Source: an uncultured Paracoccaceae bacterium
GTDB taxonomy: Bacteria > Pseudomonadota > Alphaproteobacteria > Rhodobacterales > Rhodobacteraceae
DNA: 64,000 bases
Reading direction: 5' to 3'
Assembly (NCBI GenBank): GCA_951812305.1
Contig: CATOSB010000004.1
Location: 310,001 to 374,000, forward strand
The position numbers and the translations under genes are program-made. Positions 1 through 64,000 of this stretch are shown here, in pieces; the first letter of the stretch is position 1; each line of letters starts with the position of its first letter. The notes beneath the pieces were generated by a model that was given only the letters and a program-made list of their open reading frames with translations, was not told the origin of the DNA and did not search any database.

Positions 1-589
1 CCTCGATCAGATGTACCGGTGCAGGTGCCTGGGTCACGCCAGCGTCCTTGTTCGGACAGGCGTATTTGGGCCGGATGGTCACGATCACCCGCGCCTGGGC
101 CGGAACAATATCCAGTCGTTCGGTGCGATCTTCGCCGATCCTGACCATCTCACCACAGCCGCAGGGGCATGTAATGCTGGCAGGCTCGATCACCTGTTCG
201 ATACGTTCCAGATGATCCGGCAGGTTCCCAAGGTTGCGCTGCACAGGTTTGCGCTTCTTGCGCGGTTTGGTCATCTCGATTGTTTCTGACTGCGCCTCGG
301 CCTCGACTGTCGCGACCTCCAGATCTTCAAAAGCCAGTTGCCGTTCATCCGGGCTGAGCTTCTCGGAGCGTTTGCCATAGACCAGCTGGTGCAGTTCTTT
401 GACAAAATGCTCCAGACGCGCGTTGATCGCCTCAAGTTCCGCGTTCTGCGTGGCGAGAGCGGCGTTGCTTTCTTCGAGTTCGGCAAACTGAGATGTTAGG
501 TTTGAAGCGTCCTGCCGGGCCGCCAAAACAACCGCCCGCACCTCCGCGGGAAGGGCATCCAGATCAAGGGATTCAAGAGCGTCAGGCAT
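1..589 (-). CDS. tnpC: IS66 transposase TnpC, N-terminal part (runs off the window start)
   Basis: Minus-strand translation from ATG at 589: MPDALESLDLDALPAEVRAVVLAARQDASNLTSQFAELEESNAAL...VYGKRSEKLSPDERQLAFEDLE...; coiled-coil/YGxxSEK region typical of IS66 transposases. Missing from the ORF track because it is open at the edge. Confidence 0.85.
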   Translation of the reverse strand, partial: MPDALESLDLDALPAEVRAVVLAARQDASNLTSQFAELEESNAALATQNAELEAINARLEHFVKELHQLVYGKRSEKLSPDERQLAFEDLEVATVEAEAQSETIEMTKPRKKRKPVQRNLGNLPDHLERIEQVIEPASITCPCGCGEMVRIGEDRTERLDIVPAQARVIVTIRPKYACPNKDAGVTQAPAPVHLIE

Positions 590-644
590 GGCGTGTTCTT
601 AGCAGATCAGGCCACGATTTACACCCTGTACATAAGGCTGAGAG

Positions 645-998
645 TCACTCTGCCGCACCCGGTCGACGTGTCCGCCGCGCCGTCACCCGTCGCCAGTCCA
701 GGCCCTCAAACAGGGCCTCAAATTGTGCCTTGGACAGCCGCATCACGCCATCATGGACCCTGGGCCAGGCGAACTTGCCCTGTTCCAGCCGCTTGTACGT
801 CATCACCAGACCGGACCCATCCCAAAGCAGAACCTTGATGCGGTCTCCACGTTTGGCGCGGAACACGATAATTACGCCCGAGTGCGGATCAAGGCCCGGA
901 TCGCGTTCAGCAACCGCCGCCAGCCCGTCATGGCCCTTCCTGAAATCCACCGGCCTGGTCGCAATCACAACCCGCACCGATTGAGACGGAACAATCAT
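645..998 (-). CDS. tnpB: IS66 accessory protein TnpB (Orf2)
   Basis: MIVPSQSVRVVIATRPVDFRKGHDGLAAVA... carries the IS66 Orf2 signature (DFRKGxDGLA, IKVLxWDGSG). Confidence 0.93.
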   Translation of the reverse strand: MIVPSQSVRVVIATRPVDFRKGHDGLAAVAERDPGLDPHSGVIIVFRAKRGDRIKVLLWDGSGLVMTYKRLEQGKFAWPRVHDGVMRLSKAQFEALFEGLDWRRVTARRTRRPGAAE

Positions 999-1354
999 CC
1001 CTGTCGCGCCAGGTGCCGCGCAACATTCGCGATCCGTTTTGATGCCGTGCTTTTGGGCAACCGGATAGAGACAGATCCCGCGATGATCTCAATACCGTCA
1101 AAGGGCGAAGGCGGTGGTGTCGCAAGCACTGCGATCTCTGCAAAACCAGACGTCTGACCCTCGTCACGCGCGACCTTGCGCCGGGCCGTCGTGCGCCATG
1201 TCGATAACCGCGTCGCCGACATACCGTGTTTGCGAGCCACACCCGCAACCGTCGCGCCTGGCGCATACGTCTCCGCCACAATCGCCGCACGCTCCGCCGC
1301 CGTCCGTAGTACAGGCCTGCGACGCGAAACCTCCGCCCCATCATCCAACATCAA
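995..1354 (-). CDS. tnpA: IS66 accessory protein TnpA (Orf1, HTH)
   Basis: MMLDDGAEVSRRRPVLRTAAERAAIVAETYAPGATVAGVARKHGMSATRLSTWR: IS66/IS3-like HTH; 4-bp overlap with tnpB. Confidence 0.9.
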   Translation of the reverse strand: MMLDDGAEVSRRRPVLRTAAERAAIVAETYAPGATVAGVARKHGMSATRLSTWRTTARRKVARDEGQTSGFAEIAVLATPPPSPFDGIEIIAGSVSIRLPKSTASKRIANVARHLARQG

Positions 1355-1431
1355 ATTACCTCCAGATCATTGGAGACCAGCATCTCATATCAAACCGCAA
1401 GCCGATACCATGGGGCGCTCGCACCGGTTAC

Positions 1432-2361
1432 CTCAGTTCAAATGACCCGTCAAACGACGGCGGAAGTTTCTACTATTTCCCAGGTGAAACACTTCATTCC
1501 GGGACGTTCGGTATGAGCGATTTGGGTATCCAGGATAAGGAACTTACGCTCGCCATAAACAATACAAATGGGTTTTCCAAATTTACTGGATCGTTCACTA
1601 TTACGGCCGGATCAGTTGTCGTCGGGTCTTGGCAGGTATTCCACAACATGACGCTGCTGGGGACCATAACCGGTCCCTCTGGTACGGTTCAGGCAACTGC
1701 GGCGCAAACTGGTGGTTCGCAGATAAAATTCATCAGTTCTACAATCCCGGGACCCGCTGGTCTTCAAATCGATTCCATTACCGCGACGATCAATTGTTTT
1801 TGCGCGGGCACGTTGATTGCCGCACCCGGCGGCGACGTTGCCGTAGAATCGTTGCAACCCGGCGACCGGATCTTAACTGCTGACGGCGGCGAGACAGCGG
1901 TGAAATGGCTCGGCCGGCAAGAGGTCGCGCCACGCCTTGAGCACCCTGCCAGGGTCAACCCGATCTGCATCAAGGCGGGCGCGATTGCCGACTGCGTTCC
2001 AGAGCGCGACCTTTTTGTCTCGCCTGACCACGCTATTGAGATCGACGGGATATTGATCAACGCCAGCGCACTGGTGAATGGCTCAACCATCTATCAGGTC
2101 GCCAAGATGCCGCTCAACGGCTTCACCTATTACCATATTGAGACCGACGCGCATGAGGTGATCCTCGCCGAAAACTGCCCCGCGGAAAGCTATCTGGATG
2201 TCCCGGACCGCTCCGCCTTTATCAACGGAGGCGAACGCGCGGACGTGCCGCCAATTCAGGAAATGGACCTGCCACGCATCTCTTCGGCACGGCTGGTGCC
2301 AGAGGCGATCCGGGCTCGGTTGAGCGAACGTGGTCGGTATACCCATCGTGCCGCCGCGTGA
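1432..2361 (+). pseudogene. Hint (hedgehog/intein)-domain protein, 5' end removed by IS66
   Basis: ...NCFCAGTLIAAPGGDVAVESLQPGDRILTADGGETAVKWLGRQ...; strong similarity by eye to the second Hint protein at 6213-6839. ORF 1114..2361 is a chimera starting inside IS66. Confidence 0.85.
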
Positions 2362-3094
2362 CAGAATTACAGCGACGCGTTTTGGCTGATGGCTTGCAGC
2401 GCCCGGTTATTGCCCGCAACCCCAGGGGTATTGAACCCGGAAAATGCCGGTAGATTCCCCTATTTTCTTGACAGGAACGGGTTTTTCGCATGGGCTGGAC
2501 GGTAATGAAACGGCGACGGGACGTGTCCTGCCAATTTCGGTAGCCATTAGGGGGCTCGGCAGATCAATGCAGGCATCGCAAGAAATGCGCGTGCCTCGCA
2601 GAATGACGCCGAACGGGTGCGCGGCGCAGGTGGAAATTGAGCGCGTCACTGCGCGGGGGGAGAAGATATGGCCGATTTTCAATTCGTTGTCACCAGCGGA
2701 ACTGCGAGTACCGCAGGAACGCTTACCGGAACCATGGGTGCGGCGGGTCCGGCTTTTACCTTTTCGTTCAATGCACCACTTGCCATCGGGAATGGAAGCG
2801 ACATTGCAATAACCTCCGCAGGTTCTTCTTCAGCAGCATGGAGCGGTACGTTTGCGTTCACAAACCCGTCTGATTTCTTTTCAAATTTCCAATTGAATGG
2901 CGTAGCAGGCAGCGCAACCGCGCTCAACGTCGTAACGACCGGTGCCCCGACCGCACAGCCGGCGATGTTTGGCGCCCCGTTCGTAGGCAATGTCGTAAGC
3001 TTGTAACTCCCAAGCACCCCCCACGTTTGAGTGTTATTGTCAGTTTTATGGTGAGTCGAATTTGCCATTTTGCGCGTGTTTTTTTTCTTTCTTG

Positions 3095-4695
3095 GTAACT
3101 CCCAAGCACCCCCCACGTTTGAGTGTTATTGTCAGTTTTATGGTGAGTCGAATTTGCCATTTTGCGCGTGTTTTTTTTCTTTCTTGTCTGAATTCTGTGG
3201 CGCCGGGTTGATTTCTCTGAATCAGTGGTGGGATGGATCAGGTTGCCGCCCTTGAACAACTTCTCGCCACGGCTCTGCGTCGGATCGCTGAGCTTGAAGC
3301 TGCGTTGGCGAGCATGGCGGAAGAGATCACGGACCTGCGCCGACAGTTGGCCAAGAACAGCAGCAATAGCAGCAAGCCCCCTTCAAGTGATGGCCTGAAG
3401 AAGCCAGCCCCGCGCAGCCTGCGTGGCAAATCCGGAAAGAAAAGTGGCGGCCAAGTTGGCCACCGGGGCGACACCCTGCGCCAGACGTCAACACCCGACT
3501 TTGTCGAACGGCATGAGGCGACGCATTGCAGCGCCTGTCAGAGCGCCCTGACGGCGGAGATGGTGAAAGGGATCGAGAAGCGTCAGGTGTTCGACTTGCC
3601 TGCGCCACGCCTGGAGGTCACCGAGCATCAGGCGGCGGTTTATTGTTGCGACCATTGTCGAGCCACGACGACGGCTGGCTTTCCCGATGGCGTGGCCGCG
3701 CATGTGCAATATGGCACGCGCATGCGGGCAGTGGCGGTCTATTGCAATGTTCAGCAGCTGATACCCGAGGATCGGGTCTGCCAGCTTATGCGCGACCTGT
3801 TTGGGGCCACCAGCTTGTGCGCGGCCAGCGTGACCAACTGGACGCGCGGCGCGGCAAATAAGATGGGTGTCGTGGTTGAACACATTCTCGCCCGGCTTGC
3901 CGAAGGCGGCGTTCGGCATCTGGACGAGACCGGACTTCGTGTTGCCGGCAAGCTGCACTGGCTGCACACGATCTGCGATACCGCCTTCACCCATTACCGC
4001 ATCAGCGCCAAACGCGGTGCTGTTCCAACCTTCCTGACCGGCGGGACGATCATTCATGATCACTGGAAACCCTACTACGCCCATATGAGCGGAGTGGACG
4101 CCCACGCCCTCTGCGGGGCGCATCACTTGCGCGAACTCAAGGCCATCGAAGAGATCGAAAAAGAGCCTTGGGCGACGGAGATGAGCGCAGTGCTTCATAG
4201 CGCCAATCAGCTCAGATGCGCGGCTCAGGATCAAGGCGAGACCGAACTCCCGGAACTGGTTCGCCAGGGTATAGTCACCAGATACATGGCGATCCTCGCC
4301 AAGGGGCTCGCCTTCCACGAACGCCAGCCCCCGCTGGCCAAAAGCCCCGGCACCCGCGGCCGAAAAGCCAGGCGGCCAGGCCACAACCTGCTCCTCCGCC
4401 TGCGTGACTACCGCGATGACGTTTTGCGATTCATCGCCGACTTCGCGGTCCCATTCACAAACAATCAGGCCGAACAGGACCTGCGCATGATGAAGCTGCG
4501 CATGAAAATCTCGGGCACCTTCCGCACCCTCGAGGGCGCGCGGGTCTTCGCCGACATCAGGTCCGTCATCTCGACGGCCAGAAAACACCGGTTCAACATC
4601 CTGGAAATCCTGACCCTGTCACCACCTCAGATCATCGCACGGCTCTGACGGAACAAAACCCCGCAACCCTATCGGACAGGGTGCTTGGGAGTTAC
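3095..4695 (+). mobile_element. ISBst12-like IS66-family element (inner copy), 1601 bp
   Basis: Same termini; 8-bp TSD CTTTCTTG at 3087-3094 and 4696-4703. Confidence 0.95.
3233..4648 (+). CDS. IS66-family transposase (single-ORF ISBst12-like)
   Basis: 471 aa MDQVAALEQLLATALRRIAELEAAL...KNSSNSSKPPSSDG...HLDETGLRV...FTNNQAEQDLRMMKLRMKISG: IS66 DDE motifs. Confidence 0.95.
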   Translation: MDQVAALEQLLATALRRIAELEAALASMAEEITDLRRQLAKNSSNSSKPPSSDGLKKPAPRSLRGKSGKKSGGQVGHRGDTLRQTSTPDFVERHEATHCSACQSALTAEMVKGIEKRQVFDLPAPRLEVTEHQAAVYCCDHCRATTTAGFPDGVAAHVQYGTRMRAVAVYCNVQQLIPEDRVCQLMRDLFGATSLCAASVTNWTRGAANKMGVVVEHILARLAEGGVRHLDETGLRVAGKLHWLHTICDTAFTHYRISAKRGAVPTFLTGGTIIHDHWKPYYAHMSGVDAHALCGAHHLRELKAIEEIEKEPWATEMSAVLHSANQLRCAAQDQGETELPELVRQGIVTRYMAILAKGLAFHERQPPLAKSPGTRGRKARRPGHNLLLRLRDYRDDVLRFIADFAVPFTNNQAEQDLRMMKLRMKISGTFRTLEGARVFADIRSVISTARKHRFNILEILTLSPPQIIARL

Positions 4696-4749
4696 CTTTC
4701 TTGTCTGAATTCTGTGGCGCCGGGTTGATTTCTCTGAATCAGTGGTGGG

Positions 4750-6165
4750 ATGGATCAGGTTGCCGCCCTTGAACAACTTCTCGCCACGGCTCTGCGTCGG
4801 ATCGCTGAGCTTGAAGCTGCGTTGGCGAGCATGGCGGAAGAGATCACGGACCTGCGCCGACAGTTGGCCAAGAACAGCAGCAATAGCAGCAAGCCCCCTT
4901 CAAGTGATGGCCTGAAGAAGCCAGCCCCGCGCAGCCTGCGTGGCAAATCCGGAAAGAAAAGTGGCGGCCAAGTTGGCCACCGGGGCGACACCCTGCGCCA
5001 GACGTCAACACCCGACTTTGTCGAACGGCATGAGGCGACGCATTGCAGCGCCTGTCAGAGCGCCCTGACGGCGGAGATGGTGAAAGGGATCGAGAAGCGT
5101 CAGGTGTTCGACTTGCCTGCGCCACGCCTGGAGGTCACCGAGCATCAGGCGGCGGTTTATTGTTGCGACCATTGTCGAGCCACGACGACGGCTGGCTTTC
5201 CCGATGGCGTGGCCGCGCATGTGCAATATGGCACGCGCATGCGGGCAGTGGCGGTCTATTGCAATGTTCAGCAGCTGATACCCGAGGATCGGGTCTGCCA
5301 GCTTATGCGCGACCTGTTTGGGGCCACCAGCTTGTGCGCGGCCAGCGTGACCAACTGGACGCGCGGCGCGGCAAATAAGATGGGTGTCGTGGTTGAACAC
5401 ATTCTCGCCCGGCTTGCCGAAGGCGGCGTTCGGCATCTGGACGAGACCGGACTTCGTGTTGCCGGCAAGCTGCACTGGCTGCACACGATCTGCGATACCG
5501 CCTTCACCCATTACCGCATCAGCGCCAAACGCGGTGCTGTTCCAACCTTCCTGACCGGCGGGACGATCATTCATGATCACTGGAAACCCTACTACGCCCA
5601 TATGAGCGGAGTGGACGCCCACGCCCTCTGCGGGGCGCATCACTTGCGCGAACTCAAGGCCATCGAAGAGATCGAAAAAGAGCCTTGGGCGACGGAGATG
5701 AGCGCAGTGCTTCATAGCGCCAATCAGCTCAGATGCGCGGCTCAGGATCAAGGCGAGACCGAACTCCCGGAACTGGTTCGCCAGGGTATAGTCACCAGAT
5801 ACATGGCGATCCTCGCCAAGGGGCTCGCCTTCCACGAACGCCAGCCCCCGCTGGCCAAAAGCCCCGGCACCCGCGGCCGAAAAGCCAGGCGGCCAGGCCA
5901 CAACCTGCTCCTCCGCCTGCGTGACTACCGCGATGACGTTTTGCGATTCATCGCCGACTTCGCGGTCCCATTCACAAACAATCAGGCCGAACAGGACCTG
6001 CGCATGATGAAGCTGCGCATGAAAATCTCGGGCACCTTCCGCACCCTCGAGGGCGCGCGGGTCTTCGCCGACATCAGGTCCGTCATCTCGACGGCCAGAA
6101 AACACCGGTTCAACATCCTGGAAATCCTGACCCTGTCACCACCTCAGATCATCGCACGGCTCTGA
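4750..6165 (+). CDS. IS66-family transposase (single-ORF ISBst12-like), identical copy
   Basis: Same 471-aa translation as 3233..4648. Confidence 0.95.
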   Translation: MDQVAALEQLLATALRRIAELEAALASMAEEITDLRRQLAKNSSNSSKPPSSDGLKKPAPRSLRGKSGKKSGGQVGHRGDTLRQTSTPDFVERHEATHCSACQSALTAEMVKGIEKRQVFDLPAPRLEVTEHQAAVYCCDHCRATTTAGFPDGVAAHVQYGTRMRAVAVYCNVQQLIPEDRVCQLMRDLFGATSLCAASVTNWTRGAANKMGVVVEHILARLAEGGVRHLDETGLRVAGKLHWLHTICDTAFTHYRISAKRGAVPTFLTGGTIIHDHWKPYYAHMSGVDAHALCGAHHLRELKAIEEIEKEPWATEMSAVLHSANQLRCAAQDQGETELPELVRQGIVTRYMAILAKGLAFHERQPPLAKSPGTRGRKARRPGHNLLLRLRDYRDDVLRFIADFAVPFTNNQAEQDLRMMKLRMKISGTFRTLEGARVFADIRSVISTARKHRFNILEILTLSPPQIIARL

Positions 6166-7463
6166 CGGAACAAAACCCCGCAACCCTATCGGACAGGGTG
6201 CTTGGGAGTTACGTAAGCTTTACGATTTCTGGTGTCGGCGGAACTACTCTTCTGGACTTCGTCACAGCCGACGCCATCCAGTGTTTCTGCGCTGGCACCC
6301 GCATCGCCACCGCCGATGGGCCGGTCGCGGTTGAGGATCTGACCCCGGGCACCGAGATCGCGCTCGCCGATGGCACCACCGCGCCGCTGCGCTGGCTGGG
6401 CCGGCAAGACGTCGCGCCGCGCGTTCTGCACCCGGCCAAGATCAACCCGGTCTGCATTACCGCCGGTGCCCTGGGTGACGGACTGCCAGAGCGGGACCTA
6501 TACGTCTCGGGCGATCACGCGGTGGTTCTGGACGGAATGCTGATCAATGCCAGCGCGCTGGTCAATGGCCGCACGATCTATCAGGTTCACGACATGCCGC
6601 TGGACGGCTTCACCTATTACCACATCGAGTTGGACACACATGCGGTGCTGCTGGCCGAGGGCTGCCCGTCCGAGAGCTATCTCGACGTCCCCGACCGCAC
6701 ATCCTTCGTCAACGGCGAAGAACGCGCGGACGCACCGCCGATCCCGGAAATGGACTTGCCACGTATCTCTTCGCGGCGGCTGGTGCCGGAAACCATCGTC
6801 GCGCGGTTGGCGCGGCGGTTGCCGAACCGGGCAGCCTGACCCGAGATTTAGGTGCGACCAGTGAAACAATTGCCGGTCGGCAGCCATCCTGTGTTCATTC
6901 GGTTTGAAATTACACCGGTCCTGTGCTTTGATTTGGCTGGCGAAATCAAAGGGATACCGCGACCATGACTGGATCGGACAGGACCGGCACAGATGCGTCC
7001 GTCAAAGACGGGCCATTCGATGTCGAGGAAACCTTGACCCGCATCATGCAGCACCAATCAGCCGGTCGGTTCGCAGAAGCGGGCGAGCTTTTGGACATGC
7101 TTTTGCGGCATAATCCCGGCCACGCGAAGCTGACGCATTACAAGGGCTACAACCTGCTGCAACAGGGCGAGACCGAACGCGGTATGGAAATGATCAAATC
7201 CGCGATGGATCAGGAGCCCGATGATCCGGTGCAAATGTGTGATTACGGCGCGTTACTTGCCCAGTCGGGCAAGCTGGAAGAAGCGATGGAGTATTTTCAA
7301 TCCGCCGCCGAGATCGCGCCAAACTATTCCGTTGCGCGCAGCAATCTGGGTGGCGCATTGGTTCTGGACAAAAAATTCGCGCGCGCCATCGGACACCTTG
7401 AGAAGGCGATAGAACTGGACGGCAGTCTTCTTGATGCCCACACCAATCTGGCGGCGGCTTATA

Positions 7464-8628
7464 CCAAGGGTGCTTCAAAATGACTCAGCTATGGATTTTG
7501 GGTACCGCCTGAGGTGCTGAGGTGATTCAAGATTGGCAAAGGAGACCACCGATGCCAGCCAGGATACCGATGCGAGCCGATTTTACCGCCAATGATCTGC
7601 GCAAGCTTGCCGCAGAGAGTTCTGATGCCCGGCAGAGCCGACGGCTTTTGTCGCTTGCCGCTATCGCCGATGGCATGTCGCGTGGGGCTGCGGCCCGCAT
7701 TGGCGGGATGGACCGGCAAACGCTCAGGGACTGGGTGCTCCGTTTCAACGCTGATGGTCCAGCGGGGCTGCTGGATCGGCAGCGAGGAGGCTCGCGATCC
7801 CGCCTTGACAATGCGCAACTGGATGAACTGGCGGCTCTTGTCGAGACCGGTCCTGATCCTGAAAAGGACGGTGTCGTCCGCTGGCGGCGGGTCGATTTGA
7901 AGAATGTGATCAAGGCGCGTTTTGGCGTCGACTATCACGAGCGCCATGTGGGGCAGATTCTGCACAATCTGGGCTTTTCCCACATCAGCGCACGCCCTCA
8001 GCACCCGGGGCAGGACGTGCAGGTCATTGAGGATTTCAAAAAAACTTCGGCGACAATCTGAAGGAGACGCTTCAGGGGGTGCCGCCGGACAAACCCGTCG
8101 AAATCTGGTTCCAGGACGAGATGCGTCTCGGTCAGAAGAACACCCGCGTCCGCCAGTGGGCACGCAAGGGCACACGGCCCCGCCAGCCCGCCGATCAGCG
8201 TTACCAAAATGCGTATCTTTTTGGCGCCATCTGCCCCGAACGCGGCACCGGCGCGGCGATCATGATGCCAGCAGCCGACACCTATGCGATGCAGCGCCAC
8301 CTGGAAGAAATCAGCAAAATTGTCTCCGATGGCGCCCACGCCGTCATCCTCATGGACCAAGCCGGCTGGCACACGACATCCGCTCTGGAAATCCCGCAAA
8401 ACCTGTCGCTCATGTTTCTGCCGCCCAAATCACCAGAGCTGAATCCAACCGAAAACATTTGGCAATATCTCCGCCAGACATGGCTCGCAAACCGGACGTT
8501 CGACACATATGACGCGATTCTCGACGCGGGGTGCGAGGCCTGGAACAACCTCATCGCAAGACCGCAAACCATCACATCCATCGCAAGCCGCAACTGGGCG
8601 AAAGTCGGTCAGATTGAATAACCCTTGG
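7464..8628 (+). mobile_element. IS630-family element, 1165 bp
   Basis: Termini CCAAGGGTGCTTCAAAATGA.../...TTGAATAACCCTTGG; TA duplication at 7462-7463 and 8629-8630; identical-length copy at 62581-63745. Confidence 0.95.
7522..8621 (+). CDS. IS630 transposase in two overlapping frames, probably joined by a -1 frameshift
   Basis: ORF A 7522..8061 (HTH region) ends ...IEDFKKTSATI*. ORF B in the -1 frame continues ...KKNFGDNLKETLQGVPPDKPVEIWFQDEMRLGQKNTRVRQ...PELNPTENIWQYLR (DDE). A7C run at the junction. Confidence 0.88.
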
Positions 8629-9599
8629 TATTACATGCAAACCAATCAATTCGACAAGGCCGTCAACGTTCTGTTCAAGGCATTGGCCATCGACCCGCAA
8701 TCTGTGGGCGCGCATATCCAGCTTTCTGCCGCGCTATACAGACGCGAACGTTATGAAAGCGCCGAACACCACGCGCGTCGCGCGATTGAACTGAACCCGG
8801 CCGCTGGCGAGGCCTACTTACACCTGGGCAATGCGCTGGCGTCTTCCGGAAAAATTGATGAGGCGGCCGACGAACTGTTGAAGGTTGCCAACAAGCCACC
8901 AGTTGGATTGCCCGCCCTGTCGCGGCTTATCCATTTGCGCAAGACCAAGCCGGGCTCGCCAGAGTTGCAGATACTGGAGAAGTTGCTTGAGCGGGCCGAC
9001 AAGATGCGCGACGAGCCGACGGCCACGGTGCATTACGCCGCTGGCAAGGCCTATGACGATCTTGGTGATTATGATCGCGCGTTTGAGCACTTCCACGCCG
9101 CCAATGAAATCAACAAAACACTGCATCCATATGATGCGAAAAACGGTACCGAACAGGTCGAGCGGCTGAAAGAATTCTGTTCGCGCGAATTGATGGCGCG
9201 TTGCGAAGGCGCGGGCATTCAGGACGTCGCGCCGATCTTTATCTGCGGCATGCCCCGGTCCGGGACGACGTTGATGGACCAGATGTTTTCGCGCCATCCG
9301 AAGGTTCAGGCCGGTGGCGAGTTACGCGCATCGATGATTGCATTGGGGCAAAGTACGGCGATCCGCAAAGCGCTGCAGGAAGAGGCGCCTGATGCAGAGG
9401 TGACCGCGGATGATTTCACCCGGCTGGGCGAGGCCTACGTCGCCGCCGTCCGGCAGGAAGGCATTCGCTCGGAGTATCTGTCGGACAAGATGCCTGTGAA
9501 CTATCGCTATATTGGTCTGTTGTCGCTGGCGTTGCCTCGCGCGAAGTTCCTGATCATGCGACGCCATCCACTGGATTGCCTGCTCTCAAACTACTTTCA

Positions 9600-9860
9600 G
9601 AGTGGCTGTCCGACAAGGATCAGGGTCAGCGTCCTGCGGGAACCGAGCACGTCGAGCGAACGGCCGAAGGCAATCACCTCACGTCGAATGCGCTCGCCTG
9701 AACCCAGCGTCGTATCTTGCAGAAGTACAAGGTCGAGCGACTGCTCAGCCGTCAGTACGGCATCGAAGCTGAATGTGGCGGTGCCGATCCCGAATGGCTG
9801 CTGGACAGTTCGATAGCCTTTGCTCTTCAGCAGTCCGATCGCGCGCTCGAGCGGGCTCAC
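9600..9860 (-). pseudogene. Uncharacterised protein translationally coupled to the SIR2-like gene, 3' truncated
   Basis: MSPLERAIGLLKSKGYRTVQQPFGIGTATFSFDAVLTAEQSLDLVLLQDTTLGSGERIRREVIAFGRSLDVLGSRRTLTLILVG...; its ATG overlaps the stop of the SIR2-like ORF (ATGA); homology is lost at the 9600 junction. Confidence 0.6.
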
Positions 9861-11139
9861 AGGCTTGCACTCCTCTTGAATGCGCCGATCAGATCCGCAG
9901 CGTCCACTGCGGTGTCGATCACCGAGGTCATACAGATTTCGCGAAGTCCAATCTTGCCAGTCCTACCCTTGGGTCCCGACGGCGAGCGAGCTTGCCTTGC
10001 CTTGGATGAAGCGCTCAACAGCAGAACAGTATCATCGGAATCGGGATCTATATGGCCACCTTGTATCATTGCTCCGGCCACGTTGTCATTGGCCGCGAGG
10101 AAAACGCGTGTAACGCGCGCACCCTGTAATAGGTTGATCGGCGTTGCCGTAGCCGTGCCCGCGGAAATCGACCAGTCACCTCCGTCTGCGCCTTTGCCAA
10201 GGAGCGCAAGCGCGACGGCTGCCTGCCGTAGACCCATTGGCTCGGGCACATCAGCGATCTGCTGAATTGGCTCCGTCGACAACGGAATATAGCGACCGGT
10301 GTTGGATCTGCCGTGATGATAGAGGTCGAATCCTAGCACCATCGCTGCGATAAGAGTGCGAATGAAATCGAGGCGCTCTGGTTCGGCTGCAGTTGCCGCC
10401 GCATCACGAATTTGGCGTAAACCATCCTTGATGGAATTTCTCTCGGCAGAATTCCACGCTGTCGGCATACCTAGGTCCGCCAGCGCACCCGCCTTAAGCT
10501 CAAGGACCGTAAGTAGGAGCGCGAGCAGCAATGGTTTGGCGAAGGCGCGAACCCTTGCCGCCTCCTCGATCGCGGCCCGATGCGGGGCATATTGATCTCC
10601 GTAAGCGCTGGCAAGTATTCCGCGTTGGCCACCGGAGAGTGCGTCCTCGGCAAAGAGGAATGCAGTCGGCGCCACGTTCCATTCCCATCCGCTCGCTTGG
10701 GCGCCATTGACGAATATCTGCTGAATGTCGGTATCCTGCGCTGAGAAGCCAATCATCAGCGTTCGGCGTTGCTGTACTAATGCCGTCAGGTGGTCGCGCA
10801 TCACTGTATAGGCGGCGTTGACCCCGTATTGGTTAATCTGCGGGGTGCGTGCGATCAACAGCGGCCGATAGACAGCAGCGTCTTCAACCGCACGAACCGC
10901 GCAACCATGATATTTGAGAAGCTTCGCGCGGCCGACGGCGTCCTGGAAATCGGCCGCTCTGATGCAGACGTCGATCTTCGTACCAACTGCCCCCGTCAGC
11001 ATGCGTTCAGCGGCCTCGATCAGGTAATCCCAGTTGGCTGAGGTGATATCGCGAAAGGCGCCCTCAAGCGTCAGCATCACGACGCAGAGATGTTCGACGT
11101 CTGGGTCGTCACCGGTAAAGCTGCCTGGCACATCGACCG
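9857..11139 (-). pseudogene. SIR2-like domain protein, N-terminus removed by IS256
   Basis: ...DITSANWDYLIEAAERMLTG...KLLKYHGCAVRAVEDAAVYRPLLIARTPQINQY...DHLTALVQQRRTLMIGFSAQDTDIQQIF matches the N-W-D-x-L-I-E / HG / (L/M)GFSxxDxDI pattern of SIR2_2-type domains. The N-terminal Rossmann part is absent; the nominal start lies in the IS end. Confidence 0.7.
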
Positions 11140-12200
11140 GAGTTATTGTCAAATCTGGTGTTTGCGGGATCTTTCATGCGGCGGCGGTTTCGGTCTGGGT
11201 TTGCTTGATGCCGTCTTTGAAATTGACGCCTTGGATGACGTCGGCGAGATGATTGAAGCCGCGAAGTTTGCGCCAGTTTTGTTCGGCGCACTGCCCCAGT
11301 TTGAAGATCATGTGGAGCATGCCGTCGCGGGCCAGACAGCCCTTTGAGCGCTTGGTGCGATGACGGATCGTGGCAAAGGCGGATTCAATTGGATTGGTCG
11401 TTCGGATGCTTTGCCAATGCATTGCGGGAAAATCGTAGAATGCCAGCAGTTCGGTTCGATCTTTCTGAAGCGAGGCGGTGGCTTTGGGGTACTTGTCTTC
11501 AAACGTTTTCACGAAGAGATCGAACGCTTGTTCAGCTGACTTGCGCGTTTCAGCGCGCCAGATATCGTGCAGCATCGTTTTGGCTTTTGGCTGGGTGGAC
11601 TTGGGAAAACAGTTGAGGACGTTGCCCGTCTTATGCACCCAGCAGCGTTGTTGAGGTGTGCCCGGATAGGTTTCTTCAAGAGCGGCCCAGAATCCCAGAG
11701 CACCGTCTCCGATGGCCAATTTTGGAGTGTTGAGACCGCGTTCTCTGAGGCCGATTAGAACCTCCCTCCAGCTCTGTGTGCTTTCACGAGTGCCGTCCTC
11801 GATTGCCAGAAATTGTTTCTGACCACGGGTATTTACGCCGATCACGACCAGCGCGCGCAACTTGTGATCCTCGCCGCGTAAGCCACTGTGAATACCGTCG
11901 GCCCAGATGTAGACCCACTCGTCTTGGGACAGGTCTGCGGTGCGCCACGCCCTGTATTCAGCGGCCCATTCGGCCTTCAATCTGGCAACTGTTTTGGCCG
12001 AAAATCCGGTGGCATTAGCCCCGAGCAAACCCTTCAGCGCCGTTCCCATTTCGCCAGTGGAAATGCCTTTGAGGTAGAGCCAGGGGATCGCAGCCTGCAG
12101 CGTCTTGGTCTTGCGCACGTAGGGCGGTACGAGCGCGGAGCGGAAACTCACTGGCTTGCCGGTTTTCGAGCGTATCTTTGGAATCTCTACGGTCACAGGT
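11140..12200 (-). mobile_element. Truncated IS256-family element (transposase 5' portion missing)
   Basis: Terminus GAGTTATTGTCAAATCTGGTGTTTGCG as in the complete copy at 44019. Nearly identical to 44019-45080, then diverges at gtcacaggt|cgaacactg. Confidence 0.93.
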
Positions 12201-12278
12201 CGAACACTGCCAAACCGAGCTCCGCTCACGTTTATACACGTGCACTTTGCCGCCCAGAATCGAGTGTTTTTCCGCCAT
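12201..12278 (-). pseudogene. Site-specific (tyrosine-type) integrase, N-terminal fragment
   Basis: ATG at 12278: MAEKHSILGGKVHVYKRERSSVWQCST, resembling integrase N-termini, cut by the IS256 fragment; lies at the 3' side of tRNA-Asn and reads away from it. Confidence 0.6.
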
Positions 12279-12390
12279 TGCCGCAGACACCTCCACACAG
12301 TGTGATTGTGTGTAAGGTATGTGAAAGGCCATTTTTGGCCAATACCCAATTTCACAACTCAGCTCATGTGATTGTAATTATTGGGATTTT

Positions 12391-12465
12391 TGGCTCCGGC
12401 GGTAGGGATCGAACCTACGACCAATTGATTAACAGTCAACTGCTCTACCGCTGAGCTACGCCGGA
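12391..12465 (-). tRNA. tRNA-Asn (GTT anticodon)
   Basis: Minus strand TCCGGCGTAGCTCAGCGGTAGAGCAGTTGACTGTTAATCAATTGGTCGTAGGTTCGATCCCTACCGCCGGAGCCA: cloverleaf consistent, TTCGATC T-loop, encoded CCA. Confidence 0.95.
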
Positions 12466-12520
12466 CTACCGAGCCGCGATATAGCAAGGGTGCTTGCGCG
12501 CGTCCAGAGGGAAAACGTGG

Positions 12521-13432
12521 TCAGATTTTCAGGAAAAAACGTGCTTCTGTGCTGATTCTGCCGTCAATTTCGACCGTACCTTTTTCGTGAAGATCAATGA
12601 GATGCGCAAAGACATTTCGCGCGGCTGCGGGCCAAAGGGTACTTGGCGTATCTTGGTAAATTTTAGCGGTGATTTCGCCTATAGTTTCTGCACCTATACC
12701 CAGTTGATCCAGGATCTCGGTCTCGCGACCGCGCCGATGGTTCAGAAGGCATTCAGCGCGATCGCGTGGGTTAGAAATTGGTGCGCCGTGGCCGGGCAGA
12801 AACAGGCGGGACTCCCTGTCTGCAAGGCGCGCAACTGAGTCCCTGAACTGTGTGAGGTCGCCATCAGGGGGTGACACCATTGTACTGGCCCATCCCATGA
12901 TCGTATCCCCTGTAAAAACAATATCCTGAAAAGCGAAGCTCATGTGATTGCAGAAGTGGCCCGGAGTCCAGATTGCGGATATAGAACCACCTGACACGGG
13001 CAGTTCTTCGCCGTCTTCCAGCGTAATATCCGGTCGAAAATCCTGATCCACGCCCTCGCCGCCACTCGACATGCCATCTTGGGCAAGTTGTTTCATGGTG
13101 TCAGACCGACCCGCGACGCAATCGCCGAATGCGGCAACGGGCGCGCCGGTTTCATCGGAAATCGCGCGCGCGAGCGGAGAGTGGTCTATATGCGAGTGCG
13201 TTACAAGAATGGAGGAAATACGTTCGCCCGATGCGAGCGCATCCAGAAGTGCCCGGTAATGTTCAGGGCTTTCCGGGCCGGGATCGATAAGTGTTATGTC
13301 GCCTTCGCCCACCAGATAGCTGTTTGTGCCGCGGAAGGTCATCGGCGACGGGTTGGGCGCGAGAATGCGGCGTACCAGCGGCGCGACTTGTTCGACAACG
13401 CCCGGGACGGGATCAAATTCCTCTGGATCCAT
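12521..13432 (-). CDS. MBL-fold metallo-hydrolase
   Basis: THSHIDHSPLA, TPGHFCNHMSF, FTGDTIMGW, LPGHGAP metallo-beta-lactamase fold motifs. Confidence 0.9.
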   Translation of the reverse strand: MDPEEFDPVPGVVEQVAPLVRRILAPNPSPMTFRGTNSYLVGEGDITLIDPGPESPEHYRALLDALASGERISSILVTHSHIDHSPLARAISDETGAPVAAFGDCVAGRSDTMKQLAQDGMSSGGEGVDQDFRPDITLEDGEELPVSGGSISAIWTPGHFCNHMSFAFQDIVFTGDTIMGWASTMVSPPDGDLTQFRDSVARLADRESRLFLPGHGAPISNPRDRAECLLNHRRGRETEILDQLGIGAETIGEITAKIYQDTPSTLWPAAARNVFAHLIDLHEKGTVEIDGRISTEARFFLKI

Positions 13433-13471
13433 GAATCGCCTTCCAACTCAGATCGGGCTAAGGCTTAACCG

Positions 13472-14788
13472 ATGGCATTTCAATGGGCAAAATCCTATCT
13501 TCCCGGGTCGCTATATGGTCGTGCGGCGCTGATCCTGCTGGTGCCAATTCTGGCGCTGCAGTTGGTTGTGTCGATTGTCTTCATCCAGCGCCACTATGAG
13601 GGTGTCACCGAGCAGATGAGCCGGAATGTTGCGTTGGAGTTGCGGTACATCCTGCAGATCGTAAATGCGGCGGGAAGTGTGGACGCGGCAAATGCAGAAT
13701 TCGCCCAACTCGCTGAACCGTTGGCGTTTGAGTTAGCATTGCCGGCTGAATTGCCCGCATTGGACCGTATCGGAAGTCTCGATCTTTCGGGGCGTGCAAT
13801 GGTCGAAACTTTGCGGGCTGAGTTTCCAGCCGCGCGGCGTTTCGATCTGTCGATCAATCGTCAGGTTTGGGTCTGGATCGAGACGGATCACGGGATCTTG
13901 TCGGCGATGTTTGATCGCCGACGTGTGTCTGCGTCAAACCCGCATCAGCTTTTGGTATTGATGGTATTCGTCGGGTTGTTTCTGGCGTTGATTTCAATCG
14001 TGTTTCTGCGCAACCAATTGCGGCCGATCCGGCGTTTGGCGCGGGCATCTGAGGCGTTCGGTAAGGGCAGGGTTGTCGAATACCGCCCTGCCGGTGCAAT
14101 CGAGGTGCGGGCCGCAGGAAGTGCGTTTCTGGATATGCGATCCCGCATTGAACGCCAAATAGAACAACGCACTATGATGTTGTCAGGCGTCAGCCATGAT
14201 TTGCGCACGCCGCTGACGCGCCTGAAACTTGGGCTTTCAATGGCGGATGGCGACGAGGACGCCGAGGCTTTGCTGAAAGATGTGGAGGATATGGAGCGGC
14301 TGCTGGATGAGTTTCTGGCGTTTGCGCGCGATGATTCACTGGATGATCCGGCTGAAGTTGACGCCACCGCTCTGGTTCGGGGAGTTGTCGAAAAATTTGC
14401 GGCCTCAGGCGCATCGGTGCGGCTTGTGTCTGGGCAAGATAACCAGCGGGTAACATTGCGTCCGGTTGCCGTTTCCCGCGCATTGGAAAACCTGATCGGA
14501 AACGCCGTTCGTTATGCCGGTATGTGCGAGGTGTCGGTTATTTCCTCGGACCGCGCGCTGCGTGTTTCGGTTGAAGATGACGGCCCCGGCATTCCGCAGG
14601 ATCAGCGAAGCGATGCACTGAAACCGTTCGTTCGGTTGGATGCGGCGCGCAACCAGAACCGGGGAAGCGGCGTCGGGCTTGGTCTTGCGATTGCCCATGA
14701 CATTGCACGCCGACATGGCGGTGTTCTGGAGTTGCAGGACAGCGAAAGGTTGGGTGGGTTGAAGGCGGATCTGGTCTTGGCGCGCTAG
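13472..14788 (+). CDS. HAMP-domain sensor histidine kinase (EnvZ-like)
   Basis: Membrane segments, LSGVSHDLRTPLTRLKLGLSM (H box), ENLIGNAVRYA (N box), VEDDGPGIP, GSGVGLGLAIAHDIARRHGG. Confidence 0.92.
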   Translation: MAFQWAKSYLPGSLYGRAALILLVPILALQLVVSIVFIQRHYEGVTEQMSRNVALELRYILQIVNAAGSVDAANAEFAQLAEPLAFELALPAELPALDRIGSLDLSGRAMVETLRAEFPAARRFDLSINRQVWVWIETDHGILSAMFDRRRVSASNPHQLLVLMVFVGLFLALISIVFLRNQLRPIRRLARASEAFGKGRVVEYRPAGAIEVRAAGSAFLDMRSRIERQIEQRTMMLSGVSHDLRTPLTRLKLGLSMADGDEDAEALLKDVEDMERLLDEFLAFARDDSLDDPAEVDATALVRGVVEKFAASGASVRLVSGQDNQRVTLRPVAVSRALENLIGNAVRYAGMCEVSVISSDRALRVSVEDDGPGIPQDQRSDALKPFVRLDAARNQNRGSGVGLGLAIAHDIARRHGGVLELQDSERLGGLKADLVLAR

Positions 14789-14802
14789 GTCGATTTTGGA
14801 GG

Positions 14803-15132
14803 TTAGGTTCGCGGCACGACGCCAATCTTGTTCAATTCGGCCTCGATTCCGGCTAATGGCGCGCGTGTCGCATTGGCCTTGATCGCGTCAAACCGGCTGC
14901 GAAGTTCAGCCTTTTCCTTGCCTTTGCAATCGTTCCACGGGCGGCCCTGTAATCCCATGACCAACACGTAATATCCGATGAAATGCGGTCTTTGCCCTGT
15001 TTTCAGCAAACGGCGATAAGCCTCGTCCGCACCCATTTCGCGCAACTCTTCGGCAGAATTTATACCCGCCCGGGCAAATGCGGATTCCGTCACCGGACCG
15101 AGGTTCCTGATCGTGGAGATGGGCGAAGGCAT
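14803..15132 (-). CDS. TfoX/Sxy C-terminal domain protein
   Basis: ISTIRNLGPVTESAFARAGINSAEELREMGADEAYRRLL...: TfoX_C-type HhH. Confidence 0.85.
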   Translation of the reverse strand: MPSPISTIRNLGPVTESAFARAGINSAEELREMGADEAYRRLLKTGQRPHFIGYYVLVMGLQGRPWNDCKGKEKAELRSRFDAIKANATRAPLAGIEAELNKIGVVPRT

Positions 15133-15171
15133 GGCGCCAGCTTAAACCCATCCGGGCGTCGTCTTACAGCC

Positions 15172-15312
15172 CTAGATACTGGCCCAGTCGCGAAAGATTG
15201 GCTGGGCTGGCTTTTCTGTGGGCATCACCATTTTGCGGCGGTCGGCCAGCGGAATCGGGCCACGGTGGTCTTGCTCACCCTTGTCCGCTTGCGGTTTTGC
15301 TTGATCGTTCAT
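15172..15312 (-). CDS. Short hypothetical protein (46 aa)
   Basis: MNDQAKPQADKGEQDHRGPIPLADRRKMVMPTEKPAQPIFRDWASI; ggagaga upstream of ATG. Confidence 0.4.
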   Translation of the reverse strand: MNDQAKPQADKGEQDHRGPIPLADRRKMVMPTEKPAQPIFRDWASI

Positions 15313-15585
15313 CACTCTCTCCTCAATGGCTGGTCGAATTCGACCGATCGGGCCATTAGGACGTGCGATCTAAACGGCCCGACAAGCAGATCGGATCACG
15401 AGGATTTGCCGGGTCGTGGGCAACAATGGGGCATTTTCAGGTTTTTTGGGCCATGACGTGCCGCAAATCGTTATCGGCTTAGGGATAATTGATGCACGTA
15501 CGCAGTTCATTGGTGCGTGGTTTGCGGATAATTTGACGGCGTCGACAGCGGATATTTCGGACTGGCTCCGCCGAATCTGGTTGCT

Positions 15586-16458
15586 TCAAAGGCTGGTAAG
15601 CCGTTCCCGGTTCAAATGGCCTGCGATACCTATGCAGACAATTCCATACGGATATGTGTTGGTCTGTACATCGCATTTCCAGCGTCGACCAACCAGTTGC
15701 ATCAGGTGTGTCTGACCATTGTGGTCTCTGAAAAAACCTTTCGCACGGATAACGCCAAGTTCAGGTAGAGCCAGGGTCGCTCCCAGCTCTTCCGTGGAGT
15801 GCCCAATCGGTTCTATTACGATTGTCTCGAATTCTGTCTGTGTGTCATGCATGTCGTTGGTTGCGATAGGTTTGGATATCTCCCCAAGCAGCAGAGCATT
15901 CGGGACATGCCCGTGCGAAGCTGTGATGTATCCCGCATCCGCGTTGATGGTTGCAAGCCATTGATCCAAGTGCGCCAATTTGGGTGAAGCGACAAGATCG
16001 GTTTTGGTGATAACAATCAGGCCGGCGTCGCCGATCTGACGAAGGACTGTATCGCCCACATATCGGTCTTTCGCTTGCCGTTCGACTGTTTCGGCATCGA
16101 CCAGAACGACCGACCCTTCGGGGCGGATGCCGCTTAGAAGAGTAAGATTGGCCAACGTTGCGCCGGGCACGGCGACACCGGAAGTCTCGATCACTATATG
16201 GTCCGGCGGGGGGGCACGGTCGATCAGGTCGGCGATGGAACCCGCGAGGTTATCGCCAAAGGCGCAACAAATACATCCCCCGGCAAGTGATATGACATCG
16301 CCGTCGCGCCCCTCAATCAGGGACGCATCGATTGGCAGTTCACCGAAATCATTGACCATTACGGCGATGCGCAATCCGTCAGCCTGTCGCAGCATCTGAT
16401 TGATTAGTGTGGTTTTACCGGCCCCCAAATAGCCACCAATAATCGTGACCGGGATCAC
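15586..16458 (-). CDS. CobW/G3E-family GTPase (metal chaperone-like)
   Basis: VIPVTIIGGYLGAGKTTLINQMLR...NDFGELPIDASLI...GGCICCAFGDNLA...ETSGVAVP...ITKTDLV. GTG start inferred at 16458. Confidence 0.9.
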   Translation of the reverse strand: MIPVTIIGGYLGAGKTTLINQMLRQADGLRIAVMVNDFGELPIDASLIEGRDGDVISLAGGCICCAFGDNLAGSIADLIDRAPPPDHIVIETSGVAVPGATLANLTLLSGIRPEGSVVLVDAETVERQAKDRYVGDTVLRQIGDAGLIVITKTDLVASPKLAHLDQWLATINADAGYITASHGHVPNALLLGEISKPIATNDMHDTQTEFETIVIEPIGHSTEELGATLALPELGVIRAKGFFRDHNGQTHLMQLVGRRWKCDVQTNTYPYGIVCIGIAGHLNRERLTSL

Positions 16459-18095
16459 TGATCGGCCGCCGCAAAGATGCGCCCGCCCTGGACGGTTCCC
16501 CAAACGGGCACGTCCTTTAATGCGTCCGGTGCAACTTCTGTCGGGTCGTATTCCAGAACAGCGAAATCCGCACGCTTGCCTGTTTCGATGGACCCAACCT
16601 CGCTATCCAGATGCAACGTGTACGCCGCGCCCATCGTGATCGCGCGAAGTGCATCGGCGACGCTTATCTTTTCTTCCTCGCCTTGCGTCCGACCAGAAGC
16701 AGTGATGCGATTGACGGCCGCCCAAGCCGTGAAAAGCGGTCCCAATGGCGTGACCGGCGCGTCGGAATGGATTGCAAGCGGGACACCGGTGTCGAGCGCT
16801 GTGCGGCAGGCATTCATCCGCGTTGCGCGTTCCGGGCCAACCGTCAGGCGGTAATGTTCGTCGCCCCAATAGAAGTGGTGGTTCGCAAACAGGTTCACGC
16901 ACATGCCCAGTTCTTTCATCCGGCGAAACTGGGCGGCGTCTGCCAGTTGGCAATGCTGCAACGTGAAGCGATGGTCCGGACGCGGATGTGCCTGAAGGGC
17001 AGGGCCCAGTGTATCCAGAACCAACTCGGTTGCCTCGTCACCATTGGTGTGGGTGTGAACCGGAATGCCAACTTCAAGTGCACGCTCGTAAATTTCCGCC
17101 AACTGTTCTGGCGCGATGTACCAAAGCCCGTTTGGCGCGCCATTGTAATAGCCGGGCCATTTTAACCGCGCAGAAAACCCCTGAATCGAGCCATCGGCAA
17201 TCGCCTTGATCCGGCCAAGTCGCAGCATGTCGGTTGCCTTTCCGCGCAATTCCAGAACGCGGTCGATCAGTTCTTCCGGCGTGTGCCCCATGAAGAATTT
17301 CAGTGGGACAACCCGCGCCGGGAAGGTCTTTTCGCCGGTAACCCGCAACATCATATCCACCGCGTCGTCATCCAGCCGCGAGGCCAGATCCGTGACCGTT
17401 GTCGTTCCGGTGCGCACGCATAACCTTGCAAAGTCGCGCAACCCGCCCTCGTCAGCATCCGTTGCCGAGCGGTTGAAGCCAACATGCGGGCCGACGGGCA
17501 TGTAAACCTCGGGGCTTTTCAAAACGCCGATCGGCATTCCGTCGGCGCCGAGTTCTACGCCCGGATGGTTGACGCCGGTACGCAACAGCCCCGCGAGTTC
17601 AAGGGCTTTTGTGTTAACATTCATGATGTGACCGGAGGCATGAAGAATGCCGATGGGCCGTGTCGCGGATACTTTGTCTAGGTCATCGCGAGTGACTGTG
17701 ATGTTGTCCATATAAATCGGATCAAGCTGAAACCCTGAAAGCGGGACATCTGCGGGCAGGGCGGCCTCTGCCTCCTTCAGGCGGTCCAAAACTGCATCCA
17801 GCGTCTTCAGCCCGGACCACATTTTGCCGTTCGGATCGACCCTGTCGAAGTACCCGAGATAGACGTTGCGCCACAACGTGCCTTCCATTGCGTGCGCATG
17901 ACCTTCGACAAAACCGGGCATCAGCACCTTGTCGATAAATCGTTCATCCAGCGTGTAATCGCCCCAGCCGTCCAGTTCCGCGAGCGTTCCGGCGCCGAGA
18001 ATTCGACCTTCGCGAACCGCAACATGCGTTGCTTCGGGTCGCGCGGGGTTCATCGTGACGATCTTGCGAGCGGCAAAAATCTGAATGTCCGGCAT
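16455..18095 (-). CDS. YtcJ-like metal-dependent amidohydrolase
   Basis: MPGFVEGHAHAMEG, HTHTNGDEATELVLD, HSDAPVTPLGPLFTAWAAVNR. Confidence 0.9.
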   Translation of the reverse strand: MPDIQIFAARKIVTMNPARPEATHVAVREGRILGAGTLAELDGWGDYTLDERFIDKVLMPGFVEGHAHAMEGTLWRNVYLGYFDRVDPNGKMWSGLKTLDAVLDRLKEAEAALPADVPLSGFQLDPIYMDNITVTRDDLDKVSATRPIGILHASGHIMNVNTKALELAGLLRTGVNHPGVELGADGMPIGVLKSPEVYMPVGPHVGFNRSATDADEGGLRDFARLCVRTGTTTVTDLASRLDDDAVDMMLRVTGEKTFPARVVPLKFFMGHTPEELIDRVLELRGKATDMLRLGRIKAIADGSIQGFSARLKWPGYYNGAPNGLWYIAPEQLAEIYERALEVGIPVHTHTNGDEATELVLDTLGPALQAHPRPDHRFTLQHCQLADAAQFRRMKELGMCVNLFANHHFYWGDEHYRLTVGPERATRMNACRTALDTGVPLAIHSDAPVTPLGPLFTAWAAVNRITASGRTQGEEEKISVADALRAITMGAAYTLHLDSEVGSIETGKRADFAVLEYDPTEVAPDALKDVPVWGTVQGGRIFAAADQ

Positions 18096-18231
18096 GGTTG
18101 CTCTCCTGATGCACGGGCACTCAAGGACAAGCCATAGGCCAAGTCAATCACCGCAGGTTGTGGTTTTTTGCTTTCCTTATCGCTTTGGGCTCGGCTAGGC
18201 TCGTTACAATAAATCGCCTGGGAGGAAATTC

Positions 18232-19812
18232 ATGAAACATATCATCAAAGGATTTGTGGCATCCGCCACGCTGGCCGCCGTCGTCGTCGGCGGTCAGGTT
18301 GCCGCGCAGGAACCTGTTCGTGGCGGCACACTGGTGACGGTTCTTAGCACTAACGTCAGAAACCTGAATTCTGCGGTGCAGTCGGGCATCGTCACCGGGT
18401 ATCCCGGTGCACAGCTATTCGCGTCGCCCTTGCGCTATGACGAAGACTGGACCCCACAGCCCTATCTTGCAGAGACATGGGAGGTTTCCGAAGATGGGCT
18501 GACGGTTACACTCAACCTGGTTGACAACGCCAAGTTTCACGACGGCACACCACTGACATCCGAAGACGTCGCATTTTCGGTCGAAGTCATCAAAGCGAAC
18601 CACCCGTTCAAATCGATGTTTGCACCAGTTGAGACGGTGGAAACGCCGGACGCGCATACGGCTGTCCTGAAACTCAGCAAACCGCATCCGGCGCTGATGC
18701 TGGCGATGTCGGGCCAGTTGATGTCGATCATTCCAAAGCACATTTATGGTGATGGCGAAATCACGGATGTCAAAACCCATCCGCGCAACAACGAAAACAC
18801 CGTGGGTTCGGGGCCATTCAAGCTGGTTGAGTACAAGTCGGGCGAACATGTCATTCTTGAGCGCTTTGACGATTTCTTCATCGAAGGCCGCCCCTATCTC
18901 GACAAGATCGTGATGCGGATCATCGCTGATCCCGCCGCGCGTGCCATTGCCTATGAAAATGGCGAAGTGCACATGGGGGCATTTGAATCCCTGCCTCGCA
19001 TCATCAACCGGCTGAAAGGCGTTGATGGGCTGACGGTAACGCCCGAGGGTTATGGCGCCATCGGTCCGCTGGACTGGCTGGCAATGAACACGGGCGGCGA
19101 CGGCCCGCTGTCGAACGTGCTTGTGCGCAAGGCGATTGCCCATGCGGTCGACAAGAACTTCATCCAAAACGCGTTGATGCAGGGCACCGCCTCTGACAGC
19201 CGCACCGGTATCCACCCCGACAGCCCCTTCTATAACGCCGAGGTCGAGGATTACCCCCTTGATCTGGACAAGGCCAACGCGCTTTTGGACGAGGCCGGTT
19301 TTCCGATGAATGGCGACTCTCGTTTCAGCCTGACCATCGACTTCGGTTGGCCTGATGTGAAACCGCAAGTCGAGTATGTCAAAGCCGCGCTGAAGAAAGT
19401 GGGCATTGATGTCGAAGTGCGCGCGAGCGCCGACTTCCCGACCTGGGCCAAGCGCATGGGTGAGATGGAATTCGACATGTCATGGGATACAGTCTTTAAC
19501 TGGGGCGACCCGGTAATCGGCGTTCACCGAACATATGACAGCAGCAACATTGGCAAGGGCGTCTGGTCGAATACGCAAGGATATTCAAATGCCCGCGTCG
19601 ATGAGCTGATAGCGATGGCCGCCGTGGAAAATGATCCCGCAAAACGCACAGCGCTATATGCGGAATTCCAGCAGATCATCGCCGATGAGCTGCCGGTCTA
19701 TCACACCAACACACTGCCTTATCACACGGTCTATTCCGACAAAGTCGGCAACCCGCCACTGGGCATTTGGGGCACGTCGACACCTATCGACATGACCTAT
19801 CTCAAGCCATAA
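18232..19812 (+). CDS. ABC transporter substrate-binding protein (family 5, peptide/nickel type)
   Basis: Signal peptide; PYLAETWEVSEDGLTVTLNLVDNAKFHDGTPLTSEDVAFSVE. Confidence 0.92.
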   Translation: MKHIIKGFVASATLAAVVVGGQVAAQEPVRGGTLVTVLSTNVRNLNSAVQSGIVTGYPGAQLFASPLRYDEDWTPQPYLAETWEVSEDGLTVTLNLVDNAKFHDGTPLTSEDVAFSVEVIKANHPFKSMFAPVETVETPDAHTAVLKLSKPHPALMLAMSGQLMSIIPKHIYGDGEITDVKTHPRNNENTVGSGPFKLVEYKSGEHVILERFDDFFIEGRPYLDKIVMRIIADPAARAIAYENGEVHMGAFESLPRIINRLKGVDGLTVTPEGYGAIGPLDWLAMNTGGDGPLSNVLVRKAIAHAVDKNFIQNALMQGTASDSRTGIHPDSPFYNAEVEDYPLDLDKANALLDEAGFPMNGDSRFSLTIDFGWPDVKPQVEYVKAALKKVGIDVEVRASADFPTWAKRMGEMEFDMSWDTVFNWGDPVIGVHRTYDSSNIGKGVWSNTQGYSNARVDELIAMAAVENDPAKRTALYAEFQQIIADELPVYHTNTLPYHTVYSDKVGNPPLGIWGTSTPIDMTYLKP

Positions 19813-19863
19813 GAGAATTGGCGCGGCGGCGTTCATGACGTCGTCGCGCCGATCCGAACAATA

Positions 19864-20841
19864 ATGCATTTTCTTGAAACGCTTGCGGTTCGACTTTTTT
19901 ACGCCGTCATCCTTCTGACGGCGGTGCTGATCCTTAATTTCTCGCTGATGCATCTGGCGCCGGGCGATGTCGCAGACACGATCAGCCAGTCGATGGGCGG
20001 GGCGGATAAGGAACTTCTGGATCAGATCCGCGCTGAATACGGCCTTGATCAGCCGTTTCTGGTGCAGCTTGGGCGCTATATCGGCGGCGTTCTGACGTTT
20101 GATCTTGGATTCAGCTATTTCTACAATCAGCCGGTCACACAGCTGATCCTTGAACGGCTGCCCGCCACGCTTCTTCTTGTTTTCACCGCACAAATCCTTG
20201 CGTTGATCGTCGGCGTGTTCCTCGGCGTCGTATCGGCCAAGAACCCACGCGGGATCACCAATTACGTCGTCACATTCCTTGCGCTTTTTGGGTATTCCGC
20301 TCCGGTGTTCTGGACCGGCATCCTGCTGTTGATCGCCTTTTCCTTGAAAATCCAGTGGTTCCCCGTCGCCGGTATGCAGGATGTCACCATCGAAGGCGGC
20401 TTCTGGATCAAAGCCGTCGATGTGGCGCGCCATCTTGTTCTGCCCGCAATCACGTTGGCCTCGATTTTCCTGGCCCTTTATTCGCGCCTGTCGCGCGCAA
20501 CGATGATGGAGACGTTGAAATCGGACTTTGTGCGCACGGCGAATGCAAAAGGCTTGCCAGAGCGGCAGGTTGTTTATTCTCACGCACTGCGCAACGCCCT
20601 GACGCCAGTCGTCACACTTGCCGGTCTGCAGTTTTCTGCCGTTATCTCCGGCGCTGTACTTGTTGAGGCGGTGTTTAGCTGGCCGGGACTTGGCACGCTG
20701 GCATTTCAATCGATCATTGCGCGCGACACGCCGACAATCCTTGGGATACTTTTCTTCTCAGCGCTTGTTGTGATCCTTGGCAATCTGCTGACTGATCTTG
20801 TACTGCGGATGCTCGACCCGCGTATTCGGGGTGGCCAGTAG
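19864..20841 (+). CDS. ABC transporter permease (DppB-like)
   Basis: DQIRAEYGLDQPFLVQLGRYIGGVLTFDLGFSY...RTANAKGLPERQVVYSHALRNALTPVVT. Confidence 0.92.
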   Translation: MHFLETLAVRLFYAVILLTAVLILNFSLMHLAPGDVADTISQSMGGADKELLDQIRAEYGLDQPFLVQLGRYIGGVLTFDLGFSYFYNQPVTQLILERLPATLLLVFTAQILALIVGVFLGVVSAKNPRGITNYVVTFLALFGYSAPVFWTGILLLIAFSLKIQWFPVAGMQDVTIEGGFWIKAVDVARHLVLPAITLASIFLALYSRLSRATMMETLKSDFVRTANAKGLPERQVVYSHALRNALTPVVTLAGLQFSAVISGAVLVEAVFSWPGLGTLAFQSIIARDTPTILGILFFSALVVILGNLLTDLVLRMLDPRIRGGQ

Positions 20842-21716
20842 TGAGCAATCTTGATCCCAATACCGCACCTCCGGCACGCCATCCCTTCATCGAAGCCTGG
20901 CGGCATTTCCGCGCCAACAGATCGGCCCTTGTAGCGCTGATTGTTCTGGCGTTAATCTGCATCGGAGCCGTATTCGGCCCCTGGTTATATGGCACCGACC
21001 CTTATGAGATGGTGTGGGCGCCATTCTCGCCACCCGGCGAGCAGGGCTTCCTGCTGGGCACCGATTATCTGGGGCGCGACCTGACTGCGATGATCATCAG
21101 TGGTGCGCGGGTGTCGTTGCTGATCGGGTTATCGGCGGCTTTCGTGTCTATCTTCATCGGCGTCACTATTGGCGCCGTGGCGGGTTTCTACCGAGGCTGG
21201 GTCGAGGAAGCCTTGATGCGCTTCACCGAGTTTTTTCAGGTGCTGCCAACCTTGTTGTTTTCAATGGTCATTGTCGCGCTGTTCGGTGCGTCGCTGCCCA
21301 TGATTACGCTTGCAATCGGTGTCGTCAGTTGGACGGCTGTCGCGCGCATCACCCGCGCCGAATTCCTGCGCCTTCGCGAGTTGGAATTTGTCATGGCATC
21401 GCGCGCGCTTGGCGCCAGCCGGTTCAAACTGATGTTTGGTGTCATCCTGCCAAACGCCCTTCCGCCGATTATCGTTCAATCTGCGCTGATGGTGGGTTCG
21501 GCGATCCTGTTTGAGGCGGGCCTGTCCTTCCTGGGATTGACCGACCCCAATGTTGTCAGTTGGGGGCAGATCACCGGCTCCAACCGGCAATATATTCTGG
21601 ATGCCAGCTATACGGTCACGATTCCCGGGCTTGCGATCTTCGTCACCGTTTTGGCGATCTCATTGATCGGAGACGGTTTGAATGACGCGTTGAATCCGAA
21701 GCTTCGGCAGCGGTGA
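20841..21716 (+). CDS. ABC transporter permease (DppC-like)
   Basis: LLGTDYLGRDLTAMIISGARVSLLIGLSAAFVSIFIGVTIGAVAGFYRGWVEE; 1-bp overlap with the DppB-like gene. Confidence 0.92.
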   Translation: MSNLDPNTAPPARHPFIEAWRHFRANRSALVALIVLALICIGAVFGPWLYGTDPYEMVWAPFSPPGEQGFLLGTDYLGRDLTAMIISGARVSLLIGLSAAFVSIFIGVTIGAVAGFYRGWVEEALMRFTEFFQVLPTLLFSMVIVALFGASLPMITLAIGVVSWTAVARITRAEFLRLRELEFVMASRALGASRFKLMFGVILPNALPPIIVQSALMVGSAILFEAGLSFLGLTDPNVVSWGQITGSNRQYILDASYTVTIPGLAIFVTVLAISLIGDGLNDALNPKLRQR

Positions 21717-21732
21717 CGCGTTAAGGCGGGAC

Positions 21733-22509
21733 CTATCGGCCCTCGTAATTCGGTTCGCGCTTTTCAAGGAACGCCGTGACGCCTTCCTGAAAGTCCCGGG
21801 TTTTACCGCATTCGCCTTGCAACTTCGCCTCAAGCGTTAGCTGGGTATCAAGATCGTTTGCAAAACTTTCACGTAACGCGCGCTTGGAATTGCGATAACC
21901 CACCGTCGGTCCTGCGGCCAGTTTCGCCGCGCGTGCGCGCCAATGGGCGTCGAACTCCGCGTCCGGCACGGCCTCCCAGATCATGCCCCAATCGGCTGCT
22001 TGTCGTGCGGAAATCGGCTCTGCGAACAGGGCCGCGCCCATTGCTTTGGCAAATCCCATTTGCCGGGGCAGCCAATAGGTGCCGCCGGCATCCGGTATCA
22101 GGCCAATGCGCGAAAACGCCTGTAGGAATGCGGCGGACTCCGTTGCGATCACAACATCTGCGGCCAGCGCCAGATTGGCCCCGGCACCTGCCGCCGCGCC
22201 ATTGACCGCACAGATCGTGGGAACCGGACAATCGAAAATGGCACGCAAGAGAGGCTCGTATTCGTCGCGCAATGTGCGTTCCAGATCGATGTCGGCCGCA
22301 TTTGCCCTGTCGCCCAGGTCCTGACCGGAACAAAAGGCACGCCCCTCTCCAGTTAGCACGATGCAGCGCGCGCTGTTCCCATGTTCCCGCATTGCGTAAA
22401 GCAATTCCGCGCGCATCTGCGTGTTCAACGCATTCATTACATCGGGCCGGTTCAGGACAATCTCTGCCAAACCCTCGTTTTCAACGACACGGATGGTTTC
22501 GTACTGCAT
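21733..22509 (-). CDS. Enoyl-CoA hydratase/isomerase (PaaG-like)
   Basis: GRAFCSGQDLGDR, VNGAAAGAGANLALAADVVIATESAAFLQAFSRIGLIPDAGGTYWLPRQMG. Start inferred at MQYETIRV. Confidence 0.88.
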   Translation of the reverse strand: MQYETIRVVENEGLAEIVLNRPDVMNALNTQMRAELLYAMREHGNSARCIVLTGEGRAFCSGQDLGDRANAADIDLERTLRDEYEPLLRAIFDCPVPTICAVNGAAAGAGANLALAADVVIATESAAFLQAFSRIGLIPDAGGTYWLPRQMGFAKAMGAALFAEPISARQAADWGMIWEAVPDAEFDAHWRARAAKLAAGPTVGYRNSKRALRESFANDLDTQLTLEAKLQGECGKTRDFQEGVTAFLEKREPNYEGR

Positions 22510-22578
22510 CACGCTCTCCAGAATATTCGTTTGGCGCACAATAACTGTATTAGGATCAAGGAAAAGGCGAACGCGCCG

Positions 22579-23025
22579 TCACTCTTTCAGAATTTCCTTC
22601 AGGCGGGCTTCTTCTTCGTCGCTCAACGCATCCGGCATAGTGGGCCGCGAACGGCGTCGTATATACAGACCGCCGAGTAAAAGTGCGATGGCAAGGCCCG
22701 CCGGCCCGGCCACCCAAAGGATCAGGTTGGCACCGCTTGTGGTGGGTTTCAGAAGGACGAATTCGCCATAGCGCGCGACGAGGAACTCCACCGCCTGCTC
22801 ATCACTGTCGCCAGACGTCAGCCGCTCGCGCAAAAGGATGCGCAAATCGCGGGCAAGGGCAGCATTTGATTCATCGATATTCTCGTTTTGGCAAACGAGA
22901 CAACGCAATCCCTTGGAAAGCTCCCGCGCACGTGCTTCCAGAACCGGATCGTCTAGAATTTCGTCGGGCTGGACGGCGAAAACAGCAGAGGCGGACAAGC
23001 ACAGGGCAATAATCAACCGCTTCAT
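22579..23025 (-). CDS. ccmH: Cytochrome c-type biogenesis protein CcmH
   Basis: RARELSKGLRCLVCQNENIDESNAALARDLRILLRERL: LRCxxCQ motif; overlaps ccmF. Confidence 0.95.
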   Translation of the reverse strand: MKRLIIALCLSASAVFAVQPDEILDDPVLEARARELSKGLRCLVCQNENIDESNAALARDLRILLRERLTSGDSDEQAVEFLVARYGEFVLLKPTTSGANLILWVAGPAGLAIALLLGGLYIRRRSRPTMPDALSDEEEARLKEILKE

Positions 23026-24995
23026 TCTGCGGGTACCGCGTCGCCCGATGCCTTGCGCGCACCTGCGGCGACGCGGAAGCGGCGGTCAGACAGGCTGAGG
23101 AATCCACCTAGGGCCATGATGATGCACCCCGCCCAGATCCAGTTGGCGAAGGGTTTTATATATGTGCGAACCGCCCAACTGCCATCGTCCTGGCGATCCC
23201 CGATCACCACATAGAGATCGCGCAGAATTCCATTGTCGATGGCAGCCTCGGTTGTCGGCATCTGCGCCACAGGATAATTCCGCTTTTCAGGGAACAGGCG
23301 CGCGACTTCGCGACCGTTCCGCGCCATCGTGACATTTGCCATATCGGAGATGTAATTTGGTCCGCTCACCCGTTCGACGCCGTTCAGCGTTACCGTATAG
23401 GCGCCCACATCAAAACTTTCTCCGATTGCGGCGACGCGAATGTCTTCTTCTTCCCATGCCATCAACGCGGCGATGCCGAAGATCGTGATCCCGAGGCCGG
23501 AATGCGCCACTGCCTTGCCCCAATCGGCGCGTGGCAGGTTCCGCAAGCGGCGCAGTTTGCTGGTCAGATCGCCGCGCCCTGTCCTCTGATAAAGCTCAAC
23601 AATGCTGGCCCCTACGAGCCAAACAACAATCGTCAATCCGACCGGCGCCATTAAAGAGCGGCCCGTTTGCAGGACCCAGACCATTCCGGCGGCGACGATT
23701 GCAAGAACCAGAACCGGCGCGACATTGATCACCACGCGGCCAATTCTGGCGCGCTTCCATGGCATCAGCGCGCCGATGGGCAGGACTGCGGCCAAGGCGA
23801 TGAAGAAAGGCGTAAAGGTCGTGTTGAAAAATGGTGCGCCGACAGAAAGCTTGCGATCCCAAAGCAGTTCCGCAACCAATGGCCAAATTGTGCCAATGAA
23901 TACGACCAAACAGGCTACAGCCAGCAGGATGTTGTTCAACACCAGTGCGCTTTCGCGGCTGACCATGGCAAAGACGCCTTTGGCCTCCATTGTTCCGGCC
24001 CGCGCGGCGTAAAGCGTCAAGGCCCCGCCCATAAAGATGGCGAGGATGATCAGGATAAATACCCCGCGCTCGGGGTCATTTGCAAAAGCATGGACCGAGG
24101 TCAGGACGCCGGAACGCACAATAAATGTACCGATCAGCGAAAAGCCAAAGGCAAGGATGGCCAGAAGGATCGTCCAGGCTTTCAGCGCTTCGCGTTTTTC
24201 AACAACGATCGCGGAATGCAGCAGCGCTGCCGCGATCAGCCACGGCATGAAGCTGGCGTTTTCCACCGGATCCCAGAACCAGAAACCGCCCCAGCCCAAC
24301 TCGTAATAGGCCCACCAGGACCCTAGCGCGATGCCGATGGTCAGGAATACCCACGCGGCCAGGGTCCACGGGCGCACCCAGCGCCCCCACGCGGCATCGA
24401 CCCGTCCCTCTATCAGTGCGGCGACCGCGAAAGAGAAGGCCATGCTGAGGCCCACATAGCCGAGATAGAGAAATGGCGGGTGGAAAGCGAGGCCGGGATC
24501 CTGCAGCAACGGATTCAGATCCTGCCCGTTCATCGGCGGAAAGGGGATGCGAATAAAGGGGTTAGACGTAAACAGGATGAAGGCGAAGAATGCGACGGCA
24601 ATTGCAGACTGCACAGACAAGACGCGCGCACGCAATCCCGGCGGTAAGCCTTGCCCAAACCAAGCCGCAGAGGCCCCGAACAATGTCAGGATCAACACCC
24701 AGAGCAGCATCGATCCCTCATGGTTCCCCCAAACGCCGCTTATCTTATAGAGCATCGGTTTGTCGGTGTGAGAGTTCTGCCAGACCAGGTTCAATGAGAA
24801 ATCGGATACGACAAAAGCGTAGGTCAGCGCGCCAAAGCTTGCGAGCGTCAGGAAGAATTGCGCCGAGGCCGCAGGTTCGGCCAACGCCATCCAGCCACGC
24901 CAGCCTTTCGTTGCGCCCACCATTGGTACCACGGCCTGCACAATTGCCACGATGAAGGCGAGGATCAGTGCGAAATGTCCGAGTTCAGCAATCAT
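23022..24995 (-). CDS. ccmF: Heme lyase CcmF
   Basis: VWGNHEGSMLLWVLILTLFG, WAYYELGWGGFWFWDPVENASFMPWL (WWD motif). Confidence 0.96.
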   Translation of the reverse strand: MIAELGHFALILAFIVAIVQAVVPMVGATKGWRGWMALAEPAASAQFFLTLASFGALTYAFVVSDFSLNLVWQNSHTDKPMLYKISGVWGNHEGSMLLWVLILTLFGASAAWFGQGLPPGLRARVLSVQSAIAVAFFAFILFTSNPFIRIPFPPMNGQDLNPLLQDPGLAFHPPFLYLGYVGLSMAFSFAVAALIEGRVDAAWGRWVRPWTLAAWVFLTIGIALGSWWAYYELGWGGFWFWDPVENASFMPWLIAAALLHSAIVVEKREALKAWTILLAILAFGFSLIGTFIVRSGVLTSVHAFANDPERGVFILIILAIFMGGALTLYAARAGTMEAKGVFAMVSRESALVLNNILLAVACLVVFIGTIWPLVAELLWDRKLSVGAPFFNTTFTPFFIALAAVLPIGALMPWKRARIGRVVINVAPVLVLAIVAAGMVWVLQTGRSLMAPVGLTIVVWLVGASIVELYQRTGRGDLTSKLRRLRNLPRADWGKAVAHSGLGITIFGIAALMAWEEEDIRVAAIGESFDVGAYTVTLNGVERVSGPNYISDMANVTMARNGREVARLFPEKRNYPVAQMPTTEAAIDNGILRDLYVVIGDRQDDGSWAVRTYIKPFANWIWAGCIIMALGGFLSLSDRRFRVAAGARKASGDAVPAE

Positions 24996-25075
24996 GAGCC
25001 GCGATCATAAGGCCCGTGCACGGATTGCCAATCATGAATGCACCCGCCTCGCGCGCACTTGATGTCGCGGGTGCC

Positions 25076-25570
25076 CTATTCGGGCCGGCCGATACGGAAA
25101 TAAACGCTGTCACTCCACTCTCCATCGAAATGGAAGTTCCGGGCGGCGAATCCCGTGACTACAAACCCCAGCCGGGACAACAACGTCACCGAGGCGCGGT
25201 TGCGCGGGTCGGCATCGGCGATGATCTGGGGCAGATCGGTGGTTTTCCAGACATGCTCGATTATTGCGCCACAGGCTTCACGCGCCAGCCCCTTGCCCCA
25301 ATGATCCGGGTGCAAAAGAAACCCGAGTTCATATCCCTTGCGGATACCACCACACCCGATCGCGGTGCCGTCCAAATCCCAGACCAGGTAGGGCGGATCA
25401 CCGGGCTCCTTCAGACCCTCAATGAAATTTGCGGTGTCATCTGTGTTCCGGTGCAGCGGGCTGCCCCAATACCGCATCGCGGTTTCGTTGTTGTACAGAC
25501 GAAAAAGCGGCGCAAGATCGCTGTCCTGCGCCGCCCGAAGCGTTAGTCTTTCGGTGCGAAGTGGAGTCAC
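25076..25570 (-). CDS. GNAT-family N-acetyltransferase (RimJ/RimL-like)
   Basis: [22 protein letters not shown]...[23 protein letters not shown]...[16 protein letters not shown]. Confidence 0.9.
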
Positions 25571-26859
25571 CGCTTCTCTACATCGACGTAGTCCCGCATT
25601 GCCGCACCCTGATAAAGCTGGCGTGGGCGACCGATTTTCAGTTGCGGATCGTCAAGCTGTTCTTTCCATTGCGAAATCCAACCCACTGTGCGGGACAGCG
25701 CAAAGATCGGCGTGAACATCGAGGTTGGGAACCCCATCGCCTCAAGTATGATACCAGAGTAGAAATCGACATTCGGGAAGAGCTTTTTCTCTGAGAAATA
25801 TGGATCTTCCAGCGCCTGTTTTTCAAGCTCTTTGGCGACCTGAAGCAACGGGTTATCCTCAACACCCAGCAGGTTCAGAACCTCATCTGCTGATTGCTTC
25901 AACACCGTCGCGCGCGGGTCGTGGTTTTTATACACCCGGTGCCCAAAACCCATCAGGCGATAATTGTCGTCCTTGTCCTTGGCGCGCGCGATAAATTCCG
26001 GGATGCGATCCGGCGTGCCGATTTCCTTCAGCATTTCAAGACAAGCCTGATTTGCGCCACCATGCGCGGGACCCCAGAGACAGGCGATACCGGCAGCAAT
26101 ACAAGCAAACGGGTTTGCGCCGGATGAGGATGCCAATCGAACCGTCGACGTCGATGCGTTCTGTTCGTGGTCCGCGTGCAGTGTGAAGATCCTGTCCATC
26201 GCGCGGGACAGGATCGGGTTCACCTCATAATCCTGTGCAGGAACAGCAAAGCACATACGCAAGAAGTTGGAGGCATAATCAAGATCGTTGCGGGGATAGA
26301 TGAACGGCTGACCGATGGAAAACTTATAGGCCCAGGCGGCGATTGTCGGCATCTTGGCGATCAGGCGGATCGAAGCGACCTCGCGCTGTTGTGGGTCACT
26401 GATATCGGTTGAGTCGTGATAGAACGCCGACATCGCGCCGACGACGCCAACGAGAATGGCCATTGGATGCGCATCACGACGGAATCCGCGGAAGAAATAA
26501 CTCATCTGGTCATGCAGCATAGTGTGGTTTGTCACCAGACTTTCGAAATCTTCGAGCTGCTTCCCAGTCGGCAATTCGCCATAAAGAAGAAGGTAGCAAA
26601 CTTCCAAGTAGTGCGACTTTTCGGCGAGTTGGTCGATAGGATAGCCGCGGTGCAGCAATTCGCCTTTGTCACCATCAATGAAGGTGATGGTGGAATCACA
26701 ACTGGCGGTCGAAGTAAAGCCAGGGTCATAGGTGAACACGCCGCCTTGACCGTAGAGCTTTCGGATGTCAATGACATCCGGACCGGCGGTTGGTGAATAG
26801 ATCGGCAATTCGATTTCTTTATTGTCAAAGCGCAATGTCGCTGATCTGTTGTCTGCCAT
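25567..26859 (-). CDS. gltA: Citrate synthase
   Basis: [67 protein letters not shown]. Confidence 0.97.
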
Positions 26860-26915
26860 CCATTTCCCCTTTCATTACAGTGCCTTGGCGGTGCCAAAGC
26901 CTGGGTGTTTTCTTT

Positions 26916-28322
26916 TCAGTCGCGCGTTGCCTCCTGAAGCCGAAGGACCGTTTCTTCGCGCCCCAAGACCAGCATCATGTCAAAGATGCTTGGGGTTACA
27001 GAACGACCGGCGAGAGCAGCGCGGAGCGGGCTGGCGAGTTTGCCGAACTTGACGTCATTGGCTGCCGCGACAGCATTTGCGACCTCTTCCAGCGCCTCGC
27101 GCGTCCAGCTAGCATTTTGCAACTGCGGCGTCAATTCATTCAGTATACTTTTGGATACCGCGTCCAGAACCTTGTCGGATTTCTCGTCTCTCTCTATCGG
27201 CCGCTTGGTTAATATAAAGTGACCTTTCTCCAGCAAATCGGGGAATGAACGCGCGCGATCCTTCAGACAATACATCGCTTCGGTCAGGCCGGTGATCTGG
27301 CGATCCGTCAGGGCCGGTTTTCCGGCGGCGTCGAGATAGGCTGAGATTTGTGCGACCAGCGACGCATCGTCGATCCGCGCAATATGCTGGGCAGACAGAT
27401 TTTCCAGTTTTTTCATGTCCAGCCGGGCAGGAGATTTGCCGATGCCTTTCAGGTCGAACCATTCCTTCGCCTGTGCGTCTGTGAAAAATTCGTCATCCCC
27501 GTGGCTCCAACCCAACCGGGTCAGGTAATTGCGCATCGCCACCGCCGGGATACCCATCGCCTGATATTCTTCTACCCCGGTTGCGCCATGACGCTTGGAC
27601 AGCTTCTTGCCGTCCGGCCCGTGGATCAGTGGCACATGCGCCCAGACCGGCACCTTCCACCCCATCGAAAGGTAAACCAGCATCTGGCGCGCGGCGTTGT
27701 TCAGGTGATCGTCGCCGCGGATCACATGTGTCACGCCCATGTCGTGATCGTCGACAACGACGGCCAGCATATAGGTCGGCGTGCCGTCAGACCGCAGACA
27801 GATCATGTCATCAAGCTGATCATTGCGGATGGTGACGTCGCCTTGAACTTGGTCATGAATCACCGTGTCGCCGCTTTGCGGGGCTTTGACCCGAATGGCG
27901 AAAGGCGCGTCAGGATGTGTCGACGGAATGGCGTCACGCCAGGGTGACCGAAAGAGCGTGCTTTTTCCTTCCGCACGGGCTTGTTCGCGAAAGGCCTGAA
28001 TTTCTTCCTGCGTTGAAAAGCATTTATAGGCGGCGCCATCGGCCAGCATCTGATGCGCAACTTCGGCGTGGCGGTCGGCGCGGGCAAACTGACTGAACGT
28101 ATCGCCATCCCAGTCAAGGCCAAGCCATGTCAGCCCGCGATAAATTGCTTCCGTCGCTTCATCTGTCGAACGCGCTCGATCCGTGTCCTCAATCCTGAGC
28201 AGAAACTGCCCGCCGTGACGGCGCGCGAAAAGCCAGTTGAACAGCGCTGTGCGCGCGGTGCCGATATGCATGAAACCCGTGGGCGAGGGGGCGATGCGGG
28301 TGACGACCTGTTTGTCGGACAT
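26916..28322 (-). CDS. gltX: Glutamyl-tRNA synthetase
   Basis: [27 protein letters not shown] (HIGH) and [13 protein letters not shown] (KMSKS). Confidence 0.97.
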
Positions 28323-29308
28323 GCGCGAATTAACCTTTTGGAAACCAAGCGTCGCTAGCGTTCGGAGGGTCTAGTCAATCGCTGGTGAGAGGACAAGAGT
28401 GGCTGTCTGGCGCGCATTGTCCGCGGCGCTGGAGGCGCAGCGCGGCCATCTGTTCCCTTGGGTTCCGGTGGCCATGGCGCTTGGCATTGGCGGATATTTC
28501 ACACTGAAGTTTGAACCCGAAACGGCGCATTACATCGCCATGTTGGTCGTTTTGGCCCTGGCGGCAGCGTTGTGGCGATGGGCCGGCTTTCTATGGCGGC
28601 CGTTTCTTGCAGCCTTGGTTGCGGTCACAATCGGATTTCTTCTGGCAGGAACGCGGGCGCATATAGTTGCCGAACCCATTCTTGGTTTCCGCTATTACGG
28701 GCCGATTGAGGGGCGGATTGTTGCAATCGACCGGTCGCATTCCGATAAGGTGCGCCTGACGCTTGATCGGGTCTATCTCGCACGCGTGGCGCCGGATCGG
28801 ACGCCAGCCAGAGTCCGCATATCTCTGCATGGCGAACAGCGCTGGATCTCGCCTGAACCGGGCTTGACGGTAATGCTGACGGGGCATCTGTCGCCGCCGC
28901 AGGGGCCAGTAGAGCCGGGCGGGTTCGATTTTCGCCGTATGGCCTTTTTTCGCGAGCTTGGAGCGGTTGGCTATACACGTACGCCGGTGTTGATTGCCGC
29001 GCCACCCGAGGACGGACGCGTCGGACTTTTGATACATCGGGTTCGGCTAGTGATTTCTTCGGCGGTGCAGGAACAACTGAATGGCAGGGCAGGGGCGTTT
29101 GCCGCTGCGGTCACGACGGGCGACCGATCTGGAATGTCGCGGGAAACGGTGGAGGATTTGCGTGCCTCAAACCTTGCACACCTGCTGGCGATCAGCGGTT
29201 TGCATATGGGCCTGCTGACCGGATTCATATTCGCGGCCCTGCGTTTTGGGCTGGCTCTGGTGCCCGCACTGGCCCTGCGTTGGCCGATAAAGAAGATTGG
29301 CGCAGCCG

Positions 29309-30498
29309 CTTACCACCCTTCAAAATTTCCGGATCTGATTTGACGTTTGTCTGATCTGTGTGATTCAAGGAGTCTCCACTGCTGATATTGGAGGCTGGTT
29401 TGTTGGGAAATGTTTGTTTTTCAGAGCTTTATTCGAAGGTTGAGGCGGATTTTCAGGACCGCTTGCTCGGGTATCACAAGTCGCGCCGGGAGGGATTGTG
29501 CATCATAGCAAGCGTGATTTTGAACACGCGCAGCGTCAATCTGATGGAAAATGCGGCTGCTCTGCCCCGCGATATCGGCTCTGTGGACCACCGCTATCAA
29601 TACATTTCGCGGGTTCTGGGCAATCCTCACATCGATACTGATGAGATCATGCAGGCCTATGTTGGTGAAATTTTCCGCCGCCAGTGTGAGGCCGGAGAAA
29701 CGATTGTGGTGGCCCTTGATCAAAGCAAGCTCAACGAAGGGCATGAGGTTTTGATGTTATCGGTGCGGATGCGGGATCGGGCCCTCCCGGTCGCCTGGCG
29801 TGTACGCCAGACCAAAGGGCCGATTGGATGGCGCGTGCAACATGAGCTTTTGGAAGCAGTCCGCCCATGGCTCCCGGCGGATGCGCGTGTGTTGCTGGCG
29901 GGAGATCGGTTTTATGGAACCGCCCGATTGGTCGCATGGTGCCAGGAGGCTGGATGGGACTACCGGCTGCGCATGAAGGGAAATATCACACTGCAACATC
30001 AGGGTGGCGAGATGATGACGCGCGAAATTGCCCAACTGATGCCCGAAGGGCTTGTAAACGCTGAGCTTTACGGAACGGGCGTCTTTAGCAACATTGGAGT
30101 GCTTCACGAAGAGGGGCACAAAGAGCCTTGGATTATTGCCATGAATGCAGCACCGTCCGAGTACAAGGTGCTCGATTATGGAATGCGTTGGGGAATTGAA
30201 GCCATGTTCTCCGACTTCAAAACCCGGGGCTTTGAAATTACTCAAAGCCAGATCAAAAAGCCGGATCGATTGGCCCGCCTCATTTTGGTGCTGGCAATCG
30301 CCATGTACTGGGCTGTTTCAACCGGAGCAAACGAAGAGCACCACGTCGCAATACGCGGCGAAAAAAGGGGATTCGAAAAGCCCGAAGGTCCTTATGCTCT
30401 CTCTTCAAGACAGGCCTTCGTGCTATCCGACGATGCCTCGCAGGTTATGCCAAAATCCCCAAGCTCTGGGATGTCTGGCTAAATTGAAGGGTGGTAAG
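29309..30498 (+). mobile_element. IS4-family element, copy A (1190 bp)
   Basis: IRs CTTACCACCCTTCAA.../...TTGAAGGGTGGTAAG; 9-bp TSD GCGCAGCCG at 29300-29308 and 30499-30507. Confidence 0.96.
29388..30482 (+). CDS. IS4-family transposase
   Basis: 364 aa; ALDQSKLNEGHEVLML, LLAGDRFYGTARL, and YGMRWGIEAMFSDFK (Y-x2-R-x3-E-x6-K signature of IS4). Confidence 0.95.
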   Translation: MEAGLLGNVCFSELYSKVEADFQDRLLGYHKSRREGLCIIASVILNTRSVNLMENAAALPRDIGSVDHRYQYISRVLGNPHIDTDEIMQAYVGEIFRRQCEAGETIVVALDQSKLNEGHEVLMLSVRMRDRALPVAWRVRQTKGPIGWRVQHELLEAVRPWLPADARVLLAGDRFYGTARLVAWCQEAGWDYRLRMKGNITLQHQGGEMMTREIAQLMPEGLVNAELYGTGVFSNIGVLHEEGHKEPWIIAMNAAPSEYKVLDYGMRWGIEAMFSDFKTRGFEITQSQIKKPDRLARLILVLAIAMYWAVSTGANEEHHVAIRGEKRGFEKPEGPYALSSRQAFVLSDDASQVMPKSPSSGMSG

Positions 30499-31642
30499 GC
30501 GCAGCCGTGTCTCTGGCGGCGGGGTTTCTTTACTATCTGTTGTCGGGTGGAAACGTCGCCACGGAACGCGCCTTCATCATGGTGGGCGTGATGTTCGTCG
30601 CCGTGTTACTGGACCGTCGTGCCGTGACGCTGCGCGCCGTGGCGATTGCGGCGATCATAGTGCTGGTTTTCCGTCCGGAAACACTAACCGAGCCGGGGTT
30701 TCAGATGTCATTTGCCGCCACAACGGCATTGGTGGCGGTATTTGGAGCATTGCGCGATTGGGAAGGATGGCAGCCACCCAAACTGCTTTTGCCCGTTGCC
30801 GCATTGGTCGTTTCATCTGCCGTGGCAGGATTGGCGACGGCACCCTTCGCAGCGGCACATTTCAACCGTGTGGCCGAGTATGGATTGCTGGCCAACTTGA
30901 TGGCCGTGCCAGTAATGGGGCTGATTGTAATGCCCGGTGCCGTGATTGCGGCCTGTCTGACACCGTTGGGGCTGGAATGGATCGGGCTTTCGATCATGGG
31001 GCTTGGCGTGAACTGGATCCTTTGGGTGGCGGAATGGGTTGCAGGATTGGAAGGCGCGGTCATTCCGGTGATTGCTGCACCGCCCATGGTTCTGCCCCTT
31101 CTGTCGTTGGGGGCGCTGTTCGTATTTTTGTGGCAGGGACGTGGGAGATTTATCGGTGTTGTGCCGATGATTTTGGCACTATTGCTTTGGACCCAGGCAG
31201 AGCGTGCGCCGATCCTGATTTCGGAATCTGCCAAGCTGATGGGGGCTATGACGGATGCGGGCCGAAGCTTGTCAAAACCGAAAGGGGACGGATTTACAGC
31301 GTTGGCGTGGCTGGAAAATGATGGCGATGCGGCGTTGCAGGATGAGGCCGCAGCGCGCGCGGGGTTCGTCGACGATAACAATGCGGTTTCAATCACATTG
31401 GCGGGCAACAGGATCGTTCATCTAAGGGGTAAACGCGGCCTGGAAAGACTGGACGCTGCCTGTCACGAGGCCGACCTTGTCGTATTTGGCGGCGGGGCTC
31501 CTGAAACGCGTCCATGTGACATCGTCGATGAAATCAAACTCAGAGATCTTGGCGCATTGGCCATCTACGCGCGGGATGGAAAACTGCACATCATTGGTGC
31601 GAAGGAGGCCGTGGGAAACCGGATATGGACGGGACGGGCCGC

Positions 31643-32332
31643 TCAATAAGTGCGGATCAATCCGACTAGGCGGCCCTGAACTTGCACCTGATCGTCGCGA
31701 AACACGCGGGTCTCATAGGCCGGGTTGGCAGCCTCCAGCGCAATTGCACCGCCGTTGCGGCGGAACCGCTTTAGCGTTGCTTCATGCCCTTCAACCAGCG
31801 CCACCACGATATCTCCGTTATCCGCCGTCTTGCTTTCGCGGATCACCACCACATCGCCATCGTTGATTCCGGCATCGACCATCGAGTCGCCTTTGACCTC
31901 AAGCGCATAGTGATGCGCGCCAGATGACACCATGTTGCCGGGAACCGCGACATTGTTCTGCACATGGCTTATCGCTTCGATCGGAACGCCGGCAGCAATT
32001 CGACCCATCAGTGGGAGCGTGGTTGCATCGCCGGTTTCAACGACCATCGCGGCGGGTGGCGGATTGCTTCGGTCGCCTTCAATGACTCGCGGCGTGAACC
32101 CGGCGGGCTTTTCGAGCGGTTCCGGCAGTTTCAGAATTTCAATCGCCCGTGCCCTGTGGGCGAGCCGACGAATGAAGCCGCGTTCCTCCAATGCAGTAAT
32201 CAACCGGTGGATTCCCGATTTGGATCGAAGATCCAATGCTTCTTTCATTTCGTCGAAAGATGGCGGCACACCGTCCCGCTTTAACCGTTTGTTGATGAAA
32301 TCCAAAAGCTCCAGTTGCTTTTTGGTCAGCAT
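31643..32332 (-). CDS. lexA: LexA repressor
   Basis: [56 protein letters not shown]...; S24 protease motifs [17 protein letters not shown]. Confidence 0.97.
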
Positions 32333-32383
32333 CGCTCTCACCCCATTGTTTGCGCCACGTTTCCATCGAGGCGTTCAGGGTAT

Positions 32384-32398
32384 GTTCTAGATGTGTTC
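32384..32398. promoter_or_regulatory. Alphaproteobacterial LexA (SOS) box upstream of lexA
   Basis: GTTCTAGATGTGTTC = GTTC-N7-GTTC, the direct-repeat operator known for Rhodobacter-type LexA; about 50 bp upstream of the lexA start. Confidence 0.85.
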
Positions 32399-32431
32399 CT
32401 GTTATGTGTCAAGAATCTTACCGATTGGCCC

Positions 32432-33621
32432 CTTACCACCCTTCAAAATTTCCGGATCTGATTTGACGTTTGTCTGATCTGTGTGATTCAAGGAGTCTCC
32501 ACTGCTGACATTGGAGGCTGGTTTGTTGGGAAATGTTTGTTTTTCAGAGCTTTATTCGAAGGTTGAGGCGGATTTTCAGGACCGCTTGCTCGGGTATCAC
32601 AAGTCGCGCCGGGAGGGATTGTGCATCATAGCAAGCGTGATTTTGAACACGCGCAGCGTCAATCTGATGGAAAATGCGGCTGCTTTGCCCCGCGATATCG
32701 GCTCTGTGGACCACCGCTATCAATACATTTCGCGGGTTCTGGGCAATCCTCACATCGATACTGATGAGATCATGCAGGCCTATGTTGGTGAAATTTTCCG
32801 CCGCCAGTGTGAGGCCGGAGAAACGATTGTGGTGGCCCTTGATCAAAGCAAGCTCAACGAAGGGCATGAGGTTTTGATGTTATCGGTGCGGATGCGGGAT
32901 CGGGCCCTCCCGGTCGCCTGGCGTGTACGCCAGACCAAAGGGCCGATTGGATGGCGCGTGCAACATGAGCTTTTGGAAGCAGTCCGCCCATGGCTCCCGG
33001 CGGATGCGCGTGTGTTGCTGGCGGGAGATCGGTTTTATGGAACCGCCCGATTGGTCGCATGGTGCCAGGAGGCTGGATGGGACTACCGGCTGCGCATGAA
33101 GGGAAATATCACACTGCAACATCAGGGTGGCGAGATGATGACGCGCGAAATTGCCCAACTGATGCCCGAAGGGCTTGTAAACGCTGAGCTTTACGGAACG
33201 GGCGTCTTTAGCAACATTGGAGTGCTTCACGAAGAGGGGCACAAAGAGCCTTGGATTATTGCCATGAATGCAGCACCGTCCGAGTACAAGGTGCTCGATT
33301 ATGGAATGCGTTGGGGAATTGAAGCCATGTTCTCCGACTTCAAAACCCGGGGCTTTGAAATTACTCAAAGCCAGATCAAAAAGCCGGATCGATTGGCCCG
33401 CCTCATTTTGGTGCTGGCAATCGCCATGTACTGGGCTGTTTCAACCGGAGCAAACGAAGAGCACCACGTCGCAATACGCGGCGAAAAAAGGGGATTCGAA
33501 AAGCCCGAAGGTCCTTATGCTCTCTCTTCAAGACAGGCCTTCGTGCTATCCGACGATGCCTCGCAGGTTATGCCAAAATCCCCAAGCTCTGGGATGTCTG
33601 GCTAAATTGAAGGGTGGTAAG
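32432..33621 (+). mobile_element. IS4-family element, copy B (tandem array unit 1)
   Basis: 1190 bp with the same IRs as copy A. Confidence 0.95.
32511..33605 (+). CDS. IS4-family transposase (copy B)
   Basis: 364 aa identical to copy A. Confidence 0.95.
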   Translation: MEAGLLGNVCFSELYSKVEADFQDRLLGYHKSRREGLCIIASVILNTRSVNLMENAAALPRDIGSVDHRYQYISRVLGNPHIDTDEIMQAYVGEIFRRQCEAGETIVVALDQSKLNEGHEVLMLSVRMRDRALPVAWRVRQTKGPIGWRVQHELLEAVRPWLPADARVLLAGDRFYGTARLVAWCQEAGWDYRLRMKGNITLQHQGGEMMTREIAQLMPEGLVNAELYGTGVFSNIGVLHEEGHKEPWIIAMNAAPSEYKVLDYGMRWGIEAMFSDFKTRGFEITQSQIKKPDRLARLILVLAIAMYWAVSTGANEEHHVAIRGEKRGFEKPEGPYALSSRQAFVLSDDASQVMPKSPSSGMSG

Positions 33622-33631
33622 CCGATTGGCC

Positions 33632-34821
33632 CTTACCACCCTTCAAAATTTCCGGATCTGATTTGACGTTTGTCTGATCTGTGTGATTCAAGGAGTCTCC
33701 ACTGCTGACATTGGAGGCTGGTTTGTTGGGAAATGTTTGTTTTTCAGAGCTTTATTCGAAGGTTGAGGCGGATTTTCAGGACCGCTTGCTCGGGTATCAC
33801 AAGTCGCGCCGGGAGGGATTGTGCATCATAGCAAGCGTGATTTTGAACACGCGCAGCGTCAATCTGATGGAAAATGCGGCTGCTCTGCCCCGCGATATCG
33901 GCTCTGTGGACCACCGCTATCAATACATTTCGCGGGTTCTGGGCAATCCTCACATCGATACTGATGAGATCATGCAGGCCTATGTTGGTGAAATTTTCCG
34001 CCGCCAGTGTGAGGCCGGAGAAACGATTGTGGTGGCCCTTGATCAAAGCAAGCTCAACGAAGGGCATGAGGTTTTGATGTTATCGGTGCGGATGCGGGAT
34101 CGGGCCCTCCCGGTCGCCTGGCGTGTACGCCAGACCAAAGGGCCGATTGGATGGCGCGTGCAACATGAGCTTTTGGAAGCAGTCCGCCCATGGCTCCCGG
34201 CGGATGCGCGTGTGTTGCTGGCGGGAGATCGGTTTTATGGAACCGCCCGATTGGTCGTATGGTGCCAGGAGGCTGGATGGGACTACCGGCTGCGCATGAA
34301 GGGAAATATCACACTGCAACATCAGGGTGGCGAGATGATGACGCGCGAAATTGCCCAACTGATGCCCGAAGGGCTTGTAAACGCTGAGCTTTACGGAACG
34401 GGCGTCTTTAGCAACATTGGAGTGCTTCACGAAGAGGGGCACAAAGAGCCTTGGATTATTGCCATGAATGCAGCACCGTCCGAGTACAAGGTGCTCGATT
34501 ATGGAATGCGTTGGGGAATTGAAGCCATGTTCTCCGACTTCAAAACCCGGGGCTTTGAAATTACTCAAAGCCAGATCAAAAAGCCGGATCGATTGGCCCG
34601 CCTCATTTTGGTGCTGGCAATCGCCATGTACTGGGCTGTTTCAACCGGAGCAAACGAAGAGCACCACGTCGCAATACGCGGCGAAAAAAGGGGATTCGAA
34701 AAGCCCGAAGGTCCTTATGCTCTCTCTTCAAGACAGGCCTTCGTGCTATCCGACGATGCCTCGCAGGTTATGCCAAAATCCCCAAGCTCTGGGATGTCTG
34801 GCTAAATTGAAGGGTGGTAAG
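33632..34821 (+). mobile_element. IS4-family element, copy C (tandem array unit 2)
   Basis: 1190 bp; separated from B by 10 bp (ccgattggcc). Confidence 0.95.
33711..34805 (+). CDS. IS4-family transposase (copy C, one A-to-V substitution)
   Basis: LVVWCQEAG instead of LVAWCQEAG (ggtcgtatgg versus ggtcgcatgg). Confidence 0.95.
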   Translation: MEAGLLGNVCFSELYSKVEADFQDRLLGYHKSRREGLCIIASVILNTRSVNLMENAAALPRDIGSVDHRYQYISRVLGNPHIDTDEIMQAYVGEIFRRQCEAGETIVVALDQSKLNEGHEVLMLSVRMRDRALPVAWRVRQTKGPIGWRVQHELLEAVRPWLPADARVLLAGDRFYGTARLVVWCQEAGWDYRLRMKGNITLQHQGGEMMTREIAQLMPEGLVNAELYGTGVFSNIGVLHEEGHKEPWIIAMNAAPSEYKVLDYGMRWGIEAMFSDFKTRGFEITQSQIKKPDRLARLILVLAIAMYWAVSTGANEEHHVAIRGEKRGFEKPEGPYALSSRQAFVLSDDASQVMPKSPSSGMSG

Positions 34822-34831
34822 CCGATTGGCC

Positions 34832-36021
34832 CTTACCACCCTTCAAAATTTCCGGATCTGATTTGACGTTTGTCTGATCTGTGTGATTCAAGGAGTCTCC
34901 ACTGCTGACATTGGAGGCTGGTTTGTTGGGAAATGTTTGTTTTTCAGAGCTTTATTCGAAGGTTGAGGCGGATTTTCAGGACCGCTTGCTCGGGTATCAC
35001 AAGTCGCGCCGGGAGGGATTGTGCATCATAGCAAGCGTGATTTTGAACACGCGCAGCGTCAATCTGATGGAAAATGCGGCTGCTCTGCCCCGCGATATCG
35101 GCTCTGTGGACCACCGCTATCAATACATTTCGCGGGTTCTGGGCAATCCTCACATCGATACTGATGAGATCATGCAGGCCTATGTTGGTGAAATTTTCCG
35201 CCGCCAGTGTGAGGCCGGAGAAACGATTGTGGTGGCCCTTGATCAAAGCAAGCTCAACGAAGGGCATGAGGTTTTGATGTTATCGGTGCGGATGCGGGAT
35301 CGGGCCCTCCCGGTCGCCTGGCGTGTACGCCAGACCAAAGGGCCGATTGGATGGCGCGTGCAACATGAGCTTTTGGAAGCAGTCCGCCCATGGCTCCCGG
35401 CGGATGCGCGTGTGTTGCTGGCGGGAGATCGGTTTTATGGAACCGCCCGATTGGTCGCATGGTGCCAGGAGGCTGGATGGGACTACCGGCTGCGCATGAA
35501 GGGAAATATCACACTGCAACATCAGGGTGGCGAGATGATGACGCGCGAAATTGCCCAACTGATGCCCGAAGGGCTTGTAAACGCTGAGCTTTACGGAACG
35601 GGCGTCTTTAGCAACATTGGAGTGCTTCACGAGGAGGGGCACAAAGAGCCTTGGATTATTGCCATGAATGCAGCACCGTCCGAGTACAAGGTGCTCGATT
35701 ATGGAATGCGTTGGGGAATTGAAGCCATGTTCTCCGACTTCAAAACCCGGGGCTTTGAAATTACTCAAAGCCAGATCAAAAAGCCGGATCGATTGGCCCG
35801 CCTCATTTTGGTGCTGGCAATCGCCATGTACTGGGCTGTTTCAACCGGAGCAAACGAAGAGCACCACGTCGCAATACGCGGCGAAAAAAGGGGATTCGAA
35901 AAGCCCGAAGGTCCTTATGCTCTCTCTTCAAGACAGGCCTTCGTGCTATCCGACGATGCCTCGCAGGTTATGCCAAAATCCCCAAGCTCTGGGATGTCTG
36001 GCTAAATTGAAGGGTGGTAAG
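34832..36021 (+). mobile_element. IS4-family element, copy D (tandem array unit 3)
   Basis: 1190 bp; separated from C by the same 10 bp; right flank ccgattggcaaata... resumes moeA. Confidence 0.95.
34911..36005 (+). CDS. IS4-family transposase (copy D)
   Basis: 364 aa identical to copy A. Confidence 0.95.
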   Translation: MEAGLLGNVCFSELYSKVEADFQDRLLGYHKSRREGLCIIASVILNTRSVNLMENAAALPRDIGSVDHRYQYISRVLGNPHIDTDEIMQAYVGEIFRRQCEAGETIVVALDQSKLNEGHEVLMLSVRMRDRALPVAWRVRQTKGPIGWRVQHELLEAVRPWLPADARVLLAGDRFYGTARLVAWCQEAGWDYRLRMKGNITLQHQGGEMMTREIAQLMPEGLVNAELYGTGVFSNIGVLHEEGHKEPWIIAMNAAPSEYKVLDYGMRWGIEAMFSDFKTRGFEITQSQIKKPDRLARLILVLAIAMYWAVSTGANEEHHVAIRGEKRGFEKPEGPYALSSRQAFVLSDDASQVMPKSPSSGMSG

Positions 36022-37187
36022 CCGATTGGCAAATATTCGACATCATCACCCGTTTTTCCCGCCTTGGCGTCTGTCGGGCGAACAAGCAAAGCGTTTGCTT
36101 TTGTCAGGATCGACAGAAGAGAACTGTCCTGGCGTTCAAATGGAATGATTTCGCCGTCATTTACGGTTGCCCGCATGTAATGTTCCCGCGGCCCGTTGGC
36201 ACCGATGTCGCGGCCGAGCCGCGCAGTCATGCGCTGAGATGGTGCCGCGCCCAATCCTAGCATCTTGCGAAGAAGCGGCACCACAAAGACATGACCGCAA
36301 ACCATTGACGAAACGGGGTTTCCGGGCAAGCCGATCATTGCTGCGCCGCCGATTTTTCCAGCCATCAGAGGTTTTCCGGGTCGCATCGCGACTTTATAGA
36401 ATGCGCGCGCCATGCCAAGTTCTTCGGCCACGGGCGCGACGAGATCGTGGTCGCCCACCGATGCGCCGCCAATCGTGACCATAAGATCTGCGCCTTCGGC
36501 AAGCGCGAATGCTGTTTTCAGGCTTTCGGCGTTGTCTCTTGCGATTGGCAGGACGCGCGCGTGACCACCATTTCCATTTATTAGGGCAGCGAGGCCCAGC
36601 GAATTGGACGCAATGATCTGATCCGGCCCGGGTGTCTCACCGGGCATGACGAGTTCGTCGCCGGTCGCAATCAGGGCCACCACGGGTTTGCACGTGACGG
36701 TGACGTCGGCGATATTCATCGCAGCGAGAAGAGCAATGTCGTTGGGGCCAAGAACACGCGGTGCAGGGACGGCATCACCAGCGCTGAAATCCCCGCTGGC
36801 AGGCCGGATATACTCTTGGGAGTCAAGATTGTCGTTCAGGGTAATCTTGTCGTCTTCGCGGGTGACATCTTCCTGAATGATGACCCGGTCGGCACCATCC
36901 GGTACAGGCGCACCGGTGAAGATACGAACAGCTTCGCCCTGGCGAATTGGGCTTTCAAATCTATGCCCCGCCGCACTTTCACCGACAACGCGAAACGTTT
37001 CGCCCGGGGCGGCGTCGGCAACGGCATAGCCATCCATTGCCGAGGACGGGAAAGGTGGTTGGTCGCGTTTGGCGACAGCGGGCTCAGCAAGTGTTCGGCC
37101 CGCTGCCCTGATCAACGGAACGGATTCGGTGGGCAGCGCGTCAGCCAATGCAAAGATACGCTGCAAAGCCTCGTCAACGGTGATCAC
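35946..37187 (-). CDS. moeA: Molybdopterin molybdenumtransferase MoeA with an IS4-encoded C-terminus
   Basis: [56 protein letters not shown]... MoeA signature; native sequence ends at 36022 and 24+ residues come from IS4 DNA. Confidence 0.95.
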
Positions 37188-37651
37188 GCCTGAAACCGTC
37201 CCGATTTGCCACCGTCTTTCAGGATCAGGCGAATGCCTTCGATTTGCATGCCTTTTTCAACGGCTTTCACCATGTCGTAAATTGTCAGCAGTGCTGTAGA
37301 CACCGCCGTCAGCGCCTCCATCTCTACGCCAGTTTGTCCGGTGGTTTTCACACTGGCTTCAACGCGCAGCCCGTCTTCAACCGGTTCGATTTCGACCGCG
37401 ACCTTGCTAATTGATAGTGGATGGCACAGTGGGATCAGATCAGATGTTTTCTTTGCACCCATGATCCCGGCAAGGCGGGCCACGCCGGCGACATCGCCCT
37501 TTTTTGCGCTACCCTGTTGAATGATTTCAAGTGTTTCCGGCGACATCCTGATGTAACCTTCAGCCACAGCGACACGGTTGGTCAGTTCCTTTTCAGACAC
37601 ATCGACCATATGGGCATCGCCTTTGGCGTCGAAATGCGTCAGATCACTCAC
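37184..37651 (-). CDS. moaC: Cyclic pyranopterin monophosphate synthase MoaC
   Basis: [35 protein letters not shown]...[17 protein letters not shown]...[28 protein letters not shown] start inferred at 37651. Confidence 0.95.
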
Positions 37652-38448
37652 GCTGGCACCGGTTTGGCTAAAAGGGTGCGCGTTGCGCTTGCGACATCGT
37701 CCTGACGCATCAGGCTTTCGCCAATCAGGAAATTGCGCGCGCCGCATTCGGCCATTTCCGCGAGGTCAGACGGGGTGAACAGCCCGCTTTCGCAAACGAG
37801 CATCCGGTCGGCGGGAATCCGTTTTGACAATTCGCGCGTCGTGTCGAGCGTCACTTCGAAGGTCTTAAGATTGCGGTTGTTGACGCCGATCATCGGCGAT
37901 TTCAGGCGCAGACCACGGTCAAGCTCCTTGCCGTCATGCACCTCGACTAAGACATCCATGCCACAGCCAATGGCAGCGTCCTCCAATTCGGCTGCCTGAG
38001 CATCAGAAACGCTGGCCATGATGATCAGAATGCAGTCGGCACCCCACGCGCGCGCCTCGGCGACTTGGTACGTGTCGAACATGAAATCCTTACGCAGGGC
38101 GGGCAGGGCGGTCGCTGCGCGGGCTTGGGTCAGGAAATCCGGCGCGCCCTGAAAACTCGGCGTATCGGTAAGGACGGACAGGCATGTGGCGCCGCCCGCC
38201 TCGTAGGCCTTTGCAAGTGCGGGCGGATCGAAATCAGGGCGGATCAGACCTTTGGATGGGCTGGCCTTCTTGATCTCTGCGATCAGGCCGTAACCGGTGG
38301 AAGACGCACTTTTTAGTGCCATGAAAAACCCGCGCACAGGGCCAGCGATTTTTGCCGCAGCTTCCAAATCCGCCAATGGACGTGCCCGTTTTGCGGCGGC
38401 AACTTCCTCCAGCTTGTAGGCTTTGATGCGGTCCAGAACATTTGTCAT
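37648..38448 (-). CDS. trpC: Indole-3-glycerol phosphate synthase
   Basis: [54 protein letters not shown]. Confidence 0.97.
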
Positions 38449-39461
38449 GCGTTGGTTGCCTTTGCCAACGCCTCGACCTTGACTTTCGCCCTACCGGCGT
38501 CGATGCTTTCTTCAGCCATTTCAACACCTTCCGGCAGAGTTTTCACCTTTTCTGCAACGACAAGCGCAGCGGCGGAATTCAACAGAACGGCATCACGATA
38601 GGCGCTTTTTTCGCCGGCCAGAAGCGCGGCGAAGGCCTGGCCGTTTTCTTCCGGCGAACCACCCAGAATGGCATCGAAAGGATGCACGGGCAGGCCAGCG
38701 TCTTCGGGTGAGATTTCAGTCTCTTTTATGCTGCCGTCTTTTTCCAGCGCTGCAACCCAGGACGAACCGGCGATTGAAAGTTCGTCGGTGCCATCAGAGC
38801 CATGTACCAGCCACGCCATTTCGGACCCAAGTGCGCCCAGAACCTCTGCCATTGGGCGGATCATGTCGCGCGAAAAAGCGCCGGTAAGCTGGCGCTTTAC
38901 ACCAGCCGGGTTCGTCAACGGACCAAGGATGTTGAATATCGTGCGTGTGCCAAGCTCGGCGCGGGTCGGCCCGACATGGGCCATCGCCGGATGATGCATC
39001 GGTGCCATCATAAAACAGATACCCACGCTTTCCAGCGCATTTTCAACCACTTCCGCCGGGATCATCACGTTGATTCCCATCTGGGTCAGGGCATCGGCAG
39101 AGCCGGATTTCGAAGATAAATTTCGATTTCCATGTTTGGCCACCGTGACGCCGGCACCCGCGACGACGAAAGCGGTGGCTGTCGAGATGTTCAGTGTGCC
39201 TTTTCCGTCGCCACCTGTGCCAACTATATCCATCGCACCGTCAGGCGCGCGCACGCTGTTGCATTTCGCGCGCATGACGGCAGCGGCGGCGGCATATTCC
39301 TCGACCGTTTCACCGCGTGTGCGCAGCGCCATCAAAAGGCCGCCGATCTGGCTGGGCGTCGCTTCGCCGTCAAACAGAATGCCGAAGGCTTCCTCGGCCT
39401 CCGTGCGTGTCAACGAGCGATCAGCAGCGGCCGCGATCAGGGGTTTCAGCGCGTCGCTCAT
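38445..39461 (-). CDS. trpD: Anthranilate phosphoribosyltransferase
   Basis: [52 protein letters not shown]. Confidence 0.97.
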
Positions 39462-40039
39462 GCCGGTTCCAGTTCGTATTCTAGAAAGTTTTTCAACAGC
39501 TTATGACCATGTTCTGTGCGGATTGATTCCGGGTGAAATTGTAACCCGTGGATCGGCAGATCGCGGTGTTGCAGCCCCATAATAATGCCATTGTCGAGCT
39601 CCGCAGTGACCTCCAGGCAATCGGGTAGGCTTTCGCGTTCGACGATCAGAGAGTGATAGCGCGTGGCCTCGAATGGCGAAGGTAGGCCGGCAAACATGCC
39701 TATCGCGTTATGCATTACGCGCCCAAGCTTGCCATGAACGATTTCGCCCGCCCGAACTACCTTGCCGCCAAACGCTTGCCCGATCGACTGATGCCCAAGG
39801 CAAACGCCGAGTAATGGCGTGCCGGTTTCTGCTGCTGCTTCCACCATCGCCAGGCATATCCCGGCCTGATCCGGGTCACATGGCCCCGGGGATAAAACGA
39901 TTTGTTCCGGCTTTAGCGCCATCGCCTCCTGCACGTTCAGCGCATCGTTGCGATGCACCACGACATCTGCGCCCAACTCGCCCAGATAGTGCGCGAGGTT
40001 GTAGGTGAAGCTGTCGTAATTATCGATCAGCAGAAGCAT
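39458..40039 (-). CDS. trpG: Anthranilate synthase component II (glutamine amidotransferase)
   Basis: [23 protein letters not shown]...[14 protein letters not shown]...[17 protein letters not shown]. Confidence 0.95.
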
Positions 40040-40087
40040 GCGCGCAGTTTCCTTTAGGGGTGTGTCCGGCGTTTCATCGGGCTATAC

Positions 40088-41629
40088 ATGCTACCAGCAG
40101 GGTATGAGGGTCAAGTGACCCACAGTCCGAAAAGACGTGGAAACGCGCGAAAAAGGAGCAGTGATATGTTGCGCGGGTTGATTTTGGGAGTCGTCATAAG
40201 TGGTGTGGCCGTCGTCGGCGCGGCGCGTCTCTTGCCGCCCGTGGACATAAGCTTACCCGCGCCCGATGCGGGGGCTGTTGCAGTTCCGGCAGGATCGGAA
40301 TTCAACAAGGAACGGCCCGATACGGAGCCGAATTTGCCGACGACTGAAAGCCGTCCTGCGGCTGAGCCCGGGCAGTTGGCTGACCCAAATCAGGATCGTG
40401 AAGTTGTTAAAATCGACACTTCCCCAATAAGCACGCCGGAAACGCCGGAAAGTGACGCCGCGCTTACCGCACCGGATGAAGACAATTCTGAAGCTGGCGT
40501 CAGCGCGTCACCGGAAACCGCGGTTAGCCCGGAAACTTCAACCAGCAACCCGATCATGCCAGCGGTCGATGCAACGCCCGCGCAGCCCGAAAGCGTGCCA
40601 GAACCGGAAACCGGACCTGCCGCTGATCTTGCGCCACCGCCGGAAGGCACAGAAGCGCCGGAATCGCCCGTAATCGCCGAAGATAGCTCACCGGAACCAG
40701 CGGTATCTGCGGCGCCGGAAAGCCCATCTTCCGGCTCGGCGCCCGAGATTGGCGAAGCGCCACGCGCCCCGGATACAGGAGAGGATGTTGCTGGATTGAC
40801 CGCACCAAGCACCGATACATCCCCCGCCGGAATTGCGCCTGCTTCGCCTGATACTTCCGGCTTTGCGCAGCCTGAAATTTCCACACCAAATGTTGGCGGC
40901 GAGGAGGATGCATTACCCAATATCGGCGAAACGGCGGAAACCCCACCAGAGGAAGAAACCGGACCCGCGATTGAGGCCTTTGCTGCGCCATTTGAACCGG
41001 CCAACGATAATCCACGTATGTCGATTGTCCTGATCGACGGTGGCGCGGTGATCGATGTGTCAGTATTGGCAGAGTTTCCGATGCCAGTAGCGGTTGTTGT
41101 CGATCCGACTGTGGACGGGGTTCGCGGCCGCATGGCGGCACATCGTGACGCTGGCACGGAAGTGCTGGTGAAAGCTGTGCTGCCAGAAGGGACGACGCCC
41201 GCGGATGTTGAGGTCGCGTTTCAGGATTATCTGCGCAATGTACCCCAGGCGATTGCCGTATTGGACGTGCCGGAGGCGGCCTTGCAGGCCAGTCGCCCTA
41301 GGGCTGCACAAGTGGTCGAGATCGTTTCAGCCGCCGGTTTGGGCCTGATCACGTACAATAAAGGATTGAACAGCGGGGTTCAGATTGCCGAAGGCGCAGG
41401 CGTTCCGGTTGCACTGGTGCATCGGGACTTTACTGCGAATGCAGGTGATGCGGGCGCCGTAAGGCGAATGTTGGATCAAGGTGCGTTCAGGGCTGGGCAA
41501 GCCGGTGCGGTTGTGATGGTCGGGATACTGGAACCAGCGACGCTGGAAGCGTTGACGGACTGGAGCGGCGGAAATCGCGCAACGTCTGTGTTGCTGGCAC
41601 CGGTATCCGCAACTCTACAGGGGAAATAG
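40088..41629 (+). CDS. Divergent polysaccharide deacetylase family protein with long Pro/Glu-rich linker
   Basis: N-terminal membrane anchor (LRGLILGVVISGVAVVGAARLLPPV), Pro/Glu/Ser/Thr-rich stretch, C-terminal domain (MSIVLIDGGAVIDVSVLAEFPMPVAVVVDPTVDGVRGRMAAHRDAGTEVLVKAVLPEG). Confidence 0.75.
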   Translation: MLPAGYEGQVTHSPKRRGNARKRSSDMLRGLILGVVISGVAVVGAARLLPPVDISLPAPDAGAVAVPAGSEFNKERPDTEPNLPTTESRPAAEPGQLADPNQDREVVKIDTSPISTPETPESDAALTAPDEDNSEAGVSASPETAVSPETSTSNPIMPAVDATPAQPESVPEPETGPAADLAPPPEGTEAPESPVIAEDSSPEPAVSAAPESPSSGSAPEIGEAPRAPDTGEDVAGLTAPSTDTSPAGIAPASPDTSGFAQPEISTPNVGGEEDALPNIGETAETPPEEETGPAIEAFAAPFEPANDNPRMSIVLIDGGAVIDVSVLAEFPMPVAVVVDPTVDGVRGRMAAHRDAGTEVLVKAVLPEGTTPADVEVAFQDYLRNVPQAIAVLDVPEAALQASRPRAAQVVEIVSAAGLGLITYNKGLNSGVQIAEGAGVPVALVHRDFTANAGDAGAVRRMLDQGAFRAGQAGAVVMVGILEPATLEALTDWSGGNRATSVLLAPVSATLQGK

Positions 41630-42217
41630 CCGCACTAGTTGTTAATACTTGAGAGCCGTTTGTAAACGGGAAGCAAGTCTTTCGCTTTCGTGTCAATTGC
41701 GGCCACTATCCCGGTTTCTCTCCAATCCGGTTTCAGGTCACAAGTCACAGCCAGCGCCTTGCGTCGCAGCATGTCTGCTTGTGGGTGATCCTGTTCATAT
41801 GGTTTTGGCACGCGTTTCAGGGGGGCAGGGCCCCAATCGCTGATCTGCGCACCAGCAGTCTCCATTTCTGATTGAAGCTCCGCGCCCTCGCGATCAATGA
41901 ACGCGCGGTAGGCATCCAATGCGGCCCCATCCATCCCCATAACGCCCATGCCCAACACGATATAGTCCGGCGCAGCACCGAAAAACCACGAAGGAGCACC
42001 GGTATCCGTTGCGCTCCACAGAAGATGCAAGTGGGTGTTGTAGGGCGTCTTGTCCTTGGAAATCCGCACGTCGCGGTAAATCCGGAACAGCTTGGACTTA
42101 TGGTCCCGTCCGGTCAGTTGGCCGAGCGATCTGGCAATATCATCGCCGAATTCTTCTGCGGGCCTTTTGATTTCATTGTTGTAGAATTCTTTCTGCGGCT
42201 CAAAAAATGCCTTGTTG

Positions 42218-43818
42218 GTAACTCCCAAGCACCCCCCACGTTTGAGTGTTATTGTCAGTTTTATGGTGAGTCGAATTTGCCATTTTGCGCGTGTTTTTTT
42301 TCTTTCTTGTCTGAATTCTGTGGCGCCGGGTTGATTTCTCTGAATCAGTGGTGGGATGGATCAGGTTGCCGCCCTTGAACAACTTCTCGCCACGGCTCTG
42401 CGTCGGATCGCTGAGCTTGAAGCTGCGTTGGCGAGCATGGCGGAAGAGATCACGGACCTGCGCCGACAGTTGGCCAAGAACAGCAGCAATAGCAGCAAGC
42501 CCCCTTCAAGTGATGGCCTGAAGAAGCCAGCCCCGCGCAGCCTGCGTGGCAAATCCGGAAAGAAAAGTGGCGGCCAAGTTGGCCACCGGGGCGACACCCT
42601 GCGCCAGACGTCAACACCCGACTTTGTCGAACGGCATGAGGCGACGCATTGCAGCGCCTGTCAGAGCGCCCTGACGGCGGAGATGGTGAAAGGGATCGAG
42701 AAGCGTCAGGTGTTCGACTTGCCTGCGCCACGCCTGGAGGTCACCGAGCATCAGGCGGCGGTTTATTGTTGCGACCATTGTCGAGCCACGACGACGGCTG
42801 GCTTTCCCGATGGCGTGGCCGCGCATGTGCAATATGGCACGCGCATGCGGGCAGTGGCGGTCTATTGCAATGTTCAGCAGCTGATACCCGAGGATCGGGT
42901 CTGCCAGCTTATGCGCGACCTGTTTGGGGCCACCAGCTTGTGCGCGGCCAGCGTGACCAACTGGACGCGCGGCGCGGCAAATAAGATGGGTGTCGTGGTT
43001 GAACACATTCTCGCCCGGCTTGCCGAAGGCGGCGTTCGGCATCTGGACGAGACCGGACTTCGTGTTGCCGGCAAGCTGCACTGGCTGCACACGATCTGCG
43101 ATACCGCCTTCACCCATTACCGCATCAGCGCCAAACGCGGTGCTGTTCCAACCTTCCTGACCGGCGGGACGATCATTCATGATCACTGGAAACCCTACTA
43201 CGCCCATATGAGCGGAGTGGACGCCCACGCCCTCTGCGGGGCGCATCACTTGCGCGAACTCAAGGCCATCGAAGAGATCGAAAAAGAGCCTTGGGCGACG
43301 GAGATGAGCGCAGTGCTTCATAGCGCCAATCAGCTCAGATGCGCGGCTCAGGATCAAGGCGAGACCGAACTCCCGGAACTGGTTCGCCAGGGTATCGTCA
43401 CCAGATACATGGCGATCCTCGCCAAGGGGCTCGCCTTCCACGAACGCCGGCCCCCGCTGGCCAAAAGCCCCGGCACCCGCGGCCGAAAAGCCAGGCGGCC
43501 AGGCCACAACCTGCTCCTCCGCCTGCGTGACTACCGCGATGACGTTTTGCGATTCATCGCCGACTTCGCGGTCCCATTCACAAACAATCAGGCCGAACAG
43601 GACCTGCGCATGATGAAGCTGCGCATGAAAATCTCGGGCACCTTCCGCACCCTCGAGGGCGCGCGGGTCTTCGCCGACATCAGGTCCGTCATCTCGACGG
43701 CCAGAAAACACCGGTTCAACATCCTGGAAATCCTGACCCTGTCACCACCTCAGATCATCGCACGGCTCTGACGGAACAAAACCCCGCAACCCTATCGGAC
43801 AGGGTGCTTGGGAGTTAC
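42218..43818 (+). mobile_element. ISBst12-like IS66-family element, third copy (1601 bp)
   Basis: Same IRs; 8-bp TSD CCTTGTTG at 42210-42217 and 43819-43826. Confidence 0.96.
42356..43771 (+). CDS. IS66-family transposase (single ORF), Q-to-R variant
   Basis: 471 aa; FHERRPPLA instead of FHERQPPLA. Confidence 0.95.
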   Translation: MDQVAALEQLLATALRRIAELEAALASMAEEITDLRRQLAKNSSNSSKPPSSDGLKKPAPRSLRGKSGKKSGGQVGHRGDTLRQTSTPDFVERHEATHCSACQSALTAEMVKGIEKRQVFDLPAPRLEVTEHQAAVYCCDHCRATTTAGFPDGVAAHVQYGTRMRAVAVYCNVQQLIPEDRVCQLMRDLFGATSLCAASVTNWTRGAANKMGVVVEHILARLAEGGVRHLDETGLRVAGKLHWLHTICDTAFTHYRISAKRGAVPTFLTGGTIIHDHWKPYYAHMSGVDAHALCGAHHLRELKAIEEIEKEPWATEMSAVLHSANQLRCAAQDQGETELPELVRQGIVTRYMAILAKGLAFHERRPPLAKSPGTRGRKARRPGHNLLLRLRDYRDDVLRFIADFAVPFTNNQAEQDLRMMKLRMKISGTFRTLEGARVFADIRSVISTARKHRFNILEILTLSPPQIIARL

Positions 43819-44018
43819 CCTTGTTGTTGTTCGCAGCGAGCTTTTTATGGAATTTCAAAGCGCGACCGATCAGATCGTCATATCGATTATTCGTCATTGA
43901 ATTCACCTCCCGGCTAACTGTCTTTTGGCAATTCCAAATGGGCAAATGCCCACTCGTTATATCCTTCCTTACCACGGTACCACGGGACGTCCTGATCCGG
44001 CGACTCCCCGTGGTTCCA

Positions 44019-45404
44019 GAGTTATTGTCAAATCTGGTGTTTGCGGGATCTTTCATGCGGCGGCGGTTTCGGTCTGGGTTTGCTTGATGCCGTCTTTGAA
44101 ATTGACGCCTTGGATGACGTCGGCGAGATGATTGAAGCCGCGAAGTTTGCGCCAGTTTTGTTCGGCGCACTGCCCCAGTTTGAAGATCATGTGGAGCATG
44201 CCGTCGCGGGCCAGACAGCCCTTTGAGCGCTTGGTGCGATGACGGATCGTGGCAAAGGCGGATTCAATTGGATTGGTCGTTCGGATGCTTTGCCAATGCA
44301 TTGCGGGAAAATCGTAGAATGCCAGCAGTTCGGTTCGATCTTTCTGAAGCGAGGCGGTGGCTTTGGGGTACTTGTCTTCAAACGTTTTCACGAAGAGATC
44401 GAACGCTTGTTCAGCTGACTTGCGCGTTTCAGCGCGCCAGATATCGTGCAGCATCGTTTTGGCTTTTGGCTGGGTGGACTTGGGAAAACAGTTGAGGACG
44501 TTGCCCGTCTTATGCACCCAGCAGCGTTGTTGAGGTGTGCCCGGATAGGTTTCTTCAAGAGCGGCCCAGAATCCCAGAGCACCGTCTCCGATGGCCAATT
44601 TTGGAGTGTTGAGACCGCGTTCTCTGAGGCCGATTAGAACCTCCCTCCAGCTCTGTGTGCTTTCACGAGTGCCGTCCTCGATTGCCAGAAATTGTTTCTG
44701 ACCACGGGTATTTACGCCGATCACGACCAGCGCGCACAACTTGTGATCCTCGCCGCGTAAGCCACTGTGAATACCGTCGGCCCAGATGTAGACCCACTCG
44801 TCTTGGGACAGGTCTGCGGTGCGCCACGCCCTGTATTCAGCGGCCCATTCGGCCTTCAATCTGGCAACTGTTTTGGCCGAAAATCCGGTGGCATTAGCCC
44901 CGAGCAAACCCTTCAGCGCCGTTCCCATTTCGCCAGTGGAAATGCCTTTGAGGTAGAGCCAGGGGATCGCAGCCTGCAGCGTCTTGGTCTTGCGCACGTA
45001 GGGCGGTACGAGCGCGGAGCGGAAACTCACTGGCTTGCCGGTTTTCGAGCGTATCTTTGGAATCTCTACGGTCACAGGTCCAACACCCGTTTGGATTTCA
45101 CGGGCGGGATGACTGCCATTACGTACCACCCCGGCGCGCCCGTCTGGTGTTTTGAGGTGAGCAAAGCGATCCATCAATTCCGCAAGCTCAGTTTGAACGG
45201 CGGCTTGGATCAGAGCCTGCGCGCCCGTGCGCAAAAGCTCAGTCAACGGATCAAGGCTAACCTCTCGACCGGCAAATTCAACGATGTTAGTCTCGTCCAT
45301 GGTGGTGCGTCCTTCTTGGGTCGGATTGGGTTTTTGCAAAAACAATCCAAACAGATGCACCGCCAACACTCAAACCACGCGAACACCAGATTCAGCCATA
45401 ACTC
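44019..45404 (-). mobile_element. IS256-family element, complete (1386 bp)
   Basis: IRs GAGTTATTGTCAAATCTGGTGTTTGCG / GAGTTATGGCTGAATCTGGTGTTCGCG; 9-bp TSD GTGGTTCCA at 44010-44018 and 45405-45413. Confidence 0.96.
44053..45369 (-). CDS. IS256-family transposase
   Basis: ...VTVEIPKIRSKTGKPVSFRSALVPPYVRKTKTLQAAIPWLYLKGISTGEM...WADGIHSGLR...AIGDGALGFWAALEE...QRCWVHKTGNVLNCFPKS. Confidence 0.96.
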   Translation of the reverse strand: MLAVHLFGLFLQKPNPTQEGRTTMDETNIVEFAGREVSLDPLTELLRTGAQALIQAAVQTELAELMDRFAHLKTPDGRAGVVRNGSHPAREIQTGVGPVTVEIPKIRSKTGKPVSFRSALVPPYVRKTKTLQAAIPWLYLKGISTGEMGTALKGLLGANATGFSAKTVARLKAEWAAEYRAWRTADLSQDEWVYIWADGIHSGLRGEDHKLCALVVIGVNTRGQKQFLAIEDGTRESTQSWREVLIGLRERGLNTPKLAIGDGALGFWAALEETYPGTPQQRCWVHKTGNVLNCFPKSTQPKAKTMLHDIWRAETRKSAEQAFDLFVKTFEDKYPKATASLQKDRTELLAFYDFPAMHWQSIRTTNPIESAFATIRHRTKRSKGCLARDGMLHMIFKLGQCAEQNWRKLRGFNHLADVIQGVNFKDGIKQTQTETAAA

Positions 45405-47026
45405 GTGGTTCCAACGTTCGGGCCTTCCCTTTGACTGGGCGGAACGGACGAGCTGCCGTCGTTTCTGGCTGGTTCGGATGTCGCGTGTAATCTGATCTGC
45501 GTCCCATTTGCCTTCAGCCGTTTGCCTCATATCGGCAAATTGTTCGACGTATTCGGCGCGGTTTGCGACGTTTTTCAATTCAAGCGGGTCCGCGTCCAGA
45601 TCAAATAAAAGCGGTGGATCATTTTGCGAGACGATCAGTTTAAGTGCGCCACGGCGCATCATGAAGATCGGCGCGTTCGTCGCCTCGCCAAGGTATTCCG
45701 CAAAGACGTCCCGCGTAGGTGCGGGGTTCCCGTTATCGATCAGCGTGGTCAGATCGATGCCGTCCAATTTTTCGATGTCGCATTTCCAGCCCGAGCCCGC
45801 GGCCAGCCCTGCAAATGTGGGCAGCAGGTCGATCAGGGACGTCAATTCGCGTATACGCTGGGGTTTGATCCAGGGGGCGAAGAGCAGCAGGGGAACCTTA
45901 AGGGACGGATCGAAAAAGTGCTTTTTGAACCACATGCCGCGTTCGCCAAGCATATCGCCGTGGTCAGAGGTGAAGATAATCGCGGTGTTTTCGGCGAGAC
46001 CAGCGGTCTCTAACGTTGCCAACAGATCACCGACCATCCGGTCAATATAGGATACCGCCCCGAAATAGGCGCGCCTTGCACGCGCCACATCCTCGGCGGC
46101 GAAATTGTACTCAAACATCCCGAAATCTTTGAGCAGGCGGGTTGAGTGCGGATCATGCTGATCCGGCGTCAATGGGGGCACCGCGGGTGGCGGAATGTCG
46201 TCGCCGTCGTAGAGATCCCAGAATTCCTGGGTGCAGAGATAGGGTTCGTGCGGATGTGTCCACGAGACTTGCAAGAAAAACGGTCGCTCATCGTTTGAAC
46301 GGGCGATATCGAAAAGGTGGCGTTTGGCCTTCTGGGTGACTTCTTCGTCAAAATCCATTTGCACGCTGCGCCGCGTAACCCCCGAAATGGTCACGCTGCG
46401 CGGGTCGTTGGTGTCACGTTCGCCCTCGTCTCCCCAATTTGGGACCCAAGCGAAATCTGTTGGGTAGAGGTCGGGGGTCAAACGTTCCTCAAACCCGTGA
46501 TGTTGATCCGGGCCGATGAAATGCATTTTGCCCGATAGGGCGGTTTGATACCCTAGATCTCTTAAGTAATGCGCATAAGTCGGGATCGAGGCGGGAAGTT
46601 CGCCCGCATTGTCGTAGGCGCCAATCTCTGAACAAAGTTTACCCGTGGCCATCGAGGCGCGGGACGGGGCGCATAAAGGGTAATTGCAATAGGCGTTCTC
46701 AAACACGACGCCCATGTTGGCCAAGCGATCAAGATTTGGGGTAATCGCCGGTCCGCCATAGGCCGAAAGGGCCGTGGCAAAAAGCTGATCGACCTGAAGG
46801 AACAGAATGTTTGGGGATTTGGTCATCGCAAAATTGTGAGTCCAGCCACAGGAAGTGTCAATCCCGAAGGAATGTTCTGGTATTTGAGGGATTTTGTGGG
46901 GTAAAATGATACCTTATTTTTAATCTATTGATTTTTAACATTTTATTGGAACAATCCCGTGTTGACTTGACACTGGAAACCCTTAAAACCCACGCATTCA
47001 AGAATTCCTCACGTCAAGAGAACGAG

Positions 47027-47491
47027 ATGAAAACCTATACCGCAACACCGGCGGAGATTGACAAGAAATGGATCCTGATCGACGCCGAAGGTGTTGTTCT
47101 TGGCCGCCTTGCCTCGATCGTCGCCACCCGCTTGCGCGGCAAGCACAAAGCGACTTTCACACCGCACATGGATATGGGCGACAATGTAATCGTCATTAAC
47201 GCCGACAAGGTTCAGCTGACCGGTAACAAGCGGTCGGAAAAGACCTATTGGCGTCATACCGGATACCCAGGCGGGATCAAAAGCCGCAAAGCAGGCGAAA
47301 TCCTTGAGGGCGAAAACCCAGAGCGTGTGGTGACTCTGGCCGTCAAGCGGATGCTGCCGGGCAACCGGTTGAGCCGTCAGCAAATGACTAACCTGCGCGT
47401 TTATGCTGGCGCTGATCATCCGCACGAGGCGCAAAGCCCCGAAGTGCTGGACGTTAAAGCGATGAACCCAAAGAATACACGGAGTGCATGA
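47027..47491 (+). CDS. rplM: 50S ribosomal protein L13
   Basis: [62 protein letters not shown]. Confidence 0.97.
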
Positions 47492-47493
47492 CC

Positions 47494-47640
47494 ATGACTG
47501 AAAAGAGCAAGCCGCAGCCGGGTGCGAAAGACATCAGCAAAGGCGGCAAGGGCGTCGTGGTCAATCACGAGGAACAGGTCGTGATAAATCACGAAGAACA
47601 GGTTTCCGGGGGCCGTGGCTCCAAGGACCAGAAGAAATAG
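47494..47640 (+). CDS. Small hypothetical protein (48 aa) between rplM and rpsI
   Basis: MTEKSKPQPGAKDISKGGKGVVVNHEEQVVINHEEQVSGGRGSKDQKK; fits tightly between the two ribosomal genes in the same orientation. Confidence 0.55.
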   Translation: MTEKSKPQPGAKDISKGGKGVVVNHEEQVVINHEEQVSGGRGSKDQKK

Positions 47641-47652
47641 ATTGCGAGAGAG

Positions 47653-48162
47653 ATGGCTGAAGAAATCAAATCACTCGACGAGCTGGCCGAAGTTGCCGGT
47701 GGCGCCGAAGCTGTAGCAGAGGCGGTTGCGCCGGTTGAAGAAACAGCCGCGCCGCGCGAGCCACAACGGGACGATCTGGGCCGCTCCTACGCCACGGGCA
47801 AGCGTAAAGACGCGGTGGCTCGTGTCTGGATCAAGCCGGGGTCCGGCAAGGTCACTGTTAATGGCAAGGAAATGGCAACATATTTTGCGCGTCCCGTTCT
47901 GCAAATGATTCTGCGCCAGCCGTTCACGGTTGCAGGTGTCGAGGACCAATTTGACGTCAACGCAACCGTCAAGGGCGGTGGCCTTTCCGGTCAGGCTGGG
48001 GCGGTGAAACACGGGATTTCCAAGGCGTTGCAGCTTTACGATCCGTCGCTTCGCGGCGCGCTGAAAGCCGCTGGCTTCCTGACTCGCGATGCGCGCGTTG
48101 TTGAACGGAAGAAATACGGTAAGCGCAAAGCGCGCCGTTCGTTCCAGTTCTCCAAGCGTTAA
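47653..48162 (+). CDS. rpsI: 30S ribosomal protein S9
   Basis: ...[39 protein letters not shown]...[19 protein letters not shown]...[20 protein letters not shown]. Confidence 0.97.
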
Positions 48163-48180
48163 TCACGCAAAATACCATGC

Positions 48181-48211
48181 AAAAACGGCCGCGCTATTGC
48201 GCGGCCGTTTT
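48181..48211. terminator. Rho-independent (possibly bidirectional) terminator after rpsI
   Basis: aaaaacggccgcgc-tatt-gcgcggccgtttt: GC-rich stem with A/T tracts both sides. Confidence 0.85.
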
Positions 48212-49113
48212 CATTTGAGTATGCGCAAAATCCGACCATCAAGAATAATCAGACCCAGAGCGATCACGGCAAATCCGAGGAATGCGTTTGTTGAAAGCGC
48301 CTCGTTCAATCCCCAGGCTCCAAGGACGATTGCGATAGGCGGAATCAGCAAGGTGCAAAGCATCAAGTTACCGCTGCCCGCGGATGCAAGGACACGGTAG
48401 TACAAGAGATATGCGAGGGCTGTCGCAACAAGCGCGTAATACCCAATCGCGATTAGAGTGTCCGCTTGCAGGGCAAGAGTTGGCTTACCTTCAAACAAAA
48501 CCGCGACCGGTAAGGCAACGATTGCCGACCCGGTCAACATTCCGGCGGCGGCCACTTCCGGCGCAACACTCGACAGCATTTTGCGCGCCCAGACCGCCGC
48601 GATGGCATAGCTTAACGTTCCGGCCAATACGGCCATTTGTGCAATTGATCGAAGATCAAAGTTCCTCAGGTTCTCGATGCCAATTGCAATTGCCACGCCG
48701 ATGAATCCCACCGTCACGCCAATTGCCCGGCGCGCATTTAACCGCTCGTCGGCTAAAAACAATGCCGCCAGCAAAACGCCGAATATGGCCGTCGTCGCGT
48801 TCAGGATCGAGGTCAAACCGCTTTCGATGTGCAATTGTCCCCATGCCATCAGCGAGAATGGCACGATGTTGTTCAACAGCCCCATGATCAGAAAGGCACC
48901 CCAAATCGCAAAACCCCGGGGCAGGGGAAGACGGCGAACAACGACAACGCCCCAAAGGACAATTGCGGCCCAGAAAACCCTGTGGGCGACGCTGGTCAGA
49001 AATCCGATTTCGTCCAACGCGACGCGGATTGACAAGAACGATCCGCCCCAAAACGCCGCCAATAGTATCAGTTCAACCCAGGCACGGCCGGATAAGTGCT
49101 TCTGCTCATTCAT
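48211..49113 (-). CDS. EamA/DMT-family transporter
   Basis: Multiple TM segments; LLAAFWGGSFLSIRVALDEI..., FGVLLAALFLADERLNARRAIGVTVGFIGVAI. Confidence 0.9.
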   Translation of the reverse strand: MNEQKHLSGRAWVELILLAAFWGGSFLSIRVALDEIGFLTSVAHRVFWAAIVLWGVVVVRRLPLPRGFAIWGAFLIMGLLNNIVPFSLMAWGQLHIESGLTSILNATTAIFGVLLAALFLADERLNARRAIGVTVGFIGVAIAIGIENLRNFDLRSIAQMAVLAGTLSYAIAAVWARKMLSSVAPEVAAAGMLTGSAIVALPVAVLFEGKPTLALQADTLIAIGYYALVATALAYLLYYRVLASAGSGNLMLCTLLIPPIAIVLGAWGLNEALSTNAFLGFAVIALGLIILDGRILRILK

Positions 49114-49165
49114 GATGGTGGCCTAATGCGAGTAGCTCGTCGAGGCGACCCGGAACACGCGCATA

Positions 49166-49195
49166 GAAAAACCCCGCCGATTGACGGGGTTTTTA
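49166..49195. terminator. Rho-independent terminator
   Basis: aaaaaccccgccgattgacggggttttt hairpin with A/T tracts. Confidence 0.85.
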
Positions 49196-49217
49196 TCCTG
49201 ATCTGCCAAAAAGGGAA

Positions 49218-50385
49218 TTAGAAGTTGAAGCCAACTTTCATCCCAAATGCCAACGCGCTGTTGTCGGTAAAGCTACCGGCAAGGGCGCCGCCGACAGACG
49301 TGGTGGCATCGCCAATCCAAGTATAGCTGACGCCGGCAGTAACTTTCATGGGGCTGTTGGAATAGGTCACACCCAGACCAAGGGACGTTTTGCCATCCGT
49401 CGGTCCAAGGTTTGATGCGAAACCGCCGTTGGCCTTTTCGTACGTGGCGCTCGCAGCAACCGACCAAGTTTCATTCAAACGACGGCCAACGCCGAGGTTA
49501 TAGGTGAAAACGTCATCGGCATAAGAGACTAGCGATGCGCCACCCGTAAGCGCCGCATAATGGGCAGGTGAGATATCGAACTTTGACCATTCAACCCAAC
49601 GCACGCCACCAAACAGCAAAGTGTCAGGTGCCACACCGGTCTGAAATTCAAGGTTTATCGATTGAGGTGTTTCGACGGTTGTCGTGGACACAAGACCCGG
49701 CGAGGGAGGCGGTGGTACCAGTGCTGACCGCTCTGTGGTCGAGATATTGTGCTCGATTGCCGAATTATATGTCAGCGAGACCCTTTGAGCCAATTCCTTA
49801 CGTTCGTATGCGACTCCTACGACATAGCCTAGGCCGGTGTCGCCAACAGTCGTTGCGCTGTACCCACCGACAAACGGAATCGCCGCTGTGGCCGACAATT
49901 CCTGAACCCGAACGCCGCCATAGGCGCTGAAACGATCACTGAACCGATAACGGACGAGTCCGGTAAATGCCCGTTGAGTCCAGTGTCGCCGACGCTCCGG
50001 TGCCAAAACCCGCAAAATACCCTGTCATCGCCGGGTAGAGAACATCTGCGCCGTATGGCTGGTCGATAATTAATGCGGCATCGATATTGTCGTTGATTGG
50101 CATCTTCAGCGCCATGCCGAAAAGACTGTATGACGGTGCCATATTTCCGGATGCCGCCCCACCGGGAATCACGCCAATGCCGGGCAAAGTCACTGCTGCC
50201 GCCTGAGTGCCGGATATGGTCGGCTTCACAGATGCGAAAGAGAACTCTAAGTAGTTGCCTTCCTCAAACAACGGGGCGACGCTTTGCGAGGTGCGTTCAA
50301 TCCCGCCTGCAAAAGCACTGGTTGCCGCAATTGTCGCTGCGGCGGCGATGAGTGGTATGCGGATCATGTTCTCTTCCCCAAGCAT
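49218..50385 (-). pseudogene. OmpP1/FadL-like outer membrane protein, split by a frameshift
   Basis: N part 49936..50385 (signal peptide, ...SATLDSTGIYRTR*) and C part in another frame (AFTGLVRYRFSDRFSAYGGVRVQELSA...SALAFGMKVGFNF). Removing one G from ACGGGCA restores ...LDSTAFTGLVRYRFSDRF.... Confidence 0.8.
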
Positions 50386-50487
50386 GATGCCATTGAAACT
50401 GTGGAAAACCCTACATCCATTAAGAGAATCCGGTCAAACTTTGACCTAAGGTTGCATATTGATGCGGCCACAAACGTTGCAAACGGG

Positions 50488-51366
50488 TCACCGTGACGTA
50501 GCGGCAGCGGCGCTGATCCTGATATTGAGGTAATTGGCGAGGAAAATGATCGCGGCCCCAAGGAATACTGCCCAACTTAAGGGTTCGTCGTAAAATAGCA
50601 TACCGACAAGCGCGATGATTGGCAGGCGGGCGAAATCGATGGGCATAACGGTTGCCGCCGTTGCGAGCGCCAACGCCTTAGTAATGCAGAAATGAGCGAG
50701 AAGTCCCGCGCACCCGACCAGCGTGAGCCACGGGATTGTCTGTGCGGTCGGAAGTGTGAACTTCAAATCGTAAAGCATTGTTATTAAGCCGAAAATAGCT
50801 TGGAGCACGGTAAGGTAAAACAGGATACAGGTAATTGATTCCGTCCGCGTTAGGGCGCGCGTACAAATGGCAGCGCCCGCGAACCCAATGGCGGCAATAC
50901 CCGCGGCTATCAAGCCAATCGAAAACGTGAATCCGCTGCCCGGTTCGGTTACAATCAACACGCCGATGAAGCCGAATACTGCCAGCACGATCTGAAACGC
51001 CGTCATTTTTTCACGCAAGAAGATTGCAGCAAGAAGCATTGCCCACAATGGTGTCGTGAATTCCAGTGCAAAAACCTGCGCCAACGGGGCGACGGTTACG
51101 GCGAAGAACCAAAGGTTCTGACCCATGAAGTGACTGATATTGCGGAGAAAATGCAGGCCAAACCGCCGATTTGATATCTCTTTCAGGGTGCCGGACCAAG
51201 CAGCAACAATGATAACTATCGCGATGCCCACAAAAGAGCGGAATGTCATGATTTCGAACGTGTCGTGCACGTCGGCCAGCGCCCGACCCGCCACTGCCAT
51301 CGATGTGAACGAAAAAATCGCGCCGATCATCCAGAATGCGGCGCGAATCGGGTCGTCGCCTCTCAT
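50488..51366 (-). CDS. EamA/DMT-family transporter
   Basis: Hydrophobic; FMGQNLWFFAVTVAPLAQVFALEFTTPLWAMLLAAIFLREKMTAFQ. Confidence 0.9.
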   Translation of the reverse strand: MRGDDPIRAAFWMIGAIFSFTSMAVAGRALADVHDTFEIMTFRSFVGIAIVIIVAAWSGTLKEISNRRFGLHFLRNISHFMGQNLWFFAVTVAPLAQVFALEFTTPLWAMLLAAIFLREKMTAFQIVLAVFGFIGVLIVTEPGSGFTFSIGLIAAGIAAIGFAGAAICTRALTRTESITCILFYLTVLQAIFGLITMLYDLKFTLPTAQTIPWLTLVGCAGLLAHFCITKALALATAATVMPIDFARLPIIALVGMLFYDEPLSWAVFLGAAIIFLANYLNIRISAAAATSR

Positions 51367-51710
51367 TCAGCGACCGTGCAACAACCAGACAGCAGGATCG
51401 GCAGTTCTGCACGTTGGGTCATAACATGGGCGCGGATGTCCGATGTGTCACATTCGGCCCGGTCCAATACCACAATAGCTGTGTCGCGCTCTCCGATTAG
51501 TGTAAATGCCCGCGGCCAGTCACGATTGTCGGCCTGAGTTATCAAAGGAACATCCATATCCGTCGGTGTGGGAAATACAAACCGCGCCTGCACGGAGTCT
51601 AGCGTCAACGTCCAGTCAGGATTGGTTCCCATGCATTCATATGTGTCCTCGGCTGATGCTGAATTGTTCGCCAGAACAGTTATCGTCAGAAAGGTGAGAA
51701 TGCCGCGCAT
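51363..51710 (-). CDS. Small secreted protein sharing a C-GT-P-W ... LL-GCC pattern with the next gene
   Basis: Signal peptide; YECMGTNPDWTLTLDSVQARFVFP...AELPILLSGCCTVAE. Confidence 0.6.
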   Translation of the reverse strand: MRGILTFLTITVLANNSASAEDTYECMGTNPDWTLTLDSVQARFVFPTPTDMDVPLITQADNRDWPRAFTLIGERDTAIVVLDRAECDTSDIRAHVMTQRAELPILLSGCCTVAE

Positions 51711-51751
51711 GAGGCCAACGCCTAGCGTCGGTTTTGCATTGAAGCAAGCGG

Positions 51752-52378
51752 TCAGTGGTTGCCCACATCAATAGGCAGGTGACAGCATCCGGTTAAAAAC
51801 CGATTGTTACCACCAGCGGCCAACAGGAGGTCAACCTGCCAAGGATATGTTCTGTCGCTCATGCCGTCACTGCAATCGGAAGGACGAACCAGTGCTGCGG
51901 CATTTGCCGGGCCGCCAGAAAAGTTCAGCCGCGCCGGAAAATGCAGCGCTCCTTCGGCAATACTGGTTGATTGAAGCGACATGACAAGGTTCGTTCCGTT
52001 GATGTCAGCAAAAATTGCGGTGTCGACGCCAAGGTTGAATGACCAGAACGGTTCTGTCCCCGAACAGACAAGCCCGGCGGCAAGTTGCGTGCTTTTGACC
52101 ATCGAAAGGTTGTCGGCCTGAAGAAATCGCATCGCGACCCAGGCGTTTTCTTCTTCCCAGATGATACGCCCCCATCTTCCGGTCTGGTCAATGGCTCCAA
52201 CCTCAATTCGGGTTGCATCATGGGGTAGGTCGCCAATATCCGCGCTGGATGCGTTTGGCTCGGCGCGCACGTTCAACGTGTCGTTGCTGGCAACGCCCGT
52301 TACACGATAATATGCCGGTTCCGCATAAGCATGATGGGCAGCGAAAATTACTGCGATTAGTCCGACAAAGCGAAACAT
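51752..52378 (-). CDS. Secreted SH3-like domain protein with a C-terminal domain related to the downstream gene
   Basis: SH3b-like YYRVTGVASNDTLNVRAEPNASSADIGDLPHDATRIEV; then LVCSGTEPFWSFNLGVDTAIFAD...NNRFLTGCCHLPID. Confidence 0.65.
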   Translation of the reverse strand: MFRFVGLIAVIFAAHHAYAEPAYYRVTGVASNDTLNVRAEPNASSADIGDLPHDATRIEVGAIDQTGRWGRIIWEEENAWVAMRFLQADNLSMVKSTQLAAGLVCSGTEPFWSFNLGVDTAIFADINGTNLVMSLQSTSIAEGALHFPARLNFSGGPANAAALVRPSDCSDGMSDRTYPWQVDLLLAAGGNNRFLTGCCHLPIDVGNH

Positions 52379-52960
52379 CTTATCCTCCGGAATGAATCAT
52401 AGCTTTGATATTACAGGATTTGGGCGGGTGCGTCCGCACGAACATATAATGCGTTCCCCTGAACACCATCCATACCCAGCAATGCCAATCGAAACCCACG
52501 GTTTTTAAGAAAATCCGTCACTTCGTCGAAATCGCAACCGCCCTTATACAGATCCGCATCCGTTGCGACCTCGATGAATACCGAATGTGTGTTGTTTAGC
52601 AGGCGTTTGGCACCGTGCAGGACCATCAGTTCCGCACCTTGCACGTCGACCCACAAACAATCGCAACTCTGTGTAGGAAAATCGTCATCAAGGCGAACCG
52701 CCTCGACTTCGTTTGTTTCTGCCGCCGTCAATCCAAAGCTTTGACGGCCGGCTTCGCCTACTTCCAACAGGCTGCCGGCGCCGTGAAGGTTTGTTTCATG
52801 GAATGTGACTTTTCCGGCTTCATCTGATGCGGCGACAGGGCGCAGCGTGACGCGGGTGTCGCCACTGAACTTGCGCCTCAACATTGCGATATAACGCGGG
52901 GAAGCTTCGTATAAATGAACATGCGCGTTCAGGTAATTGCGCAAAAAGGGTTTCACTTCG

Positions 52961-54150
52961 CTTACCACCCTTCAATTTAGCCAGACATCCCAGAGCTTGG
53001 GGATTTTGGCATAACCTGCGAGGCATCGTCGGATAGCACGAAGGCCTGTCTTGAAGAGAGAGCATAAGGACCTTCGGGCTTTTCGAATCCCCTTTTTTCG
53101 CCGCGTATTGCGACGTGGTGCTCTTCGTTTGCTCCGGTTGAAACAGCCCAGTACATGGCGATTGCCAGCACCAAAATGAGGCGGGCCAATCGATCCGGCT
53201 TTTTGATCTGGCTTTGAGTAATTTCAAAGCCCCGGGTTTTGAAGTCGGAGAACATGGCTTCAATTCCCCAACGCATTCCATAATCGAGCACCTTGTACTC
53301 GGACGGTGCTGCATTCATGGCAATAATCCAAGGCTCTTTGTGCCCCTCTTCGTGAAGCACTCCAATGTTGCTAAAGACGCCCGTTCCGTAAAGCTCAGCG
53401 TTTACAAGCCCTTCGGGCATCAGTTGGGCAATTTCGCGCGTCATCATCTCGCCACCCTGATGTTGCAGTGTGATATTTCCCTTCATGCGCAGCCGGTAGT
53501 CCCATCCAGCCTCCTGGCACCATGCGACCAATCGGGCGGTTCCATAAAACCGATCTCCCGCCAGCAACACACGCGCATCCGCCGGGAGCCATGGGCGGAC
53601 TGCTTCCAAAAGCTCATGTTGCACGCGCCATCCAATCGGCCCTTTGGTCTGGCGTACACGCCAGGCGACCGGGAGGGCCCGATCCCGCATCCGCACCGAT
53701 AACATCAAAACCTCATGCCCTTCGTTGAGCTTGCTTTGATCAAGGGCCACCACAATCGTTTCTCCGGCCTCACACTGGCGGCGGAAAATTTCACCAACAT
53801 AGGCCTGCATGATCTCATCAGTATCGATGTGAGGATTGCCCAGAACCCGCGAAATGTATTGATAGCGGTGGTCCACAGAGCCGATATCGCGGGGCAAAGC
53901 AGCCGCATTTTCCATCAGATTGACGCTGCGCGTGTTCAAAATCACGCTTGCTATGATGCACAATCCCTCCCGGCGCGACTTGTGATACCCGAGCAAGCGG
54001 TCCTGAAAATCCGCCTCAACCTTCGAATAAAGCTCTGAAAAACAAACATTTCCCAACAAACCAGCCTCCAATATCAGCAGTGGAGACTCCTTGAATCACA
54101 CAGATCAGACAAACGTCAAATCAGATCCGGAAATTTTGAAGGGTGGTAAG
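52961..54150 (-). mobile_element. IS4-family element, copy E (1190 bp)
   Basis: Same IRs; 10-bp TSD TTTCACTTCG on both sides. Confidence 0.96.
52977..54071 (-). CDS. IS4-family transposase (copy E)
   Basis: 364 aa identical to copy A. Confidence 0.95.
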   Translation of the reverse strand: MEAGLLGNVCFSELYSKVEADFQDRLLGYHKSRREGLCIIASVILNTRSVNLMENAAALPRDIGSVDHRYQYISRVLGNPHIDTDEIMQAYVGEIFRRQCEAGETIVVALDQSKLNEGHEVLMLSVRMRDRALPVAWRVRQTKGPIGWRVQHELLEAVRPWLPADARVLLAGDRFYGTARLVAWCQEAGWDYRLRMKGNITLQHQGGEMMTREIAQLMPEGLVNAELYGTGVFSNIGVLHEEGHKEPWIIAMNAAPSEYKVLDYGMRWGIEAMFSDFKTRGFEITQSQIKKPDRLARLILVLAIAMYWAVSTGANEEHHVAIRGEKRGFEKPEGPYALSSRQAFVLSDDASQVMPKSPSSGMSG

Positions 54151-54361
54151 TTTCACTTCGTAACCGTTATGGACACCGACAATACAGATGTTCCCAACGT
54201 CGTCACGTCGTCTGTCTATATACTTGTGAAGCGCGTGGATCGTTACATTCGCCGCGTAATCATAGGGTTTGTGGCGATGGTACAAATCCTTCCATTCGCC
54301 GCGTGGCATCAGAGCTTTCAGGATTTTGCGCATGGCGGTGCCTCTGGTTTGGGGCTTTAGA

Positions 54362-55122
54362 TCAATACTTCGCGTTTGGGTGAATATACCAGTCGTCGAA
54401 GCGAGACACGGATTTCCAGACACGCCGATAGCCGTTTTTGGAAAGCAGTTTATATATGATTCCCCTGTCCGGCCCGAAATTATGCTCGCAAGCGACAATG
54501 TTTATCTGGCGACTGGAGAAATCGAATTCTTGCAGAATGCTTAACTCGCTGCCTTCGGTATCGATGGACAGAAAATCGATAATTCGCGGAGCGTTATGTG
54601 CATCAAGCAGGTCGCCCAATGAAATCGTCTCTACGCTGACTTGGGTAGTTTGGGGGTTTCTTCATGAAATCGGTCTGTATTCGCGAACGCGGTGGCCGTC
54701 GACAGGACCGCGACATCGGATACGGCGAAATCGATCGTCTCTCCGCTGGATTTCCAGACGCAGCGTGTGTCAATTTTGGCGCGCCTGTTGGCTTTAAGCT
54801 CGTTATGCCAGACAGGCGCAGGCTCCGAAAGGATGCCGCTCCAGCCAAATGACTGTTCCAACAAAAGGGAATTGGACATTTCCCGGCCATCAGTCGCGCC
54901 AAACTCGACGAAGAATCCATTCTTCTTGCCGCGGGTCGCAGCAACGACAAATAGGTCCTGCCGGATCTGCGACGGTGTTGGCAGTGTAATCCCGAGAGCG
55001 GACGCCATCTGATCCAGTCCGCGCGCAAGCGGCGATCGAAACAACGTTGCGAAACCCCAGGCCGGGTTCATGATCAGGCGATGCATCCACCGGGCGGCTG
55101 CGCTTTGGTCAAATTCGCGCAC
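54362..55122 (-). pseudogene. Second FkbM-family methyltransferase, split by a frameshift
   Basis: N part 54631..55122 (GKKNGFFVEFGATDGREMSNSLLLEQSFGWSGILSEPAPVWHNEL) and C part (VETISLGDLLDAHNAPRIIDFLSIDTEGSELSILQEFDF). Adding one C to the CCCCC run at 54652-54656 restores EETPQTTQVSVETISLGDLL. Confidence 0.82.
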
Positions 55123-55125
55123 GCC

Positions 55126-56694
<1,569 letters not shown>

Positions 56695-56858
56695 TGGGCG
56701 GGTTTAGGGTGCGTGTGCATGGCGTGCAAGTGGGTGCACGGAACGATCTGCCAAGTGGACTGCATGTCGGTTTTTCACCTCATGTGGCGCAATTCGCCGA
56801 AGGCGCGAACAGTCAATCGGCTAGGAACCGGACAACTTTTATCGCACGGAGCCATCAG

Positions 56859-58391
56859 ATGGCAGAGGCACGGACAAGACGGCGAGGCGGCGGCGGCGCG
56901 GCGCGACGCGCAGAACGCACTGCTGTCAGGATCGAAGTTGCGAGGTTTATCGAACGGAACATTCCCAATCTGGATATTTTGAACGAGGAAGCACTTGAGA
57001 TCATCGAAGCCAATGCCGAAACGGTTCTTGAGGAGATCGGCGTTAACTTTGTCGAGAACCCGGAAGCTCTGGCGCGGTGGCGCGACGCAGGGGCAGATGT
57101 TCAGGGCGAGAGAGTGCATATCCCGCGCGGTTTGGCGCGAAAATTGTGTGGCACGGCACCGCGGCGATTCACCCAGCAGGCGCGAAATTCTGACCGGAAC
57201 GTGGAAATCGGGGGCAATTCGCTGGTATTGGCACCGGTTTACGGCCCACCATTTGTTCGCGATCTCGACGGCCGCCGCCGCTATGCCACAATCGAAGATT
57301 TCCGTAACTTTGTGAAGCTTGGATATATGTCGAAATGGCTGCACCATTCGGGCGGCACGGTGTGCGAACCGACTGATGTCGCAGTAAACAAGCGGCACTT
57401 GGACATGCTGCTCGCGCATATGACGCTGTCGGACAAGCCGTTTATGGGGTCGGTGACTGAGCCGTCGCGTGCGGCCGATTCCGTCGAAATGGCGGAGATA
57501 CTGTTCGGCCAGCTCAATGACCGGACAGTGATGACCTCGCTCATCAATATCAACTCGCCGTTAACTTTCGATTCGGTGATGATGGGAGCTCTGGAAGTTT
57601 ACGCAAAGGCCAATCAGGCGAGCATCGTTTCACCCTTTATCGTCGGCGGCGCGATGGCACCGGTTTCAGTTGCCGGGACTCTGACGCAGGTTTTGGCAGA
57701 AGTTCTGGCTGGTGTTGCTTATTCCCAGCTTATCCGTGCCGGATCGCCCGTAATTATGGGCGCGTTTGTTTCGTCTATCGACATGAATTCCGGCGCGCCG
57801 ACATTCGGGACGCCAGAGGCCAGCCAGGTCACTTATGGCGTGGGGCAATTGGCCCGCCGACTTGGGTTGCCCTATCGTTCCGGTGGCTCTTTCTGCGGCT
57901 CCAAACTACCTGATGCCCAGGCGGCATATGAAACCGCAAACTCGTTAAACACGGCGCTGTTGTCGGGTGTGAATTTCATGCTGCATTCCTGTGGATGGCT
58001 TGAAGGCGGGTTGGTCAGTTCTTACGAAAAATTCGTCATGGATGCCGACCAGCTCGGTATTCTGCATAAGCTGGCAGAGGGTATTTCGGTCGATTCCGAA
58101 GCACAAGCTATGGGTGCATTGCGTGAAGTTGGACCCGGTGGCCACTTCCTGGGGTGCGAACATACCCAGGCGCATTTCAAGGACGCGTTCTGGCGCAGTG
58201 AGCTGCTGGATTACAAGCCATTTGAAACCTGGGATGAAGAAGGTGCGCGCGATACCCAGACGTTGGCGGCTGAAAAGGTGAGACGAACATTATCAGACTA
58301 TCAGAAGCCCGCGCTCGACCCAGGTACCGAACAGGCATTGAATGAATATGTTGCCCGCAAAAAAGCCGAGGAACCGGATAGTTTTGTGTAA
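56859..58391 (+). CDS. MttB-superfamily (trimethylamine/glycine-betaine methyltransferase-like) protein
   Basis: LNEEALEIIEANAETVLEEIGVNFVENPEALARWRDAGADVQGERVHIPRGLARKL...; uninterrupted ORF, no internal amber codon. Confidence 0.88.
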   Translation: MAEARTRRRGGGGAARRAERTAVRIEVARFIERNIPNLDILNEEALEIIEANAETVLEEIGVNFVENPEALARWRDAGADVQGERVHIPRGLARKLCGTAPRRFTQQARNSDRNVEIGGNSLVLAPVYGPPFVRDLDGRRRYATIEDFRNFVKLGYMSKWLHHSGGTVCEPTDVAVNKRHLDMLLAHMTLSDKPFMGSVTEPSRAADSVEMAEILFGQLNDRTVMTSLININSPLTFDSVMMGALEVYAKANQASIVSPFIVGGAMAPVSVAGTLTQVLAEVLAGVAYSQLIRAGSPVIMGAFVSSIDMNSGAPTFGTPEASQVTYGVGQLARRLGLPYRSGGSFCGSKLPDAQAAYETANSLNTALLSGVNFMLHSCGWLEGGLVSSYEKFVMDADQLGILHKLAEGISVDSEAQAMGALREVGPGGHFLGCEHTQAHFKDAFWRSELLDYKPFETWDEEGARDTQTLAAEKVRRTLSDYQKPALDPGTEQALNEYVARKKAEEPDSFV

Positions 58392-58439
58392 AGAATTGTG
58401 GATTAACTGTTGATTAGTATTCGGTGGCTGTTCCGACAC

Positions 58440-58733
58440 TCACGAGACGAGTTGCGACTGCGCCAGATGACGCGCCTCGGCCAGAAGAGCAGTAAACACT
58501 TCGACATGCCGGCTGGGTGAATAACTGGCATCTCCCGACCGGCGCGCATCCTCAAGTGATTCCTCCACTGGCAACAGGGCCTGAACCGCATTATGTGGCG
58601 CAGGTGTGATCGAGGATTTCGACAGCTTTTTCAATACCCTACACCGATTGTACTCGCCAAGACCGATGCGCGCGGCCTGAATTAGCAGACGCGGGCGCCG
58701 CAAGGTGAAAACGTTGTCGTAAAGGTCTTGCAT
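58440..58733 (-). CDS. DUF6477-like protein
   Basis: MQDLYDNVFTLRRPRLLIQAARIGLGEYNRCRVLKKLS...; family recalled from Rhodobacteraceae. Confidence 0.65.
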   Translation of the reverse strand: MQDLYDNVFTLRRPRLLIQAARIGLGEYNRCRVLKKLSKSSITPAPHNAVQALLPVEESLEDARRSGDASYSPSRHVEVFTALLAEARHLAQSQLVS

Positions 58734-59880
58734 GTTGTGACTCCGGTACCGGTTATTTCGCACATAGACTGCCACCGTGTTAGGTACTGTTGCGTCATCT
58801 CTTTTTCGGCGCGCGCGCCGTTAACTCCTCGCTTACGAGTTGTGGAAAACACGGTGGTTTTTTTGAAAATTTTAACTGAATGGAAACCTTCTCAACCAAT
58901 ATTCAACACCGTCAGGACGACACGGGTTTTGCTCTTTGGGGAAGGGCGCCGTAGCAGATGTCCTGTGACGAGAACCACCGGCACTTGAGGCGTTATGATG
59001 ACGACTGGAGCGATCCAGAACGCGGAGGCTTCGGCCTATCCTGATTGGCTGCCAACTGACGTTCGGCACTATCTTGTTCATACATTGGAAGGGCGGTCCA
59101 TACGTGCGCTTGCACGCGATGCGGGCGTCCACGCCTCTACAATTTTAAGGCAAGTACGCCGCAACGAAAGCCGGCGGGATGACCCGCTCATCGACATGGC
59201 TTTGGATCGCCTCGCAGGGTGCGTCCATTGCCACAGCCAACTTTCGCGCAAGGACCTAAATTTGATGATGGCAAAACCAACCACACCCAGCTACCCCGAC
59301 GAAGCAAAAGTAGAAATGGAAGCGCGGCGAATCTTGCGCAGGCTAGCCGAACCTGACGCGATTCTTGCAATTGCGCCAATGATGGAGAAAGCCGTCGTTG
59401 TGCGCGAAACAGACGATGGGAAGACCGTTCGCACAGCAGTCGTGGATCGCGAGATTGCAGAGGCTTTTGTTGTGAAGGATTGGATAGAGCCCATAAGAAC
59501 GTCTAAAGTTGCGCGCTATGGCCTCAGTCATGCGGGGCGCGCCGCCCTGAAACGATTGTTGGCAGTAAAAGACGCCGCCCGACAGGGATTTGAGGAATCA
59601 CAAGCCGTCTTCGGTGATCAGCATCGTGAGTGGGAAGAGCGTAACGTCAAACAGGGCTCGGCTCAGGTCAATAAACGCATACGTTACAATGTTGCGGAAA
59701 GCCCTCTGACATCCATAGCGCGCCGCAAAGCGCGTGATGGCAGCCCCTATCTTGCCGAAGAACTGGTTGCCGCAGGAGAACGTCTTCGCGAGGATTTCGA
59801 GCTGTCGCAGATGGGCCCCCGTGTGGCGCAGAACTGGGACAGGTTTCTGACCGTGTCAGACCGGGGCAGCTTTACGGGTA

Positions 59881-61219
59881 GGAGACACGCAAGAATAATT
59901 GCTACGTTTGGTGGCGGCGGCGTGGTGTGATTGTGTAGTTCCATTCTGGGTGGAATGCATTCCCTTCGATGACGAGGCTATCCATTTCAGCTTTGGTGAC
60001 CTTAACACCCTTCTCGTAAATACTTTTGTCAAGTGCGCATTCTACTTTCAGCCCAGCGTTCGTCGTCGTCGCCCCGATCAACTCGACGACTGCCATACGG
60101 CTGGACAGCGGCCGTCCGCGCCAGTTCTGTGTGATGTGGCAAAACATCCGATGCTCGATGAGGTTCCACTTGGATGTGCCGGGCGGATAGTGATGGACGT
60201 GCAAGACAAGGTCGGTTTCGTCAGCAAACCTCTGCAGTTCTACCTTCCATAACCGGACGCGCGCACCGTTCGATCCGCCGCAGTCAGCAGTTATTGTCAG
60301 CTCGCGCATGCCAGGATGGCGCTGCTGGCCCATGCGCTTCTGCCAGGTACGGATAGAGTTGACGGCGAATGAAGCAGTGTCAGCGGTGACGCCCACGCTA
60401 ACCCAGCCAGTATTGGTGCCAACGTCGTAGACACCGTAGGGCACCACCTTGCCGAGCTCCTTGTCGGGGAAATCATGTATGTTAATGCAGCGGGGGTCGC
60501 CTTTTGGCCGGTAGTCGCTGCCATCGTTGCGGTAGTTTCCGATCAACTCCTTCTTTTTGGTGTCGACCGAGATGACAGGCTGCCCAGCCGCCTGCGCGTC
60601 CAATACCCTGGCGTTAATATGCTCAAACTGCGCGTCGCGATCAGGGTGGTTGGTGCCATCGTGCGTTTTGCGATTGACCTGCCGCGAATATTCCAACTTT
60701 GTTTCCAGCAACCTGGCGACAGTATTGGCACATATAGTATGGCCTGCAGCACACAGTGCCGCTGCCAGCTTTGCCGGGCTCTTCGACACCCATTTAAGCG
60801 GACGTATAGGATCACCCATCGTCGCTGGCTCGGCGAGACGCTGCAAGTCGGACACCAGCGTCGTATCAAGGTCGGCGACCTCGCGTCGCCCTCCACCCTT
60901 GCGGCGCACGCGGCCATTGCCTGGACCTGGAGTATCAAGATCATTGATGCCTCGCCCGATGGTGGAACGTGCGAGGCCAGTGATCTCCGCAACTGCCGCA
61001 AGACCGCCACGCCCCGCCGCTCGGGCTTCTGCGGCAGCAAACAAACGCCGACCTCGTTCGCCAAGCTTCGAACCAAAAACTTCCCATCGCTCCTGAATTT
61101 GTTCTCGCTCTACCATGATTATCGATTACCATATTGAGAACGGCATGGGAATCGCGCGGACCAGAGTCAAACCGTCGCAGCGGCAAAGGTTTGCGATTCA
61201 CTTATTGTTGCGTGTCTCC
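59881..61219 (-). mobile_element. ISAzo13-family element (1339 bp)
   Basis: Termini GGAGACACGCAAGAATAA / GGAGACACGCAACAATAA; 3-bp TSD GTA at 59878-59880 and 61220-61222. Confidence 0.9.
59902..61116 (-). CDS. ISAzo13-family transposase
   Basis: 404 aa; ...VISVDTKKKELIGNYRNDGSDYRPKGDP...ITADCGGSNGARVRLWKVELQRFADE...HHYPPGTSKWNLIEHRMFCHITQNWRG. Confidence 0.95.
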   Translation of the reverse strand: MVEREQIQERWEVFGSKLGERGRRLFAAAEARAAGRGGLAAVAEITGLARSTIGRGINDLDTPGPGNGRVRRKGGGRREVADLDTTLVSDLQRLAEPATMGDPIRPLKWVSKSPAKLAAALCAAGHTICANTVARLLETKLEYSRQVNRKTHDGTNHPDRDAQFEHINARVLDAQAAGQPVISVDTKKKELIGNYRNDGSDYRPKGDPRCINIHDFPDKELGKVVPYGVYDVGTNTGWVSVGVTADTASFAVNSIRTWQKRMGQQRHPGMRELTITADCGGSNGARVRLWKVELQRFADETDLVLHVHHYPPGTSKWNLIEHRMFCHITQNWRGRPLSSRMAVVELIGATTTNAGLKVECALDKSIYEKGVKVTKAEMDSLVIEGNAFHPEWNYTITPRRRHQT

Positions 61220-61556
61220 GTAGTGGCGCCTGCTCCGGGCCAGATGCCGCGCGCCAGCGGGTGTCTGCCGCGATGAGTGATCTTGGTCCGGGTCTAGGAG
61301 ATGTTGCCTTGCGGGTCTGTTGTTTTCTGGAAGGGCTGGAGCAAGCGGAAAAGCGCATGGGGTGGTCCGCACGGTCGGGCAAAATCGTTCTGAAAATCGC
61401 GTTGCAAAGGTTGCACCGGCATTATTGCGGTATGCGCGCCGGGGAAGGCCTCATTGGATGAAGCCAGGTGCGCGGTTAGCCAGACGCCTGGCGACTATCG
61501 ACTATGCGTTTACGGAAATTGAGTTTTGAAGGCGAAATGGTTAGGTTGCGCGAATA

Positions 61557-62519
61557 TTGAGGAGCATTCCTTTGCGAGACCTGAAACTTCCCCAAGAACG
61601 CCACCCTGAAAAGGCGCACCGGCCGGACAATGCCCAGCCCCGCAAACCTGATTGGATTCGGGTGAAAGCGCCGACCTCCGCCGGGTATCACAAAACGCGA
61701 AAGATCATGCGCGATCACAATCTGGCAACAGTTTGCGAAGAGGCGGGCTGCCCGAATGTGGGTGAATGCTGGAGTCAGGGTCACGCCACCATGATGATCA
61801 TGGGCGAGATTTGCACGCGAGGCTGTACGTTTTGCAATGTTGCAACTGGTCGGCCAGATGCGCTGGACGTGTTTGAACCGGGGCGGGTGGCGGACGCGGT
61901 CAAGAAGCTTGGCTTGTCCCACGTTGTGATTACTTCGGTGGATCGCGACGACCTGACGGACGGCGGGGCAGAGCATTTCGCGCAGACTATCCGCGCCATC
62001 CGTCGACAGTCGCCTGATACAATGATCGAAATTCTGACACCCGATTTTCTGAAATGCACGCCGGATGTATTGGAAGCTGTGGTCGCCGCAAAACCGGATG
62101 TGTTCAATCACAACCTCGAAACGGTGCCGGGCCTGTACCCCGAAGTACGCCCAGGCGCGCGCTACTTCCACTCACTGCGCCTGTTGCAGCGAGTGAAGGA
62201 ACTTGATCCGGCGATGTTCACGAAATCCGGCATCATGGTCGGATTGGGCGAGGATCGTCAGTCAGTCCTACAGGTGATGGATGACATGCGGGCCGCGGAT
62301 GTCGATTTTCTGACCATCGGTCAATATCTTCAGCCGACGGCCAAACACCACCGTGTGGATCGGTTCGTCACCCCGGACGAATTTGCCAGCTATGAAAAGG
62401 CGGCTTGGGGGAAAGGTTTCCTGATGGTTTCGGCGACACCGCTGACGCGATCAAGTTATCATGCAGGCGATGATTTCGCCCAGCTGCGTTCGGCGCGTTC
62501 GGCAAAAATTGGCCGCTAG
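61557..62519 (+). CDS. lipA: Lipoyl synthase
   Basis: [44 protein letters not shown] (radical SAM CxxxCxxC plus N-terminal Cys motif). Confidence 0.97.
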
Positions 62520-62580
62520 GGCCTGCAGTTGATTGTTAGCTCCCGATAAGCCACGTCTGCCGCCAAATCGCCAATTTATA

Positions 62581-63745
62581 CCAAGGGTTATTCAATCTGA
62601 CCGACTTTCGCCCAGTTGCGGCTTGCGATGGATGTGATGGTTTGCGGTCTTGCGATGAGGTTGTTCCAGGCCTCGCACCCCGCGTCGAGAATCGCGTCAT
62701 ATGTGTCGAACGTCCGGTTTGCGAGCCATGTCTGGCGGAGATATTGCCAAATGTTTTCGGTTGGATTCAGCTCTGGTGATTTGGGCGGCAGAAACATGAG
62801 CGACAGGTTTTGCGGGATTTCCAGAGCGGATGTCGTGTGCCAGCCGGCTTGGTCCATGAGGATGACGGCGTGGGCGCCATCGGAGACAATTTTGCTGATT
62901 TCTTCCAGGTGGCGCTGCATCGCATAGGTGTCGGCTGCTGGCATCATGATCGCCGCGCCGGTGCCGCGTTCGGGGCAGATGGCGCCAAAAAGATACGCAT
63001 TTTGGTAACGCTGATCGGCGGGCTGGCGGGGCCGTGTGCCCTTGCGTGCCCACTGGCGGACGCGGGTGTTCTTCTGACCGAGACGCATCTCGTCCTGGAA
63101 CCAGATTTCGACGGGTTTGTCCGGCGGCACCCCCTGAAGCGTCTCCTTCAGATTGTCGCCGAAGTTTTTTTGAAATCCTCAATGACCTGCACGTCCTGCC
63201 CCGGGTGCTGAGGGCGTGCGCTGATGTGGGAAAAGCCCAGATTGTGCAGAATCTGCCCCACATGGCGCTCGTGATAGTCGACGCCAAAACGCGCCTTGAT
63301 CACATTCTTCAAATCGACCCGCCGCCAGCGGACGACACCGTCCTTTTCAGGATCAGGACCGGTCTCGACAAGAGCCGCCAGTTCATCCAGTTGCGCATTG
63401 TCAAGGCGGGATCGCGAGCCTCCTCGCTGCCGATCCAGCAGCCCCGCTGGACCATCAGCGTTGAAACGGAGCACCCAGTCCCTGAGCGTTTGCCGGTCCA
63501 TCCCGCCAATGCGGGCCGCAGCCCCACGCGACATGCCATCGGCGATAGCGGCAAGCGACAAAAGCCGTCGGCTCTGCCGGGCATCAGAACTCTCTGCGGC
63601 AAGCTTGCGCAGATCATTGGCGGTAAAATCGGCTCGCATCGGTATCCTGGCTGGCATCGGTGGTCTCCTTTGCCAATCTTGAATCACCTCAGCACCTCAG
63701 GCGGTACCCAAAATCCATAGCTGAGTCATTTTGAAGCACCCTTGG
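62581..63745 (-). mobile_element. IS630-family element, second copy (1165 bp), intergenic
   Basis: Same termini as 7464-8628, opposite orientation; TA at 62579-62580 and 63746-63747. Confidence 0.96.
62588..63687 (-). CDS. IS630 transposase in two frames (63148..63687 and 62588..63130 plus upstream -1 frame)
   Basis: Translations identical to the copy at 7522..8621. Confidence 0.88.
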
Positions 63746-63868
63746 TATTAGGTCAGGAACTTGCCCTAATTTCGCCGCTGCTAAATAGTCTATCGGCGTA
63801 AAGAGCAGTGTTGATTAGTATCCGGATTAATGGTTATCCACAGGTTGGCTGTGATTGGAGGCAGGTCG

Positions 63869-64000
63869 TTGGTATCGATTCGACCCATTCGCGAAGATGA
63901 CCGAAAAGCCTGGGCAGGGCTGTGGAACGGTTATCTGGAATATTATGAAACTTCCGTGCCACCAGAGGTTTATGAAGCATCCTTCACGCGGCTTTTAGGC
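63869..64000 (+). CDS. GNAT-family acetyltransferase, N-terminal part (runs off the window end)
   Basis: TTG start: VSIRPIREDDRKAWAGLWNGYLEYYETSVPPEVYEASFTRLLG. Confidence 0.75.
   Translation, partial: MVSIRPIREDDRKAWAGLWNGYLEYYETSVPPEVYEASFTRLLG

Follow-up and report, generated by a model that had tools for sequence, protein, structure and literature searches.

Probable remnant of a three-gene operon with a SIR2 effector and a Rad50/SMC-like ATPase, with a Lamassu-like defence role proposed by analogy

The window considered here, a stretch of 64,000 nucleotides from an uncultured Paracoccaceae bacterium, carries on its minus strand the joined remains of two genes, with a deletion junction at one end and an insertion sequence, an integrase-like fragment and a tRNA gene at the other (Table 1). 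The first gene lies in a 431-aa open reading frame (9857-11152) that matches the Pfam family SIR2_2 (PF13289) at E = 4.1e-7 and 30.6 bits, above the curated cut-off of 24.5 bits, and the SIR2 proteins of intact relatives score 26.5-33.9 bits against the same model. The first-pass annotation had recognized the C-terminal part of a SIR2-like domain here, and the peptides that it quoted are all present in the frame. The first codons of the frame (11140-11152) are the end of the insertion sequence and not SIR2, and homology to intact relatives runs from 11139/11137 to the stop codon (66% identity, E = 5e-175), starting at residue 142 of 567 and covering residues 142-562 of the protein from Sphingopyxis (L005). 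In an alignment of the intact SIR2 proteins the NAD-site motif GSGIS (near the N-terminus) and the catalytic Asn/Asp/His motifs are present, and GSGIS, NWD, K-x-HG and G-x-S-x-QD are all invariant or nearly so. The remnant retains NWD, KYHG and GFSAQD in these columns and has lost the N-terminal 141 residues, GSGIS among them; any activity as an NAD-using enzyme is therefore very unlikely. SIR2_2 is the sole domain that profile scans found in the effector of this family, and an AlphaFold model of the protein built from five sequences (pLDDT 46) was too poor for use. The same genome has two more SIR2_2 genes, at C18:12449-12943 (L100) and C9:76266-76634 (L101), the latter adjoining a 496-aa gene; neither is a member of this family.

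Table 1. Positions of the features at and around the operon remnant in the window.
Feature	Position	Strand	Remarks
Deletion junction	9597..9606	.	middle gene joins truncated TPR-sulfotransferase gene; homology on both sides stops here
Middle gene remnant (gene 2)	9600..9860	-	residues 1-87 of ~185; GTG start overlaps SIR2 stop
SIR2 effector gene remnant (gene 1)	9860..11139	-	C-terminal 427 residues/codons; stop codon 9857-9859
IS256/Mutator-family element	11140..12207	-	PF00872 1.3e-55; cut at distal (12207) end; adjoins codon 142 of SIR2
Probable tyrosine integrase N-terminal remnant	12208..12332	-	weak match (E = 0.01) to annotated tyrosine-type recombinase; beside tRNA-Asn
tRNA-Asn(GTT)	12391..12465	-	ARAGORN

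The second gene (9597-9860) overlaps the end of the SIR2 frame by ATGA/GTGA, just as the tight coupling noticed at first pass would have it, and its product is 70-75% identical to residues 1-91 of the corresponding intact proteins of 182-187 aa in Sphingopyxis (L005) and Novosphingobium (L006). Homology ends at 9600-9606 (residue 85-91 of about 185), and both genes are truncated, as had been claimed. The middle gene fragment has no match in Pfam, PADLOC or NCBIfam, and searches of PADLOC, NCBIfam and PDB sequences with the window fragments alone gave nothing useful; the earlier statement that the pair fits no named system stands, in that PADLOC, Pfam and NCBIfam offer none that genes 1 and 2 would match. 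A model of the middle protein of moderate confidence (pLDDT 79) finds nuclease folds as its best PDB matches, namely N.BspD6I, Bax1, Mus81-Eme1, Ecl18kI and PspGI, all at E >= 1.6e-3 and with a query TM of at most 0.41, which can be taken as a hint of a restriction-endonuclease-like fold and not as a finding.

How did this copy come to be broken? At the deletion junction the remainder of the middle gene was lost together with a whole ATPase gene and the 3' end of the sulfotransferase gene, and no insertion sequence lies at this joint. A whole-genome search found no ATPase of this operon family in the window or elsewhere in the genome. On the upstream side, the genome contains 41 near-identical matches, full or partial, to the IS256-family element. 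Most of them share its end at 11140, and most full copies extend beyond the point that corresponds to 12207, at about which the window copy stops. The fragment behind it, to which another stretch of the genome is 73% identical, is probably the remnant of an integrase and likely the anchor of a lost island, for which the tRNA-Asn gene is likely to have been the attachment site. The simplest history of the SIR2 side would be that an IS256-family element first inserted into the SIR2 gene and that a deletion then took the far end of the element, most of the integrase and the start of the SIR2 protein, NAD-site motif included; the ATPase and what else there was of the middle gene would have gone in a second deletion. 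What is left of the reading frame has no stops, and the loss of the operon was therefore probably recent. Judged from what its sequence has lost, the copy in the window is dead and non-functional.

The TPR-sulfotransferase gene (6965-9606), which lost its 3' end to the deletion that destroyed the operon, is also split by an IS630 element (7458-8633), and near-identical copies of the IS630 and IS256 elements, whether full or partial, number about 40 or more for each. This is a heavy expansion of insertion sequences, and the genome measures 7.18 Mb where most of the relatives listed have 3-5.5 Mb. At 32511-36005 there is a head-to-tail row of three near-identical transposase genes of 364 aa (IS4-like by eye), spaced exactly 1200 bp apart, and further copies lie at 29388-30482, within a comEC-like gene, and at 52977-54071.

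The nature of the lost gene comes from the relatives. Among GTDB contigs, a scan turned up the operon in Sphingopyxis sp. Root154 (L005:7578-12237; 66% identity) and Novosphingobium sp. BW1 (L006:1856-6530; 64%), and tblastn against plasmids returned 19 records, all from Rhizobiales genera, at about 31-47% identity, 11 of which are predicted to be conjugative. Genome searches show how patchy the distribution is: copies occur in 4 of 395 genomes at the level of the order and in 3 of 385 at that of the class, the copy in the window and a marginal match being counted in both, and a search of the phylum by the ATPase found 2 of 399 genomes, one of them outside the class. IMG/VR contributed two viral contigs with relatives of the operon and the INPHARED phages none; in all, intact relatives occur on plasmids, prophages and chromosomes. 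I read 22 related loci (L005-L012, L034, L035, L043-L052, L098 and L099), found by the SIR2 protein or independently by the ATPase, and each one has the SIR2 gene, then a middle gene of ~190 aa, then a Rad50/SMC-like ATPase of ~805 aa, in this order and mostly with 4-bp overlaps between neighbours. Some of these copies are damaged as well (L043 and L049 are broken up, and the ATPase of L051 is frameshifted), and the ATPase of L049, taken from the annotation, is cut short.

The first-pass annotation had proposed a two-gene module and a search for intact pairs. The search bears out the pairing, with both genes together in 22/22 loci, and overturns the number, for the same loci all add the ATPase. 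That the SIR2 gene and its partner form a defence system by themselves, with the ATPase a mere neighbour, agrees with the window itself, which carries just two of the genes, and is nonetheless very improbable when the ATPase lies directly downstream in every one of the 22 loci, which span several orders and two classes. Nor is the linkage an artefact of the query, since two loci found by the ATPase alone both carry genes 1 and 2.

With the third gene in hand, the comparison with known systems shifts. The first-pass annotation had named Thoeris ThsA, DSR and SIR2-HerA as systems in which SIR2-domain proteins act as NAD-depleting effectors, and a SIR2-family NADase-type effector domain is what the family has in common with SIR2-HerA, DSR1/DSR2, Thoeris ThsA and SIR2-APAZ with short pAgo. 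However, the operon contains no HerA, no single large DSR protein and no TIR or SLOG partner, and no pAgo; SIR2 is paired here with a small protein and an SMC-like ATPase, and the SIR2 proteins give weak, partial matches at most to the PADLOC models of SIR2 defence proteins. The identity of the third gene thus places the operon beside Lamassu/ABC-3C instead. In the intact relatives the ATPase conserves a Walker A of the form GxNGxGKT, a CPxC zinc hook (CPVC or CPIC), a signature of the GNLNTAALTLF type and DDP as Walker B, and its nearest solved relatives in the PDB are Rad50. It shares head motifs and zinc hook with Rad50/SbcC, yet it is shorter, has no Mre11/SbcD nuclease gene beside it and is coupled to SIR2.

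Lamassu/ABC-3C consists of an effector LmuA, a small LmuC and a Rad50-like LmuB, and SIR2 is among the effector domains of LmuA (PMC10586767). Like these systems, DdmABC included, the family has three adjacent overlapping genes for an effector, a small middle protein and a zinc-hook SMC/Rad50-like ATPase, an arrangement found in all 22 loci and in the window reduced by the lost ATPase, and like them it sits in defence islands and mobile elements. It is possible, if on the doubtful side, that the operon is a true member (LmuA-SIR2, LmuC, LmuB) that has diverged past the models: gene order, size classes, zinc hook and the reported SIR2 effectors all speak for this, as does the ATPase, which matches PADLOC LmuB profiles along most of their length (1e-31 to 1e-42), although the same profiles also match archaeal control genomes (PDLC03859 and PDLC03865 below 1e-20), probably through Rad50. 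A hit to LmuB by itself is therefore not enough to call Lamassu. Canonical loci scanned as controls (L089 and L092), which come from the same taxonomic order, match the LmuA, LmuB and LmuC models, reach 1e-120 to 1e-165 on LmuB and carry the Pfam domains CTD6/CTD7 and MC2/MC3, whereas the SIR2 effector here matches neither a Pfam ABC-3C CTD docking domain nor the PADLOC LmuA model, and the middle protein matches neither PADLOC LmuC nor Pfam MC. In hhalign comparisons the middle protein reaches a probability of 0.1% against canonical LmuC and the ATPase aligns with canonical LmuB over 50 columns only, around Walker A. Members of this ATPase family score more than 1000 bits with an HMM built for it, against a maximum of 39 for other proteins hit by LmuB profiles; the ATPase has ~805 aa in place of ~650, and its Walker B reads DDP where the canonical LmuBs checked have DQP or DSP. 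The weight of the negative results is limited by shallow alignments (Neff about 3). Given the archaeal and canonical controls, hhalign and the family HMM, the LmuB profile hits are no proof of membership, and, with the sequence tests of kinship either failed or unspecific, it is layout and setting that carry the analogy.

A separate class of three-component defence, so far uncatalogued, is the other way to read these differences, and I hold it tentatively, as somewhat short of an even bet: a Rad50-like sensor and a small protein, its fold nuclease-like and degenerate at most as a possibility, would control a SIR2 NADase, in parallel to Lamassu and derived from DNA-repair machinery. In either case the Lamassu-like family is uncatalogued in the sense that it goes unrecognized by the models used from PADLOC, Pfam and NCBIfam, the effector-middle-SMC layout being already known.

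The neighbourhoods of the relatives speak to function. That intact homologues would lie in defence-type surroundings was expected from the outset and is seen in many cases: the Sphingopyxis operon (L005) adjoins two type II restriction enzymes, a cytosine methyltransferase and a type II-associated helicase, and others lie near Hachiman HamA and a methylase (L011), a DUF2290 protein and its helicase (L009), a methyltransferase (L010), a toxin-antitoxin pair and an integrase (L045) or an AbiEii-type gene (L049). On a phage contig (L052:7998-12783) the intact operon stands between a minor tail gene and a tape-measure gene, and the damaged copy of L051 is beside a terminase-like gene. However, L007 and L043 lie among metabolic and transport genes without recognized defence neighbours, so the association with defence is frequent and not universal. 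Copies of this sort outside defence islands, together with the Rad50-like ATPase and the many copies on plasmids and phages, would also suit a DNA-damage response or a device for plasmid or prophage maintenance in which SIR2 is regulatory; I consider this unlikely, as the patchy distribution, the mobile settings and the frequent restriction-modification or Hachiman neighbours suit defence better.

On balance, the window probably holds the decayed remains of an operon of three genes, made up of a SIR2 effector, a small middle protein and a Rad50/SMC-like ATPase, that served in an abortive defence of the Lamassu kind, the last part by analogy. The family, its operon structure, the truncations and the genomic settings are observed directly, and sensing, NAD hydrolysis and the defence role of the intact operon are inferred. 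By that analogy the intact family most likely works like Lamassu and probably kills or stalls the cell upon attack by phages or plasmids: the zinc-hooked ATPase, with the middle protein, would sense DNA ends or structures of phage or plasmid origin as aberrant or foreign; a rearrangement dependent on ATP and DNA would then free or cluster the SIR2 protein, and the latter would hydrolyse NAD+ so that the infected cell stops, in the way of LmuB-LmuC-LmuA.

For this bacterium, the window offers a clear case of a probable defence operon erased through insertion-sequence activity. For the family, if the intact copies do what their parts suggest, a Rad50-type DNA sensor would be directly linked to NAD+ depletion, and the effector-middle-SMC layout would have a version that escapes the models of PADLOC, Pfam and NCBIfam used here.
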